From: Hymenobacter sediminicola
Lineage (GTDB): Bacteria; Bacteroidota; Bacteroidia; Cytophagales; Hymenobacteraceae
DNA: 64,000 nt
Direction: 5' to 3'
Assembly: GCF_014250515.1 (NCBI RefSeq)
Contig: NZ_CP060202.1
Location: 2,043,001-2,107,000 of the forward strand
A program made the position numbers and the translations under genes. The notes under the pieces are model-generated. The model did no database searches, was not told the origin of the DNA, and saw nothing but the letters and a program-made list of their open reading frames with translations. Positions 1 to 64,000 of the stretch are shown here, piece after piece (position 1 is the first letter of the stretch; each line of letters opens with the position of its first letter).

Positions 1-690
1 AACAAGAAAATCAACCACCCTGAGCCGCCCGCCCGCAAATCGGTGCTGGATTTCTGCTACGTGACGGTGGGTGCGGGCGCGCAGCCGGTAGCCACCTGGC
101 TGGAACGGCGCGGCTACGCAGCCAGCCAGTGCGGCCTGGCCAACGTGAATCACTTGCACGACCTGTACGCCCTGTTTGTGGATGAAACCCCGGACCGCCA
201 CCACAGCTACCGGGGCCTTCTGCGCGACGCGGAAACCTCCCAGGATTTGGTACTCTCGGCGGTGCCGAAAGGAGAGGTGCCTGTCGCGTATCTAAGTTTC
301 AACCGCAACGGCTACAGCACCTACTGCCGCGTGTTCCGGGAGTACCAGGAGTGGGAGCAGAAGCGCAACCCCGAGCGGTACCAGAACACGGTGCAGCACG
401 GCAAAAACTACGACGCCAAAAACATGCTGCACGTGTTCCGGCTGCTAGGCATGGCCCTGGAAATTGCCACCACCGGCTGCCTGCACGTGCGCCGCCCCAA
501 CCGGGAATTTCTGCTCCGGATTCGCCGGGGCGAGTTCGGGTATGAGCAGCTGATAACCGAAGCCAATGCCTTAGTAGCACAGGTGGAAGCTGCCTTTACC
601 ACGTCTGCTTTACCCGAAACTCCCGACCGGGGCACCGCCGAGCAGTTGCTGGTGCAAGTGCGACGGGCTTGGTACGCGGCGCAGGGGTAG
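1..690 (+). CDS. RlaP-like nucleotidyltransferase, 3' part
   Basis: The frame is open from the first base, so the true start and the N-terminal nucleotidyltransferase core lie outside the window; about 229 C-terminal codons are seen. The GTG at 43 is therefore not a believable start. The segment around 'KRNPERY' and 'HGKNYDAKNMLHVFRLL' followed by 'RPNREFLLRIRRGEF' matches what I remember of the C-terminal half of the COG3541 polymerase-beta-superfamily nucleotidyltransferases (RlaP type). These are proposed to act in RNA repair or nucleotide transfer; substrate unknown. Identification rests on recalled family pattern, not on catalytic residues, which are out of view. Confidence 0.7.
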   Translation, partial: NKKINHPEPPARKSVLDFCYVTVGAGAQPVATWLERRGYAASQCGLANVNHLHDLYALFVDETPDRHHSYRGLLRDAETSQDLVLSAVPKGEVPVAYLSFNRNGYSTYCRVFREYQEWEQKRNPERYQNTVQHGKNYDAKNMLHVFRLLGMALEIATTGCLHVRRPNREFLLRIRRGEFGYEQLITEANALVAQVEAAFTTSALPETPDRGTAEQLLVQVRRAWYAAQG

Positions 691-711
691 AGCCTGCTCG
701 GATGAAACGGC

Positions 712-830
712 CATGCTGAGCATAGCCCGCCGCATTCTAGGCAGCTCTGCCGGTTTGGTGTAGCGGGGCATCTTACCTATCAACCTCGTTCTCCTAGTAG
801 AGGTAAATATGCTTGGGCTAGCTCAGCATG
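712..830. repeat. Degenerate REP-like inverted repeat
   Basis: The arms CATGCTGAGC (712-721) and GCTCAGCATG (821-830) are exact inverted copies about 100 bp apart, in the gap between two genes. The arm resembles those at 11151-11197 and 31105-31215, which suggests a dispersed palindromic family. The interior shows no coding potential. Confidence 0.45.
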
Positions 831-872
831 ACTATTCTGGTGTGTGTTGAACGACTAGCCGCCAACGCCTAG

Positions 873-908
873 AAAAAAGCCCGCCGGCAGAAAGCTGCAC
901 GGCGGGCT
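873..908 (-). terminator. Rho-independent terminator
   Basis: The stem AGCCCGCCG/CGGCGGGCT is followed on the minus strand by a T run (AAAAAA on the plus strand at 873-878). It sits just downstream of the small minus-strand gene at 935-1165. Confidence 0.8.
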
Positions 909-934
909 GATGGTACTCGAAATCTGATGGATAA

Positions 935-1165
935 CTAGAGGCGGCCGGACCGCTTGGAACTGTACTTGGTTTTGCTACGGCTGGTCTTGCCGAAGTGGAA
1001 TAAACCCTTCTTTTTGCGGCCTTTGTACATTTTGTAGTTGGGGCGGTGCGTGTACGAGCGGCCGCTCATTTTGGCACGGGCGTAGGCACTTGGGCGGGCG
1101 GCCTCGGCCGTTTCCCCACCGCTTATCATGAGCAGCGCGAAGAGCAGAATCAGGATTCTGTACAT
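935..1165 (-). CDS. Small basic secreted protein, HRPNY family copy 1
   Basis: This is a 76-residue protein from the ATG at 1165. That start is chosen over an upstream alternative because it begins a clean signal peptide (MYRILILLFALLMISG, cleavage near AEA). The mature part is very basic, with the core 'HRPNYKMYKGRKKKGLFHFGK' broken into HRPNYKMYK and KKKGLFHFGK. A second gene at 8830-9075 carries the same core, so the two are paralogues. The long Lys/Arg tail suggests binding to an anionic partner such as nucleic acid or LPS, but that is inference only. It has its own terminator and no operon partner. Confidence 0.7.
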   Translation of the reverse strand: MYRILILLFALLMISGGETAEAARPSAYARAKMSGRSYTHRPNYKMYKGRKKKGLFHFGKTSRSKTKYSSKRSGRL

Positions 1166-1516
1166 GATGAAAACGGGTTGGTGTGCGCTTATAACTGCGG
1201 TGAAATAGAAAAAATTGCACAACCGAGTTTCGTCCCCGCATTTTATTAGCCATTTGTCTGCTGCTTCGCCCTAATCAGCACTAAGAATAGAAGCTCTGAC
1301 AGGAAGGAACAACCTTTATACACTTCTACTAATTCAGTTCTGGATTTAGCGCGTTAATGGTCTGATATATATGATTTTATGCGTGGATTTGCTGTTCATC
1401 CCCTGCAGACGGCAAAATGCAAGGAGCCGCTCAAAATTTAAAAAAGGATGAAAAGTGTGGCTTACCGTGTGGAATAGGAGCCACGGAGGCATCACAAGCA
1501 GACAATCTCCCTGCTT
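1166..1516. other. Intergenic gap between divergent genes
   Basis: This AT-richer stretch separates the small secreted gene from the divergent alpha-2-macroglobulin gene, so it should hold both promoters. I see no clear TANNTTTG box, repeat or RNA gene. An overlapping plus-strand frame starting near 1417 looks like a shadow of the large gene. Confidence 0.5.
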
Positions 1517-4500
1517 ATGCCGCTATTCCTACGCTCCCTCACCGTCGCGCTGCTGCTCTTGCTGCCTCTGGCGCTGCCCGCCCAGCAAAAGTTGCCTGCT
1601 GCCCGCCAGCACAGCTACCTCACCAAGGTTTTTCGCCTCACCGACGCCCAGACCCGGCAACTCTACGAAACCAGCCTTAGCCAGGCCCGGCGCGAGTTTT
1701 TCACCCAGCCCGTTGACTCGTTTCCGACGGACAGCCAGGCTGCTGGCCAGCGCCGGCCGTTGCCGCCGGGCTACTACCTGGTGGCCCATACCGAAGGCCC
1801 GCAACTGGTTTACTGGCTGCGGGCTGTTACGGACCGCCAGCTCATCGTGCTCGACAACCAAGTAGACCTTACGCTGCTTGTGCGCGACTCATTAGGCCGC
1901 CTGCTACCCGATGCTCAAGTGAGTTTGCCCAAGGGGCGCCGTGTGCCTTTCGATGTGGCTACGCGCACCTATCGGCTGCCGGGCAAAGCAGGCCGGGCCG
2001 GGCTGCTGGCCGTGGAGCAGGGTGGGCGCACCACGTATCACGCGCTGCAACAGACGTTCCCGTATGCCCAATCGGGAAGGCCGCAGTGGGCGTGGCGGCG
2101 CGTGCTGAACAGGGTCGTATATGGTTTTCCGCTGGGCTACCTCACGCGGCCAGTGCGCAAGCTGGTAGGGGAGCTGCGGCACGTTTCCTACGTAACTACT
2201 GGGCTGATTGGGCTGCTTCGCTCACCGTTCAGCGAAGACGTGCGTGACGAGCGGCAGAACCAGCGCGAAAACAAACGGGCCCAGCGCCCCCAGCAGTGGA
2301 CCGGCTTTATAGCCCTGAGCCAGCCCCGCTACCGCCCCGGCGACACGCTGCGCCTGAAGGCCCGCGTGCTGCGCCGCCGCGACGGCCGACCGTACCGGAA
2401 ACCAGTGGACCTGTGGCTGTCGAACACAGAGCGCACCAAACCCGTGACCCGGCTGCATCCCGTGCGGCCCGGTACCTATGAGTACACATTGCCGCTGTCC
2501 GATACGCTGGGTCTGCGTCTTGACCGGATCATAGAGGTACACCTCGACGACCCCAAACACGAAGACGCCGACGAAATCATCAGTGCCAGCTTCCGCTTTG
2601 AGGACTACGAACTGAAAAATACCCGCTACACCCTGCGCGCCGCCGAAACGCCCCACCGGCGCGGCACACCGCAGGCTCTGTTTCTGCGCGGGCAAGATGC
2701 CAACGAATTGAACCTGCTGGATGCGCGGGTGCGCCTGAGCGTGACGCCCGCCACTGTGGGCCGCTTCCCCGGCCGGCAGGTATTTGTGCCCGACACCCTC
2801 TGGACCCGCGCCCAGCCACTCGATGCTACCGGCGAAACCCGGCTCAACCTACCCGAAACGGCCCTGCCCGCCGCCAACTTCACCTATAGCGTGCAGGCAG
2901 CCTTTCTCAACGGCGACAACGAGCGGCGCACCCAGTCGGCTTCTGTTTCCTATGCGCTTGACCCCGGTGAACTGAAGCTGGAACTGCGCCACGACTCGCT
3001 GGTAGCCCGCTACGAAGTGCGTGGTGTGCAACAGCCTCGCCCCGCTACGCTGGAAACAGAAACCTTCAACTACCTCGGCACCATAGAGCGGCGCACCGAA
3101 ACCGTGCAGCTGCCGCTGGCCCGCCTCCTCGACGCCCGCGCTACCCACTACCGCCTCTCTGATACCGACGGCCACACCGAAACCGTCTACCTGAACACCA
3201 CCAACGCCGGTCTGCAGCTGCGCTCTGCCCGCAGCCACGATTCCATTGTGCTGGCCGCCGAAAACCCGCACCGCCTGCCGTTCTGGTATTACCTCTACCG
3301 CGGCAACGAGCTGGTGCAGCGCGGCTACGGCTCCGACCTCACGCTTGCCTTACCGGCGCCCGGCGCCGAGACATGGTATGTATCGATGCACTACTTCTGG
3401 GCCGGCCGGCTGCAAACCGCCGAATACAACGTACCGCTGCCCCAGCACCGCCTGCTGGTGCAGGCCGAGCAGCCCGATGTGGTATATCCGGGGCAGCGCG
3501 TGAAGCTCCGCTACACCGTCACGGATGGCGGCGGCCGGCCCGTGCCCGACGCTGACCTTACGGCTTATGCTCACACCAGCAAGTTTGAGGAAGACGAAGC
3601 GCCGGAACTGCCCGATTTTGAGCCGCCGGTGGCCGGCCGACTGTCGCTGCGGCGGTTTGGGCTGGGAGCAGGGTTCGAGAACCAGACCGCGCAAACCGGC
3701 CGGCAAAAGCTGGAGTGGGGCGCGTGGCGCAAGCAGCTGGGCCTCGATTCGCTGCGGTTCTATCATTTTCTGTACCCCGACTACGGCGCGTTCTACGAGT
3801 ACCAGACCGCTCCAGGTGGCATCACCCAAATTTCGCCTTTCGTCGTGGATTCGGGGCGGGTGCAGCCGGCCGTGGCGGTGTACGTGGATGGCCTGCCGGT
3901 TTTTGTGGCGGCCGTGAATAGCGAAGAGCCTTTCGCACTGGTGGCCGACAGTGGCCGGCACACCGTAGCCATCCGCACACCCGACCGTCTTGTGTCGCTG
4001 CACGATGTGTACCTGCGCCACCTGCATAAGCTTACGCTCAGCATCGACCCCAACCGGCCCTGCCACGAACTGACCGTAGAAAAACGTGGGCCCTTGACCC
4101 GTCAGGAACAGGAAGAACTACAACGCTTTCTGATCCTGGTCGATAAAAACCAGCTTGATGAGCGGGTGCTGCTGCGCCAGGGCAACCGCCTGCAGCCACT
4201 GGGGGCCGGCCGGCCGGCGTTGGAGCGCAACTCTGGCACCACCAGCTACAGCTATGCCTCCTACAACCGCTACCACAACAGCACTTTCCACCTCGGCGGC
4301 CCCTTCCAGCCCGATTCGGTGCTGCTGCGCCGTACCGACGAGCTGCGCCAGAAATTTCTGCTCGAACCCAACTACCGCTACACCTTCGAGCCGGGCCTGC
4401 TAAAGCTGCGTTGCGCCCAGGGCAACGAGTTCGGTGGGCTGTCGGCTGCGGCCAGCTTTGCGCCACTGCCCTTCGCCGATTTCGCCTACACCGAGGCTGA

Positions 4501-7500
4501 TATGAAGCCGCAGCCATCCACCAATTACTACCGGGCCCCTAGTCCTGAACCTGTCATTAGTACCCCCCAGAGTACGCCTATAGGCCAGGGCCGCCTGATT
4601 GTTCGCCTGCCTGAGCCCACCGCCAACCCGCACGAAAGCCTGCCTCCGGTACGGTATTCGCTCGTTACGCAGCCCGGCAATGCCAAGTTTGTGCGGCTGG
4701 AGCGTGGCCTGCCCCCAACCATTCATGCCCTGCCCGCCGGCCGCTACCGCGTGGCCCTGCTGCTGGCCGATAGCACGGTGCTGGCTCCCGACGCCGACCT
4801 TCGCGTTCAGCCCAATGGTGCCACCTACGTGCAGCTGGAGCGGGCAGATCAGCTGCCAAAAAGCACGGCCGCTCAGGCGCTGCGCCGACGCTTTGTACGG
4901 TTGGTCCGTGAGCGGCTGCCCAAGCCGGTGCCACCTTCCGCTCAGGAAATTCGCGAAGCCCGCCGCGAAATAATGGTTACCACGCCCGTAATACCACAAC
5001 CCGGCTGGCGTGTGCAGCGTGGGCGGGTCGAGGACAAGCACTCCGGCGAAGGCCTGCCCGGCGTGACGGTGCTGCTGAAAGGCACTACCACCGGAACCAG
5101 TACGAATGCCGACGGCAGCTTCGCCCTGGCTGTGCCACCGACTGGCGGCGTGCTGACGTTTTCTTATATCGGCTACGTGAGCCTGGAGCGAATACTTGAT
5201 AGCCGGGACATCATGGTAGGTCTGGAAACTGACTCTAAGCAACTCAGCGAAGTGGTAGTGACGGGATACGGCGCGCCGCAAAGCCGCCACGAAATCACCG
5301 GTTCTGTGTCCACAATCAATAGTTCCGCTTTGCAAGGCCGGGCTGCTGGCGTTGCCATAACCGGGCAAACTTCCGGCTCATCGACTATCATGATTCGGGG
5401 CTCGGCCACCATGAGCGGTGGCAATGGGCCACTGCTTATTGTCGATGGATTGCCGTTTACGGGCAAGCAGACTGATATTAACCCCGATGATATTGCCAAC
5501 TTAAAGGTGCTACGCGGGGCCGAAGCCGCCGCTACATTCGGCTCGCGAGGTGCCAACGGCGTCATCATCATCCGTACCAAATCCGGTATTGGCGGCCAGA
5601 CGGCGCTGGGCCTCAAACCCGACCAGTCGGTTGGCCCCGACGGACAGCCCAGCAATGGGCGCGACCCGCGCCTGGCGTTGCGCCGCCGCTTCTCCGACTC
5701 CGGCTGGTGGCGTCCTACGCTCGTCACCGACCAGCAGGGCCGTGCCAGCACCGAAGTGGTGGTGCCCGACGACATTACCGGCTGGGACACTTTCGTGCTG
5801 GCCTCCGACGACCACGCCCGTACCGGCACGTTCACCAGTCTCATGCGCTCCTTTAAGGCGGTGCTGGGTGAGTTAGCCGCGCCGCGCTTCCTCATCCAGG
5901 GCGACCGGGCCCAGCTCATCGGCAAATCCCTTAACTACCTCCCCGACACAGCGCAGGTCACAACCAGCTTTCGGGTGGGTGAGGGGCCAGCCCGCACCCA
6001 GCGCCACCAGCTTGTCACGGCTGTGCTCGATACGCTTACCATCACCGCGCCTGCTAACGTAGACTCGGTGCAGGTGAGCTTTAGCCTCGCGCAACCCAAT
6101 GGGTATCAGGATGGAGAGTTGCGCAACATTCCGGTGTTGCCGGCCGGCACGCGGGAGCGGGTGGGCAGCTTCGTCGTTCTCACGGCCTCCGATACCACCC
6201 TTACGCTGCCCGTGCGCCCTGAATTGGGCAACGTAACCGTGCGCCTGGAAAGTGACCCGCTGCCCACGCTACTCGACGAAATCCAGCACGTGCAGCGTTA
6301 TGCCTACCTCTGCAACGAGCAGGCCGCCTCCAAGCTCAAAACGGTGCTGCTGGAGCAACGAATTCGAGTGGCGTTGCAGCAGGAATTCAAAGGTGAAAAG
6401 GATGTGAACCGCCTTATCCGGCACCTGCTGCGTGGCCGCCATCAGCCCGAAGGCCTATGGGGCACCTGGCCCACGTCGCCGGTAAGTCCCTGGGCCTCGG
6501 TGCACGTAGTGGAGGCGCTGTTGGAAGCCGAGAAGCAGGGCTATACGGTGAAGTTCGACCGGAATGCACTCCGCAGCTACCTGCTCAAGCAGCTCGATTA
6601 CGCCTTTGCCGATGCCACCATTCGGGCGTCGCTGGCGGCCACGCCGGCGGGCCGCCACCTCGATGCGTTGTATTTCCGCACTGACGACGACCGGATCCGG
6701 CTGCTGCAAGTGCTCCGCCACCTCGGAGCTCAGCCTGATTTCCGGAGCTACGTGGCGCGGCTGGAGCGCGAGCAGAAGGGCCGTCAGCCTCTCGACCGGT
6801 ACCTGGCCCTCACCAATCTGCGGCAGCAATTGGGCCTGCCATTTCAGCTCGATACACTGCGCCGCTACCGGTTGCGCAACGAGCTGGGCGGCGCATTCTA
6901 TGCCGATACATTGCGCCTGGGCTCTTTCTACCGCTATCTGCTGCCCGACCGGATTGGCAATACGCTGCTGGCTTACCGGCTGCTGCGGGCCAAAGGCAGC
7001 CAGGAGGCCGAACTGACGCGCATCCGTACATTTCTGCTGCAGCAGCGGCGCAACGGTAGCCATTGGAGCAGTACCTACGAAGCGGCTCAAATCCTGGAAA
7101 CCATTGTGCCCGACCTACTGGTGCCAGGCGGCAATGGCCTGGTGGCTCGTGCCCGGCTTAGCGGTCTGCTCACCGAGGACGTGCGCACGTTTCCGTTTGA
7201 AGTGAAGGTTTCAGCTGCCACCGGGCCGCTCATCCTGCATAAGGAAGGAGGGCTGCCGGTCTATGCTACTGCCTATCAGTCGTTCTGGAACGCCGCTCCC
7301 GAGCCCAAAGCCGCACCGTTTGTCGTTAGTACGACGCTGGCCGGGCAAGTGGGGAACCGCGTAAAGCTGCGTGCCGGTCAGCCTACGGAATTAGTTGTGA
7401 CTGTAGACGTGAAGGCCGAAGCTCGCTACGTACTGCTCGAAGTGCCTATTCCGGCTGGTTGTTCTTACGGCGAAAAGGCACCTGGCAACTATTTCGAGGT

Positions 7501-7690
7501 ACACCGCGAATACCTTCGCCATCAGGTTGGCATCTTTATGGATGTGCTGCCGGTGGGGCGCCATACGTTCCGGGTAGCGTTGCAGCCGCGCTACCGGGGC
7601 CGTTACACCGTCAATCCGGCCAAAGCCGAACTGATGTACTTCCCCACCAGATTCGGCCGCTCAGCCAGCAAGCAGGCTGTAGTGGAGTAG
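1517..7690 (+). CDS. Alpha-2-macroglobulin with embedded TonB plug
   Basis: A 2057-residue exported protein with signal peptide MPLFLRSLTVALLLLLPLALPA. Macroglobulin-type strands follow: 'RYRPGDTLRLKARVL' near residue 270 and 'YPGQRVKLRYTVTD' near 656. A CarboxypepD_reg-like domain (about 1168-1243, 'GLPGVTVLLKGTTTGTSTN') runs straight into a SusC-type plug (about 1243-1356: 'SEVVVTGYG', 'LLIVDGLPF', 'GANGVIIIRTKSG'), but no beta-barrel follows. The A2M domain resumes at about 1393 ('SGWWRPTLVTDQQGRA', 'VPDDITGWDTF'). The thioester motif C-N-E-Q is intact at Cys1599-Gln1602, followed by a helical thioester domain and a C-terminal receptor-binding-like domain. Bacterial A2Ms trap proteases covalently in the envelope; that role is inferred. 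The plug cassette sits where the bait region normally lies. Confidence 0.88.
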   Translation: MPLFLRSLTVALLLLLPLALPAQQKLPAARQHSYLTKVFRLTDAQTRQLYETSLSQARREFFTQPVDSFPTDSQAAGQRRPLPPGYYLVAHTEGPQLVYWLRAVTDRQLIVLDNQVDLTLLVRDSLGRLLPDAQVSLPKGRRVPFDVATRTYRLPGKAGRAGLLAVEQGGRTTYHALQQTFPYAQSGRPQWAWRRVLNRVVYGFPLGYLTRPVRKLVGELRHVSYVTTGLIGLLRSPFSEDVRDERQNQRENKRAQRPQQWTGFIALSQPRYRPGDTLRLKARVLRRRDGRPYRKPVDLWLSNTERTKPVTRLHPVRPGTYEYTLPLSDTLGLRLDRIIEVHLDDPKHEDADEIISASFRFEDYELKNTRYTLRAAETPHRRGTPQALFLRGQDANELNLLDARVRLSVTPATVGRFPGRQVFVPDTLWTRAQPLDATGETRLNLPETALPAANFTYSVQAAFLNGDNERRTQSASVSYALDPGELKLELRHDSLVARYEVRGVQQPRPATLETETFNYLGTIERRTETVQLPLARLLDARATHYRLSDTDGHTETVYLNTTNAGLQLRSARSHDSIVLAAENPHRLPFWYYLYRGNELVQRGYGSDLTLALPAPGAETWYVSMHYFWAGRLQTAEYNVPLPQHRLLVQAEQPDVVYPGQRVKLRYTVTDGGGRPVPDADLTAYAHTSKFEEDEAPELPDFEPPVAGRLSLRRFGLGAGFENQTAQTGRQKLEWGAWRKQLGLDSLRFYHFLYPDYGAFYEYQTAPGGITQISPFVVDSGRVQPAVAVYVDGLPVFVAAVNSEEPFALVADSGRHTVAIRTPDRLVSLHDVYLRHLHKLTLSIDPNRPCHELTVEKRGPLTRQEQEELQRFLILVDKNQLDERVLLRQGNRLQPLGAGRPALERNSGTTSYSYASYNRYHNSTFHLGGPFQPDSVLLRRTDELRQKFLLEPNYRYTFEPGLLKLRCAQGNEFGGLSAAASFAPLPFADFAYTEADMKPQPSTNYYRAPSPEPVISTPQSTPIGQGRLIVRLPEPTANPHESLPPVRYSLVTQPGNAKFVRLERGLPPTIHALPAGRYRVALLLADSTVLAPDADLRVQPNGATYVQLERADQLPKSTAAQALRRRFVRLVRERLPKPVPPSAQEIREARREIMVTTPVIPQPGWRVQRGRVEDKHSGEGLPGVTVLLKGTTTGTSTNADGSFALAVPPTGGVLTFSYIGYVSLERILDSRDIMVGLETDSKQLSEVVVTGYGAPQSRHEITGSVSTINSSALQGRAAGVAITGQTSGSSTIMIRGSATMSGGNGPLLIVDGLPFTGKQTDINPDDIANLKVLRGAEAAATFGSRGANGVIIIRTKSGIGGQTALGLKPDQSVGPDGQPSNGRDPRLALRRRFSDSGWWRPTLVTDQQGRASTEVVVPDDITGWDTFVLASDDHARTGTFTSLMRSFKAVLGELAAPRFLIQGDRAQLIGKSLNYLPDTAQVTTSFRVGEGPARTQRHQLVTAVLDTLTITAPANVDSVQVSFSLAQPNGYQDGELRNIPVLPAGTRERVGSFVVLTASDTTLTLPVRPELGNVTVRLESDPLPTLLDEIQHVQRYAYLCNEQAASKLKTVLLEQRIRVALQQEFKGEKDVNRLIRHLLRGRHQPEGLWGTWPTSPVSPWASVHVVEALLEAEKQGYTVKFDRNALRSYLLKQLDYAFADATIRASLAATPAGRHLDALYFRTDDDRIRLLQVLRHLGAQPDFRSYVARLEREQKGRQPLDRYLALTNLRQQLGLPFQLDTLRRYRLRNELGGAFYADTLRLGSFYRYLLPDRIGNTLLAYRLLRAKGSQEAELTRIRTFLLQQRRNGSHWSSTYEAAQILETIVPDLLVPGGNGLVARARLSGLLTEDVRTFPFEVKVSAATGPLILHKEGGLPVYATAYQSFWNAAPEPKAAPFVVSTTLAGQVGNRVKLRAGQPTELVVTVDVKAEARYVLLEVPIPAGCSYGEKAPGNYFEVHREYLRHQVGIFMDVLPVGRHTFRVALQPRYRGRYTVNPAKAELMYFPTRFGRSASKQAVVE

Positions 7691-7802
7691 GGGAAGCGCC
7701 GGGCAAACGCTCCGCTGTTTCTTGCCATCCGAAGTCAAGGTGGGGCGCCATCTGTCACGGGGCAAACGGCTACCTTTCGGCCCCATTTTATCGGTCTATT
7801 CT

Positions 7803-8756
7803 ATGTTCAGTCTTCCTTCTACCGAACTCCAAGTTCGGGCCGCCTTACTCGGCCTTGCTACCGGCGACGCGCTGGGGGTGCCGGTGGAGTTTCAGAGCCG
7901 CGCCGCCCGCCACACCGACCCCGTAGTAAGTATGCGCGCCTATGGCACGCACCACCAGCCTGCCGGCACCTGGTCTGACGATGCCTCGCTTACGTTTTGT
8001 CTCGCTGAAGCTATTGCGGACGGTTTCACCGTCAGAAAACTGGCCGAAAACTGCTGCCACTGGTATTACAAGAACTTGTGGACACCACACGGCTCTGTCT
8101 TTGATATCGGTATCACGACGCGGGAAGCAATTCAGCGCCTGAAAGCGGATGACGACCTGACTTTGGCCGGTGGCACCGACGAGTTCAGCAATGGCAACGG
8201 AGCACTGATGCGTATTCTGCCGCTGGCATTCTACAAAACGGATCTGCCCCTAGAAAGCCGCTTCCAGTTGATTTGGGACGTGTCGGCCGTTACACACGGC
8301 CATATTCGCTCGGCTATTGCCTGCTGGCTGTATCTGGAAATGGCGCGCCATCTACGGGCCGGCCTCACACCCACAGTAGCGTATGCAGAATTGTGCCGGG
8401 AAGCCCCGGCACAACTGTCGCGCCTGCACGTTCCCGCAAAAGAAATTGACCAATTCGAACGTATCCTCAGCGGCCAACTACCTCAAGTAGCAGTATCGGC
8501 TATCAGCAGCGGTGGCTATGTGGTGCATACCCTTGAAGCGGCCCTATGGTGCCTGCTCCACTATTCCAGCTACGCCGAAACGGTGCTGGCGGCCGTCAAC
8601 CTCGGCGATGATACCGATACCACCGGTGCTGTAGTAGGCGGACTAGCCGGGCTGCAGTACGGAGAGGCTGCTATTCCGGCAGAGTGGCTGGCGGCCTTGG
8701 CCCGCCGTGCTGATATCGAAGACCTCTGCCAGCGTATGGCGGTTGTCAGCCGCTAG
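7803..8756 (+). CDS. ADP-ribosylglycohydrolase family protein
   Basis: 317 residues from the ATG at 7803, preferred over an upstream TTG because family similarity begins at once ('LRAALLGLATGDALGVPVEF'-like). The N-terminal 'GDALG' and 'TWSDDASLTF' segments and the C-terminal 'GDDTDTTGAVVGGLAG' provide the aspartates that bind the two Mg ions in DraG/ARH3 enzymes. Such enzymes hydrolyse ADP-ribose from proteins, nucleic acids or small molecules; the substrate here cannot be told. No ADP-ribosyltransferase partner is visible nearby. No signal peptide, so cytoplasmic. Confidence 0.9.
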   Translation: MFSLPSTELQVRAALLGLATGDALGVPVEFQSRAARHTDPVVSMRAYGTHHQPAGTWSDDASLTFCLAEAIADGFTVRKLAENCCHWYYKNLWTPHGSVFDIGITTREAIQRLKADDDLTLAGGTDEFSNGNGALMRILPLAFYKTDLPLESRFQLIWDVSAVTHGHIRSAIACWLYLEMARHLRAGLTPTVAYAELCREAPAQLSRLHVPAKEIDQFERILSGQLPQVAVSAISSGGYVVHTLEAALWCLLHYSSYAETVLAAVNLGDDTDTTGAVVGGLAGLQYGEAAIPAEWLAALARRADIEDLCQRMAVVSR

Positions 8757-8776
8757 CCATAAAACACGCATAAATG

Positions 8777-8811
8777 CACAGAGGCCCGGCGGATGACGCC
8801 GGGCCTCTGTG
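8777..8811. terminator. Hairpin between convergent genes
   Basis: A perfect 15-bp stem (CACAGAGGCCCGGCG and its complement) with a 5-nt loop lies between the convergent glycohydrolase and small secreted gene. There is no long T tract on either side, so it is a likely but weak bidirectional terminator. Confidence 0.65.
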
Positions 8812-8829
8812 TGATGGGGAGGTGGAGGG

Positions 8830-9075
8830 TTATTTGCCGAAAGACAAGAGGCGGAAAATGCCTTTTTTCTTCTTGTCGGCTTTGTAATAGGTGTAATTCG
8901 GGCGGTGCAGAATCGGCTTCGACTTGAAAATGGGCGCTGCTTCCGGAGTAGCGGCGGCATCCAGTTGGCCAGTCGGGGCCGTAATGGCAAGCAGGGCCGT
9001 AGAGGAACCCGCAGCAGCTTGCGACAGGCCAACGACAGCAATCAGGGCGGGTATTAACAGTACTGATTTTCTCAT
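8830..9075 (-). CDS. Small secreted protein, HRPNY family copy 2
   Basis: 81 residues from the ATG at 9075, which starts a signal peptide (MRKSVLLIPALIAVVGLSQAAAG). A short Ala/Thr/Pro-rich spacer follows, then a basic end with 'ILHRPNYTYYK' and 'KKKKGIFRLL..FGK'. The end aligns with the core of the protein at 935-1165: HRPNY, then YK, then KKKG[LI]F and FGK. Unlike copy 1 it stops right after FGK and lacks the extra Lys/Ser/Arg tail. Function unknown. The shared lipid-export-style N-terminus and basic C-terminus point to a periplasmic or surface role. Confidence 0.7.
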   Translation of the reverse strand: MRKSVLLIPALIAVVGLSQAAAGSSTALLAITAPTGQLDAAATPEAAPIFKSKPILHRPNYTYYKADKKKKGIFRLLSFGK

Positions 9076-9390
9076 AGGTGGTTGGTTGTTAAGGGTGAAC
9101 CGATGTCCTAAGATATTCAGCCTGACTTCTCTTTGCAATTATTTAATCCTAAAATAACAAAAAAATATACAATGAATAGTATTGATGATATATTAAAACA
9201 GCTACAAAATCATGCCTTAAGACAATTTAGGAGTGTATTATGGTCGTTTTTAGTTCTTGAAAAAAGTTGCCTTCTCAAACAGGCAATAGTTGCTGCACAT
9301 CAGAGCCAGCGAAACCAAATAGAGTGTTGATGGACGTTGAGAAAAGATGGAAAAGCAAAAGGCCCTTCAGATTTCTCTGAAGGGCCTTTG
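9076..9390. other. AT-rich intergenic region
   Basis: Low-GC DNA between a small secreted gene and the first tRNA-Asp. A 65-codon plus-strand open frame (9133-9330) has no recognisable features and I do not call it. The only structured element is the terminator hairpin at its right end. Confidence 0.5.
9357..9389 (-). terminator. tRNA-Asp terminator, copy 1
   Basis: The stem AAAGGCCCTTCAGA pairs with TCTGAAGGGCCTTT and ends in T residues on the minus strand, right after the tRNA 3' end. Confidence 0.85.
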
Positions 9391-9464
9391 CGGTCCGGAC
9401 GGGACTCGAACCCGCGACCTCCGCCGTGACAGGGCGGCATTCTAACCAACTGAACTACCGAACC
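9391..9464 (-). tRNA. tRNA-Asp (GTC), copy 1
   Basis: Read on the minus strand, the 74-nt sequence folds as a tRNA. The acceptor stem GGTTCGG pairs with CCGGACC, discriminator G; the D arm is GTTCAGTTGGTTAGAAT; the anticodon loop CTGTCAC gives GTC; the T loop is GTTCGAGTC. CCA is not encoded. Identical to the copy at 9872-9945. Confidence 0.97.
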
Positions 9465-9508
9465 AGTTCATCTTTCCGGGAAGCCAGCTGCTTTCCGATA
9501 AGGTGCTG

Positions 9509-9539
9509 CAAAGGTAGGAGGGCTTTTGAAATTTACAAC
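9509..9539 (-). promoter_or_regulatory. Promoter of tRNA-Asp copy 1
   Basis: On the minus strand GTTG (9539-9536) is followed after 19 bp by TACCTTTG (9516-9509). This fits the Bacteroidota primary sigma consensus and would start transcription about 38 nt before the tRNA. Confidence 0.6.
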
Positions 9540-9837
9540 CTCAAAAGCTGCTTTAATGAATAAAAAATGATGTTTTTGTTATTGCTACCAGGCTTTTCTA
9601 ATGCACTGAATTGATAATCAAAGGCAACGGTAATGTGGCATAACATCAATTTTCTCTCTCTTTTGATACTAAAGAGCAGCCTGCAGTAACTTTATTGGCG
9701 GGCCAATTGAGCCGACGGTATTCTTTTGTAGTCCTCGCCTCGCAAAAAGCAACTCCAATCTTTGGCTATAGATGAGGACATTCTCAAAGCAGAAATATTC
9801 ATCTACAGAATTGCGAACTGGCAAGCCCGGAAAAAGC

Positions 9838-9870
9838 AAAAGGCCCTTCAGATTTCTCTGAAGGGCCTTT
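9838..9870 (-). terminator. tRNA-Asp terminator, copy 2
   Basis: Same hairpin as at 9357-9389, directly after the second tRNA. Confidence 0.85.
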
Positions 9871-9871
9871 G

Positions 9872-9945
9872 CGGTCCGGACGGGACTCGAACCCGCGACC
9901 TCCGCCGTGACAGGGCGGCATTCTAACCAACTGAACTACCGAACC
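9872..9945 (-). tRNA. tRNA-Asp (GTC), copy 2
   Basis: Identical in all 74 positions to the copy at 9391-9464, anticodon GTC. It has its own promoter and terminator, so the two copies appear to be separate transcription units. Confidence 0.97.
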
Positions 9946-9976
9946 ATTACTTCGCTGCCGAGGCGTTGAAGTGGTG

Positions 9977-10008
9977 CAAAAGTAGATGGCGGCGGCGGAG
10001 TACGCAAC
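9977..10008 (-). promoter_or_regulatory. Promoter of tRNA-Asp copy 2
   Basis: On the minus strand GTTG (10008-10005), 20 bp, then TACTTTTG (9984-9977). The layout matches that of copy 1 although the surrounding sequence differs. Confidence 0.6.
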
Positions 10009-10129
10009 ATAACCCGCAAAAAAGATGTGAAAAAGCGTTGCGCAGAACTGTTGAAGGCTGTTTCTCAGGGAGAAAATTTTTCAGAAAAATCGGCGGGGCT
10101 TGGCGGTGTGCGGTGTGCATGGCTTCGCT

Positions 10130-10137
10130 TACCTTTG
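10130..10137 (+). promoter_or_regulatory. Putative -7 box of accA
   Basis: TACCTTTG lies 43 nt before the accA ATG. No good -33 element is seen. Confidence 0.4.
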
Positions 10138-10180
10138 CTTTCTTCTCTCACTCCGCCAACCCACCCACTCTGCCGTGGCA

Positions 10181-11128
10181 ATGCTCCTCGATTTTGAACA
10201 ACCTATTGCCGCTCTCGAAGGCAAGCTCCGTGAAATGCAGCAACTGGCCCTCGACAGCCAGGTTGATGTTTCGGAAGCCGTAGCGGCCCTTGAGTCAAAA
10301 ATCAAGACTCTTAAGAAGGAAACCTACGCCAACCTCACCCGCTGGCAGCGTGTGCAACTCTCGCGCCACCCCGACCGGCCCTATACCCTCGACTATATTG
10401 AGGGCATGGCCGATAAGTTCGTGGAACTGCATGGCGACCGGACTGTAGCCGACGACCAAGCCATGGTCGGCGGCTTTGCTGAGCTGGATGGCCGCTCGGT
10501 GATGTTTATTGGGCAGCAGAAGGGGCGCAACACCAAGCAGCGCCAACTGCGCCGTTTCGGGATGCCCAACCCGGAAGGCTACCGCAAGGCCCTGCGCCTG
10601 ATGAAACTGGCCGAGAAGTTCGGCAAGCCCATTGTGACGCTGATTGACACGCCCGGCGCGTTTCCGGGCCTGGAGGCTGAGGAGCGGGGGCAGGGCGAGG
10701 CTATTGCCCGCAACCTGAAGGAAATGTTTCTGCTGAAGGTGCCGGTTATCTGCATCATCATCGGTGAAGGTGCTTCGGGCGGTGCGCTTGGTATTGCCAT
10801 CGGCGACCGGGTGCTGATGCTGGAGAATACTTGGTACTCGGTTATTTCGCCGGAGTCGTGCAGCAGCATTCTGTGGCGCTCCTGGGACTACAAGGAGCAG
10901 GCAGCGGAAGCCCTCAAGCTCACGGCCACTGATATGCTGGGCAACAAGCTGGTAGACGGCATCGTGAAGGAGCCCCTAGGCGGCGCCCACACCGACCAGG
11001 CCACGATGATCAAAACCCTGAAAAAGACCATCCTCAAAACCCTCGACGAGCTGGAAGCCCTGCCGGCAGAGGAGCGCATCAGCCAGCGCATCGACAAGTT
11101 CTCGGCAATGGGCGTGGTGCTGGAATAA
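10181..11128 (+). CDS. accA: Acetyl-CoA carboxylase carboxyltransferase alpha
   Basis: 315 residues from the ATG at 10181, the usual AccA length; longer in-frame starts only add non-homologous sequence. It carries the N-terminal helical region ('[14 protein letters not shown]'), '[16 protein letters not shown]', the '[21 protein letters not shown]'-type segment near residue 159, and the oxyanion-hole motif '[15 protein letters not shown]' near 195. With AccD (not in the window) it moves the carboxyl group from biotin-BCCP to acetyl-CoA, making malonyl-CoA for fatty acid synthesis in the cytoplasm. It stands alone, as is common for accA in Bacteroidota, with a palindromic terminator-like repeat behind it. 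Confidence 0.97.
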
Positions 11129-11150
11129 AGCAGCTCGCCGAAAGATATTC

Positions 11151-11204
11151 TGTCATCTTGAGCAGCGTGAAGAACTTTCGCGCTGCTCAGGATGACATTT
11201 TTTT
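11151..11204 (+). repeat. REP-like palindrome acting as terminator
   Basis: TGTCATCTTGAGCAGCG (11151-11167) pairs with CGCTGCTCAGGATGACA (11181-11197) with one G-T wobble, followed by a run of T. It lies 22 bp past accA, so a mobile-type palindrome probably doubles as its terminator. Arms match the family at 712-830 and 31105-31215. Confidence 0.7.
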
Positions 11205-11238
11205 ATTCCTTTACTGCCCAAACCCATCCCACCTGCTC

Positions 11239-12087
11239 ATGCACGTTCATACCCTCGATACTGGTTTGTTTAAGCTCGATGGCGGCGCCATGTTTGGCGT
11301 GGTGCCCAAAAGCATGTGGCAGAAGTTGAATCCGCCCGATGCCAACAACATGTGTACCTGGGCCATGCGCTGCCTGCTGATTGAGGATGGTGGCCGGCTG
11401 ATGCTGGTAGACAACGGCATCGGCGACAAGCAGGACGAGAAGTTTCGGGGGCATTTCTACCTGCATGGCGACGACACGCTGGAAAAGTCGCTGCGGAAGC
11501 TGGGCTTCACTTCAACGGATATTACGGACGTGTTTCTGACCCATCTGCACTTCGACCACTGCGGCGGCTCAGTAGTGCGCACCGCCCCCGACAAGCTGGA
11601 ACTGGCCTTCCCGAATGCCACCTACTGGAGCAACCAAAGCCACTGGGACTGGGCCGTGACGCCGAACCCGCGCGAGAAAGCCAGCTTTCTGAAGGAAAAC
11701 ATCCTGCCGATTCAGGAAAGCGGCCACCTGCAGTTTGTAAGCCCCGCGGCCGGCGCACCCGAAACGCTGCCCATGTTCCGCGACATCCTTTTCGCTGATG
11801 GGCACACCGAGAAAATGATGGTGCCGCTAGTGGAATATAAAGGCCGCACGCTGGCGTTCATGGCCGATTTGCTGCCCAGCACCGCGCACATTCCGCTGCC
11901 CTACGTCATGGCCTACGACGTGCGCCCGCTGCAGACCCTGACCGAGAAGGAGCAGGTGCTGCGCCGGGCCGCCGACGAAAACTGGGTGCTGGTGCTCGAG
12001 CACGACGCCGCTAACGAATGCTGCACGGTGCAGCACACCGAAAAAGGCGTGCGTCTGGCCGAAACCTTCCGGTTGGCAGAACTCTAA
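11239..12087 (+). CDS. MBL-fold metallo-hydrolase
   Basis: 282 residues from the ATG at 11239; an upstream in-frame ATG falls inside the palindromic repeat and is rejected. The metal site 'THLHFDHCGG' (His102, His104, Asp106, His107) is complete. Further likely ligands are His189 ('DGHT') and His255 ('EHDA'). The spacing resembles the lactonase/quorum-quenching and general hydrolase branch of the superfamily. No signal peptide. Substrate unknown; neighbours give no clue. Confidence 0.88.
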   Translation: MHVHTLDTGLFKLDGGAMFGVVPKSMWQKLNPPDANNMCTWAMRCLLIEDGGRLMLVDNGIGDKQDEKFRGHFYLHGDDTLEKSLRKLGFTSTDITDVFLTHLHFDHCGGSVVRTAPDKLELAFPNATYWSNQSHWDWAVTPNPREKASFLKENILPIQESGHLQFVSPAAGAPETLPMFRDILFADGHTEKMMVPLVEYKGRTLAFMADLLPSTAHIPLPYVMAYDVRPLQTLTEKEQVLRRAADENWVLVLEHDAANECCTVQHTEKGVRLAETFRLAEL

Positions 12088-12130
12088 AACAGAAAGTGAC
12101 GGATCTGCGGATTGCTTCGTTTACGTGACC

Positions 12131-12940
12131 ATGCCGGACGCCTCACTTTCTCTCCCAAACAATATTGCGCCAGTGAAAGGCTTGGCCTTGGCGCTTTCGG
12201 GCGGCGGGGCGCGGGGCATTGCACACCTGGGCGTACTAGCCGCGCTGGACGAGCTGCAGCTGCCCATCGGGCATATTGCGGGGGTGTCGTCGGGGGCTAT
12301 TGCGGGGGCGTTTTATGCGGCGGGCTTTGCGCCCCGCGAGATTCTGCGCCTGTTTATGGGCGTCAGCATTACCCGGCTCACGCGTATGGCATTCAGCCGC
12401 TATGGTCTGCTCAATCTGGGCGCGGTAGAGCAACTGTTCGCGCAGCACCTCGGGGCCGACTGCACTTTCGCCGACCTGAAAACGCCGCTGACACTGGTGG
12501 CTACCGACCTGACGGAAGGTGCTTCGGTGTATTTCTCTGAAGGCCCCCTGATTCAGCCGCTGCTGGCCTCGTCGGCGGTGCCAGTGCTGTACCGGCCCGT
12601 AGAGTACCAGGGGCGGCAACTGGTAGACGGCGGCCTGCTCAATAACCTGCCCGTAGATGCGCTGCTGGGCCTGGGCTGGCCCGTAGTGGCCGTCAACTGC
12701 ATCCCGACCAACCGCGCGGCGCGGGTCACGAGCTTCCGGAGTCTGGTGGAGCGCACGTTAAACTTGGTGATTGGGGCCAACAGCATGCTTAGCAAACTGC
12801 AATGCGACTTGCTCCTGGAGCCGGACGAATTGCGCACCTACCGCCCGTTGGACTACCAGCGCGGGCAGGAGCTGTTTGACATCGGTTACCGCCACACCCT
12901 GGCGCAGGCCACTGAGCTGGCGGCCCTGGTGGCAAAGTAG
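12131..12940 (+). CDS. Patatin-like phospholipase (RssA type)
   Basis: 269 residues from the ATG at 12131 (a GTG two codons earlier is possible). The oxyanion loop GGGARG (24-29), nucleophile elbow GVSSG (Ser53) and DGG (Asp166) form the catalytic Ser-Asp dyad of patatin-family serine hydrolases. Length and lack of extra domains fit the small cytoplasmic RssA/YchK group. Members cleave acyl esters of phospholipids, but the substrate here is not known. The next gene is a PlsC-like acyltransferase, so a link to lipid turnover is possible. Confidence 0.9.
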   Translation: MPDASLSLPNNIAPVKGLALALSGGGARGIAHLGVLAALDELQLPIGHIAGVSSGAIAGAFYAAGFAPREILRLFMGVSITRLTRMAFSRYGLLNLGAVEQLFAQHLGADCTFADLKTPLTLVATDLTEGASVYFSEGPLIQPLLASSAVPVLYRPVEYQGRQLVDGGLLNNLPVDALLGLGWPVVAVNCIPTNRAARVTSFRSLVERTLNLVIGANSMLSKLQCDLLLEPDELRTYRPLDYQRGQELFDIGYRHTLAQATELAALVAK

Positions 12941-12994
12941 GTAGGCCACTACGGGGCAGCCAGAGCAGGCTGCGGCTTCACGCACTTATTTTCC

Positions 12995-13002
12995 TAGTTT
13001 TG
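12995..13002 (+). promoter_or_regulatory. Putative -7 box of acyltransferase gene
   Basis: TAGTTTTG fits TANNTTTG and lies 44 nt before the ATG at 13047; no clear -33 element. Confidence 0.35.
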
Positions 13003-13046
13003 ACTTCTGGCAGCGTTTTCTCACCCCGCTGTTTTTTACTTCCTGC

Positions 13047-13619
13047 ATGGCCTCTCGCAAGACCTCCACTTTCTGGTACTACATTTCTAAAGCAATTTTT
13101 GCCGTAGCTGGCTGGCGGCTGGGGCCACAGGTTCCGCCCGAAATCAAGAAGAGCATGATGATTGCCGCGCCGCACACCAGCAACTGGGACTTCATCTTTG
13201 CCCGCGCCGCGTTTTTCCTCATGGACGTGGATGTGCGGCTTACCATCAAGAAGGAGTGGACTACCATTCCGCTGCTGGGCGGGCTGGTTCGCTCGTTGGG
13301 CGGCTTGGCTGTGGACCGCAGCAAGAACAACAGCCTCGTGGATGGCATGGTGCAGCTGTTTAAGGAGCGCAACGAGTTAGTGATTCTCATTACGCCAGAA
13401 GGCACGCGCAACTACCAGCCCAAGTGGCGCAAAGGATTCTACCATGCAGCCATGGGCGCGGGCGTCCCCATTCTGCTCGGTTACCTCGATTATAAAAACA
13501 AGGAGGCCGGCGTGGGCCCCGCGTTCTGGCCCACCGGCGACTACGAAAAGGACTTGGAGGAAATTAAAGCCTTCTACCGTACCAAGCAGGGCCGCTTCCC
13601 CGAAAAAGGTGTACGTTAG
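13047..13619 (+). CDS. PlsC-like 1-acylglycerol-3-phosphate acyltransferase
   Basis: 190 residues with the acyltransferase block I motif HTSNWD (His43, Asp48) and block III 'PEGTR' (117-121). These are the catalytic and phosphate-binding motifs of PF01553. It is shorter than typical PlsC (about 240) and lacks an evident N-terminal membrane helix beyond 'YYISKAIFAVAGW', so it may belong to the short lyso-phospholipid acyltransferase group common in Bacteroidota. Likely acts at the inner membrane in phospholipid or ornithine-lipid synthesis; the exact acceptor is unknown. Confidence 0.87.
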   Translation: MASRKTSTFWYYISKAIFAVAGWRLGPQVPPEIKKSMMIAAPHTSNWDFIFARAAFFLMDVDVRLTIKKEWTTIPLLGGLVRSLGGLAVDRSKNNSLVDGMVQLFKERNELVILITPEGTRNYQPKWRKGFYHAAMGAGVPILLGYLDYKNKEAGVGPAFWPTGDYEKDLEEIKAFYRTKQGRFPEKGVR

Positions 13620-13711
13620 GTCCTGCTGCTCTGCAGAGCCAGGAAACTGTCTGACAACCCACAAAACCAGGCTTACGGCTCATTTTGCCGGTAAGCCAGC
13701 CATTTGCTCCC

Positions 13712-14263
13712 ATGGAAAAGATACAAACCTTGCTTTGGATACTGTTGGGGCTGGGCGCGTTTATCTGGCGCATGGTGCAGAAGGCGCGCGCCACCACGCA
13801 GCAGGAACGGCAGGAGCGCCGCTACTCCCGCCCCGATCCGGAGGGGAGGCCCCGCCCGGTAGCGCCGGGTTTGCCCGCTACGTCGTTTGAGGAATTGCTT
13901 CGGCAAATGCAGGCCCAGAACCAGCAAAATAGGCCCTCGGCTGCCGAAACCACCACTCCGGCTGGCAGGCCCTTGCCTCAGGAGGGGGCACCAGCGGCGC
14001 GCAGCCTGGAGCGCACCCGGCAAGCCGCTAAATCGTTGGAAGCTACTGCGGAAGCCCGCTCACTGGAAGTGCCGCTGCACGAAGCCCGCCGGGCGTCTGA
14101 CCTGTCGCGCGCTAGCGCCCGCCCGGTTTCCAACGACTACTGGACCCGGCAGCAAGCCCAGGACAAAGAGCCCGCCCGTAATACTGTAACCGATATGCTG
14201 CGCCAGCCCGCCAACCTGCGAGCTGCCTTCGTATTGAGCGAGATTTTGAAACCCAAGTTTTGA
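13712..14263 (+). CDS. Single-pass membrane protein, unknown
   Basis: 183 residues from the ATG at 13712. An N-terminal membrane segment ('LLWILLGLGAFIWRMV') is followed by a long Arg/Ala/Pro/Glu-rich region predicted to be disordered, with several RSLE-like repeats near the middle. It ends with 'DMLRQPANLRAAFVLSEILKPKF'. That last block, a short helical ending, is the only part that looks conserved. No enzymatic motif. The gene is followed by a strong bidirectional terminator. Confidence 0.65.
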   Translation: MEKIQTLLWILLGLGAFIWRMVQKARATTQQERQERRYSRPDPEGRPRPVAPGLPATSFEELLRQMQAQNQQNRPSAAETTTPAGRPLPQEGAPAARSLERTRQAAKSLEATAEARSLEVPLHEARRASDLSRASARPVSNDYWTRQQAQDKEPARNTVTDMLRQPANLRAAFVLSEILKPKF

Positions 14264-14307
14264 TTGCGGTAAAGCCACATCTACCAAACCAGCAGATGCT
14301 ATAATAG

Positions 14308-14339
14308 AAAAGGCCCCACCTGATAAGGTGGGGCCTTTT
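14308..14339. terminator. Bidirectional terminator
   Basis: AAAAGGCCCCACC and GGTGGGGCCTTTT form a perfect 13-bp stem with a 6-nt loop between convergent genes. Confidence 0.88.
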
Positions 14340-14380
14340 CTGTGAATACGTTGGGCTTATTTTTCTGACTTACGGCAGGA

Positions 14381-15046
14381 CTAGTCCTGCGTAAGAGCGT
14401 AGCTGACAAGGTTGGCGCCCATTTTCAGGGCTGCTTCGTGTGTGGCGGGCGTGTCTTCGGGATAGGTGCCGAGGTCTTCCCAGCCGTTGCCCAGGTCACA
14501 CTCATAGCTATAGAAACACACCAGCCGGCCTTTGTAGAGTAGCCCGAAGCCTTGGGGGCGCTTGCCGTCATGCTCATGTATTTTGGGCAAGCCACGCGGA
14601 AACTGGTACTTCTGGTGATAGATGGGGTGGGAGAAAGGCAGCTCTACGAAATCCAGCTCCGGGAACACCTTTTTCATTTCGGGCCGGATAAATCGGTCTA
14701 GGCCGTAGTTGTCGTCGATGTGCAGGAAACCGCCGCCGGTAAGGTAACGGCGCAGGTTTTTGGCCTCCGTTTCCGTGAACGACACGTTGCCATGGCCTGT
14801 CATGTGCACGAACGGGTAGCTGAGCAGTTCCGGCGAGTCCAGCTCCACGGTAGCCTCATCGGGCGCGATATTGGTGCGCAGGGCTTGGTTGCAGAAGCGG
14901 ATGAGGTTGGGCAGGCTGGTTTTGTTGGCGTACCAGTCGCCGCCACCGCCGTAGTGCAGCTTGGCAATGCGGAAGCTGGGCGCAACGGGCGCCGCTGCCG
15001 TCAAAGACACTAGGAGCAGCGCAGTCAGAAGAAGTTGTTTCAGCAT
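14381..15046 (-). CDS. Exported DUF4159 protein
   Basis: 221 residues from the ATG at 15046, which opens a signal peptide (MLKQLLLTALLLVSLTAAA). Sequences such as 'RIAKLHYGGGGDWYANKTSLPNLI', 'GHGNVSFTETEAKNLRRYL' and 'GGGFLHIDDNYGLDRF' match my memory of DUF4159, a family with a class-I-amidotransferase-like fold often found beside MoxR/VWA gene clusters. No such cluster is here. Function unknown; the exported location is seen from the signal peptide. Confidence 0.8.
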   Translation of the reverse strand: MLKQLLLTALLLVSLTAAAPVAPSFRIAKLHYGGGGDWYANKTSLPNLIRFCNQALRTNIAPDEATVELDSPELLSYPFVHMTGHGNVSFTETEAKNLRRYLTGGGFLHIDDNYGLDRFIRPEMKKVFPELDFVELPFSHPIYHQKYQFPRGLPKIHEHDGKRPQGFGLLYKGRLVCFYSYECDLGNGWEDLGTYPEDTPATHEAALKMGANLVSYALTQD

Positions 15047-15190
15047 AAAGTGGGCAAGGTAGGGGCCGATACGGTAGCGCTTGGAGGAGAGAGGCAAACC
15101 GTATTAGCTTCGGGCAGTATGCACTAGTGTAGTTCTTTTTTCAGCCTCAGAGTTCCGCGAGGCTATCTATGGGTATCGTTGTCGTCGGTT

Positions 15191-15910
15191 ATGAACAACA
15201 AATTACGCAAGCTATTGACACACTATCAGCAGGAACGTGACAAGCTGCAGCTCCTGATAGATTCCTGCGTGGAGGAAGGAGAGTATAAACTGGCTCAGCG
15301 CTACTCCAAAGGTCTTGTGCAGCTAAATCAAAAGCTGCAGACACTCCATAACCTAGCTGATCCGCTGCATGACGAGAAGCAGCGCCATACGGCAGTAATA
15401 GCTCGCATAAAAGCCATTCTGCCTGCTGAAGCAGGCGCTGAGCACGCATTTGATAAAGCGTTTCTGCAGGAACAAGAGGGCAAGCTGGCTCAGTTGCAAG
15501 AAATGCCAGCCAGCAGAATGCCTCATTCAGGCCAAAGCCATGTGCAGGAAACCCTGAATAAGCTGTTTGAAAAAAGAATTGAAAGCTTCACGCTGTTATT
15601 CGGGGCAGCAGCTGGCTTTTCCTGTTCGATGAAGATGGTTAGGAAAACGGTGCTCGTAACCATCCCGGATATGCGGCGGCTCCGCAACGACTATCTGGTA
15701 GAGAAAAGCCAGGTCCGGCAACTGCTGGGCTTGGGCTTTCGCTTTTTTGACAGCAGAGACAAGCTTGTGGCTTTCCTACCCTGCTTTACCAGCGAAGACA
15801 CGGCAGCTATAAAATTGCTTCTCGTGAAAATCTGCTTCGACGTATTCTACTTCAGGCAATTTGAAGGACAGGCACAGATAAAGTATGTCGAGCCTAGGCC
15901 GGAAGCTTAA
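15191..15910 (+). CDS. Hypothetical coiled-coil protein
   Basis: 239 residues from the ATG at 15191. The first 100 residues are strongly helical and charged ('LRKLLTHYQQERDKLQLL'), probably a coiled coil. The last 100 residues form a mixed alpha/beta domain ('TVLVTIPDMRRLRNDYLV', 'IKLLLVKICFDVFYF'). No signal peptide, no family recognised. Base use is somewhat more AT-rich than its neighbours. Isolated gene. Confidence 0.6.
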   Translation: MNNKLRKLLTHYQQERDKLQLLIDSCVEEGEYKLAQRYSKGLVQLNQKLQTLHNLADPLHDEKQRHTAVIARIKAILPAEAGAEHAFDKAFLQEQEGKLAQLQEMPASRMPHSGQSHVQETLNKLFEKRIESFTLLFGAAAGFSCSMKMVRKTVLVTIPDMRRLRNDYLVEKSQVRQLLGLGFRFFDSRDKLVAFLPCFTSEDTAAIKLLLVKICFDVFYFRQFEGQAQIKYVEPRPEA

Positions 15911-15968
15911 CTCCTCGTCGCCTACCCGCTGATAAGCGCACAGCCACGAGCCGGGCCCAGCCAATGCA

Positions 15969-16367
15969 TTAGTTGAAGGGGTGGCGGACGAAGGAAACTT
16001 TGCTCATCAGGTCTTTCTCGTAGGAAGCCAGGCAATGCGAATTGAGCTCGGGCGTGAAGTGCGGTGGGGTCAAGTGCAGAGTGGTTGGCGAAGGGCCGGT
16101 TTTAGCGAAGAAAAACACCTTAGTCGTGCCGTATTTGGTGTGCGGCATTAAGGCGCCATACTGCTCCATTTCCTTCCAGCGAGTTGTGTCGCCGACCGTC
16201 ACGGCGTAAATCCGCACGATCGGGCCCGTATTGTTCTCGTTGCGGAACTGGGCTACTTCCTCAAACTCTCCGGGCAAGTCCTGAGGACTGGGCTGGCGTA
16301 GCGCGTCCACTACAAACCACATAAGCAGGGCACCGATGCCCAGGACAAAAAGGTACTTGGCCTTCAT
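15969..16367 (-). CDS. Membrane-anchored hypothetical protein
   Basis: 132 residues. The N-terminus 'KYLFVLGIGALLMWFVVDAL' is a membrane anchor or uncleaved signal, followed by a roughly 110-residue soluble domain rich in beta strands ('GPIVRIYAVTVGDTTRWKEM'). It has one 'GALMPHTKYGTTKVFFF' stretch. I recognise no family. It is transcribed toward the unknown gene at 15191-15910 (convergent) and lies downstream of rsmE on the same strand with a gap of about 80 bp. Confidence 0.6.
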   Translation of the reverse strand: MKAKYLFVLGIGALLMWFVVDALRQPSPQDLPGEFEEVAQFRNENNTGPIVRIYAVTVGDTTRWKEMEQYGALMPHTKYGTTKVFFFAKTGPSPTTLHLTPPHFTPELNSHCLASYEKDLMSKVSFVRHPFN

Positions 16368-16445
16368 AAAAAGCAGTTGATAATGTTCGTGAAAAGCGGT
16401 CTGTCCGCTTTCTTGCTCAGTGTGGCTCAGTCAATACAGTACTGA

Positions 16446-17156
16446 TTAGCCGGCCAGCTCCCGCGCCACGTGCACCGTGTGCACAGCGGTCAGCGCGGCC
16501 GTTTCGGTGCGTAACCGGGAGGCACCCAAGGTCACGGGCCGGACGCCGTGGGCAAAGGCCGCCGCAATTTCCTGGGGCGTAAAATCACCTTCGGGGCCGA
16601 TGAGTACGCAGCAGCTGTTGCCGGCTGCCGCCACGCGGGCCAGCGGCGTCCGGTCGCCTTCTTCGAGGTGCCCGATGAAGGCGGTGGCGCCCTCTATAGT
16701 TGGCAGGAAGTCGGCGAAATCTGTCAGCTCATCCAGCTGCGGCAGCCACGCCTGACCGGACTGCTTGAGGGCGCTGACGGCTATTTTGTGCAGACGCTCC
16801 AGCTTCAGCTCGCGCCGCTCCGAGCGGGCACAACGCAGAAAAGAGAGGCGGTCAACGCCAATTTCCACTGCTTTTTCCACTAGCCATTCCATTCGGTCGA
16901 GGTTTTTAGTGGGCGCCACGGCTACATGTATAAAGTAGGGGCGGCGTGGCACCTGCGTTTCGTGGGTGATGCGCAACTGGCAGCGCTTGGGGTTGGCATC
17001 CGCCACTTCGGCCTGAAACACGCCGCCGCGGCCATCTACCAGTACTACCTCATCACCGGGGGCGAGGCGTAGCACCCGTACGGCGTGCTTGCTTTCGTCT
17101 TCGGGCAGCGTGTAGGAGTGGCCGGAAAGGTCGGGGGCGAAGAAAGTATGCGGCAT
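16446..17156 (-). CDS. rsmE: 16S rRNA m3U1498 methyltransferase
   Basis: 236 residues, the usual RsmE size. The N-terminal PUA-like domain ('HAVRVLRLAPGDEVVLVDG') is followed by a SPOUT domain with the trefoil-knot motifs IGPEGD (186-191) and LGASRLRTETA (210-220) that bind S-adenosylmethionine. It methylates N3 of U1498 in helix 44 of 16S rRNA in the 30S subunit. A -7 box ends four nucleotides before the ATG, suggesting a leaderless message. Confidence 0.95.
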   Translation of the reverse strand: MPHTFFAPDLSGHSYTLPEDESKHAVRVLRLAPGDEVVLVDGRGGVFQAEVADANPKRCQLRITHETQVPRRPYFIHVAVAPTKNLDRMEWLVEKAVEIGVDRLSFLRCARSERRELKLERLHKIAVSALKQSGQAWLPQLDELTDFADFLPTIEGATAFIGHLEEGDRTPLARVAAAGNSCCVLIGPEGDFTPQEIAAAFAHGVRPVTLGASRLRTETAALTAVHTVHVARELAG

Positions 17157-17160
17157 GGGG

Positions 17161-17168
17161 CAAAGGTA
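17161..17168 (-). promoter_or_regulatory. -7 box abutting the rsmE start
   Basis: On the minus strand TACCTTTG is followed by CCCC and the ATG. If used, transcription would begin at or next to the start codon. No -33 element is evident. Confidence 0.45.
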
Positions 17169-17300
17169 AACCGGAAATGCACGCGCCGCCGGCCCGGGGC
17201 CGAGAAGCGCAACACAACGCCGGGCCGGTGGGTGCGTATGTCAAAAGGCGCCTGCTAGCAGCAGTACGCTACGCTATTCATCCCACTTCGACCAACTACT

Positions 17301-18323
17301 ATGTCAGTTAAACTCAAGAAACTCTCTCAGCAAACCATCGTTATCACCGGTGCTTCGTCCGGCATTGGCCTCGTAACGGCCCGCATGGCGGCCAAGGCCG
17401 GCGCCCGCCTGATTCTGGCAGCCCGCAGCGAAGACGCCCTGCGCCAGCTTACCAGCGAAATCCGGCAGGCCGGCGGCCGGGCCGATTACGTGGTGGCCGA
17501 CGTGAGCAAGCCCGAGGACGTGCAGCGCCTGGCCCAAGAAGCCGCCACCCGCTACGGCGGCTACGACACCTGGATCAACAACGCTGGCGTGAGCATCTAC
17601 GGCAAGCTGGAGCAGGTGCCCGTGGAAGATATGCGCCGTTTGTTCGACGTGAACTTCTGGGGCCTGGTGAATGGCTCATTGGAAGCCGCCAAGCACCTCA
17701 AAGGCAAAGGCGGCGCCATCATCAACGTGGGCAGCATTTTGTCGGAAGTCACGGCTATTCTGCAGACCATCTACTCGGCCAGCAAGCACGCTGTGAAAGG
17801 CTTCACGGATGGATTGCGCATGGAACTGGAAATGGACGAAGCCCCGATTTCAGTGACCCTGATTCAGCCTTCGGCCATCGACACGCCGTACCCGATTCAC
17901 GCCAAAAACTATATGGAGCGCGAAGCCCAGCACGCGCCCCCGGCTTACGCCCCCGAAACCGTAGCCCGCGCCATTCTGCATGCGGCCGCCCACCCCGAGC
18001 GCGACGTAGTGGTGGGCGGCGGCGGCCGGGCCTTCATCGGCATGAACCGCTGGACGCCCGCGCTGCTCGACCAGTTCATGGAAAAGGTGTTCGTAAAGCA
18101 GGAAAAGGCCGATTACGCCCCACGTCCGGTGCAGCAAAACGGCCTCGACCGGCCCATGGGTGAGTTGGAGGAGCGCGGCAACTACCCTGGCAGCACCCGC
18201 GAAACCAGCTACTACACCGAAGCCGTTACGCGCAGCAACACAGGCCTGAAAGCTGCTTTGCTGGTTGGTGCCGGCGTGGCCGCGGCGGCGTGGCTGAATG
18301 GCAAGTCCAGTCAGAACAAATAA
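17301..18323 (+). CDS. SDR oxidoreductase with C-terminal anchor
   Basis: 340 residues. The classical short-chain dehydrogenase core has the cofactor loop GASSGIG (17-23), NNAG (93-96), Ser145 and the YSASK pair Tyr158/Lys162. The Arg in 'LAARSED' favours NADP(H). Beyond the usual 250-residue core there is an extension of about 90 residues that ends in a hydrophobic segment ('AALLVGAGVAAAAWL', about 319-333), which could tether the enzyme to the membrane. Substrate unknown. A strong terminator follows. Confidence 0.88.
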   Translation: MSVKLKKLSQQTIVITGASSGIGLVTARMAAKAGARLILAARSEDALRQLTSEIRQAGGRADYVVADVSKPEDVQRLAQEAATRYGGYDTWINNAGVSIYGKLEQVPVEDMRRLFDVNFWGLVNGSLEAAKHLKGKGGAIINVGSILSEVTAILQTIYSASKHAVKGFTDGLRMELEMDEAPISVTLIQPSAIDTPYPIHAKNYMEREAQHAPPAYAPETVARAILHAAAHPERDVVVGGGGRAFIGMNRWTPALLDQFMEKVFVKQEKADYAPRPVQQNGLDRPMGELEERGNYPGSTRETSYYTEAVTRSNTGLKAALLVGAGVAAAAWLNGKSSQNK

Positions 18324-18341
18324 GCTGACTACCAGAAATAC

Positions 18342-18377
18342 AAACGGCCCCACTGATCTGTGTCAGTGGGGCCGTTT
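18342..18377. terminator. Bidirectional terminator
   Basis: AAACGGCCCCACTGA pairs perfectly with TCAGTGGGGCCGTTT between the convergent SDR and nuclease genes. Confidence 0.85.
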
Positions 18378-18411
18378 GGCGTTCAGTTCAACTAGATTCA
18401 GTACCAGAAAG

Positions 18412-19197
18412 TTAACCTAGCACTTCGTTCAGCAAGCCCGCCAGCCGCACGCCGGCCTGCTGAATTCGCTGCTTCATCATTTCGGAGTGCGCCGGGTAGT
18501 AGTTATAGTCGATGTCGCCGTTGGCCGGGGCGCTGCGATACACCTGTTCACTGGCTTGGTACGACTCCCAGAACCAGCTTTCCGGTGACGCGGCCTGCCA
18601 CGCGCGCACCTGCTGGCGCCGGATGGGACCGTCGTATTTAGTGGCCATTTCTGAGTAGGTGAGGCCCTGATAGTCAATCAGGCCACTGTCCCAGAGGCTG
18701 TGCATGTTGGTGTCTTTGCCGCGGTATTTCACCTTGATGTCGTTGCCGCCTTTGTCGTCGGCGTGGCCGGCGTGCAGCGGCTGGTGCGCATCACCCACGA
18801 TATGCACCACGAACTTGAGAGCCGCCACTTTCTCGGCCTGCGACTTGGCGGGGTCGGTCAGTTCTTTGAGTTTGGCCTGCAGCACGTTGTAGGCGTTGGG
18901 GCTGGTCTGGCTCTTTAGGTCCTGCAGGTACTGGGTTTCGTTCAAGCCCACGGGCGAATTGACGTAGTGCCAGGGCGCGGTTTCCTTGAACTCGGGGTAA
19001 TAGCGGATTTCATCGGGCCAAGTGCTGATCAGAGCCAGAGTTTCGGTACCCAGCAGGCGCTGCACTTCGCGGCGGGCCTTGCGGTTGAGGTGGTTTTCGG
19101 CAATCTGGCCCACGGCCCGGTGCCCGTCAACGCCCCAGGCCCACAAACTCAGCGGCGACAAAAGCAAGAAAAACAGCGGCAGCAAACGCTTGCGCAT
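18412..19197 (-). CDS. Secreted S1/P1 nuclease
   Basis: 261 residues with signal peptide MRKRLLPLFFLLLSPLSLWA. Cleavage after Ala20 would expose Trp21 ('WGVDGHRAVGQIA'). In S1/P1 enzymes the mature N-terminal Trp and the following His bind the zinc cluster, so the processing site is functionally required. The central 'HIVGDAHQPLHAGHADDKGGND' and 'NMHSLWDSGLI' complete the three-zinc site. The enzyme cleaves single-stranded DNA and RNA outside the cytoplasm, probably for phosphate and nucleotide scavenging. Confidence 0.93.
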   Translation of the reverse strand: MRKRLLPLFFLLLSPLSLWAWGVDGHRAVGQIAENHLNRKARREVQRLLGTETLALISTWPDEIRYYPEFKETAPWHYVNSPVGLNETQYLQDLKSQTSPNAYNVLQAKLKELTDPAKSQAEKVAALKFVVHIVGDAHQPLHAGHADDKGGNDIKVKYRGKDTNMHSLWDSGLIDYQGLTYSEMATKYDGPIRRQQVRAWQAASPESWFWESYQASEQVYRSAPANGDIDYNYYPAHSEMMKQRIQQAGVRLAGLLNEVLG

Positions 19198-19353
19198 AAT
19201 CAGAAAAGGAAGATGAGAAGGTCGGAAAAGAAGGGCAAATTACTGCCATTCCGAGGATTTGCGGCAATCCAACCGGTAAAGTTGGTGCAGTTCAGCGGCT
19301 TGTCATGGTTCGTTTCAACTTCTTCGACGGTAGCTGCTATTCCTGAAACGCAA

Positions 19354-19382
19354 AAGCCCCGCCGGCACTGCCAGCGGGGCTT
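19354..19382 (-). terminator. pckA terminator
   Basis: AAGCCCCGCCGG and CCAGCGGGGCTT form a 12-bp stem with one mismatch, followed by T residues on the minus strand, 22 bp past the pckA stop. Confidence 0.75.
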
Positions 19383-19403
19383 CTGAGTCAATCAGTTTAA
19401 GCG

Positions 19404-21017
<1,614 letters not shown>

Positions 21018-21066
21018 AACAGAAGCCGGAAACTGGGTTGGGTGGGAAAATGGGGGAACGGTAAGA

Positions 21067-21096
21067 CAAAAATAGGCAAAACGCCGGTCCGGCAAC
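21067..21096 (-). promoter_or_regulatory. Promoter of pckA
   Basis: On the minus strand GTTG (21096-21093), 18 bp, then TATTTTTG (21074-21067). It would give a leader of roughly 45 nt before the ATG at 21017. Confidence 0.5.
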
Positions 21097-21267
21097 GTTG
21101 CCGGAAAAATTATTGCGAAAATTCGCTGGCCCAACGGCGGCCGGCCGCGGCTAAGCAGGCAAATACGGGGCGCTATTTCGGGGTTAGGAAACTTTTGTAG
21201 CTTTACCAACCTCCGTGCGGTTGCAGCCGGCGGCCTTTTCTCCTTTTCATCACTTCATTTTCATTTC

Positions 21268-22917
21268 ATGCAAACGACCTCCGCCGTGCAGGAGCAGCCC
21301 CACATGGCCGCTTCCACCGGCCACCCGAAGGGCCTTTATGTGCTCTTTGCCACTGAGATGTGGGAGCGGTTCAGCTACTACGGCATGCGCGCCCTGCTGG
21401 CGCTCTACATGGCTAATGCGCTATTGTTCGATAAAGCCTTGACTTCTCGGATATATGGCGACTACACCTCTCTCGTCTACCTGACGCCCCTGCTGGGCGG
21501 GTACATGGCTGACCGGTATTGGGGCAACCGCCGCTCTATTCTGATCGGGGGCCTGATGATGGCGCTGGGGCAGTTTAGCTTGTTTGCATCGGCTTCGCTC
21601 TACACGCCGGGCCAGACGGCCGTGTCGTCGGCACAGATGGCGCTGTTTTTCCTGGGACTGGGAATGCTCATCTTCGGCAACGGCTTCTTCAAGCCAAATA
21701 TCTCGTCGATGGTGGGGACGCTCTACCCCAAAGGCGACAGCCGGATTGATGCGGCCTACACCATATTCTATATGGGCATCAACCTGGGGGCATTCTTCTC
21801 ACCCCTGGTGTGCGGCACGCTGGGCGAGGTGTATGACGCTAGCGGCAACATTGTGCCCTCGGAGTTTAAGTGGGGCTTTCTGGCGGCCGGTATTGGGATG
21901 CTGATTGGCAGCCTGACGTTCGAGTTGTTCAAGAACAAGTACGTGGTTGGTCCGGAAGGCGCGGCGCTGGGGGCCAAGCCCGAGCGTACCGTGGAGCACT
22001 CGCCCGTAGTGCCCGTCAACACCGATTCTCCGGTGCGCACCGAAACCATTGCCCAGCCGGCTACCAGCTTCGCCAGCCAGCTGCCCAAGCTCATCGGCAT
22101 TTTTGTGGTGGTGTACGCGGCCATTGCCTGGTTTATGAACTATGACTGGATTGGGGCCCTGGTATTCTCCGCCATGATTGTGGCTCCCATAGCCGTACTG
22201 TCCGATGATTCGCTGACCAAGCGGGAGCGGGAGAAAATCTATGTGATTCTGATTCTCAGCTTCTTCGTAATCTTCTTCTGGGGCGCGTTCGAGCAAGCCG
22301 GTGCTTCTCTTACTTTCTTCGCCGCCGAGCAGACTGACCGTCAGCTGACGGCCAGCTATACCGTGCCGGCTTCTTACTTCCAGTCGGCCAACGCCTTGTT
22401 CATTATCATCTTCGCGCCCATCTTTGCCGTCATCTGGACGGTGCTGGGCAAGCGCGGCCTGGAGCCCTCCTCGCCGCTGAAAATGTCGATTGGCCTGATG
22501 TTCCTGGCCGTTGGCTACCTCATCATTGCCTTCGGCGTAAAGGGCGTGGATGCCAGTACCAAAGTGAGTATGTTCTGGTTGATTACGATGTACCTGATGC
22601 ACACCTTCGGCGAGCTATGCCTGTCGCCGATTGGCTTGGCGCTGGTAAACAAGCTGGCTCCGGCCCGCTTCGCCTCGCTGCTGATGGCCGTCTGGTTTCT
22701 GGCTACGGCCGCCGGCAACAAGTTTGCGGGCGTACTGAGCGGCCTGTATCCGGAGCCCGGCAAGCCTGCTCCGCACTTCGTAGGCTTCGAAATCACGGGC
22801 CTCTACGAGTTCTTCCTGATCTTTGTGGTGCTGTCGGCCGCCGCTTCGCTGGTGCTGTTCTTCCTCTACCGCAAGCTCACCACCATGATGAACGAGCCCG
22901 TAGCTACGGCTGCGTAA
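21268..22917 (+). CDS. POT/PTR family peptide transporter
   Basis: 549 residues, polytopic. The N-terminal signature '[19 protein letters not shown]' contains the ExxERFxYYG motif used for proton coupling and peptide binding in proton-dependent oligopeptide transporters. '[14 protein letters not shown]' and '[18 protein letters not shown]' are the second family signature. A long loop (about residues 228-262) separates the two halves. It imports di- and tripeptides across the inner membrane with protons. Divergent from pckA; followed by a terminator. Confidence 0.95.
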
Positions 22918-22933
22918 AGCTTTACTGAGATTG

Positions 22934-22969
22934 AAAAGCCCTGCCAGAATGTTCTGGCAGGGCTTTTTT
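22934..22969 (+). terminator. Terminator of the POT transporter gene
   Basis: AAAAGCCCTGCCAGAA pairs with TTCTGGCAGGGCTTTT and continues into T residues, 17 bp after the stop codon. Confidence 0.9.
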
Positions 22970-22992
22970 GTGAAATTTCGGTGGATGAATGG

Positions 22993-23080
22993 TAGCGCGG
23001 ACTTGGTAGTTCGCGCCCTGGGGCCAGTAAAACGGAATCGTCCGTACGGCGCGGAGACGCGAACTACCAAGTTCGCGCTA
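22993..23080. repeat. Palindromic repeat element, 88 bp
   Basis: Arms of 23 bp (22993-23015 and 23058-23080) are inverted copies with one mismatch; the arm core is CTTGGTAGTTCGCG. The 42-bp interior is not coding. I remember very similar arms as common intergenic repeats in Hymenobacter genomes, so this may be a REP or small MITE copy. Confidence 0.7.
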
Positions 23081-23202
23081 CTACCTGCTGACTACGAACA
23101 GTTGAAACGGCCAAAGTGGGCCACAATAGGGGGCATAATTATCCTTTTTTTCGTCAGTAGTCAACTGATGCAAAAAAGTAACTTACACTTTCATCGGACA
23201 CG

Positions 23203-23240
23203 AAAAAGCCCCGCCGGACACTGGTCCGGCGGGGCTTTTT
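23203..23240 (-). terminator. groEL terminator
   Basis: AAAAAGCCCCGCCGGA pairs perfectly with TCCGGCGGGGCTTTTT. On the minus strand it follows groEL by about 29 bp and ends in T residues. Confidence 0.9.
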
Positions 23241-23268
23241 GGCTTAGCGGTTGGCTTAGTGGCTGATA

Positions 23269-24912
<1,644 letters not shown>

Positions 24913-24954
24913 TTATTCGGGTATGGGGAATTCAAAGAGAAAGAAAGGGTCGGC

Positions 24955-25245
24955 TTAGAGTACGGCAAAGATGTCCGACTCCTTCATGATGAGGTAATCC
25001 TCACCGTCAACCGTAATTTCAGTGCCGGCATATTTGCCGTAGAGCACCTGGTCACCTGCCTTTACCTGGGGCTTGATGGTCGTGCCATTGTCGGCAACTT
25101 TACCTTCACCCACGGCTACTACTTCGCCACGCTGGGGTTTCTCCTTGGCCGTGTCGGGGATAATGATGCCCGATTTGGTTTTTTCCTCGGCAGCGGCCGG
25201 CGCGACAATCACGCGGTCAGCCAGCGGTTTGATGCTAAGCGACAT
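24955..25245 (-). CDS. groES: Co-chaperonin GroES (10 kDa)
   Basis: 96 residues from the ATG at 25245; upstream in-frame codons are outside the family. '[10 protein letters not shown]' at the start, the mobile loop around '[18 protein letters not shown]' and '[11 protein letters not shown]' are intact. It caps the GroEL ring. I looked for a CIRCE operator (TTAGCACTC-N9-GAGTGCTAA) in the upstream 100 bp and saw none, so HrcA control is not evident. Confidence 0.98.
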
Positions 25246-25530
25246 ATTGTACGTTTTGGTTGAAAGGTTTACTTGAAACGGGATGGTGTCGGCGCTCCTG
25301 CACTTCTTATGCCAGCCCGCCGAACCTGACAGAATGAACGCCACAAAGGCCGAAAATCCGCCATCTTGCTACGCCAGCCTGCCAAACGTGACACAACTAG
25401 GTGACAGTGCTGCCCGATATGCCGGACCCCGACAGGGCGAAGGTAAGGGAATAGCAGAGCGTGCAACGTGCATTATTGCGGGCTTGACTTTACTGCCGCT
25501 CAACGGCCATTCAGGACTACTACAAAGAAA

Positions 25531-25562
25531 AACGGCGGCTCCCTACACATGGAGCCGCCGTT
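25531..25562 (-). terminator. Terminator after secG
   Basis: AACGGCGGCTCC and GGAGCCGCCGTT form a perfect 12-bp stem, 23 bp past secG, with a short T-rich tail on the minus strand. It separates the secG run from groESL. Confidence 0.8.
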
Positions 25563-25584
25563 CAGACGTTGCTTTTCAGGAAGC

Positions 25585-25992
25585 CTAGTTGGCCGGTGCA
25601 GGTACTTCGGCGGGAGCCTGGGCTGGCTGCTGAGCCGGAGCGGCATCAGTACCGGGGGCCGTTGCTGGTGCCGTTGCGCCAGGTACTGTAGGAGCCGGTG
25701 CGGCCGGTAGGCGGGTCTCCATGGCTTTTTGCTGGTTTACGCTGCGGCCGGGGCCGGCATCAGTTGTGCCCGTAAGCACGTGCGTGCCCAGCGTGAGCAC
25801 CATCAGGGCAATGGCAAAGCCCCAGGTGAGTTTTTCGAGCAGGTCGCCGGTGCGCTTTACGCCCATCAGGTTGGCTGCGCCGCCCGAGCCAAACTGGCTT
25901 GACAGTCCACCACCTTTGGGGTTCTGGGCCAGCACCACCAGGGCAAGCAGGAAACACACGAAAAGAATTACAATAATAAGCGCAGTGTACAT
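25585..25992 (-). CDS. secG: Preprotein translocase subunit SecG
   Basis: 135 residues. Two membrane helices (about 3-22 and 56-74) flank the conserved cytoplasmic loop 'VVLAQNPKGGGLSSQFG', typical of SecG. The C-terminal 50 residues are an Ala/Pro-rich tail, a feature often seen in Bacteroidota SecG. It supports SecYE/SecA protein export at the inner membrane. The ATG follows directly on the stop codon of the upstream gene (TAGATG), so the two are probably translationally coupled. Confidence 0.95.
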   Translation of the reverse strand: MYTALIIVILFVCFLLALVVLAQNPKGGGLSSQFGSGGAANLMGVKRTGDLLEKLTWGFAIALMVLTLGTHVLTGTTDAGPGRSVNQQKAMETRLPAAPAPTVPGATAPATAPGTDAAPAQQPAQAPAEVPAPAN

Positions 25993-27450
25993 CTACTCCG
26001 GAGTTTGCAGTTGTTGAATTTGGTCGGTAAAGTACGCGCTTTTTTCCGGCTGGCGCACCATCAGCCGTTCATATATTTCAATGGCTTTATCAATTTTGCC
26101 CTGTTTTACCATGATCTTGGCCAAGCTTTCGGAGGCGAGCTGCGGCACTACGCTGGTACTCCGCACTGACAAATCGGTCTGCTCTTCGGCTAGCGACAAC
26201 CGCACGGCTGGCGACTTCAGGCGCGGCTGATTTTTGAGGAAACGGTTAATCAGATCGAACGGCGAAGGGCCGGGCTCGGCTTTGGGACGATGGGCAACTC
26301 CATGAGCATGCAGCAGCGCATCAGGTGCAAAAAACTCGTCAGCGGGCAGCGCCGAAGTTAGTTCGCCATCCTGCATCTGTAGCGCATAGCCCAGCCGGCT
26401 GCCGCCACCTAGCAGCGCATAGGCTAGCTCCGCATCAGAGCGGAACAACGGCACTGTTTCCCGAGAGACGGGCAGCGGTTCCTCTTCCTCCTCATCGGCG
26501 CCGGGCAACTGGTAGAGCGCAGAAACTGGTGGGGTAGCGGACCCGCCCAACCCAAACTCAAAGCGGGAGATACCGGCCTCTACTGGCGGTCGAATAGGAG
26601 GCGCTACAGCCGGTAAAAGCTCATCATTCTCTGGCAGCAGCGCTGGAGCAGGCTGCTCTACAGCCGCCGCTTCCGCTGGCTCCAGCTGGTTTGCGTCCAG
26701 TGAAACAGGCTGATCTAAAACAGAGGAACCGTCGGTCGTGTCAACAGGCTCATCATCTGCTACTTCGACACCCGCTTCTGAGGGTGTTGCTGTTTCAGCG
26801 CTGGCAGCAGGAGCTACTAACGGGGCAGTTGCTGGGGCCGTGGGAACCTCTACAGTAGTGGCCGTTGCTGACTCCGTCGCTTCCGCAGCCATTGGGGTTT
26901 CTACAGCGGCATCCTCTAAAGTATCAGCAGCTAAAAGGTTGACTGCTAATTCTTCAGAAGTCGAATCTTCTTCTTCGGCCGAGGATGGTACTAACTCAGC
27001 GGAAGTAGTATTTGCGGCCACAGGCTCCTCGCCCGTATCCTCCGCCGCTGAAAGGTGGGCTGGTTCGGTTTCATTGACTTCTAGCGCCTGTACGTCTTCA
27101 GTGCCCAGAGTCTGAAGGAAAGAGGTGGCAGTGCCGGCCGGCAACGCAGCGGGGCGGGTCCTGCTTGCCTCGGGCAGGTTGGCAGCAGTTTCCGCCAGCC
27201 GCGTGGCAGGCTCTTGAGCGGGCTGCTCCAGCAACTGGCGCAGCAGTTGGCGGTCGGTGGCGTAGGTGGCCGCCCGGCGCAGGCGCTGGCTGGCCAGCAT
27301 ACTGCCCCGGTCATGAGCGGCCTTGGCCAGCAGTACGTGGGCGGTCTGGCAGTACGGAAACGTCGTCGCCAACTGTTCCAGCTCCCGGATTTCGGCTTCT
27401 GAAATCCGGTTCACATGGTCCAGAATATGTAACAGCGACGCACGGGTCAT
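25993..27450 (-). CDS. Acidic low-complexity protein with C-terminal TPR
   Basis: 485 residues. The N-terminal 75 residues are helical ('LLHILDHVNRISEAEIRELEQLATTFPYCQTAHVLLA'), a segment conserved in Bacteroidota proteins at this locus. Residues of about 75-310 are rich in Ala, Glu, Thr and Pro and look disordered. The end ('LAKIMVKQGKIDKAIEIYERLMVRQPEKSAYF') is one TPR-like hairpin. No signal peptide. Position between lptE and secG is, as far as I recall, conserved in the phylum, which hints at a link to envelope assembly. Function unknown. Confidence 0.75.
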   Translation of the reverse strand: MTRASLLHILDHVNRISEAEIRELEQLATTFPYCQTAHVLLAKAAHDRGSMLASQRLRRAATYATDRQLLRQLLEQPAQEPATRLAETAANLPEASRTRPAALPAGTATSFLQTLGTEDVQALEVNETEPAHLSAAEDTGEEPVAANTTSAELVPSSAEEEDSTSEELAVNLLAADTLEDAAVETPMAAEATESATATTVEVPTAPATAPLVAPAASAETATPSEAGVEVADDEPVDTTDGSSVLDQPVSLDANQLEPAEAAAVEQPAPALLPENDELLPAVAPPIRPPVEAGISRFEFGLGGSATPPVSALYQLPGADEEEEEPLPVSRETVPLFRSDAELAYALLGGGSRLGYALQMQDGELTSALPADEFFAPDALLHAHGVAHRPKAEPGPSPFDLINRFLKNQPRLKSPAVRLSLAEEQTDLSVRSTSVVPQLASESLAKIMVKQGKIDKAIEIYERLMVRQPEKSAYFTDQIQQLQTPE

Positions 27451-27566
27451 GGGGTAACTACTTGAGTGGCAAAGGTGTCATCAGCAGGCAAGGCATCGCC
27501 ACTTTCTGACCTGCTGAACAGCGGGCCGCAACAATACGGCAATTTACGCAGGGAACCACACCCTCG

Positions 27567-28106
27567 CTACCAGTTGGCCACCGATTTGTTGAAGGCGTCG
27601 GTGATGATGTTCTGCGTGATGCGACGCGTGGCGGTAGGGTCGTTGTTGATCTGCGTGATGTCCTGCGTGGCTGGAAAGTCGCCGTTGCTCTGGAACGTCT
27701 GCTCGAAATCCTGCTTGGGGTCGTTGGTGTTGGTGAACTTCACGCGCACCTGAATCGTGAGGCGGTTTACGCCGGCCTGGTCGATGCCGTTCTGGTTCTG
27801 GATGGCCGCTGGGGCGAAATCATAGGCCGTAATGGCCCCTTCAAACTGTAGGTCGCCGTCGCGCGGCACTAGCTTGAGGGAGGTGTTGCGCTGGAAATAG
27901 TCCTTGAAATCCTCCGTGAAGCGTTGCGCCAGAAAAGAGGGCCCGTTGCTGGAGGTGTTCTGGAAGGTGGCAATGGAAATGGTTTTCACGGCCGGATCGA
28001 TGTTGGTGCCGCTGAACGAGTACACCTTGCAGCCATGCAACCCGAGCAGCAGAAACAGGCCCACTACCCAGAAAAACACCTTCGATACCTGATTACGCTT
28101 GTTCAA
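27567..28106 (-). CDS. lptE: LPS assembly lipoprotein LptE
   Basis: 179 residues with N-terminal signal and lipobox LGLHGC (Cys26 lipidated). The mature part ('YSFSGTNIDPAVKTISIATFQNTSSNGP', 'FEGAITAYDFAP') matches the Bacteroidota LptE family, which with LptD inserts lipopolysaccharide into the outer membrane. The start overlaps the end of the upstream sigma-54 activator by 14 nt, indicating coupled translation. Confidence 0.9.
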   Translation of the reverse strand: MNKRNQVSKVFFWVVGLFLLLGLHGCKVYSFSGTNIDPAVKTISIATFQNTSSNGPSFLAQRFTEDFKDYFQRNTSLKLVPRDGDLQFEGAITAYDFAPAAIQNQNGIDQAGVNRLTIQVRVKFTNTNDPKQDFEQTFQSNGDFPATQDITQINNDPTATRRITQNIITDAFNKSVANW

Positions 28107-29406
28107 GGTCGTATTGCTTTAGCTTGCGGTAGAGCGTGCGCTCCGAAATGCCCAGGTCGTGGGCGGCATACTTGCGCTTGTTGTGGTGCTTCTTCAACGC
28201 CTTCATAATCATTTCCTTCTCCTTGGCTTCTAGGGAAAGGGTTTCCTCCTCGGTTTCGTGCGGAATGTCTTCCACGCGCTGGGTATCTTCCTCCTCGTAG
28301 TCGGTGGCGTCGTCGAGGGCTCCGGGGGTGAGAATATATTCTGTGGCGCCGCCATCCGGGGAGGGCTGGCGCAGCGGGCGGGCACCCTCGTAAGGCGCGG
28401 CGTTGAGGTTGGTAAACAGGTGGCTGTTCTGGCGCAGGAGTTCTTGCGAGTCCTGCGGGCGCTGACCGGCGGCCAGTTCCAGCACCAGCTTCTTGAGGTC
28501 CGTCATGTCGCGGCGCATGTCGAAGAGCACCTTGTAGAGCAGGTCACGTTCCGAGTAGCCATTGCCAGCGGCCTCGGGGCCGGCGGCGTGCAGCAACATG
28601 GGCAGCTGGCTGGCCTGTTGCACGGGCAAATACTGGCGGAGGCGGCGGATGTCCACGTCGCGGTCCGTTTCCAGCACCGACATCTGCTCGGCTACATTCT
28701 TGAGCTGGCGAATGTTGCCGGGGAAGCGGAAGCGCTGCAATTCCTGCACCGCATCAGGCGTGAGGGTCACCGGCTTCACGCGGTAACGGTCGGCAAAATC
28801 CGTAACGAACTTTCTGAATAATAAATAAATATCGTCGCCTCGTTCACGCAGTGGTGGAACTGTAATCGGAACGGTATTGAGGCGGTAGTAGAGGTCTTCG
28901 CGGAAGCGGCCTTCGCGCACGGCATCCAGCAGGTTCACGTTGGTGGCCGCCACTACACGCACGTCAGTCTTCTGGACTTTGGACGAGCCCACCCGAATAA
29001 ATTCGCCGTTTTCGAGCACGCGCAGCAGGCGGGCCTGCGTGCCGAGCGGCATCTCCCCGATTTCGTCTAGGAAGATGGTGCCGCCGTTGGTCACCTCGAA
29101 GTAGCCTTTGCGGGCTTCCTGAGCACCTGTAAACGAGCCTTTTTCGTGACCAAACAGCTCCGAGTCGATGGTGCCTTCCGGAATGGCGCCGCAGTTAATG
29201 GCAATAAACTGCCCGTGCTTGCGCGGCGACAATGAGTGGATAATCTTCGAAAATGATTCCTTGCCGGAGCCGCTTTCGCCCGTTATCAGCACCGTCATAT
29301 CGGTCGGGGCCACCTGCGCCGCTACCTGAATAGCGTAGTTCAGCGAGGGCGCATTGCCGATAATGCCAAAGCGCTGTTTGATGGATTGTATTTCGGAAGG
29401 TGTCAA
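28093..29406 (-). CDS. Sigma-54-dependent activator without receiver domain
   Basis: 437 residues, apparently from a TTG at 29406 because homology starts at once ('IQSIKQRFGIIGNAPSLNYAI'). The AAA+ domain has Walker A GESGSGKE (43-50), the sigma-54-contacting loop GHEKGSFTGA (86-95; the usual GAFTGA reads GSFTGA) and Walker B 'GGTIFLDEIGEMP'. A Fis-type HTH closes the protein ('AAHDLGISERTLYRKLK'). There is no N-terminal response-regulator or sensor domain, so activity must be controlled otherwise. The C-terminal linker (about 300-400) is acidic and variable. It lies in the miaB-lptE-secG run. Confidence 0.92.
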   Translation of the reverse strand: MTPSEIQSIKQRFGIIGNAPSLNYAIQVAAQVAPTDMTVLITGESGSGKESFSKIIHSLSPRKHGQFIAINCGAIPEGTIDSELFGHEKGSFTGAQEARKGYFEVTNGGTIFLDEIGEMPLGTQARLLRVLENGEFIRVGSSKVQKTDVRVVAATNVNLLDAVREGRFREDLYYRLNTVPITVPPLRERGDDIYLLFRKFVTDFADRYRVKPVTLTPDAVQELQRFRFPGNIRQLKNVAEQMSVLETDRDVDIRRLRQYLPVQQASQLPMLLHAAGPEAAGNGYSERDLLYKVLFDMRRDMTDLKKLVLELAAGQRPQDSQELLRQNSHLFTNLNAAPYEGARPLRQPSPDGGATEYILTPGALDDATDYEEEDTQRVEDIPHETEEETLSLEAKEKEMIMKALKKHHNKRKYAAHDLGISERTLYRKLKQYDLEQA

Positions 29407-29508
29407 GTCAGGAGTGTTTTCGTAGGGTAGACGAATTGCTAGGGCGGTTTATTTTCAGCTAGGCTGAAGAAACTTTATTATCCTACCTCAAAGCAGGACA
29501 ATGTAAAG

Positions 29509-30969
29509 CTACACCGCTTCGCCCAGCAGGGTGTTCGTCGTGGCTTCGTGTACCAGCACGTTCACATAGTCGCCTTTCTTGTAGTGCTTGCGCGGGAAGA
29601 TGACCACCTGATTCTGGCTGTTGCGGCCGCTGAGGTGCTCTTGGCTGCGCTTGGAGAAGTTCTCGGCCAATACCCGGTGCACCCGGCCCACGGACCGCTG
29701 GTTGCGCAGCCGACTGTGTTCACGCTGGAGCTCAATGATTTCGGCTAGGCGGCGCTTCTTCACTTCGAGCGGTACATCGTCTTCGAGCTTGCGAGCGGCC
29801 AGCGTGCCGGGGCGCTCCGAGTAGAAGAACATGTAGGCCATATCGTAGCGTACCAGTTCCATCAGACTCAGAGTATCCTGATGTTCGGCTTCGGTTTCGG
29901 AGCAGAAGCCCGAAATCATATCGGAGCTGATGCCGCAGTCGTCGCCGAGGATGCGGCGGATGGCCTGCACCCGGTCCTCGTACCAGGGCCGGTCGTAGGT
30001 ACGGTTCATGAGAGCCAGAATGCGCGAATTGCCACTCTGAGCCGGCAAATGGATGTATTTGCAGATGTTCTCGTGCCGGGCCATGGTGTGCAGCACCTCG
30101 TCGGTGATGTCCTTGGGGTGGGAGGTGGAGAAGCGCACCCGCAGTTCAGGGCTGATGTTGGCCACCCGCTCCAGCAGTTGCGCGAAATTTACGTGCTCCA
30201 GACCATCTTCGGAAGCCCACTTGTAGGAGTCTACGTTCTGGCCGAGCAGTGTCACTTCCTTGTAGCCCTGCGCTACCAGGTCTTCGGCTTCGCGCACGAT
30301 GCTGTGGGCGTCGCGGCTCCGTTCGCGGCCCCGTGTAAAGGGTACCACGCAGAAAGAACACATGTTGTCGCAGCCGCGCATGATGCTGATGAAGGCCGTG
30401 ATGCCGTTCGAGTTCAGGCGCACCGGCGTGATGTCGGCGTAGGTTTCCTCGCGGCTCAGCAGCACGTTTACGGCTTTTTGGCCGCCGTCTACCTGCTGAA
30501 TCAGTTGAGGAAGGTCGCGGTAGGCGTCGGGGCCCACAACTAGGTCCACCAGCTTTTCCTCGTCCAGAAACTTGCTTTTCAGTCGCTCGGCCATACAGCC
30601 CAGCACGCCCACCAGCATGGCCGGGTTGCGCTTTTTATGACTGTTGATCTGGGAGAGGCGCATGCGCACGGTCTGCTCGGCCTTCTCCCGGATGGAGCAG
30701 GTGTTGAGCAGCACCAAGTCGGCGCTGGCGAGGTCCTCAGTCGTGTCGAACCCCTCATTGTAAAGGATACTCGACACGATTTCAGAGTCGGAGAAGTTCA
30801 TCTGGCAGCCGTAGCTCTCCATATAGAGCTTGCGCGTGCGGCCAGTGCGGGTAGCGGGGTTCACGCGCACTTCGCCGGAGGGCTCGTGGGCGTGGGTAGT
30901 GGCATCCACGGCCGGAGTAGGCAGCGTGGGGGTATCGAGGAAGTCGAGCGTAATCAGCGGTTGGGACAT
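29509..30969 (-). CDS. miaB: tRNA i6A37 methylthiotransferase MiaB
   Basis: 486 residues from the ATG at 30969. The N-terminal UPF0004 domain has Cys55, Cys91 and Cys125 for the auxiliary cluster. The radical SAM motif C-xxx-C-xx-C (200, 204, 207, '[10 protein letters not shown]') is complete, and a C-terminal TRAM domain follows. An N-terminal tail of about 45 residues is extra compared with E. coli MiaB. It adds the 2-methylthio group to i6A37 of tRNAs reading UNN codons. A MiaE-like hydroxylase at 41608 could act on its product. Confidence 0.96.
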
Positions 30970-31013
30970 TTCAAAAGGCCTCAGGGGCGTCAGCTTCACA
31001 ATTCAGTGAAGGG

Positions 31014-31021
31014 CAAAGGTA
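31014..31021 (-). promoter_or_regulatory. Putative -7 box of miaB
   Basis: TACCTTTG on the minus strand, 44 nt before the ATG; no -33 match. Confidence 0.35.
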
Positions 31022-31104
31022 GGATTTTCAGCCCGAAAATGACAGAATGGCAGAGAGAGTGTGCTGGGTTTGTATCGGGAGGAAGTGCTGGTTTTTACGT
31101 TATG

Positions 31105-31215
31105 TCATCCTGAGCATGTGGCGAAGCAAGCCAGTATCAAAGGGCCGTATTATGCCGTAATGGTTGTCGTTCACTGCTATCCAGACGTGATAAGGTCCTT
31201 CGCAAGCTCAGGATG
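31105..31215. repeat. REP-like inverted repeat
   Basis: TCATCCTGAGC (31105-31115) and GCTCAGGATGA (31205-31215) are exact inverted arms; GCGAAG/CTTCGC next to them extends the symmetry. Same arm family as 11151-11197. Confidence 0.65.
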
Positions 31216-31243
31216 AAATGCTAGCACGTTTACTACTAGCTCA

Positions 31244-31939
31244 TCAGCCCAAATACTCCAGCAGCTCACGCACGTCGCGCACGGTGTGAAATGATACGTC
31301 TTCCAGCAGAGCCGGATCGACGTGCTCAAAAATCCAGTTGGCGTGGTAGGGCACGTGTACGGCCCGAAATCCGAGTTTTGCCACCGGCAGAATATCGGAT
31401 TTGAGAGAGTTGCCAATCATGACAAACTTCTCCTTTGTGGCGTTATAGCGGGCCAGCAGACGGCGGTAGGTGGCTTCGTCTTTTTCGCTCACTACTTCCA
31501 CGTGGTCAAACAGCTCGCCCAAGCCCGAGCGGGCAATTTTGCTTTCCTGGTCGAACAGGTCGCCTTTGGTGAGCAGCATCAGGCGGTGCCCGCGGCGGCG
31601 TAGCTCTGTGAGCACCTCTACCACGCCAGGCAGCGGCTCAATAGGATAACGCAGCAGGTCCTTCCCCATGTCCAGAATCTGCTGGATGTCGTGGCCCGTA
31701 ACGGCACCGCTCGTAAGCTGGATGGCCGTTTCAATCATGGAAAGCATAAACGACTTGGCCCCGTAGCCGAACAGCTGCATGTTGCGGCGCTGCGTGGCGT
31801 TGAGGTGGGTGCTGATGTGGGCCGCGTCGCCGCAATGGGCCATGATTTCGAACAGGCGCGCTTCCACCTGGTCGAAGTGGGGCTGGTTGGGCCAGAGGGT
31901 GTCGTCGGCGTCGAAGGCAATGAGGTGAGCAGCAGTCAT
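31244..31939 (-). CDS. HAD-family hydrolase
   Basis: 231 residues from the ATG at 31939. The HAD motif I 'IAFDADDTLW' supplies nucleophile Asp10 and Asp12; motif II 'LMLLTKGD' and motif III/IV 'FVMIGNSLKSDILPVAKLGF' follow. The cap is of the small alpha type (C1), as in phosphoglycolate phosphatase-like and FMN phosphatase-like enzymes. A cytoplasmic phosphatase; substrate unknown. It diverges from the acetyltransferase gene at 32002. Confidence 0.88.
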   Translation of the reverse strand: MTAAHLIAFDADDTLWPNQPHFDQVEARLFEIMAHCGDAAHISTHLNATQRRNMQLFGYGAKSFMLSMIETAIQLTSGAVTGHDIQQILDMGKDLLRYPIEPLPGVVEVLTELRRRGHRLMLLTKGDLFDQESKIARSGLGELFDHVEVVSEKDEATYRRLLARYNATKEKFVMIGNSLKSDILPVAKLGFRAVHVPYHANWIFEHVDPALLEDVSFHTVRDVRELLEYLG

Positions 31940-32001
31940 GATAGAAACACTGGAGGAAATAGCGGCGGAAAAGGCCCTCAAAGTTATCGAACTTGCCGCC
32001 C

Positions 32002-32643
32002 ATGAAACAGCAGATTGACCTTTCTACTTGGAACCGCCGCGAACATTTTGCCTTCTTCTCCAGCTTCGAGGAGCCGTTTTTTGGACTGGTAGCTCCTGTG
32101 AACTGCACCGGCGCGCAGGACGAGGCCAAGCGGCTGGGCGTATCGTTTTTTCTGTACTACCTCTACCACGCCGTAGAAGCCGCCAATGCAGTGCCGGAGT
32201 TCCGCATGCGCATCGAGGACGGGCAGGTGTACCTCTACGACCGGGTACACGCCTCCGCCACGCTGGGCCGGCCCGACCATACGTTTGCCTTTTCTTTCAT
32301 CGAGCAGAATCCGGAACTGGCTGGCTTCGTGGCGTCTGCCCAAGCCGAAATAGCGGCCACGCAGGCCAGCACCGGTCTGCGCCTGAACGATACCACCGCC
32401 CGCGCCGATGTGCTGCATTGCTCTGCCATTCCGTGGGTGCGGTTCAGCGGCCTCACCCACGCCCGTAGCTTCCGGCACCCCGACAGCTGCCCCAAGATTT
32501 CCTTCGGCCAGCTCTATGAGGAAAATGGCAGCACCTGGATGCCCGTGGCTGTGAACGTGCACCATGCTCTGGCCGATGGCTACCATGTGGGTCAGTTTCT
32601 ACAGGAGTTTGAGCGGCGACTGAAGGGTAGGTGGAAGACGTAA
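32002..32643 (+). CDS. Chloramphenicol acetyltransferase-like protein
   Basis: 213 residues from the ATG at 32002, matching the family length of about 215. The active-site signature HHALADG (187-193) holds catalytic His188 and Asp192 of the CAT fold. The middle position that is usually Cys in resistance enzymes is Ala here. Strings such as 'RREHFAFFSSFEEPFFGL' and 'YLYHAVEAANAVPEFRMRI' match PF00302. Chromosomal CAT homologues in Bacteroidota need not act on chloramphenicol; the acyl acceptor is unknown. Likely a trimer. Confidence 0.85.
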   Translation: MKQQIDLSTWNRREHFAFFSSFEEPFFGLVAPVNCTGAQDEAKRLGVSFFLYYLYHAVEAANAVPEFRMRIEDGQVYLYDRVHASATLGRPDHTFAFSFIEQNPELAGFVASAQAEIAATQASTGLRLNDTTARADVLHCSAIPWVRFSGLTHARSFRHPDSCPKISFGQLYEENGSTWMPVAVNVHHALADGYHVGQFLQEFERRLKGRWKT

Positions 32644-32660
32644 TAACCGAAATGCGGCTG

Positions 32661-32684
32661 GCATCCTGCGCAAGCTCAAGCTGA
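32661..32684. repeat. Possible decayed REP-like fragment
   Basis: The stretch with 'CGCAAGCTCAAGCTGA' resembles the right arm of the repeat at 31105-31215, with several changes. It lies between convergent genes. Confidence 0.25.
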
Positions 32685-32707
32685 CCACTCTCCGCCAACT
32701 TACCAAT

Positions 32708-34033
32708 CTACCCTATGGCCGCGCCCAGCACGTCCAGGATGGCGCGGGCCTTGAGTAGGCATTCCTCATACTCTCGTTCCGGTACCGAGTCGTAGGTGAT
32801 GGCCGAGCCGACCTGGAAGCTGAGGTAGCCAGTATCCTGACGGTACTGCAGGCTACGAATCACGACGTTAAAATCGAAGTCGCCGTTGGGCAACACGTTG
32901 CCAATGCTGCCGCTGTAAAGGCCACGCCGGGTTTGCTCATAGTGCTCGATAAGCTGCATGGCCCGGATTTTTGGGGCGCCCGTCATCGAGCCCATCGGGA
33001 AGGTAGCACGCAGCACATCTACTAGGTCCACTTGGGGGCGCAACTCAGCCTGCACCGTCGAAATCATCTGCCAGACATGCCGGAACGGGTAGAGACCGAA
33101 CAGCTCAGGCACTTGCACGGAGCCAGTCTGAGCCACGCGGGCCAAGTCATTACGCACCAGGTCTACAATCATCAGGTTTTCGGCGCGCTCCTTTTCGTCC
33201 TGAAGTAGCGTCTGGCGTTGGTGCTCATCTTCGGTAGGAGTAGTGCCGCGCCGGATGGTGCCTTTGATGGGCTGGGAAAAAATGGCCGGGCCGCGCCGGG
33301 CCAGAAACCGCTCGGGGGAGGCGCAGAGCAGGACATGGTGGTGGTGACGGAAGAAGCCCGCAAACGGCGCAGGCGAAGCAGCATTGAGGCGCAGAAACAC
33401 ATCCACGGGGTCCAACGTCACATTTTCGGCGTAGAACTCCTGGCACAGATTCAGCTCGTACACTTCGCCGTTCAGGATGTCTTCGCGCACAGCTTCTACT
33501 GCCCGTAGGTAGTCCGCTTTAGGCATCCGAGGTACCAAGGCTGGGACAGAGGGAGTAGACACAACCGGCACTTCCGTAGCGAGTATAGCTTCCAGCACGC
33601 CGGCCGTGTGGCCATGTAATTCCACCTCATGTTGTCGCCAGTAGAACCAGGTCTGAGGCGAGAAAAAATGAAGCTGTGGCCACTCCAATCCGGATACATT
33701 CTGGCTGGTGAGGGCCTCAATTTCATTCTTGACGTCATAGGTCAGAAAACCCAGAGCGGGAGCAGAAGCGGAGGACCTAAGCAGCCACGGGCGCAGTTGG
33801 TCCAGCGTGCGAGGTGCGTTAGCCGCGTCGTCGGCCACGCCCAGAATATGCTCAAAAGGCCCCTGCGGATAAGGCAGGTTATTGGGTTCGAGGTAGGCAC
33901 AGTGCACGAAACCGGCTGCCCAGCGCAGGGCACGGGCCCGAAAATCGGAGGGGAGGCTGGAGAGTGGAACGGTGAGCGGAGCAGATAACACAGCACAAAG
34001 ATACGGGCAGGCAAGGCGCCGCATAGCTGCCAT
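32708..34033 (-). CDS. pabB: Aminodeoxychorismate synthase component I
   Basis: Up to 441 residues; the start is uncertain. The family-like part begins near 'FRARALRWAAGFVHCAYLEPNN'. A GTG at 33991 lies four nucleotides after a -7 box and would give 427 residues, so it is a good alternative to the ATG at 34033 or 34024. The chorismate-binding domain is clear: 'KGTIRRGTTPTEDEHQR', 'ENLMIVDLVRNDLARVA', 'TFPMGSMTGAPKIRAMQLIEHYE' and 'GLYSGSIGNV'. It aminates chorismate to aminodeoxychorismate for folate synthesis; a glutaminase partner PabA is not in the window. Confidence 0.92.
   Translation of the reverse strand: MAAMRRLACPYLCAVLSAPLTVPLSSLPSDFRARALRWAAGFVHCAYLEPNNLPYPQGPFEHILGVADDAANAPRTLDQLRPWLLRSSASAPALGFLTYDVKNEIEALTSQNVSGLEWPQLHFFSPQTWFYWRQHEVELHGHTAGVLEAILATEVPVVSTPSVPALVPRMPKADYLRAVEAVREDILNGEVYELNLCQEFYAENVTLDPVDVFLRLNAASPAPFAGFFRHHHHVLLCASPERFLARRGPAIFSQPIKGTIRRGTTPTEDEHQRQTLLQDEKERAENLMIVDLVRNDLARVAQTGSVQVPELFGLYPFRHVWQMISTVQAELRPQVDLVDVLRATFPMGSMTGAPKIRAMQLIEHYEQTRRGLYSGSIGNVLPNGDFDFNVVIRSLQYRQDTGYLSFQVGSAITYDSVPEREYEECLLKARAILDVLGAAIG
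33996..34003 (-). promoter_or_regulatory. -7 box abutting a pabB GTG start
   Basis: TATCTTTG on the minus strand, then TGCT and the GTG at 33991. It lies between the TPR gene end and pabB, so pabB may have its own leaderless transcript. Confidence 0.45.
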
Positions 34034-34047
34034 GCCGGGCCGGTGGC

Positions 34048-35598
34048 TTATTCGAGTTCTTTTAGCGCCAGCTTGGCTTTGGTGTCGGTGCTGTTCTTGT
34101 ACTCGTGCTTGGGGTAGCTTAGCGCTTTCCGGAAATAGACTTTGGCGGTGTTGCTCTGTCTTTCGGCCTGGTAGAGAAACCCAAGCTGCAGCGCCGACTG
34201 CGGGGCAAAGTAGTAGGGCGCGTTGCCGGCCAGCGCAATAGTACGGGCATAGAGCAGGCGGGCCGAATCGAGGCGCCCAAGTAGGTGCCAGGCGCGGGCC
34301 CGGCGGTAGGGCTCCTCCAGCCGGTCGCGCAGGGGCGTGGCGGTAGTACTGTGAAAAGCATCGAGGGTGGCCAAGGCTTCGTGGTAGTAGCCGCCGTCAA
34401 TCTGCAGCCGGGCCCGGGTCAGCAGGCGGTTGAGCGGCAGCTTGCCTTCAAAGAAGCGCTGCGCATAGGTGTCTTCCTCCACCACCGTGCGCCCTCCGCT
34501 GGCTATCTGACGGCGGTATTGTTCGGCTGCAACGGCCTCCCCAGATAGCCAGGCAGCGAGATAGAGCTTGAAAAATGCATCCTTGCGGTAGTGCTGACCT
34601 TTGAACTCCTGCAGAAACAACTCGTTTTCACGGCGCGAGGCGGCATAGTCTCCTTGGTAGAGCAGCAGGTCGGCGGCCATGTGGCGCAGATAGGGCAGCG
34701 ACACGTAGCCGGCACCAGTAGGGCGGGCTCGATAAGCGGCTAAGGCGGCCGCAGTGCGGTGCTGCTTTTTGTTGAGACTGATGAGCAGGTACGAGTACAG
34801 CAGATTATCGGGCTGCTGCTGGTGCAGGCGCGTGACGAGTTGCAGCGCTTCTTCCGGCTTCTTGTAGTAGGTTTCCTCCACTAGCGCCAGCAAAATGCGG
34901 GCTTCGGGCTGGAAGTCGTTGGGTTGGCGGGCGGCGGCGCGCAGGTTGCTCAGGCCCGCCTCCACGCTGCCCGGCAGCCCCAGCAGCTTCAGAAACCAGC
35001 GGTAGCCTTCCGGCAACGAGCCAATGAAGAACTGCATCAGGCCCAGGGTTTTGCGGGCCGGCAGATACGTTGGGTGGCGCTTTACTACGGTCTGCATCTG
35101 CTGGTACGCCTGCCGCAGGCTCCAGGCACCTTGCACCTCGTGCCCGAACGTTACCTGGGCCGCTGCCTGATGCAGCCTGATTTCGGCGCGGGCGTACTCT
35201 CGTAGTGCACTCTTTTCGGAGCTTTTCTCTAGTTGGGCCAGGTGGGCGTCCTGCGCCGCCACTGTGGCTCCGTAGCGGCTGGCGTCCTGGCTAAGCATCA
35301 GCTCCGTGAAGTCGATACAGTCCTGCACGAGCAGGGTGGCAGTTGCATGCCCCGGCTCAGTCCGAAGCAGTTGCCGGGCCGGGCCGGGGCGTAGTTTCAG
35401 CAGTTCCGCATAAGCACGGGCGGCCGAAGACGGAAGCAGCAAGCCGCCGCCGGCCACTGATTCCGGCTGTGCTGTTGTCTGCTGCCTCTCGGCTCCGAAA
35501 CTGCAGGGAAGGTATGCCGCCAGCAAGACCAGCAGCAGGACCGTCCGCCGCAGTACGGGGCATAAACCCGGGGCGCATACGTCAGCAGAACTCTTCAT
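34048..35598 (-). CDS. Exported TPR protein
   Basis: 516 residues from the ATG at 35598, which is followed by a signal-like segment ('LRRTVLLLVLLAAYLPCSFG'). A Cys at the end of that segment might be lipidated but the lipobox is poor. The rest is helical with degenerate tetratricopeptide units, e.g. 'LLYSYLLISLNKKQHRTAAALAAYRA' and, at the C-terminus, 'SALQLGFLYQAERQSNTAKVYFRKAL'. Similar Bacteroidota proteins are annotated as TPR or DUF3808-like; function unknown, probably protein-protein contact in the periplasm. Confidence 0.75.
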   Translation of the reverse strand: MKSSADVCAPGLCPVLRRTVLLLVLLAAYLPCSFGAERQQTTAQPESVAGGGLLLPSSAARAYAELLKLRPGPARQLLRTEPGHATATLLVQDCIDFTELMLSQDASRYGATVAAQDAHLAQLEKSSEKSALREYARAEIRLHQAAAQVTFGHEVQGAWSLRQAYQQMQTVVKRHPTYLPARKTLGLMQFFIGSLPEGYRWFLKLLGLPGSVEAGLSNLRAAARQPNDFQPEARILLALVEETYYKKPEEALQLVTRLHQQQPDNLLYSYLLISLNKKQHRTAAALAAYRARPTGAGYVSLPYLRHMAADLLLYQGDYAASRRENELFLQEFKGQHYRKDAFFKLYLAAWLSGEAVAAEQYRRQIASGGRTVVEEDTYAQRFFEGKLPLNRLLTRARLQIDGGYYHEALATLDAFHSTTATPLRDRLEEPYRRARAWHLLGRLDSARLLYARTIALAGNAPYYFAPQSALQLGFLYQAERQSNTAKVYFRKALSYPKHEYKNSTDTKAKLALKELE

Positions 35599-35620
35599 GA
35601 GGAAATGGGAGCGGACAAGA

Positions 35621-35652
35621 AAAAAGGAACGACTGGTGAGTCGTTCCTTTTT
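35621..35652 (-). terminator. Terminator after the zinc-ribbon gene
   Basis: AAAAAGGAACGACT pairs perfectly with AGTCGTTCCTTTTT around a 4-nt loop. It follows the gene at 35673 on the minus strand and ends in T. Confidence 0.9.
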
Positions 35653-35672
35653 GTAGTAGTCAACCGAGAAGC

Positions 35673-36434
35673 TTAGGCTACACGGGCTTCTACATCGGCC
35701 AGAACCCGGCCACAATGCTCGCACACGATGATTTTCTTGTGGGCAATGATGTCGGCCTGGCGCTGTGGGGGCACCGTGTTGAAGCAGCCGCCACAAGCGT
35801 CGCGCTTCACCGTCACCACGGCCAGGCCGTTGCGTACGTTGCCGCGGATACGGGTATAGGCGGTGTAGAGGCGCTCCTCGATAGGCTGGGTCGCCTTTTC
35901 GCGCTCATCCATCAGCTTCTTCTCATCGGCTTCGCTTTCGCCTACGATGACGTTCAACTCACCTTTCTTGTTCTCGAGGTCTTTCTTGCGCTCTTCCAGA
36001 CGCTGCTTCGTACCGCCGATTTCGACATTCTTCATGTCAATCTGGTACTGGGCTTCTTTGATTTTCTTCTCGGAAATCTGGATTTCCAGCTTTTGCAGCT
36101 CAATTTCCTTAGAAATGGCTTCGTATTCGCGGTTGTTGCGCACGTTCTGCTGCTGGTCCTCATAGCGTTTGATGAGGCCGTCAGCATCTTTGGCGTTCTG
36201 CTTGCGCTGCTTGATCTGGTCGTTGAGGCCGGAAATCTCCTCATCGAATTTGCTTACGCGCACCTCGTAGCCGGCAATTTCGTCTTCCAGGTCACGTACT
36301 TCTTCGGGCAGGTCGCCGCGCACGCGCCGGATTTCGTCGAGCTGCGAGTCAATGCGTTGCAGGTTGAGCAGGGCTTCCAGCTTGCTGGCAACTGGGGCAT
36401 CGGCCGGGGCAGTGGCGACGGTCTTAGCAGTCAT
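35673..36434 (-). CDS. Coiled-coil protein with C4 zinc ribbon
   Basis: 253 residues from the ATG at 36434. Residues of about 20-195 form a long antiparallel coiled coil ('LQRIDSQLDEIRRVRGDLPEEV'). The C-terminus carries a zinc ribbon with Cys214/Cys217 and Cys238/Cys241. This is the zf-RING_7 (CdsZ/FlgZ-like) architecture, usually next to a Nif3-family gene, as here: its start overlaps the end of that gene by 11 nt. Role uncertain; possibly a nucleic-acid or protein adaptor. Confidence 0.9.
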   Translation of the reverse strand: MTAKTVATAPADAPVASKLEALLNLQRIDSQLDEIRRVRGDLPEEVRDLEDEIAGYEVRVSKFDEEISGLNDQIKQRKQNAKDADGLIKRYEDQQQNVRNNREYEAISKEIELQKLEIQISEKKIKEAQYQIDMKNVEIGGTKQRLEERKKDLENKKGELNVIVGESEADEKKLMDEREKATQPIEERLYTAYTRIRGNVRNGLAVVTVKRDACGGCFNTVPPQRQADIIAHKKIIVCEHCGRVLADVEARVA

Positions 36435-37524
36435 ATCGGACGGGGTTGGTGTAAGTCTCGGCAATGAAGAGCGCAAAAGTACTTCCAAACTTCTCGGTAA
36501 GCAAATCCCGGAAGATTTCACCGGTGAACTGCTCACTCTCAAAATGGCCCACATCACAGAGCAGCAACTGCCCTTGGGCCCCGAAATACTCGTGGTACTT
36601 CAGGTCGCCGGTGACGTAGGCATCGGCCCCGGCAGCGCGGGCCTTATTGATGAGGAAACTTCCGGCCCCGCCGCAGATAGCCACCTTCTTAATGGGCCGG
36701 TCGAAATCGGTATGCTTTACTACGGGCACGCCCAGTGCTGTTTTCAGGCGCTGCCGAAATTCCTGAGGGCTCAGAGCATCGGGCAGCTCGCCCACCATGC
36801 CCGAGCCTACCTCCTGATGCTCGTTTTCGAGGCGGATGATTTCGTAGGCTACTTCTTCATACGGGTGCGCCTGCCGCAACGCGCGAAGGGCGGCGCGCTG
36901 TAAGTGTAGCGGCAGCAGCACTTCCACGCGCTGCTCGGGGGAGGTTTCAGGCTGACCGGGTTGGCCCTGGAACGGACTCGTGTCGGCACCCGGCGTGAAC
37001 GTGCCAATGCCTTCCATGCGGAAGCTGCAATCGGAATAGTCGCCGATCTGGCCCGCGCCGGCGGTATAGAGGGCTTGCAGTACCGCTTCGGTGTGGGTGG
37101 CGGGCACGTAAGTAATGAGCTTGGCCAGCGTGCCGGTTTTGGGGTCGAGAATACGCAGGTGTTGCAGCCCCAGCTTGTCGGCCAGCTTGCGGTTCACACC
37201 ATGACGCACGTTGTCGAGGTTGGTGTGGGCGGCATAGAGGACCACATCGTTTTTGATGGCTTTGAGCAGCGTCTGTTCCACTTCGTTGGCCCCGGTGAGG
37301 CGCTTCAACGGCTTAAATATCAGGGGATGGTGCGCTACTACTACGTTGCAGCCGCGCCGAATGGCCTCGTCTACCACAGCTGGGGTGCAGTCGAGGGCAA
37401 TGAGCACGCCAGTGATTTCCTGCTGCGGGTTGCCGCACTGCAGGCCGGCATTGTCGTAGGATTCCTGGTAGGCGAGGGGTGCGGCGGCTTCCAGCACGCG
37501 GGCAAGGTCCTGAACAGTAGGCAT
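36424..37524 (-). CDS. Nif3-like dinuclear metal protein
   Basis: 366 residues from the ATG at 37524. The metal-binding 'VVVAHHPLIFKPLKRL' near the N-terminus and 'CGGAGSFL', 'YVTGDLKYHEY' and 'LLLCDVGHFESE' near the C-terminus are typical of the hexameric Nif3/YbgI family. A central insert of about 100 residues ('LAKLITYVPATHTEAVLQALYTAGAG') is the PII/CutA-like YqfO domain of longer members. Often labelled GTP cyclohydrolase I type 2, but the true activity is unresolved. Co-transcribed with the zinc-ribbon gene. Confidence 0.93.
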   Translation of the reverse strand: MPTVQDLARVLEAAAPLAYQESYDNAGLQCGNPQQEITGVLIALDCTPAVVDEAIRRGCNVVVAHHPLIFKPLKRLTGANEVEQTLLKAIKNDVVLYAAHTNLDNVRHGVNRKLADKLGLQHLRILDPKTGTLAKLITYVPATHTEAVLQALYTAGAGQIGDYSDCSFRMEGIGTFTPGADTSPFQGQPGQPETSPEQRVEVLLPLHLQRAALRALRQAHPYEEVAYEIIRLENEHQEVGSGMVGELPDALSPQEFRQRLKTALGVPVVKHTDFDRPIKKVAICGGAGSFLINKARAAGADAYVTGDLKYHEYFGAQGQLLLCDVGHFESEQFTGEIFRDLLTEKFGSTFALFIAETYTNPVRYDC

Positions 37525-37614
37525 TGAATTCAGTGAAGGAGGAAAAACAGAGAGGGAGCAACGAGGCACAACGAACCGACGGGCGGCTGCAAGTTGGGAT
37601 TATAGCGGCAAATG

Positions 37615-38304
37615 TTACGTCGCTTCTACTAGCAAGCCAGCCAGCGTTTCGACGTACCGCGCTACGTTTTCGGCCAATGCACGACGCTTGTATTGCATCA
37701 GGTAACGCGGGTGGTCCAGCACCACAATCTTATCAAATAAGCCCAACTCGGTATTAATCTTCTTAAAGAGGAGCCCGTTGCGGCGCCCGAGGCATACGGC
37801 CGCGTGCCGGGCTAGCCCCAGTTCCGTCACCTGCCGCCGCAACGAGTCCCGGATATCTGGCTCCAGAGCGCGCTGCAGAGCCCGCGAGTCGTAGTAGTTG
37901 TAGTTTTTGCCGTGGCGCAGCAGCACCAGCGGGTAGAGCGAGCCAAGGTAAAAATGACGGTAAAACTCCTGCGACCCTCCCAGTTCGGCTATCACCCGGT
38001 ACACAAACTGGCTGCTCAACTCGGGCTGCCGCGGCTGGTTGTTCGCAATGCCACAGACTTCGGCCAGCATGGCCGGATCAGTGAAAGCCACCCCCGTGCG
38101 GCCCGCGCCAAACCGCCCCGGATTGATGCCTAGCAACGCCACGCGCGGCCGGTCTTCGGCGTAAAATTTTTGGGCAAACTGCGTCAGTAGTTCCGCGACT
38201 TCCGGCTCCCGGTAGGGGTTATAGGCCTGCACGTCATCCGGCAATGCAGGCGGAGCTGGAAAGGTCGTGAGGAAATGAATGATCTGTTCGGCAGAGTAAG
38301 GCAT
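37615..38304 (-). CDS. SMUG-like uracil-DNA glycosylase family protein
   Basis: 229 residues. The first active-site loop 'LLGINPGRFGAGRTGVAFTDP' (G-I-N-P-G) and the second 'LDHPRYLMQYKR' (H-P-R) follow the uracil-DNA glycosylase superfamily pattern, closest to SMUG1/SMUG2. A weak iron-sulphur motif is absent, which excludes families 4 and 5. It would remove uracil or damaged bases from DNA in base-excision repair. In several Bacteroidota this is annotated DUF4918. It diverges from lpxK. Confidence 0.85.
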   Translation of the reverse strand: MPYSAEQIIHFLTTFPAPPALPDDVQAYNPYREPEVAELLTQFAQKFYAEDRPRVALLGINPGRFGAGRTGVAFTDPAMLAEVCGIANNQPRQPELSSQFVYRVIAELGGSQEFYRHFYLGSLYPLVLLRHGKNYNYYDSRALQRALEPDIRDSLRRQVTELGLARHAAVCLGRRNGLLFKKINTELGLFDKIVVLDHPRYLMQYKRRALAENVARYVETLAGLLVEAT

Positions 38305-38493
38305 AATCTATTTATAGATACTATGGTATAAGGCCAAGTGTCAGGTAATAGTTGAAGATACTTCGTGTCAGTAATCCGAAAAGACACTCGCCATAAATGA
38401 CTCCTATGCTGGCTGAGAAATCGGACAACTCGCTGGTTTTATGACGTAGTGACAAGCGGTAGAACCGGTGGCTGGGCAGGACAAATGAACTGC

Positions 38494-38501
38494 TACCTTT
38501 G
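38494..38501 (+). promoter_or_regulatory. -7 box close to the lpxK start
   Basis: TACCTTTG followed by six bases and the ATG at 38508, giving an mRNA with almost no leader. Confidence 0.45.
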
Positions 38502-38507
38502 CCTGTC

Positions 38508-39575
38508 ATGTCCGGTCTGCTTTCGTTTCTGCTGATGCCTCTGGCCTGGCTGTATGCCGGTGTCATGGCTGTGCGCAACTGGCTGTACGATACGGGGCGC
38601 AAGTCGTCCGGGAATTTCTGGCCGGTGCCGGTACTAAGCGTGGGCAACCTCCGCGTGGGAGGTACTGGCAAAACGCCGCATGTGGCTTGGCTGGTGCGCG
38701 AGCTGCTGAGCCGAGGCCAGCACCCCGCCATTCTTAGCCGTGGCTACGGCCGCCGCACCCGCGGCTTCCGGCTCGGCAGCCCCCAAGAAACCGCCGAAAC
38801 CTTCGGCGACGAGCCGCTGCAGTACTATCAGGAGTTTAAGGGGCAGGAGGTACCCGTGGCAGTGTGTGAAGACCGACTGACCGGCCTGAGCAGGCTGTTT
38901 GCGCAGCCGCAGGTGGGAGCTGTAGTGCTGGATGATGCCTTTCAGCACCGCCGGGTGCAGCCCGATTTTAGCATTCTGCTCACCGAGCAGCACCGGCCGT
39001 TTTATGAGGATTATGTGCTGCCGGCTGGACGTCTGCGCGAAAACCGGACCGGCGCCCGCCGTGCCGATGCTGTCATCGTGACCAAATGCGACTCGGACTT
39101 GAGTGTGACCCGGCGGCAGGAAATCGAGCAGCGCGTCCGGCACTATGCCCGGCCCGGTGTTCCCGTGCTGTTTTCAACTTATGCCTACTCTGAACCAGTG
39201 CCGCTGGCGGGTAGTGCCGCTAAAATGGTGACGTGTGGGCCAGAAATTGTGCTGCTGACGGGTATTGCTCAGCCGGGGCCGTTGCGCGATTATTTGGTGG
39301 CTGCCGGCTACCATATCGTGCATCACGCCGATTTTCCCGACCATCATGCGTTTACTACCGCGGAAATTGCGAGAATGGCTGCGCATTGCGGCCCCGGGCG
39401 CTGTATTTTTACGACGCAGAAAGATGCTACCCGCCTGCTGGCCCCCGCGCTGCATACGGAAATAGCGCGTCTGCCCGTTTTCTACATTCCTATTACCGTG
39501 GAGTTTCTGGCTGATGGCGCCGCCCGCCTGCGTCAGTTGCTCCCGGCCGCGTTGAAGCCCCAAGCTGTTGTCTGA
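38508..39575 (+). CDS. lpxK: Tetraacyldisaccharide 4'-kinase
   Basis: 355 residues from the ATG at 38508. An N-terminal membrane-associating helix ('LLSFLLMPLAWLYAGVMAVRN') precedes the P-loop GGTGKT (51-56, in 'VGNLRVGGTGKTPHVAWL') and 'VLDDAFQHRRVQPDFSIL', the LpxK signature. It phosphorylates the 4' position of the lipid A disaccharide at the inner membrane. Its presence with LptE indicates full lipid A export. The porin gene begins 22 bp downstream, perhaps in one transcript. Confidence 0.96.
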   Translation: MSGLLSFLLMPLAWLYAGVMAVRNWLYDTGRKSSGNFWPVPVLSVGNLRVGGTGKTPHVAWLVRELLSRGQHPAILSRGYGRRTRGFRLGSPQETAETFGDEPLQYYQEFKGQEVPVAVCEDRLTGLSRLFAQPQVGAVVLDDAFQHRRVQPDFSILLTEQHRPFYEDYVLPAGRLRENRTGARRADAVIVTKCDSDLSVTRRQEIEQRVRHYARPGVPVLFSTYAYSEPVPLAGSAAKMVTCGPEIVLLTGIAQPGPLRDYLVAAGYHIVHHADFPDHHAFTTAEIARMAAHCGPGRCIFTTQKDATRLLAPALHTEIARLPVFYIPITVEFLADGAARLRQLLPAALKPQAVV

Positions 39576-39597
39576 CCTGTCGTTGCTCTCGTCTTGT

Positions 39598-41556
39598 ATG
39601 TATAGCCTGCCGCTGCGGTGGTTGGGTCGCGTTGCCCGGAACTGGGCTGGCTGGAGTGTGTTTTTCCTGCTGCTGACCGTACCGGCTGCTGTGCAGGCCC
39701 AGGTGCTCGACGACTCTACCAAGGTACTCTATGGCGCCCGTACCACCCGTGTTCTTCGGGAAGCCGATCTGCTGCGCGACCAGAACGAAGGCCGCATTAT
39801 TGATACGGCCCTCGTCAACTTGCCCTCGGCGCGCAATTGGTACCACGATAGTACTTTCTACCAGGATCTGGGGCACGTGGGCACCGCGGGCCGGCCGCTG
39901 CTGTGGCGCACCAATACGGAGCTGGGCGCCCGCCTCGGCCGCAACGCCTTCGACCGGTACGCCCGCGACCCAGCCACCATTCCGTACTACGATTCCAAGT
40001 CGCCGTACACGTTTTTTCGCTTCATTCAGGGCGGCAACGGCGAACAGGTATTTGAGCTTTCTTACACGCGCAGCATCAACAAAAACGCCAGTATAGGTAT
40101 TGCCTACGAGCGGTTTGCGGCAAACAAAGTGTACACCAACAACCCGCGCGAGTCGTTGGTGGAGCACAGCAACTTTCTAGTTTTTGCCCGCTTCCAAAGC
40201 ACCGACGAGCGGTACCACGCGCTGCTGAACTACAACAACGTCAGGCACCTGGCGGTGGAGCAGGGCGGCATCAATCCCAGTCTGTCTGCGAATACCACTA
40301 CCCCGGACACGACGGAGCTGAGCGAGCTGTTCGACTACGGAGAAGAGCGCCCCTGGCTGTTTACGGCTTCCAACCGGGAGCACCGCGACGGAATCCGCTT
40401 TGCGCAGTCGTACCGCCTGCTGGGCAAGGGCCTCACTGCCTATCACGTAGTAGACTGGCACCGCCAGATGAACCGCTTCCAAGATACCAAGCTGCCCGTC
40501 AACACCACCACCAATACCCTGCTCTATTACCCCCGCGCCCGCCTGAGCCAGACGGCCACCGACGACCGGGCCGAAGTGCAGCAGGTGGAAAACACGTTTG
40601 GGGTGCTGGGCCGCACCACGGCCGTAGAGTACAAGCTCTACGCCCGCCACCGCGCCCTGTCGCTGGCAACGCGCAACCTAGTAGGGGAGCCCGGCGAACT
40701 ACGCCCCGCAGCCAACGACGGACAGGATTTTAGCCAGCTTTTTGTGGGCGGCTCGGCGGCGTTCAACTACAAAATTTTCGCCATCGAAACGGCTGGGGAG
40801 GTGTTTGCCCTCGACATCAACAACCCCGCGCAGAACCAGGAGTACTGGGTGCGTGGTGCCGCTAAGGTAGGGCCGCTGACAGGCGAGGTGCTGAGTACCA
40901 GCTTCTCGCCTACGCTCACGCAACGGCAGTTTGATGGCAACCACTACGCCTGGGACAATGCGTTCCGCAATACGTTCATCAATCAATTTACGGCCCGCCT
41001 CGACCAGACCCTGGGCCAGCACCGCCTGGAAGCCTCGGGTGCCATCATCAACATCACGGACCTGGTTTATTACAACGAAGCCGGTGCGCCCGCTCAACTT
41101 GGCGTCGACCGACGGCTGCTGACGGTTTCAGCCCGGTACCGCTTCAACGTAGGCAACTTCTTCTTCGACAACCAGGCCCACGCTACCAGCGGCGGCGACG
41201 AGGAAGGCCTGCGCATTCCGGCTCTTGTCACGAACAGCAAAGTCTACTACCAAGGCTATGTGTTCAGGAAGGCGCTGTTTGGGCAGATTGGCGCGGAGGT
41301 GTACTACCAGTCGACGTGGCGGCCCTACGACTACAGCCCCAGCAACCAGCAATTTTACGTGCAGAACCACTTCACAGCGGCCAATTTCGCTGTGGCTGAT
41401 GTGTTCCTGACGGCCGACATCCGTACGGTAGCCGTGCTGCTGAAAATGGCCTACGTCAACCAGGGAATCCTGCGCGACGGGTACTTCGTGACACCCTACT
41501 ACACCGGCCTGCCCCGCCGCTTCGAGTTGGGCATTCGGTGGCAGTTTTTCGACTGA
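39598..41556 (+). CDS. Putative outer-membrane porin (Porin_10)
   Basis: 652 residues from the ATG at 39598, with signal peptide ending near 'VPAAVQAQ'. Residues of about 40-80 carry the plug-like N-terminal stretch ('ARNWYHDSTFYQDLGHVGTAGRPL'). The remainder is alternating aromatic/polar beta strands such as 'ASIGIAYERFAANKVY' and a last strand ending in Phe ('FELGIRWQFFD'), as needed for outer-membrane assembly. It fits the Bacteroidota putative porin family PF14121. Transported solute unknown. Confidence 0.87.
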   Translation: MYSLPLRWLGRVARNWAGWSVFFLLLTVPAAVQAQVLDDSTKVLYGARTTRVLREADLLRDQNEGRIIDTALVNLPSARNWYHDSTFYQDLGHVGTAGRPLLWRTNTELGARLGRNAFDRYARDPATIPYYDSKSPYTFFRFIQGGNGEQVFELSYTRSINKNASIGIAYERFAANKVYTNNPRESLVEHSNFLVFARFQSTDERYHALLNYNNVRHLAVEQGGINPSLSANTTTPDTTELSELFDYGEERPWLFTASNREHRDGIRFAQSYRLLGKGLTAYHVVDWHRQMNRFQDTKLPVNTTTNTLLYYPRARLSQTATDDRAEVQQVENTFGVLGRTTAVEYKLYARHRALSLATRNLVGEPGELRPAANDGQDFSQLFVGGSAAFNYKIFAIETAGEVFALDINNPAQNQEYWVRGAAKVGPLTGEVLSTSFSPTLTQRQFDGNHYAWDNAFRNTFINQFTARLDQTLGQHRLEASGAIINITDLVYYNEAGAPAQLGVDRRLLTVSARYRFNVGNFFFDNQAHATSGGDEEGLRIPALVTNSKVYYQGYVFRKALFGQIGAEVYYQSTWRPYDYSPSNQQFYVQNHFTAANFAVADVFLTADIRTVAVLLKMAYVNQGILRDGYFVTPYYTGLPRRFELGIRWQFFD

Positions 41557-41607
41557 TAAGGCGCAGCGGCTCCCAAACCAGTTGCCGACGTACAGCTATT
41601 CTACCTT

Positions 41608-42216
41608 ATGTACCCCAAGGACAAGGAAAAAACCATCCTCAAGCTCAAGCTTAATACCGACCCGCGCTGGGTGGATATTGCCAGCAAGAACATCGAGGAT
41701 ATACTCGTCGACCATGCGTGGTGCGAGCAGAAGGCGGCCAGCACCGGCATCAGCATGATTATTCACTACCCGGAGAAAACCCGCCTCGTGGATGAGCTGA
41801 CGGATTTGGTGGCTGAGGAATGGAGCCATTTTGAGCGGGTGCTGCTGGAACTGCGCAAACGCGGCCACCAGCTGGGCCGCCCGCGCCGCGACGAGTACGT
41901 GGTGCAACTGCTGACGCATGTGCGCAAAGGCGGCCCCCGCGAGCGGCAGCTTATGGATCAGTTGCTGGTATCAGCCCTGATTGAGGCGCGCAGCTGTGAG
42001 CGGTTTAAGTTGCTCTGGAAGCATATTCCGGACCCTGAGCTAAGCAAGTTCTACTATGAGCTAATGGTATCCGAAGCCGGCCATTTTGTGAGCTATGTGG
42101 AGCTGGCCAAGGAATACTGCGACCCCAAAGAGGTAGAGGTGCGGCTGCAGGAGCTACTAAAGATTGAGGGTGAAATAGTAACCAGCTTGCCCGTCCGCGA
42201 CGACCGGATGCATTAA
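41608..42216 (+). CDS. miaE: tRNA-(ms2i6A) hydroxylase, MiaE-like
   Basis: 202 residues. A four-helix bundle with diiron ligands in the pattern Glu, 'EEWSHFERVLLEL' (ExxH), 'EARSCERFKLL' and 'SEAGHFVSYVELA' (ExxH). This matches MiaE, which uses O2 to hydroxylate the isopentenyl group of ms2i6A37. MiaB, which makes its substrate, is encoded at 29509-30969. MiaA is not in the window. No operon with miaB, but the pair supports a complete ms2io6A37 pathway in this organism. Confidence 0.9.
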   Translation: MYPKDKEKTILKLKLNTDPRWVDIASKNIEDILVDHAWCEQKAASTGISMIIHYPEKTRLVDELTDLVAEEWSHFERVLLELRKRGHQLGRPRRDEYVVQLLTHVRKGGPRERQLMDQLLVSALIEARSCERFKLLWKHIPDPELSKFYYELMVSEAGHFVSYVELAKEYCDPKEVEVRLQELLKIEGEIVTSLPVRDDRMH

Positions 42217-42232
42217 TTCTCACTGGCCCACT

Positions 42233-42240
42233 TATGTTTG
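42233..42240 (+). promoter_or_regulatory. Putative -7 box before the 42297 gene
   Basis: TATGTTTG fits TANNTTTG and lies 56 nt before the ATG. Confidence 0.3.
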
Positions 42241-42296
42241 CCTTTGCCGTTGCTGGGCGTTGCGCTATATTGGACGTGTTTTATCTTTCCTGACGC

Positions 42297-42758
42297 ATGA
42301 AGAAAGTAGTGTTGAGTGCTTGGTTGCTGCTACCAAGCCTGGCTTTTGCGCAAACCAGCTCCCCCGAAGCCACGCTTAATTTCTGTGGCGTCAACCTGAC
42401 CGTTCCGGCTGGTTGCACGCCGGAATCAAAATATGAGCTCCGCTGCGACAACTACCAGCTGGGCTGGCTCTATCTCGACCGGGGCCAGTTGCTGCCGGTA
42501 GTGGAAGACCTGGTGCGTACGGAGAAGAAAAAACACAAACCCGCCGAACAGCAGGTGTTCGACGGGTTTATTCTGGATATGCCGGCGAAGGGCTACCGGC
42601 TCAGCTACGCAACGGAAACCGGCCTGGCGTACCAACTCATTTTCTACGGGACTGCCAAAGGCCAGCCCGTTGTGGTGCAACTGACATTAGGCTTCGACCC
42701 TGAAAAAACTGCTGATCTGCCGGAAGTAGCCCGCCAGATTGTGCATCTTTCAAAGTAG
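42297..42758 (+). CDS. Small secreted hypothetical protein
   Basis: 153 residues with signal peptide MKKVVLSAWLLLPSLAFA. The mature domain ('ATLNFCGVNLTVPAGC', 'ELRCDNYQLGWLYL', 'LAYQLIFYGTAKGQPVVVQLTLG') has three Cys and a beta-rich look, with a helix near the end. No known family recognised. Predicted periplasmic. It may share a transcript with miaE, about 80 bp upstream, but has a plausible own promoter. Confidence 0.7.
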   Translation: MKKVVLSAWLLLPSLAFAQTSSPEATLNFCGVNLTVPAGCTPESKYELRCDNYQLGWLYLDRGQLLPVVEDLVRTEKKKHKPAEQQVFDGFILDMPAKGYRLSYATETGLAYQLIFYGTAKGQPVVVQLTLGFDPEKTADLPEVARQIVHLSK

Positions 42759-42779
42759 CCCAGCCCTAGGCCGCACCCT

Positions 42780-44609
42780 TTACGGTTCTATTCGGGAGCG
42801 TAAGAGCCCAGCCGGCACATCAAGGGCGCCGGTATACGGGTCAATCAGGCCATTACGCTCATCTTCGATGTTGGTGGCTTGCGTGTAGACGTCGCCGGCA
42901 ATGGAACGTTTGCGGAGCTCTTGCTTGAAGAGGCGAATATTCTCGGCACGGGTGGCTGAGTCCTGGGGGCCGCCGTAGTCGGGGAAGCCGAAGCCGCCCC
43001 ACTCGCTGACGATAAGCGGCACTTGGCGGCGGTAGAAAAATGGGTCGCCGACGACGAGTGGAAAGGCGGCGGTGCCTTCCATTTCACCCATCACCAGCCG
43101 GTCAAGCAGTTCTCTCCACCGGTTCAGGTCAGGAGTGTAAAGGTGAGCCGTCAATAGGTCTGACTTTAGGCGACCGAGCCAGGAAATATGGTGCCAGCCA
43201 TCATTATCCACCACCAGAAACTGCGGATAGGCTATCTGCATGTAATGGTACATATCGACGATGTACTGGCGGGTTTCGGGGTTGGTAGCAATGTCCTGGG
43301 CACCCCAATCCTCGTTGTAGAGGCTCCAGATGACAACAGAAGGATGGGTGCCAATCAGCGCAACCATGCGCAGAAGCTCCTCGCGGTGGTTCTGGCGGCT
43401 GCGAGGGGTAGAGCTGTGTGGGCTCGGTACTTCCACCCAAAGTAGCAGGCCCAACTCGTCAGCTAGGTTATAAATGCGCGGATCGACCCCGGCAATATGC
43501 ACCCGTACGAGGTTGCACCCCAGCTCCTTCATGGCGTGCATGTGCTTCTGCATCTCATCGTAGGTAGCGCGGCCGGGCTGGTAGAGGATGCCGTCGAGGT
43601 AGATACGCTGGTTGTTGAGGTACACGTAGGCTCCACGGGCTTCTATTTTGCGCAAGCCAAAGTGCGACTCAATCTGGGCCACGTAGCCTTCCGCATCAAT
43701 CAGCTGTGCTACCAGCCGGTATAGCCGCGGCTCTTCCGGCGACCATAGCTGCGCGCCGGGTACTTCCATTGCTACGCGTTGTTCCCGTTGGCCGGCCTCC
43801 AGGCGTAGCGGGAAATCGGAGGAAGCCAGTGGCTCGGTAGCTGCTGGGTCGCGGTCAAATACCTGTAGCCGTATCACGTAGGCGCCCGGGTCATGAATGC
43901 GGAGTGTCAGGTTGAAACGCACCAGTTGGTCTTCTACCAGGCTGACTATTCCGACACGGGAGCGAAGGCGGTTGCGCTCTACCATTTCCAGCCACACGCT
44001 GCGCACGGCCCCGGTATAGGTCTGGTACCAGATGCCCCCACGCTTGTACACATGCGACTCCTGCTTGCCGCGCGGCGTTTCGGCATCCATCGTATCGGCA
44101 ATGCGCACCGTGAGGCGGTTGACGGCCTGTAGGCTTTCTTCGCGCAACTCGTACGAGAAGGATGTGTAGCCGCCGTAATGAATGTCTTCACCTTCGATGG
44201 TGCGCAGCTGGCGGCCATTGAGCCACACGCGGGTTTCGTAGCCGCAGGCCCCAAACGTAAGTTGCAGCATCGACCGAATCTGCTCCACGTCGCGCTCCGG
44301 GCGCGTAAACTCCCGCTCGTACCACACTACCACCTTGTCGTGCCAGGTGCCGGGCTGGCCTTTGGCTTCCGCTATGTGTGCCTCTACGGCTCCCGGCCAT
44401 TGGGCCGTATACTCATAGCTGTGGCCCAGATGCCAGCCGTCGCGCAGTCCGCTATCCGTCGTGTCGATGGCAAAATTCCATTCCCCATCCAGCAACTGGT
44501 AGTTGTTCATCCGAAGCACGGCCCGGGGCAGCGGATTGTCCAGTGACGCCGGCTGAAAATCTTCTTCTTGGCTCTCAGAAAGACCGTAGTTGGGATGATC
44601 AAAGCTCAT
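42780..44609 (-). CDS. Glycoside hydrolase family 2 enzyme
   Basis: 609 residues. GH2 layout: N-terminal sugar-binding jelly roll ('LDGEWNFAIDTTD', 'YEREFTRPERDVE', 'VWLNGRQL'), an Ig-like middle, and a TIM barrel with acid/base Glu in 'WSLYNED' and nucleophile Glu in 'IVSEWGGFG'. Relatives include beta-glucuronidase, beta-galactosidase and beta-mannosidase; the linkage cannot be fixed from sequence alone. No signal peptide is visible, so it should act in the cytoplasm on imported glycosides. No transporter or polysaccharide-utilisation genes adjoin. Confidence 0.93.
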   Translation of the reverse strand: MSFDHPNYGLSESQEEDFQPASLDNPLPRAVLRMNNYQLLDGEWNFAIDTTDSGLRDGWHLGHSYEYTAQWPGAVEAHIAEAKGQPGTWHDKVVVWYEREFTRPERDVEQIRSMLQLTFGACGYETRVWLNGRQLRTIEGEDIHYGGYTSFSYELREESLQAVNRLTVRIADTMDAETPRGKQESHVYKRGGIWYQTYTGAVRSVWLEMVERNRLRSRVGIVSLVEDQLVRFNLTLRIHDPGAYVIRLQVFDRDPAATEPLASSDFPLRLEAGQREQRVAMEVPGAQLWSPEEPRLYRLVAQLIDAEGYVAQIESHFGLRKIEARGAYVYLNNQRIYLDGILYQPGRATYDEMQKHMHAMKELGCNLVRVHIAGVDPRIYNLADELGLLLWVEVPSPHSSTPRSRQNHREELLRMVALIGTHPSVVIWSLYNEDWGAQDIATNPETRQYIVDMYHYMQIAYPQFLVVDNDGWHHISWLGRLKSDLLTAHLYTPDLNRWRELLDRLVMGEMEGTAAFPLVVGDPFFYRRQVPLIVSEWGGFGFPDYGGPQDSATRAENIRLFKQELRKRSIAGDVYTQATNIEDERNGLIDPYTGALDVPAGLLRSRIEP

Positions 44610-44739
44610 AAGCAGTATGCATGGGGTGAAATTTGGCCCTTACGGGGATGCATCCGCACTAACGGCCTGCGCGCAGTCTGCGTTGCGACGTTGCCCAAAA
44701 GCTCCCATGGCGCCACCCACTACCTAGCAGCCAAAAAGC

Positions 44740-44774
44740 AGCCAGCCGAAACCCCACTGAGGTTTCGGCTGGCT
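44740..44774 (-). terminator. Terminator-like hairpin
   Basis: AGCCAGCCGAAACC pairs with GGTTTCGGCTGGCT around a 7-nt loop; on the minus strand it follows the gene at 44822 and is followed by a T-rich stretch. Confidence 0.8.
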
Positions 44775-44821
44775 CTACTAGGCACACTTCAAACTGCCTG
44801 CTCGTTCAGTATTAGTCAGGA

Positions 44822-46105
44822 TCAGGTTTTCTGCTTCTTCTTTTTGGCCGCCGGAAACAGCACATTGTTGAGAATCAGGCGGTAGCCGGGGGAGTTGGGG
44901 TGCAGGGCCAGGTCGGTGGGCTCTTCTTCCACCAAGTGTTGGTAGTCTTCGGGGTCGTGGCCGCCATAGAAAGTCCAGGTGCCTTTGCCTAGTGTGCCGT
45001 GCATGTAGCGGATTTCGCCGGAAGCCTTGTTGTCACCCATCACCACCACATCCGATTTCACGAGGCTCTTGCGGAAGGCCGTGGTTTGGCCCATAAAGCC
45101 CTTGATGGTCTTCTCGTGGTCCTGGGTAAGCATGGTGGGCACCGGGTCGTACTTGGCCGAGAAGGTGAAGAGTTGGAAATAGTCGTTGTCCTCGTACACG
45201 CCGCGTTCCTGGGGCTGCATGTCAATGTTGCTATACTCGTACTGGTACGGGTCGCGCACGAGCTGGAAGTCCTTGAAGGCCAAGGTTCGGTTGAAGTTGA
45301 GCTTGGACTGAGCAGCCGGGTCGGCCGGGTCGCCGTCGTACATGCTTTCCACCATGTCTACGCCCAGCCCGGCCAGCGCAATATCGTAAGTGTCGGTGGC
45401 CGAGCACATAGCAAACTGGAAGCCGCCGCCCGCAATAAACTCCTGCATTTTCACCACCACGGCCGCTTTCATCTGGCTTACCTTCGTGAAGCCGTGGCGT
45501 TTGGCTGCCGCTTCGGAGTCGCGCTGTTGCTGCTGGTACCAGGGCCGGTTGCGGTAGGAGGCGAAGAACTTACCGTATTCGCCCGTGAAATCTTCGTGGT
45601 GCAGGTGCAGCCAGTCGTACTTGGGCAGCTTGCCGTCCAGTACGTCATCATCGTAGATTTCGTCGTACGGAATTTCGGCGTAGCCCAGTACCAGCGTCAC
45701 GGCGTCGTCCCAGGGTTGCTTGCCTTTGGGGGTGTACACCGCAATTTTGGGCACCTTCTCCAGCTTCATCACATCCATATTGGCGTTGGGGTCGGCTATT
45801 TCCGACAGGATGCTGGTGTATTGCGCCCCCGAAATCACCTGGTACGTGACACCGCGTACGGCCATTTCATTCTCTACGCCGGGCGCTACTTCGCAGGCGA
45901 AAGAGCCGCCGCGGTAGTTCAGCAGCCATTCTACCTCAATCTGCTTGCCCAGCAGCCAATACGCAATGCCGTAGGCTTTTAGGTGCTCCTTCTGGGTGTT
46001 ATCCATCGGGATAAGCACATGATTGGCCCAGGCACCCAGCGGGGCCAGCCAGGCCAGCAGCAGGAGCACCAGCAGGGTGCGGTAGGTAAGCAAGGTATTT
46101 TTCAT
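44822..46105 (-). CDS. Secreted protein misnamed 'asparagine synthetase B'
   Basis: 427 residues from the ATG at 46105, which opens a signal peptide ('TLLVLLLLAWLAPLGAWA'). The mature part starts 'NHVLIPMDNTQKEHLKAYGIAYW'; I recall this family being labelled asparagine synthetase B in Bacteroidota. It has neither an N-terminal Cys2 glutaminase nor an ATP-pyrophosphatase domain, so that name does not fit. A glutamine-amidotransferase-like fold is possible ('GGGFQFAMCSATDTYDIAL' with one Cys, 'FYGGHDPEDYQH'). The C-terminus ends in a Lys-rich tail. Function unknown, extracytoplasmic. Confidence 0.82.
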   Translation of the reverse strand: MKNTLLTYRTLLVLLLLAWLAPLGAWANHVLIPMDNTQKEHLKAYGIAYWLLGKQIEVEWLLNYRGGSFACEVAPGVENEMAVRGVTYQVISGAQYTSILSEIADPNANMDVMKLEKVPKIAVYTPKGKQPWDDAVTLVLGYAEIPYDEIYDDDVLDGKLPKYDWLHLHHEDFTGEYGKFFASYRNRPWYQQQQRDSEAAAKRHGFTKVSQMKAAVVVKMQEFIAGGGFQFAMCSATDTYDIALAGLGVDMVESMYDGDPADPAAQSKLNFNRTLAFKDFQLVRDPYQYEYSNIDMQPQERGVYEDNDYFQLFTFSAKYDPVPTMLTQDHEKTIKGFMGQTTAFRKSLVKSDVVVMGDNKASGEIRYMHGTLGKGTWTFYGGHDPEDYQHLVEEEPTDLALHPNSPGYRLILNNVLFPAAKKKKQKT

Positions 46106-46350
46106 CGGACGCGTAAGGGCAAGAAGATAGGCGCTGTCCCCGCAACGGGCAAGGTAGGCTTCTTGGTTCGGGCAGGAGCGGAAATAACAGCGCTGGCGGG
46201 CGTGACGGCAAATTTTGCCAGGGCCGGTAAGGGAAAGATAACGCCTTTTGCCCGGAGGCTGCATATACGGCCGCACTAGGGCCGGTGCGCTACCGTGCGG
46301 TGGCCGCAAAGCCACCGCAATTCCTTAGCTTAGCCACAATTTTTCGATGT

Positions 46351-47589
46351 ATGGATCTGCTGGAAAACATCAGGGAAGCTTTTCGCTCCATTAAGAGCAA
46401 TCTGCTGCGCACCGTTCTGACGGCGCTCATTGTGAGCATCGGAATTATGGCGCTGGTCGGAATCCTCACGGCCATCGACGCCATGAAGTATTCGCTGAAC
46501 CAGACCTTTGCCAGTCTGGGGGCCAATTCCTTTGAAATGAAGGCGAAAGGCTACACCAACCGATTCCGGCGAGGCGGAGTGCAAGGGCGCGTGTATCCGC
46601 CCATTAGCCTGCTGCAAGCCAAAAAGTACAAGCAAACCCTCGGCGACGAGGCGCAGGTAGGGGTTTCGGCCTTTATATCGGGTGCCACGGAAGTGAAAGG
46701 CAACGGCCAGAAAACCAACCCCAATATCCAGGTAGTTGCCGGCGACGAAAATTACCTGCAGATCCAGAGCTATAACCTGGGAACGGGCCGCACGTTTTCG
46801 CCGCTGGAGCTAGACAATGGCACCAACGTAGCCATCATTGGTTCGGAAATTCAGGAAAAGCTGTACCCCTCCGAAAGTCCGCTTAGCAAGTACGTGTATT
46901 TGCTGGGGCGGCGGTTTTTGGTGGTAGGCGTGCTGGAAAAAAGTGGTAGTAGCGGCCAGGGTGGCGGCGCCGACCGGATGGTGCTTATTCCGCTGGAAAC
47001 CGGCAACCAGATGCCCCGGCAGCGTGCCCTCACCTTCGACGTGAAAACCGCTACCACTCGTCCTGGCGAGTTGAACTACCTCACGGGCCAAGCTACCGGC
47101 ATCATGCGCGCCGTGCGCCACGACCAGCTTGGGCAGGAAGACAGCTTTGAGGTAGAGCGTTCCGACTCCATGGCTGCCAAGCTCGATGAGCTTTCGGGCG
47201 GGCTGAAAGTGGGCGGCTTTCTGGTCGGCTTCGTAACGCTGCTGGGCGCCAGTATTGCCCTGATGAACATTATGATGGTGTCGGTAACAGAGCGGACCCG
47301 CGAAATCGGCATCCGGAAGGCACTAGGCGCTACCTCGCTCCAAATCCGGCAGCAGTTCCTCATCGAAGCCATTGTAATCTGTGTGCTGGGTGGCTTGCTC
47401 GGCATTCTGCTGGGCGTAGGTGGTGGCAACCTGCTCACGCTGTTCATGGACCAGGGCGCCTTCATTGTGCCGTGGCTCTGGATGTCGATGGGATTGGTAA
47501 TCTGCATCACGGTGGGGCTGGCCTCGGGCTACTATCCGGCCAGCAAAGCCGCCGCCCTCGACCCTATCGAAAGCCTGCGCTACGAGTAG
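46351..47589 (+). CDS. MacB/FtsX-type ABC transporter permease
   Basis: 412 residues from the ATG at 46351. One N-terminal helix ('[19 protein letters not shown]'), a large periplasmic MacB_PCD domain (about 50-280), then three helices in the C-terminal FtsX domain ('[31 protein letters not shown]' signature). Such permeases work with a separate ATPase in efflux of peptides or macrolides or in lipoprotein traffic. No ATPase gene adjoins, so the partner is elsewhere. A strong terminator follows. Confidence 0.93.
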
Positions 47590-47651
47590 GAACGGTACGG
47601 TTGTACCTGCCATGTGCAACAGGTTTGGCGGCATCGGGCTTATACACCGCA

Positions 47652-47693
47652 CTAAAAAGGAGTCCTGCCACGTACGGCAGGACTCCTTTTTTA
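47652..47693 (+). terminator. Terminator of the ABC permease gene
   Basis: A stem CTAAAAAGGAGTCCTGCC / GGCAGGACTCCTTTTTTAG (one extra T) around ACGTAC, ending in a T run. Confidence 0.9.
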
Positions 47694-48374
47694 GTGTACA
47701 GTTAGTTGAACTTGGTGATGAGTGGGAGAGGAGGTGCCACCGCCGACCTATCAATCTGGGTATGCGCTTTTATCGATGAAATCAGTCTGCTTACTAGGCC
47801 AGTTCACAGGTGAGTAGAGTAACGATACGACCTGAAAACCGCTCCAACCCGGCCCGCCCTGGCACCCGGGGTAGAGCGTGTGAAGTACTGATAAGTCGGT
47901 AGAAATTGGTGTTAGGTATTGAGTTGTAGAGCAACGGCCGGAGTCTAGCAGAACCAGTTGCTCACTATCTCATGCTGATCAGCAAACCAGCTACTCTCTA
48001 TTTGTCATGGTTTAGTAATGGATTTATCAGCGCCTATAAGTTGGCGCTTCCTCAAACTGTTACTCGGCGTCTTCGGTATGAAAGGGTAGGGGCTGCCAAC
48101 TCGGCGCCTATCTCAGGGGTCTCTCCGGCCACTTAGAACGGCAACAGCTTAGGATACTATTTCGGCCCAGTATAACGCATGAGAAGATAGTGAAGGATAG
48201 AGCTGCGACGTATCGGAGTTGCACTGCGTGCCGATGAATTGCTGTGCTTCTACTCAGGAGACAAAGCGCGTGATGATCCAGCATTTCTACTCAACGACTG
48301 GTTATGATTTTAGCAGCCTAATGCAGTGCCGTAGCGGCATAGAAAAGTGTGAGAGTAGAGTGTAATTGTTTATA

Positions 48375-48382
48375 TACATTTG
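48375..48382 (+). promoter_or_regulatory. Putative -7 box of the HTH gene
   Basis: TACATTTG in AT-rich DNA, 25 nt before the ATG at 48407. Confidence 0.35.
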
Positions 48383-48406
48383 TATAATAAAAATCCATTT
48401 GGACTC

Positions 48407-49036
48407 ATGGCACAATCAGCAACAGTAGGGCAGCGCTTTGTACAGCTTATTTCTCATTTGGGTATAAGTAAAAACGCATTTGCTAACTCCTTAGATAAGA
48501 CAGCAACAGTTGTCCAACACCTTGTAGAAGAGAGAAATAAACCTGGATTTGACCTTTTATGTAAGGTGTTTGAAGTATATCCAAATGTATCAAAAGAGTG
48601 GCTGATACAGGGATATGGGCCAATGCTTATTTCCGAGGTTGAAACGCCTGCTACGGCGCAACCAGTTGGCTCTGCCACTCCGGCCGCCCATGCTACGCCG
48701 CAAGCTGTTGCGCCTGCTGCGACAAAATCCGTGTCCAAACAAGATGAGCCAGCAGATATAGTGACTACCGTTCCTCAGCCGGTATTGGCTTCGGGTAACG
48801 AGGGAGCCGGTGAAGTGCCTGCACCTGTTACTGCATCTGCTACTACTGTGCCCTCTGTACCGCCCACATCAGTTGTGGTGGCTGCTCCAGCACCGGAGGC
48901 CGCGTGGCAGACTGCTCTCTACACGCAGCAGATGGCTCATCAGCTAGCTATGGCCGAACTTCGCAACCAACATCTGCAGGACCAGCAGCGCCTCATGCAA
49001 CAAATGCTGGACCTCATGCAACGCAAGCTAGGCTGA
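48407..49036 (+). CDS. HTH protein with Ala/Pro linker and helical tail
   Basis: 210 residues from the ATG at 48407. The N-terminal 70 residues resemble an XRE/lambda-repressor-type HTH ('QLISHLGISKNAFANSLDKTATVVQHLVEERNKPGFDLL' in two halves) ending in 'EWLIQGYGPML', a pattern seen in Bacteroidota phage-type regulators. Residues of about 75-165 are low complexity (Ala, Pro, Val, Thr). The end is a Gln/Met/Leu-rich amphipathic helix, likely for oligomerisation. The HTH coding part is AT-richer than the linker, hinting at a composite origin. Targets unknown. Confidence 0.78.
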   Translation: MAQSATVGQRFVQLISHLGISKNAFANSLDKTATVVQHLVEERNKPGFDLLCKVFEVYPNVSKEWLIQGYGPMLISEVETPATAQPVGSATPAAHATPQAVAPAATKSVSKQDEPADIVTTVPQPVLASGNEGAGEVPAPVTASATTVPSVPPTSVVVAAPAPEAAWQTALYTQQMAHQLAMAELRNQHLQDQQRLMQQMLDLMQRKLG

Positions 49037-49064
49037 TATGAGCTGAGCCGCATCCATAAAGACC

Positions 49065-49118
49065 ACTTCTACCGAAAACGCCCCTCAAATACGTACGTGA
49101 GGGGCGTTTTCGGTAGAA
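49065..49118. terminator. Long bidirectional terminator hairpin
   Basis: ACTTCTACCGAAAACGCCCCTCA pairs with TGAGGGGCGTTTTCGGTAGAAG over 22 bp, between convergent genes. Confidence 0.88.
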
Positions 49119-49136
49119 GAAGTGCCTAAAACGGCG

Positions 49137-50477
49137 CTAATGCTGGAACACTTCAATTCCTATTTCCTCCGCTTCCATCAGATTCTGCGGAGTTACGGCG
49201 GAGAGACGCAGACGCTTCAGTTCTCCGACCAGCAGAGGATCGTATTTAGCCGTTACGCGGATATAATTAGGAGTAAAGCCTTCCATCTGGCCGTTGGTCA
49301 CATCATCTTCGAAGAGCACGGCTGTTTCCAGGCCTACGTGCTGCTCATAGAAATGCCGCTTTTTCTTCTCCGAAAGACCTCGCAACTGGGTAGTCCGCTC
49401 GTGGCGGTGGCGGTCCTGCACGCGGCCCGGCAGGGTTGGGGCCAGCGTGTTTTCGCGCTCCGAGTACGGGAATACGTGCAGATAGCTCACGTCTAGCTCA
49501 TTTAGAAACTGGTAGGTGGTCAGAAATTCTTCCTCCGTTTCGCCCGGGAAACCCACAATAACGTCAACTCCGATGCAGGCGTGCGGCATAACCTCCTTGA
49601 TCAGCTGCACCCGTTCCACGTACAGCTCGCGCCGGTAGCGGCGGCGCATCAGGCCCAGAATCTTGTTGGAGCCCGACTGCAGCGGAATGTGGAAATGCGG
49701 CATAAACCGCTTCGAGCGAGCTACGAACCGAATAATCTCATCCGACAGCAGGTTGGGCTCGCAACTGCTGATGCGAAACCGCTCGATGCCTTCTACTTCG
49801 TCAAGCGCCTGTACCAAATCATAGAAAGTTTCCTTCCGCTCGCGCTCCGGCCCTTGCAGGCCAAAGTCGCCGAGGTTTACCCCCGTCAGCACAATTTCTT
49901 TCACGCCTGTTTCGGCCAGCTTCTGTACGCGTTCCACTACGCTCTGCACAGAGTCGGAGCGGCTGTTGCCGCGCGCCAAGGGAATGGTGCAAAACGAGCA
50001 GGAATAGTCGCAGCCATCCTGCACCTTCAGGAACGTGCGGGTCCGGTCGCCGTAGCTGTGCGCGGCATGAAACTCCGTGGCTTCCGAAATAGGCGAGGCG
50101 AATACCTGACCCGGTTGCCCGGCGGCGGGCTTCTGAAAGCTCGCCAGCGTTTCTACCAACTGAAATTTTTCGGCGGCTCCCAGCACGGCATGTACGCCGG
50201 GTATTTCCGCAATTTCCTGGGGCTTGAGCTGGGCATAGCATCCCACAATGGCCACAAATGCTTCCGGGTTGTGTTTTAGGGCCTCTTTCACCACCTTCCG
50301 GCACTTCCGGTCGGCGTGGTCCGTGACGGAGCAAGTATTGATGATGTAGATATCAGCCGCGTCCTCGAAAGAGGTTTTTACGAAGCCGTGCTCCTCAAAC
50401 TGCCGGCCAATGGCCGACGTTTCGGAGAAGTTGAGCTTGCAGCCCAGCGTATAAAAGGCAACTTTTCTCGTTTCCAT
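49137..50477 (-). CDS. mtaB: tRNA t6A37 methylthiotransferase MtaB
   Basis: 446 residues from the ATG at 50477. The UPF0004 domain has Cys13, Cys49 and Cys80; the radical SAM motif C156-xxx-C160-xx-C163 ('DGCDYSCSFC') is complete, and a short TRAM-like C-terminus follows. 'YTLGCKLNFSETSAI' and the lack of the MiaB-type 'YGCQMN' place it with MtaB/e-MtaB, which converts t6A37 to ms2t6A37 in tRNAs reading ANN codons. It is distinct from miaB in the same window. Confidence 0.93.
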   Translation of the reverse strand: METRKVAFYTLGCKLNFSETSAIGRQFEEHGFVKTSFEDAADIYIINTCSVTDHADRKCRKVVKEALKHNPEAFVAIVGCYAQLKPQEIAEIPGVHAVLGAAEKFQLVETLASFQKPAAGQPGQVFASPISEATEFHAAHSYGDRTRTFLKVQDGCDYSCSFCTIPLARGNSRSDSVQSVVERVQKLAETGVKEIVLTGVNLGDFGLQGPERERKETFYDLVQALDEVEGIERFRISSCEPNLLSDEIIRFVARSKRFMPHFHIPLQSGSNKILGLMRRRYRRELYVERVQLIKEVMPHACIGVDVIVGFPGETEEEFLTTYQFLNELDVSYLHVFPYSERENTLAPTLPGRVQDRHRHERTTQLRGLSEKKKRHFYEQHVGLETAVLFEDDVTNGQMEGFTPNYIRVTAKYDPLLVGELKRLRLSAVTPQNLMEAEEIGIEVFQH

Positions 50478-50488
50478 AAGCAAGGGCG

Positions 50489-50496
50489 CAAAGATA
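50489..50496 (-). promoter_or_regulatory. Putative -7 box of mtaB
   Basis: TATCTTTG on the minus strand, 11 nt before the ATG, so the leader would be very short. Confidence 0.4.
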
Positions 50497-50567
50497 CGGC
50501 GAAGCCGGGGTTTCCCATATGTCAGCCCAAGAAAGCCCTGACAATCATAGGTTCAGACTGCCGGTGC

Positions 50568-50927
50568 CTACGCAGGTAGCCGTTGCTGCACTAAGGCCAT
50601 CAGGCTCGCCAGATCTGCTTGGTTCAGCTCAGCCGGTGTAAGAAACTGCTCCCAGTTGCCGCCGGCATTTCGCAGGAAGGCGGCCGGCAACGGCCACTGG
50701 GTCAGTTCGGGGTACTGCGTGCGCAGCTCGTCGCGGTGCAGAAAAATAGGGGTGACGGGCAACTGCCGTAGAAAAGCCGCCCACTCCGGCCGCATGGTAA
50801 AGGCGCCGTACGTGAGGGCGCACAAAGAGCAGGAATAGGTGGCCGGAGAGAGGGTTTTGTGGAGCGTGTCCAGTACTCCGTTCAGTACGCCGGCGTTGGC
50901 ATTGTACACGAAAAGCAACTCTCTCAT
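50568..50927 (-). CDS. Conserved hypothetical small protein
   Basis: 119 residues. 'ELLFVYNANAGVLNGVLDTLHKTLSPATYSCSLCALTYG' near the start holds a CxxC pair, and 'FLHRDELRTQYPE' follows. The pattern suggests a thioredoxin-like or nucleotide-binding small fold but I do not recognise a function. No signal peptide. It is 30 bp downstream of the LtaS-like gene on the same strand and probably co-transcribed with it. Confidence 0.7.
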   Translation of the reverse strand: MRELLFVYNANAGVLNGVLDTLHKTLSPATYSCSLCALTYGAFTMRPEWAAFLRQLPVTPIFLHRDELRTQYPELTQWPLPAAFLRNAGGNWEQFLTPAELNQADLASLMALVQQRLPA

Positions 50928-50957
50928 GAAACTCGAAACAGCACCGATGCTAGATGT

Positions 50958-52820
50958 TTATTTGGCCAGGTAATCTTCCATGCTGAGCTGCTCATAAGCC
51001 TGCCCTTGGCGCAACTGCTTGTCTGGTACACCCGGGGTACGGCTGGTTTCGCGGCGCGAGATATTGTCGAAGGTAAGCGTGCCAGCTGGCGTCACGAAAC
51101 CGAATCCATCGGTGTAGCAATAGAAGGCCGATGGCTCCTGCACGGGGCGCAGCAAGTCACGGCTCCAGCGGTAGGCCGTGGTGGGCAGCCGGAGCTGGGC
51201 CAGCAGTGTGGCCGCAATATCGGTTTGGGAGCCGAGGGTGGAAAGGACTCGGCCACGGACTTCGGGCCGGAGGGCGCCACCGGCCAGCACCAGCGGAATC
51301 TGGAATTTGGCGGGTTCTTCCGCCTCATTGAAACCGGGCAGCGTGTGGCCATGGTCGGCTACCAGCACTAGCAGCGTGTTATCGTACCAAGGCTGACGCC
51401 GGGCCTCCTGCAGAAAGCGTCCCAGTGCCCAGTCGGTATAATACACGGAGTTGCGGAACAACGCTGTTTCGTCGGAGCCCCGGAATTTGCGCGGAATGGG
51501 TATCTCAAACGGCTCATGGCTGCTCAGCGTGAAAGCAGTAGTGAAAAATGGTTGCCGCTGTGTGCGCAGGTCTGCCAGCACCCTATCAAACAATATATGG
51601 TCGTGGGCACCCCATTTTGAGTTTTGCTGGCTTTTCGGGAAGTCAGACCGCTCCGTGAGTTGTTCATAACCCGCCGTCATGAGGTAGCTTTTCATGTTGG
51701 CAAAAGCCAGCTCGCCTCCATAATAGTAGTGCGAGCTATAGCCCGCTTGTTTCAGCGACTGGCACAAGTGCGGCAGCCGCTCGGTTTTGCGCGGAAACTT
51801 AATGATGCTGCTTGGAGTGGGCTGGCTGGGGTAGCCCGAAAGCAGTGCCACTAGCCCTTTCTGGCTCCGGTCGCCGGCCGCATAGAGGTTACTGAAGAGT
51901 ACTCCGGTGCGGGCCAGGCTGTCGAGGTTGGGCGTAACGCCAGCCTCGCCGCCGGTGCAGCCCACAAATTTGGACGTGAAGCTCTCCAGAATAATGAATA
52001 CCACATTAGGCCGGGGAGTACGCAGAAGGCTGGTGAAGGCCGTCGGAGCGAGAGTATCAGTATAGGTATAGAGGGGGCGTACGAGGTTGCGGCTAACACT
52101 ATCAGTCAGGAAATGGTAGCGGCTGGCGTCCGTGCCACTCAGTGTCAGGGCATTCACCACGTTCCAGGGCAGATTCACGGCTGCATGGTTCGCGAATGGC
52201 TGATTGGAGAAATACACGTCGCTCTGATTCACCGGAATCTGCTGCACCCCACCGCGCAGCGGTACAATCAGCAGCGCTGCGTAAAGCAAACTCACCAGCG
52301 CCGCCCGGCCCCTGCTAAAGCCCGCCGGGAGCAGGGGCAGCGTGCCCACTACCTTAGTATATAGGAGATACCCCAAAGCCAGCAAGCCTATGAAAGCGCC
52401 CAGCAACAGCAACAGCGGGGCGCTACCTGCTGAGGCCGCCATTTCGGCCGGCGAGTTGAGGTACTGCAGAGGAGTAGTATCCAGGCGAAACCCCCAGGTC
52501 CGGTACAGCTCCAAGTCAATGGTAGTTAGGAACGCTACGACAACGCCCACAACGGCTGTGTAAAACCGCACCAACCGGTCGAGGCCGAAGCGGCTGCCCA
52601 GTAGGCTGCCACCCAGTACTAGCACAAACGGAACCAGACTGATGTATGCGGCTGCAGAGGCATCCAGCCGCAGGCCATATCCCGCTATGCCAGCTACAGT
52701 GCCGACAGACAGCAAGGCTGTTTTGCTGAAATGATACAGCAAAAACAGTCCTTTAGATGCCAGGAAGAAGAGCAGCCAAAACAGGTAGTAGCGCGGCTGA
52801 AACGCGAAGCGGTTTCTCAC
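50958..52820 (-). CDS. LtaS-like membrane phosphotransferase
   Basis: 620 residues from a GTG at 52820; no ATG lies nearby. Five N-terminal membrane helices (to about residue 190) precede an extracytoplasmic alkaline-phosphatase-fold domain: 'NVVFIILESFTSKFVG' (metal Glu), the nucleophile region 'AGDRSQKGLVALLSGYPSQP' (a Ser where LtaS has Thr), and 'VLVADHGHTLPGF' (Asp-His metal ligands). Gram-negative members add phosphoglycerol or phosphoethanolamine to envelope glycans or lipids; this one's acceptor is unknown. A -7 box ends four nucleotides before the GTG. Confidence 0.88.
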   Translation of the reverse strand: MRNRFAFQPRYYLFWLLFFLASKGLFLLYHFSKTALLSVGTVAGIAGYGLRLDASAAAYISLVPFVLVLGGSLLGSRFGLDRLVRFYTAVVGVVVAFLTTIDLELYRTWGFRLDTTPLQYLNSPAEMAASAGSAPLLLLLGAFIGLLALGYLLYTKVVGTLPLLPAGFSRGRAALVSLLYAALLIVPLRGGVQQIPVNQSDVYFSNQPFANHAAVNLPWNVVNALTLSGTDASRYHFLTDSVSRNLVRPLYTYTDTLAPTAFTSLLRTPRPNVVFIILESFTSKFVGCTGGEAGVTPNLDSLARTGVLFSNLYAAGDRSQKGLVALLSGYPSQPTPSSIIKFPRKTERLPHLCQSLKQAGYSSHYYYGGELAFANMKSYLMTAGYEQLTERSDFPKSQQNSKWGAHDHILFDRVLADLRTQRQPFFTTAFTLSSHEPFEIPIPRKFRGSDETALFRNSVYYTDWALGRFLQEARRQPWYDNTLLVLVADHGHTLPGFNEAEEPAKFQIPLVLAGGALRPEVRGRVLSTLGSQTDIAATLLAQLRLPTTAYRWSRDLLRPVQEPSAFYCYTDGFGFVTPAGTLTFDNISRRETSRTPGVPDKQLRQGQAYEQLSMEDYLAK

Positions 52821-52824
52821 CTAG

Positions 52825-52832
52825 CAAAGGTA
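52825..52832 (-). promoter_or_regulatory. -7 box abutting the LtaS-like GTG start
   Basis: TACCTTTG on the minus strand, then CTAG and the GTG at 52820. Same spacing as at rsmE and pabB. Confidence 0.45.
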
Positions 52833-53060
52833 GGGGCAGTTTAGTGTGATTGCGCTTTCGGTTAAGCTTTTGAAACTACAGTCTCACTGCGGGTACTAGT
52901 GACTACTTACTTATCACATCGGTCTGCTGTTCCCTGTTTATACAAAAGGGGGTGTGCTTTCAAAACGGATAGTATTTCGAATAAATACTCTATTTTAGCA
53001 AGGGGTGTTACATTAAATAGGTGTAAAGACAATAAAACGGCCTTAGTTGTGAAGGGGGTA

Positions 53061-53092
53061 TTTGGAAATTACAGAAACACCGTTGATCTTTG
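53061..53092 (+). promoter_or_regulatory. Promoter of glnN
   Basis: TTTG (53061-53064), 20 bp, then GATCTTTG (53085-53092), one change from TANNTTTG. It predicts a leader of about 40 nt. Confidence 0.5.
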
Positions 53093-53139
53093 CGAGCAGC
53101 AAACCTACCCAACCTCAAAATCCCCCGCTTACCTCTTTC

Positions 53140-55329
53140 ATGGCAATTCTCCGCTTTAAAGCACTTGAACTGGTTGACCAGCGCCAGCCAATCACAGTTG
53201 AGAGCAACGGTGAACGTCGCTCTGACAGCTTCGGCAAGAACGTCTTCAACCTGGATGCAATGCGGGCCACTATGCCCGGCGAGTATTTCAAGAAGCTGCA
53301 AAGCGCCATCAAACTGGGCAGCCCGGTAGAGCGTAGCGTGGCTGATGCCGTAGCTTCGGCGATGAAAACTTGGGCCATGGCTAAAGGTGCAACGCACTAT
53401 ACGCACTGGTTTCAGCCGCTGACCGGCGCTACTGCCGAGAAGCACGATTCGTTCTTTGACTTGAATTCGGACGGTCGTCCGATTGAGAATTTCAAAGGTT
53501 CCGCGTTGGTGCAGCAGGAGCCGGATGCTTCTTCGTTCCCGAACGGCGGTATCCGCAACACGTTTGAGGCCCGCGGCTACACTGCCTGGGACCCTACTTC
53601 GCCAGCATTCATCATCGAAACGGCAGGTGCTAAAACGCTCTGCATTCCCACAATTTTCGTGGCGTATACGGGGGAGGCTCTCGACTACAAGGCCCCCCTG
53701 CTGAAGTCGCTGGCTTCGCTGGAGAAAGCCGCTGTGGATGTGTGCCAGTACTTCGATAAGGATGTGAACCGCGTGAACACCACGCTGGGCATCGAGCAGG
53801 AGTACTTCCTCGTCGACCGTGCCCTGTACAATGCGCGCCCTGACCTGGTAATGACCGGCCGCACCCTGTTTGGGCACGCGCCAGCCAAAGGCCAGCAGCT
53901 TGATGACCATTACTTTGGCTCTATTCCGACTCGCGTACACGCCTACATGCTGGAGTACGAGGAGGAAGCCAACAAGCTGGGTATTCCACTGCGTACGCGC
54001 CACAACGAAGTAGCGCCGCACCAGTTCGAGTGCGCTCCTACCTTCGAAGACGCCAACCTCGCCGTCGACCACAACCAGCTCCTGATGGACATCATGGAGC
54101 GAGTTGCCGACAAGCACAATTTCAAAGTGCTGCTGCACGAAAAGCCGTTTGCCGGCGTGAATGGTTCGGGCAAGCACAACAACTGGGCAATGAGCACCGA
54201 CACGGGCGTTAACCTGCTCGCGCCGGGCCGTCGCCCCAAAGAGAACCTACAGTTCCTAGCCTTCTTTATCACCACCATTAAGGCTGTGGACCGCTACGCC
54301 GATTTGCTGCGCTCCAGCATTGCTTCGGCCAGCAACGACCACCGCCTTGGTGCCAACGAAGCGCCGCCGGCTATCATGTCGGTGTTCGTGGGCTCAATGC
54401 TGAACTCGGTACTGGATGAACTGGAGCGCACCGCTAAAGTGCCTCTCGACAAAGGCGACAACATCTACCTCAAGCTCGGCATCGATAAGATTCCGGCTAT
54501 CCTGCTCGACAATACGGACCGTAACCGCACGTCGCCGTTTGCCTTCACCGGCAACAAGTTCGAGTTCCGGGCGGTAGGGTCATCGGCTAACTGTTCGTCG
54601 GCCATGACTACGCTCAACACTATTGTAGCTGAGCAGCTGATTGACTTCAAAACTTCCGTCGATGCACTCATTGAGCAGGGCAAGAAAAAGGAGGTAGCCA
54701 TTGTAGAAGTGCTCCGCGAGTACGTTATCAGCTCCAAGAAAATCCGTTTTGAGGGCAATGGCTACTCAGACGAATGGAAAGACGAAGCCGAGAAGCGTGG
54801 GCTGTCGAACATCCCTACTACGCCCCAGGCGCTGGACGCCATGGTTGAGCAGGAAGCTTCCTCCTTGTTTGAGCGGCACCATATTTTCTCGCACGTCGAG
54901 CTGCACGCCCGCCACGATATTCTGCTGGAAGACTACATCAAAAAGATTCAGATTGAAAGCCGCGTGATGGGTGATTTGGCCATCAACCACATCATTCCTA
55001 CGGCCGTAGCTTACCAGACCAAGCTCATTAACAACGTGCGCGGCCTGCGAGAACTGGGCCTCGATGATGAGAGCTCAGAAGTGACGGTAAATACCATCAA
55101 AGCTATTTCGCGCCACATTTCAACTATCAAAACCCAGGTAGATGGAATGGTGAATAGCCGCAAAGTGGCCAACAAGATTGAAGACACGCGCGAGCGGGCC
55201 ATTGCCTACTGCGACACTGTCAAAACGCATTTCGATACCATTCGCCGCTCCGTTGACAAACTGGAGCTGATGGTAGCCGATGAGGACTGGCCTTTGGTGA
55301 AGTACCGCGAACTTTTGTTCCGGCACTAA
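53140..55329 (+). CDS. glnN: Glutamine synthetase type III
   Basis: 729 residues from the ATG at 53140, the length of GSIII (about 720-730), far above GSI or GSII. N-terminal GSIII domain 'FGKNVFNLDAMRATMPGEYFKKL' and 'ATHYTHWFQPLTGATAEKHDSF'; catalytic 'GIEQEYFLVD', 'HNEVAPHQFECAP' and 'GVNGSGKHNNWAMST' supply the metal, glutamate and ATP sites. It makes glutamine from glutamate, ammonia and ATP. No PII or NtrBC genes lie nearby. Confidence 0.98.
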   Translation: MAILRFKALELVDQRQPITVESNGERRSDSFGKNVFNLDAMRATMPGEYFKKLQSAIKLGSPVERSVADAVASAMKTWAMAKGATHYTHWFQPLTGATAEKHDSFFDLNSDGRPIENFKGSALVQQEPDASSFPNGGIRNTFEARGYTAWDPTSPAFIIETAGAKTLCIPTIFVAYTGEALDYKAPLLKSLASLEKAAVDVCQYFDKDVNRVNTTLGIEQEYFLVDRALYNARPDLVMTGRTLFGHAPAKGQQLDDHYFGSIPTRVHAYMLEYEEEANKLGIPLRTRHNEVAPHQFECAPTFEDANLAVDHNQLLMDIMERVADKHNFKVLLHEKPFAGVNGSGKHNNWAMSTDTGVNLLAPGRRPKENLQFLAFFITTIKAVDRYADLLRSSIASASNDHRLGANEAPPAIMSVFVGSMLNSVLDELERTAKVPLDKGDNIYLKLGIDKIPAILLDNTDRNRTSPFAFTGNKFEFRAVGSSANCSSAMTTLNTIVAEQLIDFKTSVDALIEQGKKKEVAIVEVLREYVISSKKIRFEGNGYSDEWKDEAEKRGLSNIPTTPQALDAMVEQEASSLFERHHIFSHVELHARHDILLEDYIKKIQIESRVMGDLAINHIIPTAVAYQTKLINNVRGLRELGLDDESSEVTVNTIKAISRHISTIKTQVDGMVNSRKVANKIEDTRERAIAYCDTVKTHFDTIRRSVDKLELMVADEDWPLVKYRELLFRH

Positions 55330-55720
55330 GCCAAGGACAGAATCGGGCCGGAGTTGGGTGGGAATTTTCTCCGTGCATCGATTTCAGAAAAGCCGTTTCC
55401 GGGTGGGAGCGGTTTTTTTTGTGCCCTGCCTACACGCTGGCACAACACAACGGCCTTATATGCTATATAGCAGGCCGTTTTGTTGTACCAGCTGTGTAGC
55501 TAGCCTTCTGTCAGGCCATAACGCTTGGTTCTGCGGCTCTTTTCTCGTAGAGTATGGAATTGCCAGACCCATGTAGAAAATAGGGCTGTTCAGGATAACT
55601 AACGTTTTTCTTTCAATTATTAGCCGACTGAAACAGGAAGGGGCTTCTACACAGCGTAGAAGCCCCTTCCTGTTTCAGTCGGCTATAACCCATCACTGCC
55701 CGCCAAGGGCGCTACTGCAC
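55330..55720. other. Intergenic region rich in hairpins
   Basis: Between glnN and a convergent unknown gene. It contains a weak hairpin near 55390-55420 ending in T8 (likely glnN terminator), one near 55452-55485 (ACGGCC..GGCCGT) and the long perfect hairpin at 55621-55685. No gene is seen. Confidence 0.65.
55621..55685. repeat. Perfect 30-bp hairpin
   Basis: 55621-55650 and 55656-55685 are exact inverted copies separated by ACAGC. The outer arm is TAGCCGACTGAAACAGG and the inner arm AAGGGGCTTCTAC. There is no T run on either side, unlike the ordinary terminators in this window. Confidence 0.95.
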
Positions 55721-56128
55721 TTATGAAGTTCTGGACAGTTGCTGGGGCAGTTCGTCAAGCTGGCTGTGTTGCAGAAACTGGTTCTCATCCTGCCAGAAGG
55801 CTCGGCATTCGTTCCGTAGGTTTTTCAGTAGGTCTTCCTGCCGCCGGAGGGCGCGCCACTCACCCATGCCAAGCTGTTCGCAGAGCTTGTAGAAGGTGTC
55901 GCCTTGGCCTTTGTGGCCTTTCACTTCTACCAGGCAGCTCAGAATAGGGCGGCCGGCTGCATACTCAGCCATCGAAATGTCGGCTAAGAGTTCTTTCAGA
56001 CGGCTCTTTTCGTGAGAATTATCTAAGTTCAACCCTAAGTCGGCTTCCTGAATCAGATTGAGGTAACTGGTAGTACCTACCTGGTGCCGAGCAAAGAGAA
56101 TCAGGTGTTTTCTAATCCGGTCAAACAT
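55721..56128 (-). CDS. Hypothetical protein with GRPILS motif
   Basis: 135 residues from the ATG at 56128. Helical N-terminus ('MFDRIRKHLILFARHQV'), then a central block 'LLADISMAEYAAGRPILSCL' followed by 'VEVKGHKGQGDTFYKL'. This block recalls a widespread short bacterial family with a GRP-[LIM]-LS core, which I remember only vaguely and cannot name. Mostly helical, soluble. It is the first of four small unknown genes in a row. Confidence 0.65.
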   Translation of the reverse strand: MFDRIRKHLILFARHQVGTTSYLNLIQEADLGLNLDNSHEKSRLKELLADISMAEYAAGRPILSCLVEVKGHKGQGDTFYKLCEQLGMGEWRALRRQEDLLKNLRNECRAFWQDENQFLQHSQLDELPQQLSRTS

Positions 56129-56475
56129 GGTGGCTGAGTTGGTTAACGGGGCGGAAAAATGGTAAAAAACATACATGCTGGCCCTGGAAATAGGGAGCAG
56201 TGTGTAGTAGTTTCCCAAAACCGTACCAACCTGGTCTAATCAGCGCACAGGGCTTGTTAATGCATATTCTTTTTCGGGTATACTTCGGATAGGGTCGCCA
56301 GAGAAGAAAAGGATAATGCGAGAACGGCTTATAGTAAATATGAATAAAAGATGATGCGCATTGGCCTGTGATGTTTCGGCACAGGGCAATACAACCCGCA
56401 ACACCGCTTAATATCTTCACCGAGCTAGTATGCGCGCACTGAAGCGCACATCCAGCAGGAATATCAGCATCAGCT
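56129..56475. other. AT-rich divergent intergenic region
   Basis: It separates two divergent unknown genes and should contain both promoters. No clear box, repeat or RNA gene is seen. Confidence 0.5.
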
Positions 56476-56907
56476 ATGACAAGTAAATTGTCCAGTAAAG
56501 GAGAAACAGCACAAGATTCGCTGGAGGTAAGCAGCACCACACTGACGCCTGCCAGACGCCGACGCCGGCTGGAAGGCGCAGTAGTGACTACGGCAACGAA
56601 GCTGCTGCCGCTAGTAGAGTTGCTTGATGCCATCCAGCCGCACGTCACGAATGAGTCGGTGTTTCATACACGGCGGATGAAAATAACAGCCCAGATGGCG
56701 CTGGCTTATGCCCAGCTAAAAACCGAGCGGCCAAAGCGAAAGAAATTGGCTCTGGCCTTCCGGACAATAGGGGAGCTGGTGCTTGAAGAAACCCGTGACA
56801 TCAGCCGGGATGAGCTGAAAGAGGCCGCGAAAGAGTTTGTGCTGGCAACAGTCAAAAATGCCCCAGCGCTTATCAGCGCGGCGCATCAGGCCAAATTGCT
56901 CTCCTGA
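56476..56907 (+). CDS. Hypothetical helical protein
   Basis: 143 residues. A Ser/Thr-rich N-terminus and a basic stretch 'RRRRRLEG' lead into an all-helical region ('LLPLVELLDAIQPHV', 'ALAYAQLKTERPKRKKLALAF', 'ELKEAAKEFVLATVKNAPALI'). No motif or signal peptide. Family not recognised. Confidence 0.55.
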   Translation: MTSKLSSKGETAQDSLEVSSTTLTPARRRRRLEGAVVTTATKLLPLVELLDAIQPHVTNESVFHTRRMKITAQMALAYAQLKTERPKRKKLALAFRTIGELVLEETRDISRDELKEAAKEFVLATVKNAPALISAAHQAKLLS

Positions 56908-56946
56908 CCCCTAAAGCAACCTACGAAACAGCTGCACACTGCTTAG

Positions 56947-57318
56947 TTAAGTAAAAGGAACCAGCGCGGCTAGTAGGGTAGTGGTAGCCTGCCGCCAGCT
57001 GGCATAGGGCCAGATGATATTGCCTGCTATGTATGGCTCCGTTTCCAGCTTCACGGCTTCCAGCCAAGCAATAAGCGCTTTTTTGGCTGGCATAGGCCAG
57101 TCGGGCTGCGAAACAGTTGGCCACTGTTCATCAGGCCACTGCTGCAGAAAATATTCGGCCTGATCGGCAATACGGGCTAGGCGTGCCGCGGCATAAGGAG
57201 CATTGTGCTGAATGTGACGGGCACTCCGATATAGAGTGCGGAGTTCCCGGGTCAGGGGGAGCGTGACCTGCGCAACCTGCGCGGGATTGTGTTCTTCCGG
57301 TGTGTTCATCTGGCCCAT
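56947..57318 (-). CDS. Hypothetical Trp-rich helical protein
   Basis: 123 residues (a second ATG three codons on is possible). Helical ('LTRELRTLYRSARHIQHNAPYAAARLARIADQAEYFLQQW' in pieces) with seven Trp residues, and a closing 'ATTTLLAALVPF'. No signal peptide or known motif. It lies convergent with the gene at 56476 and 100 bp before another unknown gene on its own strand. Confidence 0.55.
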   Translation of the reverse strand: MGQMNTPEEHNPAQVAQVTLPLTRELRTLYRSARHIQHNAPYAAARLARIADQAEYFLQQWPDEQWPTVSQPDWPMPAKKALIAWLEAVKLETEPYIAGNIIWPYASWRQATTTLLAALVPFT

Positions 57319-57418
57319 TTACGATAGGTAAAAAGGCCCCGGATTTACTCAAAAAGGCAAAAAACACTAAAAATTCACAAGGGAATTATCCTGCCAAAAG
57401 CTGCGTTTACCCCTGGTT

Positions 57419-57919
57419 TCAGCTCGGCAGTTGGCGTGGTAATTCTGTGTCATCATCAAGCAGCTCGGCGCTGGTACCATGGTCGGGGGCTAGGCGTTTC
57501 CAGACGGCTAGCTTCAACTCGTCGAGGCGACGCAGGCTGTCTTGCACCGTGCTATGGGTTCGGATTTTCTCGAACAGGCCCGTTTTGTGCCCGACCTTCA
57601 TCATCTGTTCCAGCACGAACGGCAGAATCCAGCCTACCACACTGGAAGCCAGCACTCCACGCAGCCCAATGCGCACCAGCAAGCGGGCCGCCATACGCTC
57701 CAGCAGCAAGGCACGAGCAGCAGGAAGGGCCTTATTGGTCAGAAAATCGACCACCAGCTGCTGGTTTCCCTTCTTGATTTCAGCCCGCAATACCTCCTGA
57801 ATGGCCTCCAGAGCAGACGCTACCGCTTTGCGAAACAGGCGGCCCGTTTGCCAGGCGGCCATACCTGTAAGCTGGCCGGCTGTGCGGAGGAAATGGGGAA
57901 GTAGGCTAACTTTTTTCAT
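57419..57919 (-). CDS. Hypothetical protein, hydrophobic C-terminal half
   Basis: 166 residues from the ATG at 57919. Helical, with a hydrophobic stretch 'IGLRGVLASSVVGWILPFVLEQMM' that may be a membrane segment, and an acidic tail. A short leader 'MKKVSLLPHFLRTAGQL' is not a convincing signal peptide. No family recognised. It is divergent from the quinone oxidoreductase. Confidence 0.6.
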   Translation of the reverse strand: MKKVSLLPHFLRTAGQLTGMAAWQTGRLFRKAVASALEAIQEVLRAEIKKGNQQLVVDFLTNKALPAARALLLERMAARLLVRIGLRGVLASSVVGWILPFVLEQMMKVGHKTGLFEKIRTHSTVQDSLRRLDELKLAVWKRLAPDHGTSAELLDDDTELPRQLPS

Positions 57920-58066
57920 GGCTGAAGCAAGTACGGAAAACCCCGACAAACAGACGACGGCCGGCCACCTGTACAACTCGCCAGCCCATGGGCTGCGTAC
58001 AGGGCAGCACACAGCGCTGTCTGCGAGGTGCATTTTCGTATCGTCTGCCATTTGTTCCTGCTCTTT

Positions 58067-59044
58067 ATGAATGCCATTGTAATCACGACCCCCGGCGGCC
58101 CTGAGGTGCTACTGCTTCAGGAGCGCCCTCAGCCGGAACCGGCTGCACACGAGGTGCTGGTTCGGGTGCATGCGGCTGGCATCAACCGCCCCGATGTGCT
58201 GATGCGGCAGGGAAAGTACGCCGGAGCCGGAGAGGTAGCCGGCTCGATTCCTGGCCTGGAAGTAGCCGGAACAGTAGAAAAATGTGGTTCGGCAGTGAGC
58301 CGCTGGCAGCCCGGCGACCGGGTGTGCGCGCTGCTGGCAGCTGGTGGCTATGCCGAGTACGCCACCATAGATGCCCGCCATTGTTTGCCCATTCCCGACG
58401 GTGTAAGTTTTGCAGAAGCCGCTGCCTTACCAGAAACAGTATTTACGGTGTGGCACAACGTGTTCCAGCGCGGGCATCTGCAGCCCGGCGAACTGCTACT
58501 GGTGCACGGCGGCAGCAGCGGCATCGGCACTACGGCTGTGCAGCTGGCCGTAGCGCGTGGTAGCCGCGTGGCGGCCACCGTAGGCAGTAGTGCTAAGGCC
58601 GAAGCGGTGCGGCAGTTGGGTGCTGATCCGGTTATTAACTACAAAGAGCAGGACTTCGAGGAGGCGGTGCGCGCCGCTGGAGGGGCCGATGTGGTGCTGG
58701 ATATGATAGGTGGCGACTATACCGCCAAAAACCTGCGCCTGCTCCGCGACGATGGCCGCCTAGTGTTCATTAATGCCATGCAGGGGGCTGCGGCTGAGTT
58801 TAATGCACTGGACATTATGCGCCGGCGCCTCACCATTACGGGAAGTACCCTGCGGCCGCGCTCTGCAGAGTTTAAGGCCGCGCTGGCCGCTGAAGTGGAG
58901 CAGCAGGTGTGGCCCCTGCTTAGCCAGGGAAAATTGCGGCCGCTGCTCTACCGCACATTTCCGTTGGCGGAAGCGGCTGCTGCCCACCAGCTGATGGAAA
59001 GCAGCTCCCATATCGGAAAAATAGTGCTGCTAGTACAGCAATAG
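58067..59044 (+). CDS. NAD(P)H-quinone oxidoreductase (PIG3 type)
   Basis: 325 residues from the ATG at 58067. A zinc-free medium-chain dehydrogenase: N-terminal GroES-like fold ('HEVLVRVHAAGINRPDVLMRQGKY') and a Rossmann domain with 'LLVHGGSSGIGTTAVQLA' for NADPH binding. It lacks the Cys-rich zinc loop of alcohol dehydrogenases and fits the PIG3/QOR group, which reduce quinones one or two electrons at a time. Cytoplasmic. Physiological substrate unknown. Confidence 0.92.
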   Translation: MNAIVITTPGGPEVLLLQERPQPEPAAHEVLVRVHAAGINRPDVLMRQGKYAGAGEVAGSIPGLEVAGTVEKCGSAVSRWQPGDRVCALLAAGGYAEYATIDARHCLPIPDGVSFAEAAALPETVFTVWHNVFQRGHLQPGELLLVHGGSSGIGTTAVQLAVARGSRVAATVGSSAKAEAVRQLGADPVINYKEQDFEEAVRAAGGADVVLDMIGGDYTAKNLRLLRDDGRLVFINAMQGAAAEFNALDIMRRRLTITGSTLRPRSAEFKAALAAEVEQQVWPLLSQGKLRPLLYRTFPLAEAAAAHQLMESSSHIGKIVLLVQQ

Positions 59045-59167
59045 AATGCTTTAAGCAGGGAGGCGGCGTCTAGTATTCAACGAAACCCTGCCACCTCCGT
59101 ACAAAAAGACTTTTTCTCTGCTTACTGTGGCAGCTTTGCTGCCACTGCCTTTCTCTGGTTTCGCTCT

Positions 59168-59845
59168 ATGCAAACTGCATTACTTATTGGGGCCACTGGC
59201 CTTGTCGGCGACTACTTGCTACGGCAGTTGCTTTCCGATTCGCGTTTCGACCGAATAAAAGTATTCACCCGCCGGCCTACGGGCTACCAGAATCCCGGCA
59301 AACTGGAGGAGCATCTGATTGACTTCGACCAGCCCGAGCAGTGGCAGCATCTGCTAACCGGCGACGTCCTTTTCTCAGCGCTTGGTACCACGCTCCGGCA
59401 AGCTGGCGGCAATGATGCCCAGTACAAAGTAGACTACACTTATCAATTCCGGGTGGCGGAAGCCGCGGCGCAAAACGGCGTGAAAACGTATGTGCTGGTC
59501 TCGTCGGCCGGTGCCGATACAGAGGCGTTTGTGTTCTACTCACGCATGAAAGGCAAGCTGGAGCAGGATATCAAGCGGCTGCCGTTTCAGCGCATCCGTA
59601 TCCTGCAGCCCGGTATGCTGGCTGGCCACCGCCATGAGCCGCGCCTGGCTGAGCGGCTGGCCCTGCCGCTGGCTGCCCTGGCTGGCTACCTGCCTGGTTT
59701 GCAGCAGTACCGCCCCATCCACGGCCGCGAAGTGGCCCAAGCCATGGTCAATGCCGCTCTTGACGAAAAGCCCGGTGTACAGACCGATACGCTGGAAGGT
59801 GTTTTCCGGCGCGCAGAAAACGGCTCAAGCAATTCAGCAGTTTAA
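59168..59845 (+). CDS. NAD(P)-binding Rossmann protein (HTATIP2-like)
   Basis: 225 residues. The nucleotide-binding 'LLIGATGLVGDYLLRQLL' and 'VFTRRPTG' are followed by 'SALGTTLRQAGG' and 'VLVSSAGADTEAFVFYSRMKGKLEQDI' with a Tyr-xxx-Lys pair (YSRMK), the pattern of atypical short-chain dehydrogenases close to HTATIP2/TIP30 and YtfG-like proteins. Substrate unknown. A terminator follows. Confidence 0.88.
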   Translation: MQTALLIGATGLVGDYLLRQLLSDSRFDRIKVFTRRPTGYQNPGKLEEHLIDFDQPEQWQHLLTGDVLFSALGTTLRQAGGNDAQYKVDYTYQFRVAEAAAQNGVKTYVLVSSAGADTEAFVFYSRMKGKLEQDIKRLPFQRIRILQPGMLAGHRHEPRLAERLALPLAALAGYLPGLQQYRPIHGREVAQAMVNAALDEKPGVQTDTLEGVFRRAENGSSNSAV

Positions 59846-59863
59846 CATACCTCATCCAAACAA

Positions 59864-59892
59864 AAAGAGCCAGCTCGAAAAGCTGGCTCTTT
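59864..59892. terminator. Bidirectional terminator
   Basis: AAAGAGCCAGCT pairs perfectly with AGCTGGCTCTTT around CGAAA, between convergent genes. Confidence 0.85.
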
Positions 59893-59917
59893 CTATTTGG
59901 GCAACGGCAGGCGTGGC

Positions 59918-60535
59918 CTAGGCTTTCTTCCATTTGATGGTGCAGCCAATGGCTTTCGTTGAATTAACAGTAGCTGGCTTGCCTGCCATAATATCGGTCA
60001 TGGCGTTTTCGAGGTACTTGGTCTTTACCAGCTTGGCATCTTCCGAGTTGTCGTCGATGGCCCCAATATAGCTCACCACAAAGTCCGCGCCCTTGCGGCT
60101 GAGTACGTACAAGTGCGGAGTGCGGGTGGCACCGTACTGCTTGGCTATTTCCTGCGACTCGTCCTGCAAATAGGGGAAGGCATACTTTTTCTCTTTGGCG
60201 CGCTTCTGCATTTCCGCAAAGGCGTCGCCGGGCACCACAGCCGGGTCGTTGGGGTTGATGGCTACCACCGGGTAGCCCTGCGGCGCGTATTTGGTGTTCA
60301 GATCCATAATTCGCTGTTCGTAGGCTTTGGCGTAGGGGCAGGTGTTGCAGGTGAATACCACGATGTACCCCTTGGCGGCTTTGTTGTCGGCCAGAGAAAC
60401 CAGCTTGCCGTCCACGTTTTTCAGCTTGAAATCCGCGGCTTTATCGCCGACCTGATAGCCAGGAGATGCCGTCCGCAGCACGAAGCTGCTCAGGGCCAGC
60501 AAGCAGAGAGCCAGAAGAGAAAGGAGCTTTTTCAT
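59918..60535 (-). CDS. Exported thioredoxin-fold protein (CNTC)
   Basis: 205 residues with signal peptide MKKLLSLLALCLLALSSFVLRTA. AhpC/TSA-type redoxin: 'VGDKAADFKLKNVDGKLVSL', active-site pair Cys63-Asn-Thr-Cys66, and 'GATRTPHLYVL' with the cis-Pro. The atypical CNTC pair may favour a reductase role. Periplasmic. Its start lies 29 bp after the second exported thioredoxin gene; the two are probably one operon handling disulphides or peroxides outside the cytoplasm. Confidence 0.88.
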   Translation of the reverse strand: MKKLLSLLALCLLALSSFVLRTASPGYQVGDKAADFKLKNVDGKLVSLADNKAAKGYIVVFTCNTCPYAKAYEQRIMDLNTKYAPQGYPVVAINPNDPAVVPGDAFAEMQKRAKEKKYAFPYLQDESQEIAKQYGATRTPHLYVLSRKGADFVVSYIGAIDDNSEDAKLVKTKYLENAMTDIMAGKPATVNSTKAIGCTIKWKKA

Positions 60536-60564
60536 GAGGATGAGTTAGAGAAAGTGGAAAATGA

Positions 60565-61050
60565 CTACTTCAGAAACTGTTGCAGCGCGGCCGTAAGCTC
60601 AGGCTGCGTGAATTCCTTCTCGAATGTTGCGCGCTTCTGGCGCTTGTTGTTAAGCATCAAGGTAAACGGCAGCGCCCCCGACCATTGCGTATCCACCTTG
60701 TCCATCCAGGAGTTGGGGTCGGTTTCGTTCAGCAGCACCACCTCTGATTTCAGCCCGCGCTTTGCCACAAACGGCTTCACTTTCTTCTCCAACTGCGACA
60801 CGTAGTCGGTACTGACCAGAAGTACCTTCACCTTCTGGCCTGCATAAGCGCGGCTAAGCTGCTCGAAATGAGGTAGCTCCTTTACGCAGGGTGCGCACCA
60901 GGTGGCCCAGAAGTTAACGACGTAGGTGGTGTCGTTGGGTCGGCTCAGGCGCTTCTGCAGCTCCGGCAGCTTAATGACGGCCACCTGCTGCGCCCGGCCG
61001 GGCAGTGCCAGCAACAACGTGGCCAGTGCTAATACGAGGAGTTTGCTCAT
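60565..61050 (-). CDS. TlpA-like thiol-disulphide oxidoreductase
   Basis: 161 residues with signal peptide MSKLLVLALATLLLALPGRA. The thioredoxin motif W-C-A-P-C (Cys52, Cys55 in 'NFWATWCAPCVKEL') and a cis-Pro loop 'GALPFTLML' are typical of TlpA/ResA-type reductases acting in cytochrome c maturation or protein disulphide reduction in the periplasm. First gene of the two-gene run with 59918-60535. Confidence 0.9.
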   Translation of the reverse strand: MSKLLVLALATLLLALPGRAQQVAVIKLPELQKRLSRPNDTTYVVNFWATWCAPCVKELPHFEQLSRAYAGQKVKVLLVSTDYVSQLEKKVKPFVAKRGLKSEVVLLNETDPNSWMDKVDTQWSGALPFTLMLNNKRQKRATFEKEFTQPELTAALQQFLK

Positions 61051-61137
61051 GAGGTAAAGTAGGCTGCAGTATCAGCTCATAGACAGCCGACTGCAGCGGA
61101 AGTTGCCGGAAGCGCCCAAAACCTTAGCCAAATTCGG

Positions 61138-62337
61138 CTACGCCAGAAAATCAGGGACTACCTGCAGGCACACCGGCGCGGGCACTTCCACCGCCGCGCC
61201 TGTTGGAGTTAGTAGGCCGGTTTGGGCGTTGATGAAGTACGTGACGATGTTGTTAGAATTCTGGTTGGCTACCAGCAGAATAGCGCCGGTGGGGTCGATG
61301 GCGAAGTTGCGCGGCGTTTTGCCCTGGGTGCCAACATGCTGCACCGGCGTCAGACGACCCGACATAACATCAATGGCAAAAACGACTACACTATCATGGC
61401 CGCGGTTGGTGGCGTACACAAACCGGCCGTTCGGGGCCACGTGGATATCGGCGCAGGTATTAGGTCCGCTGAAGTCGGTGGGCCGGGCCGACAGCGTGTG
61501 CAGCTCGCGGAAAGTGCCCGCCGTGTTATCGTAGGCCAGCGCCGAAACCGTCGAAGTCAACTCGTTGGTGAGGTAGGCCCAGCGGCCGTTGGGATGAAAG
61601 GTGAGGTGGCGCGGCCCGGCCCCAAGCTGCGTGGTGAAAGCAGGAACAGGCAGCGGCACAAGGCTGCCCTGTCGGGCATCGAGCTTGTAGCCGAGCACCT
61701 GGTCGGTGCCCAGATCCACGGCAAAGGCAAAGCGGTTGGCTGGGTCCGGAATGATACAGTGGGCGTGGGCCTCATTCTGGCGGTTTTTGTTAGGGCCGGA
61801 GCCGCGGTGCTGGTCGGTAGCCGACGCGGGGCGCAGCTTGCCGTTGCTGCTCTCAATCGGGAGCAGGCTTACACTGCCGCCGGCATAGTTTGCTACCAGC
61901 GCGGCCCGGTTGGTACGGTCGAGGCTGATATAGCAGGGCCCCGAGGTGCCCGAAGGCTGCTCGTTGAGCCGCGTGAGGCTGCCGGTGCGCCGGTCGATGG
62001 AAAAGGCTGTAACAAAACCGCTCTTCGCGCCCTGGTATTCGTTGATTTCGTTGGCGGCGTACAGGTACTGCTGCCTGGAATCGAGAGCCAGAAAGGCCGG
62101 ATTTTCCCCGCCTTTTTCGGCTCGCAGGCGGGTGAGGGTACCAGTAGCAGGAGAGAGGCGGTAAAGGAAAATGCTGTCGGTTCCGGGCTTGGCGAAGGTG
62201 CCAACATACACCAGATAGTCCCGGCTTTTGCGGCCGGCCGCAACCGCCGGCCAGCCGGCGAGTGCCAAGGGCAGAGCAGCCACGGCCACGCACGAGAGCT
62301 TTAGAAAATGGCGGCGCGAGAATTTCGGGACGAGCAT
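61138..62337 (-). CDS. Tat-exported lactonase-family beta-propeller
   Basis: 399 residues. The N-terminus has a twin-arginine signal (SRRHFLK) followed by a hydrophobic segment and an Ala-x-Ala site. The rest is a seven-bladed propeller with repeats such as 'GENPAFLALDSRQQYLYAANE', 'GPRHLTFHPNGRWAYLTNE' and 'CADIHVAPNGRFVYATNRG', the 6-phosphogluconolactonase (YbhE) family. Export suggests that the natural substrate is not cytoplasmic 6-phosphogluconolactone. Confidence 0.9.
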   Translation of the reverse strand: MLVPKFSRRHFLKLSCVAVAALPLALAGWPAVAAGRKSRDYLVYVGTFAKPGTDSIFLYRLSPATGTLTRLRAEKGGENPAFLALDSRQQYLYAANEINEYQGAKSGFVTAFSIDRRTGSLTRLNEQPSGTSGPCYISLDRTNRAALVANYAGGSVSLLPIESSNGKLRPASATDQHRGSGPNKNRQNEAHAHCIIPDPANRFAFAVDLGTDQVLGYKLDARQGSLVPLPVPAFTTQLGAGPRHLTFHPNGRWAYLTNELTSTVSALAYDNTAGTFRELHTLSARPTDFSGPNTCADIHVAPNGRFVYATNRGHDSVVVFAIDVMSGRLTPVQHVGTQGKTPRNFAIDPTGAILLVANQNSNNIVTYFINAQTGLLTPTGAAVEVPAPVCLQVVPDFLA

Positions 62338-62448
62338 GCGGACGGCTGGTTGCGGAGTGGAACGTCAGGCAGGCAAGGTAGCCAATTCGGCCGCTCACGC
62401 TGAGGGAACTTGCCCGGCAGATTACTGCCGAACGTAGCAGCTACCTTG

Positions 62449-62456
62449 TACCTTTG
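62449..62456 (+). promoter_or_regulatory. Putative -7 box of ispG
   Basis: TACCTTTG, 43 nt before the ispG ATG; no clear -33 element. Confidence 0.35.
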
Positions 62457-62499
62457 CCCGCAACCGCAACTTTCGCCTTTCGCCGCCGGTTTTCCTTCT

Positions 62500-64000
62500 A
62501 TGAACAAGACGTATTGCCCCAGCCTCACCGAGTATAAGCGCCGCCTCAGCCGGGAAGTCAAAATCGGCGACCTGCCTATGGGTGGCCTCAACCCCATTCG
62601 GGTGCAGAGTATGACCACCGTGGACACCATGGACACGCTGGGCTCGGTGGAGCAGACACTGCGCATGGTAGAAGCCGGCTGCGAGTATGTGCGCATCACG
62701 GCGCCCAGCGTGAAGGAGGCCCAGAATCTGCTCGAAATCAAAAAGGAGCTGCGCAAGCGCGGCTGCAATGTGCCCCTGATTGCTGATATCCACTTCACGC
62801 CCAACGCCGCCGAGCTGGCTGCCCGCATCGTAGAGAAAGTGCGCGTAAACCCCGGCAACTACGCCGACAAGAAGAAATTCGATTTCATTGAGTACACCGA
62901 CGTCACGTATCAAGATGAGGTAAACCGCATCCGGGAGCGGTTCCGGCCGCTGGTCCAGATCTGCAAGCAGTATGGCACCGCCATGCGTATCGGCACCAAC
63001 CACGGCTCCCTCTCCGACCGGATTCTGAGCCGCTACGGCGACACCCCGCTGGGCATGGTGGAGTCGGCGCTGGAATTTTTGCGCCTCTGCGAGGAAGAAA
63101 ACTACTACGACGTGGTGCTGAGTATGAAGGCCAGCAACACGCAGGTGATGGTGCAGGCCTACCGCCTGCTGGTGCAGAAGCTTGACGAAGAAGGCCTGCA
63201 ACCCTACCCGTTGCACTTGGGCGTGACGGAAGCCGGTGAGGCGGAAGACGGCCGCATCAAAAGCGCCGTGGGCATCGGCACGCTGCTCGAAGACGGCCTC
63301 GGCGACACGGTGCGCGTGAGCTTAACTGAAGCTCCCGAAGCCGAAGCCCCGGTGGCCAAAGCCCTGATTGACCGATATACCACCCGGGCAGCGGAGACGA
63401 AGCCAATAACGCCGGTTACTGAGGTGCCCATCGACCCATTCCAGTACCACCGCCGCATCACGCGCGAGGTGCTGAATATGGGCGGGCAGAACGTGCCCCG
63501 CGTGATGGTGGACGTATCGCGCCTCTCATCAGTAGAATATGCCGATTTGCGCGCGGTGGGCCATTTGTATTCGGCCTTCCTCGACAAGTTTCAGATGAAC
63601 GACTTGGGGGCCGACTACCTCTATAGCGGCCAGCGCCCCGTGCCGTTTATGCTGCCCAATGGCCTCAAGGAAGTGGTAGACTACGCCGCCTGGCTCGATG
63701 CCGGCCAGCGCTCCGACCATTATCCGGTGCTCACTCAGGCTGAATATGCCGCCACTGGTATCCGTCATTCGGAGCTGAACTTCGTATTCCAGAACCTGGA
63801 TTCGCTCACGCCCGCTACACTGGCGCAGCTCCGCGACGACGCCACGGCCGTCATTATCCTCTACACCGACAACGCCCATGCCATGCCCGAAATACGCCGC
63901 GCGTTTTTCGAGCTGCTGAACCACGGCATCACCAACCCGGTCATCATCAACCGCCAGTACCCAGCCCTCACGCCCGAGCAAACCCAGCTCTACGCTGCTA
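62500..64000 (+). CDS. ispG: 4-hydroxy-3-methylbut-2-enyl diphosphate synthase, partial
   Basis: Starts at the ATG at 62500 and runs off the right edge after 500 codons. The TIM-barrel opening 'IGGLPMGG..PIRVQSMTT'-like segment reads 'GDLPMGGLNPIRVQSM', then 'LIADIHFTPNAAELAA', 'VRVNPGNY', 'RIGTNHGSLSDRIL' and 'LHLGVTEAGEAEDGRIKSAVGIG' follow. From about residue 300 there is the large insert domain of the extended IspG form found in Bacteroidota and plants. The C-terminal iron-sulphur domain lies beyond the window. It performs the penultimate step of the MEP isoprenoid pathway. Confidence 0.97.
   Translation, partial: MNKTYCPSLTEYKRRLSREVKIGDLPMGGLNPIRVQSMTTVDTMDTLGSVEQTLRMVEAGCEYVRITAPSVKEAQNLLEIKKELRKRGCNVPLIADIHFTPNAAELAARIVEKVRVNPGNYADKKKFDFIEYTDVTYQDEVNRIRERFRPLVQICKQYGTAMRIGTNHGSLSDRILSRYGDTPLGMVESALEFLRLCEEENYYDVVLSMKASNTQVMVQAYRLLVQKLDEEGLQPYPLHLGVTEAGEAEDGRIKSAVGIGTLLEDGLGDTVRVSLTEAPEAEAPVAKALIDRYTTRAAETKPITPVTEVPIDPFQYHRRITREVLNMGGQNVPRVMVDVSRLSSVEYADLRAVGHLYSAFLDKFQMNDLGADYLYSGQRPVPFMLPNGLKEVVDYAAWLDAGQRSDHYPVLTQAEYAATGIRHSELNFVFQNLDSLTPATLAQLRDDATAVIILYTDNAHAMPEIRRAFFELLNHGITNPVIINRQYPALTPEQTQLYAA

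Follow-up and report, generated by a model that had tools for sequence, protein, structure and literature searches.

Why would a bacterial alpha-2-macroglobulin (A2M) carry part of a SusC-type TonB receptor next to its bait, and what could a protease trap and a TonB-dependent gate have to do with each other? The question is raised by a gene in the window, the 64,000-nucleotide stretch of the Hymenobacter sediminicola genome (4.51 Mb, one contig) analysed here. Here we show that the gene encodes a bacterial A2M of type I (thioester) that looks exported. Its bait-region insert closes with a SusC-type cassette of NTE, Ton box and plug, followed by a hypervariable linker, and a family of Bacteroidota A2Ms carries this cassette as an inherited trait. 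Our best reading, a tentative one, is that the cassette may link the trap to TonB or SusC, docking it at TonB-dependent gates. Little is known about what bacterial A2Ms guard or how their baits are selected, and a widespread family with a recognisable short motif in its bait insert, EVVVxGYG, makes that question directly testable.

A SusC-type cassette in the bait-region insert

The A2M gene is a single intact frame without internal stop, laid out as follows.

1517-7690 (+): A2M gene, 2057 aa; probable Sec signal peptide at aa ~1-22 (by eye), no lipobox match by regular expression
3455-3616 (+): first half of the host macroglobulin (MG) domain, which corresponds to MG6 in human and MG8 in bacterial A2Ms, aa 647-700; boundaries placed from model strands and alignment ranges
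3617-4852 (+): initial portion of the insert, aa 701-1112; modelled as mostly beta-rich, no Pfam match
4853-5008 (+): variable linker 1, aa 1113-1164; 1.22 bits
5012-5236 (+): NTE (CarboxypepD_reg) domain of SusC type, aa 1166-1240; from Pfam, SusC HMMs and fold match
5243-5272 (+): Ton box LSEVVVTGYG, aa 1243-1252; motif identified from the accessible text of PMC7782687
5273-5422 (+): predicted disordered segment, aa 1253-1302, with plug motifs GRAAGV (1274-1279) and IRGSAT (1293-1298)
5423-5587 (+): plug core with SusC signature, aa 1303-1357
5588-5668 (+): hypervariable linker 2, aa 1358-1384 (27 aa); 0.93 bits, pLDDT <50
5669-5965 (+): second half of the host MG domain and the A2M (PF00207) domain, aa 1385-1483
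6311-6322 (+): thioester motif CNEQ, aa 1599-1602
7355-7645 (+): bMG10 domain (Pfam), aa 1947-2043

Four Pfam families exceed their curated cut-offs: CarbopepD_reg_2 (aa 1168-1248, E 3.8e-16), Plug (aa 1269-1349, E 1.8e-9), A2M (aa 1398-1483, E 3.4e-11) and bMG10 (aa 1947-2043, E 1.3e-12). MG2 falls below its cut-off, and no barrel family appears among the Pfam matches up to E 0.1. The match to the SusC/RagA subfamily model TIGR04056 is confined to aa 1168-1362 (model positions 4-211 of 981, E 3.7e-58) and scores 197.7 bits against a cut-off of 368.25, short of a full-length receptor with its beta-barrel, the frame continuing into the A2M domain; the SusC signature TIGR04057 is narrowly below its cut-off (44.6 against 46.2 bits). 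In phmmer, solved SusC chains match aa 1168-1366 (5t3r, E 1.6e-29). The TIGR04056 range and the phmmer matches thus identify the cassette as the N-terminal part of SusC, with the NTE, Ton box and plug that define SusC/RagA proteins all present. At 5020-5590 (aa 1168-1358), as the C-terminal part of an insert of ~680-700 aa, it is the N-terminal half of a SusC receptor at the bait-region site, with no barrel and a shortened plug. The initial annotation had likewise reported a CarboxypepD_reg domain and a TonB plug without barrel in one A2M frame.

It had also placed the cassette at the bait position, and had named structure prediction as a check. A model of aa 630-1560 (49 sequences, mean pLDDT 74, low pTM of 0.38) aligns through its residues 12-917 (aa ~641-1544), over 211-225 residues, with Salmonella A2M 846-1119 and E. 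coli A2M 855-1128 (VIA: 4u48, Z 15.8, 211 aligned; 5a42, Z 14.7; rmsd range 4.9-6.7), leaving out the greater part of the ~700-residue insert. According to the accessible part of PMC4498604, the bait of E. coli A2M is the disordered stretch Arg923-Leu942, its bait domain lying within MG8, and the aligned E. coli stretch brackets this bait. The alignment bears the placement out, with the cassette not away from the bait site, and suggests that the bait-region domain is inserted in the MG domain before PF00207, at a break point estimated from the model.

The NTE fold aligns with the SusC NTE 9hfj (Z 14.2, rmsd 1.1, 79 residues); all VIA matches listed for the cassette lie on the NTE part and none informs on the plug fold. 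In the model of aa 630-1560, pLDDT falls below 50 at aa 1242-1302 and 1357-1393 and the plug core is of moderate confidence only. Modelled alone (58 sequences), the cassette reaches pLDDT 95-98 in its NTE blocks and 85-89 in the plug core, the Ton-box region being only partly unfolded, and Foldseek matches this model to the SusC chains 8a9y, 5fq6 and others in the PDB at E about 1e-3. The further suggestion that the cassette may replace or shield the bait holds as to its position in the bait-region insert; replacement itself is not needed, since the separate hypervariable linker 2 lies between the cassette and the next conserved strand. Judged by its sequence, linker 2 (aa 1358-1384) would be the likeliest cleavable bait.

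The genome encodes two further A2M open frames, of 2135 and 1886 aa, with no NTE or plug match in the latter or in the 500 aa before the A2M domain of the former. The 1886-aa A2M (C1:3650807) adjoins a PbpC-like gene recognised by eye. Beside the window's A2M there is no PBP1C neighbour of the yfhM-pbpC type: directly downstream lies an ADP-ribosylglycohydrolase (7722-8756 (+), Pfam 3.5e-72), and the upstream frame has no Pfam family. A downstream frame that looks similar by eye recurs in a cluster of 18 Hymenobacter-type loci. The A2M gene and its neighbour are flanked by genes for two small basic proteins, at 938-1270 (-) and 8830-9138 (-), which resemble each other in stretches of the form HRPNYxxYKxxKKKGxF; relatives of the former make up a cluster of 14 loci upstream of A2M. 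Two tRNA genes (9391-9464 and 9872-9945, both (-)), ~400 bases apart, have identical Rfam scores.

Inheritance of the cassette in a family of Bacteroidota A2Ms

Searching 61 Hymenobacter genomes with the whole protein gave 30 loci matched across nearly its full length, one with an internal TAG, in the own and 29 other genomes; three more (G010, G041, G058) have split matches, and in the remaining 28 only the cassette part matches, in other genes. The gene is thus patchy and dispensable in the genus (33/61). All 30 near-full loci hold the cassette, with 91-100% of its 192 positions filled, and several vary the GYG end of the Ton box (VVVTALG or VVVTGLG, for example). The thioester, which the initial annotation had called intact, is CNEQ in 28 of the 30 loci and CHEQ in two. 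The other proviso of the initial annotation, an assembly join of two genes, can be ruled out for practical purposes: 29 more Hymenobacter genomes, and genomes of many genera, have the cassette at this position, leaving a chimeric assembly or mis-joined genes with next to no probability. One Hymenobacter copy (L101 in G041, about 5950-6450) is frameshifted before the NTE and has a compressed cassette of NTE, Ton box, GQVAGI and IRGTAS without plug end.

For the wider searches the profile was restricted to aa ~1384-2057, because selection for the cassette was to be avoided. It matched 54/291 sampled genomes of the order and, at E<=1e-20 and with other A2M families included, 36/392 sampled genomes of the phylum. 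It also matched 80 named loci; the named near relatives of the window's A2M are in Hymenobacter, and others of the 80 are in Pontibacter, Rufibacter, Mucilaginibacter, Pedobacter, Chitinophaga, Marinilabilia and Saprospiraceae and Flavobacteriaceae MAGs. Annotated relatives are named 'alpha-2-macroglobulin family protein' (Hymenobacter, Aureibacter) or 'carboxypeptidase-like regulatory domain-containing protein' (Aureibacter). The cassette alone matches 156 plasmid records; of eight listed, six are annotated as TonB receptors and two are unannotated.

Family 1 comprises 124 frames (L007, the window's gene; L067-L105, L108, L110-L112 and L137-L216, with L106 left out), or 115 once L101, L104 and L208, which have no usable upstream part, and six duplicates are dropped. 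Scored with HMMs from 13 SusCs of this genome, 103 of the 115 have NTE, Ton box and plug, four NTE and plug (L097, L163, L191 and L206, below the Ton-box threshold), five NTE and Ton box, one the NTE and two nothing. At least the NTE is thus kept in 113/115 proteins, nearly all sought without the cassette, and the cassette is an inherited feature of this family. One genus (L076-L080) has almost no plug but retains the NTE together with a strand resembling the Ton box, which in L077 scores below threshold. A lipobox-like match occurs in 2/112 family-1 frames, the window's A2M not among them.

Family 2, with a PYECSEQ-like thioester, combines 30 loci from one search giving the best PF00207 scores with a further 15, and its proportions should therefore not be read as population estimates. 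Here (n=44) NTE, Ton box and plug occur together in seven proteins, NTE and Ton box in five, the Ton box alone in 12, the plug alone in two and the NTE in one; one or more parts are thus present in 27/44, and 17, including the family-2 A2M of this genome, have none. The Ton box therefore outlives the plug, in the 12 and five such proteins of family 2 and in five of 115 in family 1. Among 18 further A2Ms none reaches the Ton-box threshold and four have an NTE-like domain. Outside the class, the bait site of L113, L114, L121 and L122 is occupied by a CarboxypepD_reg-like domain with a long charged linker and no Ton box, and L092 combines two CarboxypepD_reg stretches with a Teneurin TTR-like match in one insert.

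Three genera that belong to a single family of the same order (L096/L217, L105/L219, L220) have a barrel-like outer-membrane domain at the bait site in place of NTE and plug; a fourth genus of that family keeps them (L218/L098). The assignments are DUF6089 at 3.3e-9 (over cut-off) and OMP_b-brl at 1.2e-4 (under cut-off) in L096, OMP_b-brl at 1e-4 (under cut-off) in L220, and likeness by eye in L105/L219, which have no Pfam match there; L096 and L105 are the two family-1 proteins without cassette parts, and L220 stands outside that count. A further frame of 1850 aa (G074:C22:4719-4967), with a partial DUF6089 match, is possibly a second barrel-bearing A2M.

Such barrels bear on the idea that the plug half itself enters a SusC barrel, or sits beneath it, with the barrel's own plug displaced and the A2M guarding or corking the open pore. 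A plug core nearly at the SusC signature cut-off and predicted to fold alone (pLDDT 85-89), together with the barrel-like domain that takes its place in some relatives, would fit this. We nevertheless consider it improbable: the plug is shortened, with its first part predicted disordered, and it is missing from many family-2 relatives that keep the Ton box. For the preferred reading, docking at TonB-dependent gates, the barrel-like domain in three genera is a second sign that the site faces the outer membrane.

Selection on the Ton box and origin of the cassette

Which part of the cassette matters most? The initial annotation had spoken of a plug cassette; judged by occurrence and sequence conservation, it is the Ton box that is kept best, ahead of the plug taken as a unit. 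With a 10-mer score built from 13 SusCs (threshold >=12; n=115, 45 and 19 under the score's own duplicate rule), a Ton box lies within 300 aa before the A2M domain in 108/115 family-1 proteins against 2/115 in the rest of the same frames, before that domain in 25/45 family-2 proteins against 0/45 elsewhere, and in 0/19 other A2Ms at either place. In weighted bits over 77 family-1 sequences, where gaps lower the values, no other 10-mer of the insert is as well conserved as the Ton box (3.51 bits, placing it 27th of 2017 across the protein). By region, the Ton box (aa 1242-1252) has 3.37 bits, the plug core (here aa 1275-1357) 2.51, the NTE 2.30 and the whole protein 2.24, with linker 1 at 1.22 and linker 2, at 0.93, the lowest of 13 regions; other well conserved parts are the C-terminal 1950-2050 (3.00) and MG6b/MG7 (2.91). 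Pooled over seven Hymenobacter pairs (L215 used twice), pN/pS is lowest of 11 regions in the Ton box, at 0.12, a rough value from 12 codons, followed by MG6b/7 and the C-terminal part (both 0.14), TED (0.19), plug core (0.26), NTE (0.35), linker 2 (0.43) and the post-Ton-box segment (0.46).

The cassette also stands out in its silent changes: at fourfold sites it has diverged more than its flanks in 17/18 disjoint pairs (0.41 and 0.30 on average), with a maximum at aa 1231-1290 (0.48) in a sliding profile that stays <=0.36 outside aa 1191-1370. This fits cassette exchange; fourfold GC is 0.69 in the cassette, 0.70 in SusC NTE-plug segments and 0.79-0.82 in the cassette's flanks, and the NTE-plug part has the lower value in 12/13 SusC genes too, so that weaker codon selection could also explain the peak. 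Topology does not single out the cassette: the rest-of-gene tree is incompatible with the cassette (p-AU 0.002, lnL difference 69) and also with 4/4 control segments (p 0.001-0.024, lnL differences 30-51), and the result is therefore not specific to it. In a free tree of 86/122 cassettes (37 of 73 from family 1, 43 SusC, six from family 2), A2M against SusC needs five changes. Many independent captures from SusC, which this tree suggests, were considered and dropped: uniting all A2M cassettes in one clade is compatible with the data (AU p 0.218), and likelihood is higher when family 1 forms one clade. One family-2 cassette (L258) shares 57% identity with a SusC encoded in its genome (L312), against 36-40% with its two best A2M relatives, a grouping with SH-aLRT 99 in the free tree. 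The genome studied here has 52 SusC matches in all, 13 full-length and one split being over the SusC cut-off.

SusC DNA is thus abundant, and the bait insert might simply tolerate any domain, having received this one by chance and without function of its own. The cassette's SusC-like fourfold GC would suit such a passenger, as would the ~400 aa of other domains already in the insert, the barrel-like and NTE-only inserts elsewhere and the patchiness of the gene itself. Against it stand the near-universal NTE of family 1, purifying selection on Ton box and plug core, and presence in two A2M families, and we find it doubtful.

Refreshed cassettes, which the silent divergence and the 57%-identical SusC of L258 would allow, are also what one might expect if the insert displayed exposed SusC plug motifs as a decoy, so that a protease or other attacker of TonB-dependent receptors would cut the trap instead and spring it. 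In 35 plug-less family-2 inserts, scanned with motif patterns chosen after the sequences had been seen, GRVAGV-like motifs occur in 10 (0.0 in shuffles; that of L229 lies in the NTE), IRGxSS-like ones in eight (0.1) and Ton-box-like ones in 14 (0.5). A plug motif precedes the Ton box in seven family-2 proteins, the reverse of the SusC order, which suggests that what is retained here is short motifs rather than a fold, and one Hymenobacter copy shows the compressed series Ton box - GQVAGI - IRGTAS. Such retained motifs are better explained by mimicry than by TonB docking, which leaves the persistence of GRVAGV and IRGxSS in plug-less, partly reordered form unexplained. Baits are usually variable, however, and the Ton box is strongly constrained; the usual bait place, adjoining the next A2M strand, is occupied by a separate hypervariable linker, and the topology test for exchange was not specific to the cassette. 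We know of no protease of the kind required, and hold this decoy to be unlikely, though less so than a chance passenger.

A proposed docking of the trap at TonB-dependent gates

The reading we prefer, docking of the trap at TonB-dependent gates, is the most probable of those considered while falling short of an even chance; the decoy comes next, then the passenger, insertion under a SusC barrel and, last by far, artefact, with the remainder left to something else. In this mechanism the Ton box, exposed in the disordered segment between NTE and plug core, would be bound by the C-terminal domain of TonB or compete for it, and NTE and plug parts might refine the docking. The trap would thereby be held under SusC receptors, wide outer-membrane openings where an intruding protease could appear. 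Cleavage at a flexible site within the insert, linker 2 being the likeliest, would release the thioester, and the protease would be captured.

By analogy, the Ton box is of a type needed in the SusC Bt1763, where deletion or all-alanine replacement of 82-DEVVVTG-88 gives a levan growth defect like that of SusD deletion; in the isolated SusC NTE, the Ton box end is flexible by NMR (both from the accessible text of PMC7782687). That the Ton box here is retained, constrained and predicted unfolded points the same way. Counted against docking are the patchy gene, the 17/44 family-2 proteins without parts, the varying GYG end, the low pTM (0.38) and a plug core of only moderate confidence. Nor is there a shared flank: among the 14 largest flank gene clusters none is common to Hymenobacter-type and other loci, 13 holding only Hymenobacter-type loci and one seven others, in a comparison that hardly covers upstream neighbours because upstream flanks are mostly <1 kb.

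A bolder version, which we rate as unlikely, would wire the trap into the TonB energy system: with a working Ton box in the bait, the force that opens receptors would position the trap, or even spring or reset it, and the plug-derived motifs would serve as an integrated receptor mimic. If true, A2M-type protease traps and TonB-driven transport, unlinked so far in the literature searched, would be joined. Searches combining macroglobulin with TonB or plug terms found no paper, other literature searches likewise gave no description of such an A2M among the papers listed, and the word macroglobulin is absent from the accessible text of PMC12611786.

Among known systems, Pseudomonas MagD, a type-II A2M, is alike in being tied to envelope partners; it differs in having no thioester and in that its partners are encoded in the MagD operon, and the word TonB is absent from the part of its description available (PMC5764988). 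Type-I bacterial A2Ms (E. coli ECAM, Salmonella SaA2M; YfhM) share the CxEQ thioester, the A2M and bMG10 domains and a bait insert in the same MG domain, and trapping of proteases after bait cleavage is putative for the window's A2M. It differs from them in the lack of a visible lipobox, in not lying beside PbpC and in its ~680-aa bait insert with a SusC cassette. With the SusC/RagA TonB-dependent transporters (Bt1763 and others) the cassette shares NTE, Ton box and plug core, and TonB binding through its Ton box is likewise putative; unlike them, it has no beta-barrel, a shortened plug segment between Ton box and GRVAGV, and a place within another protein.
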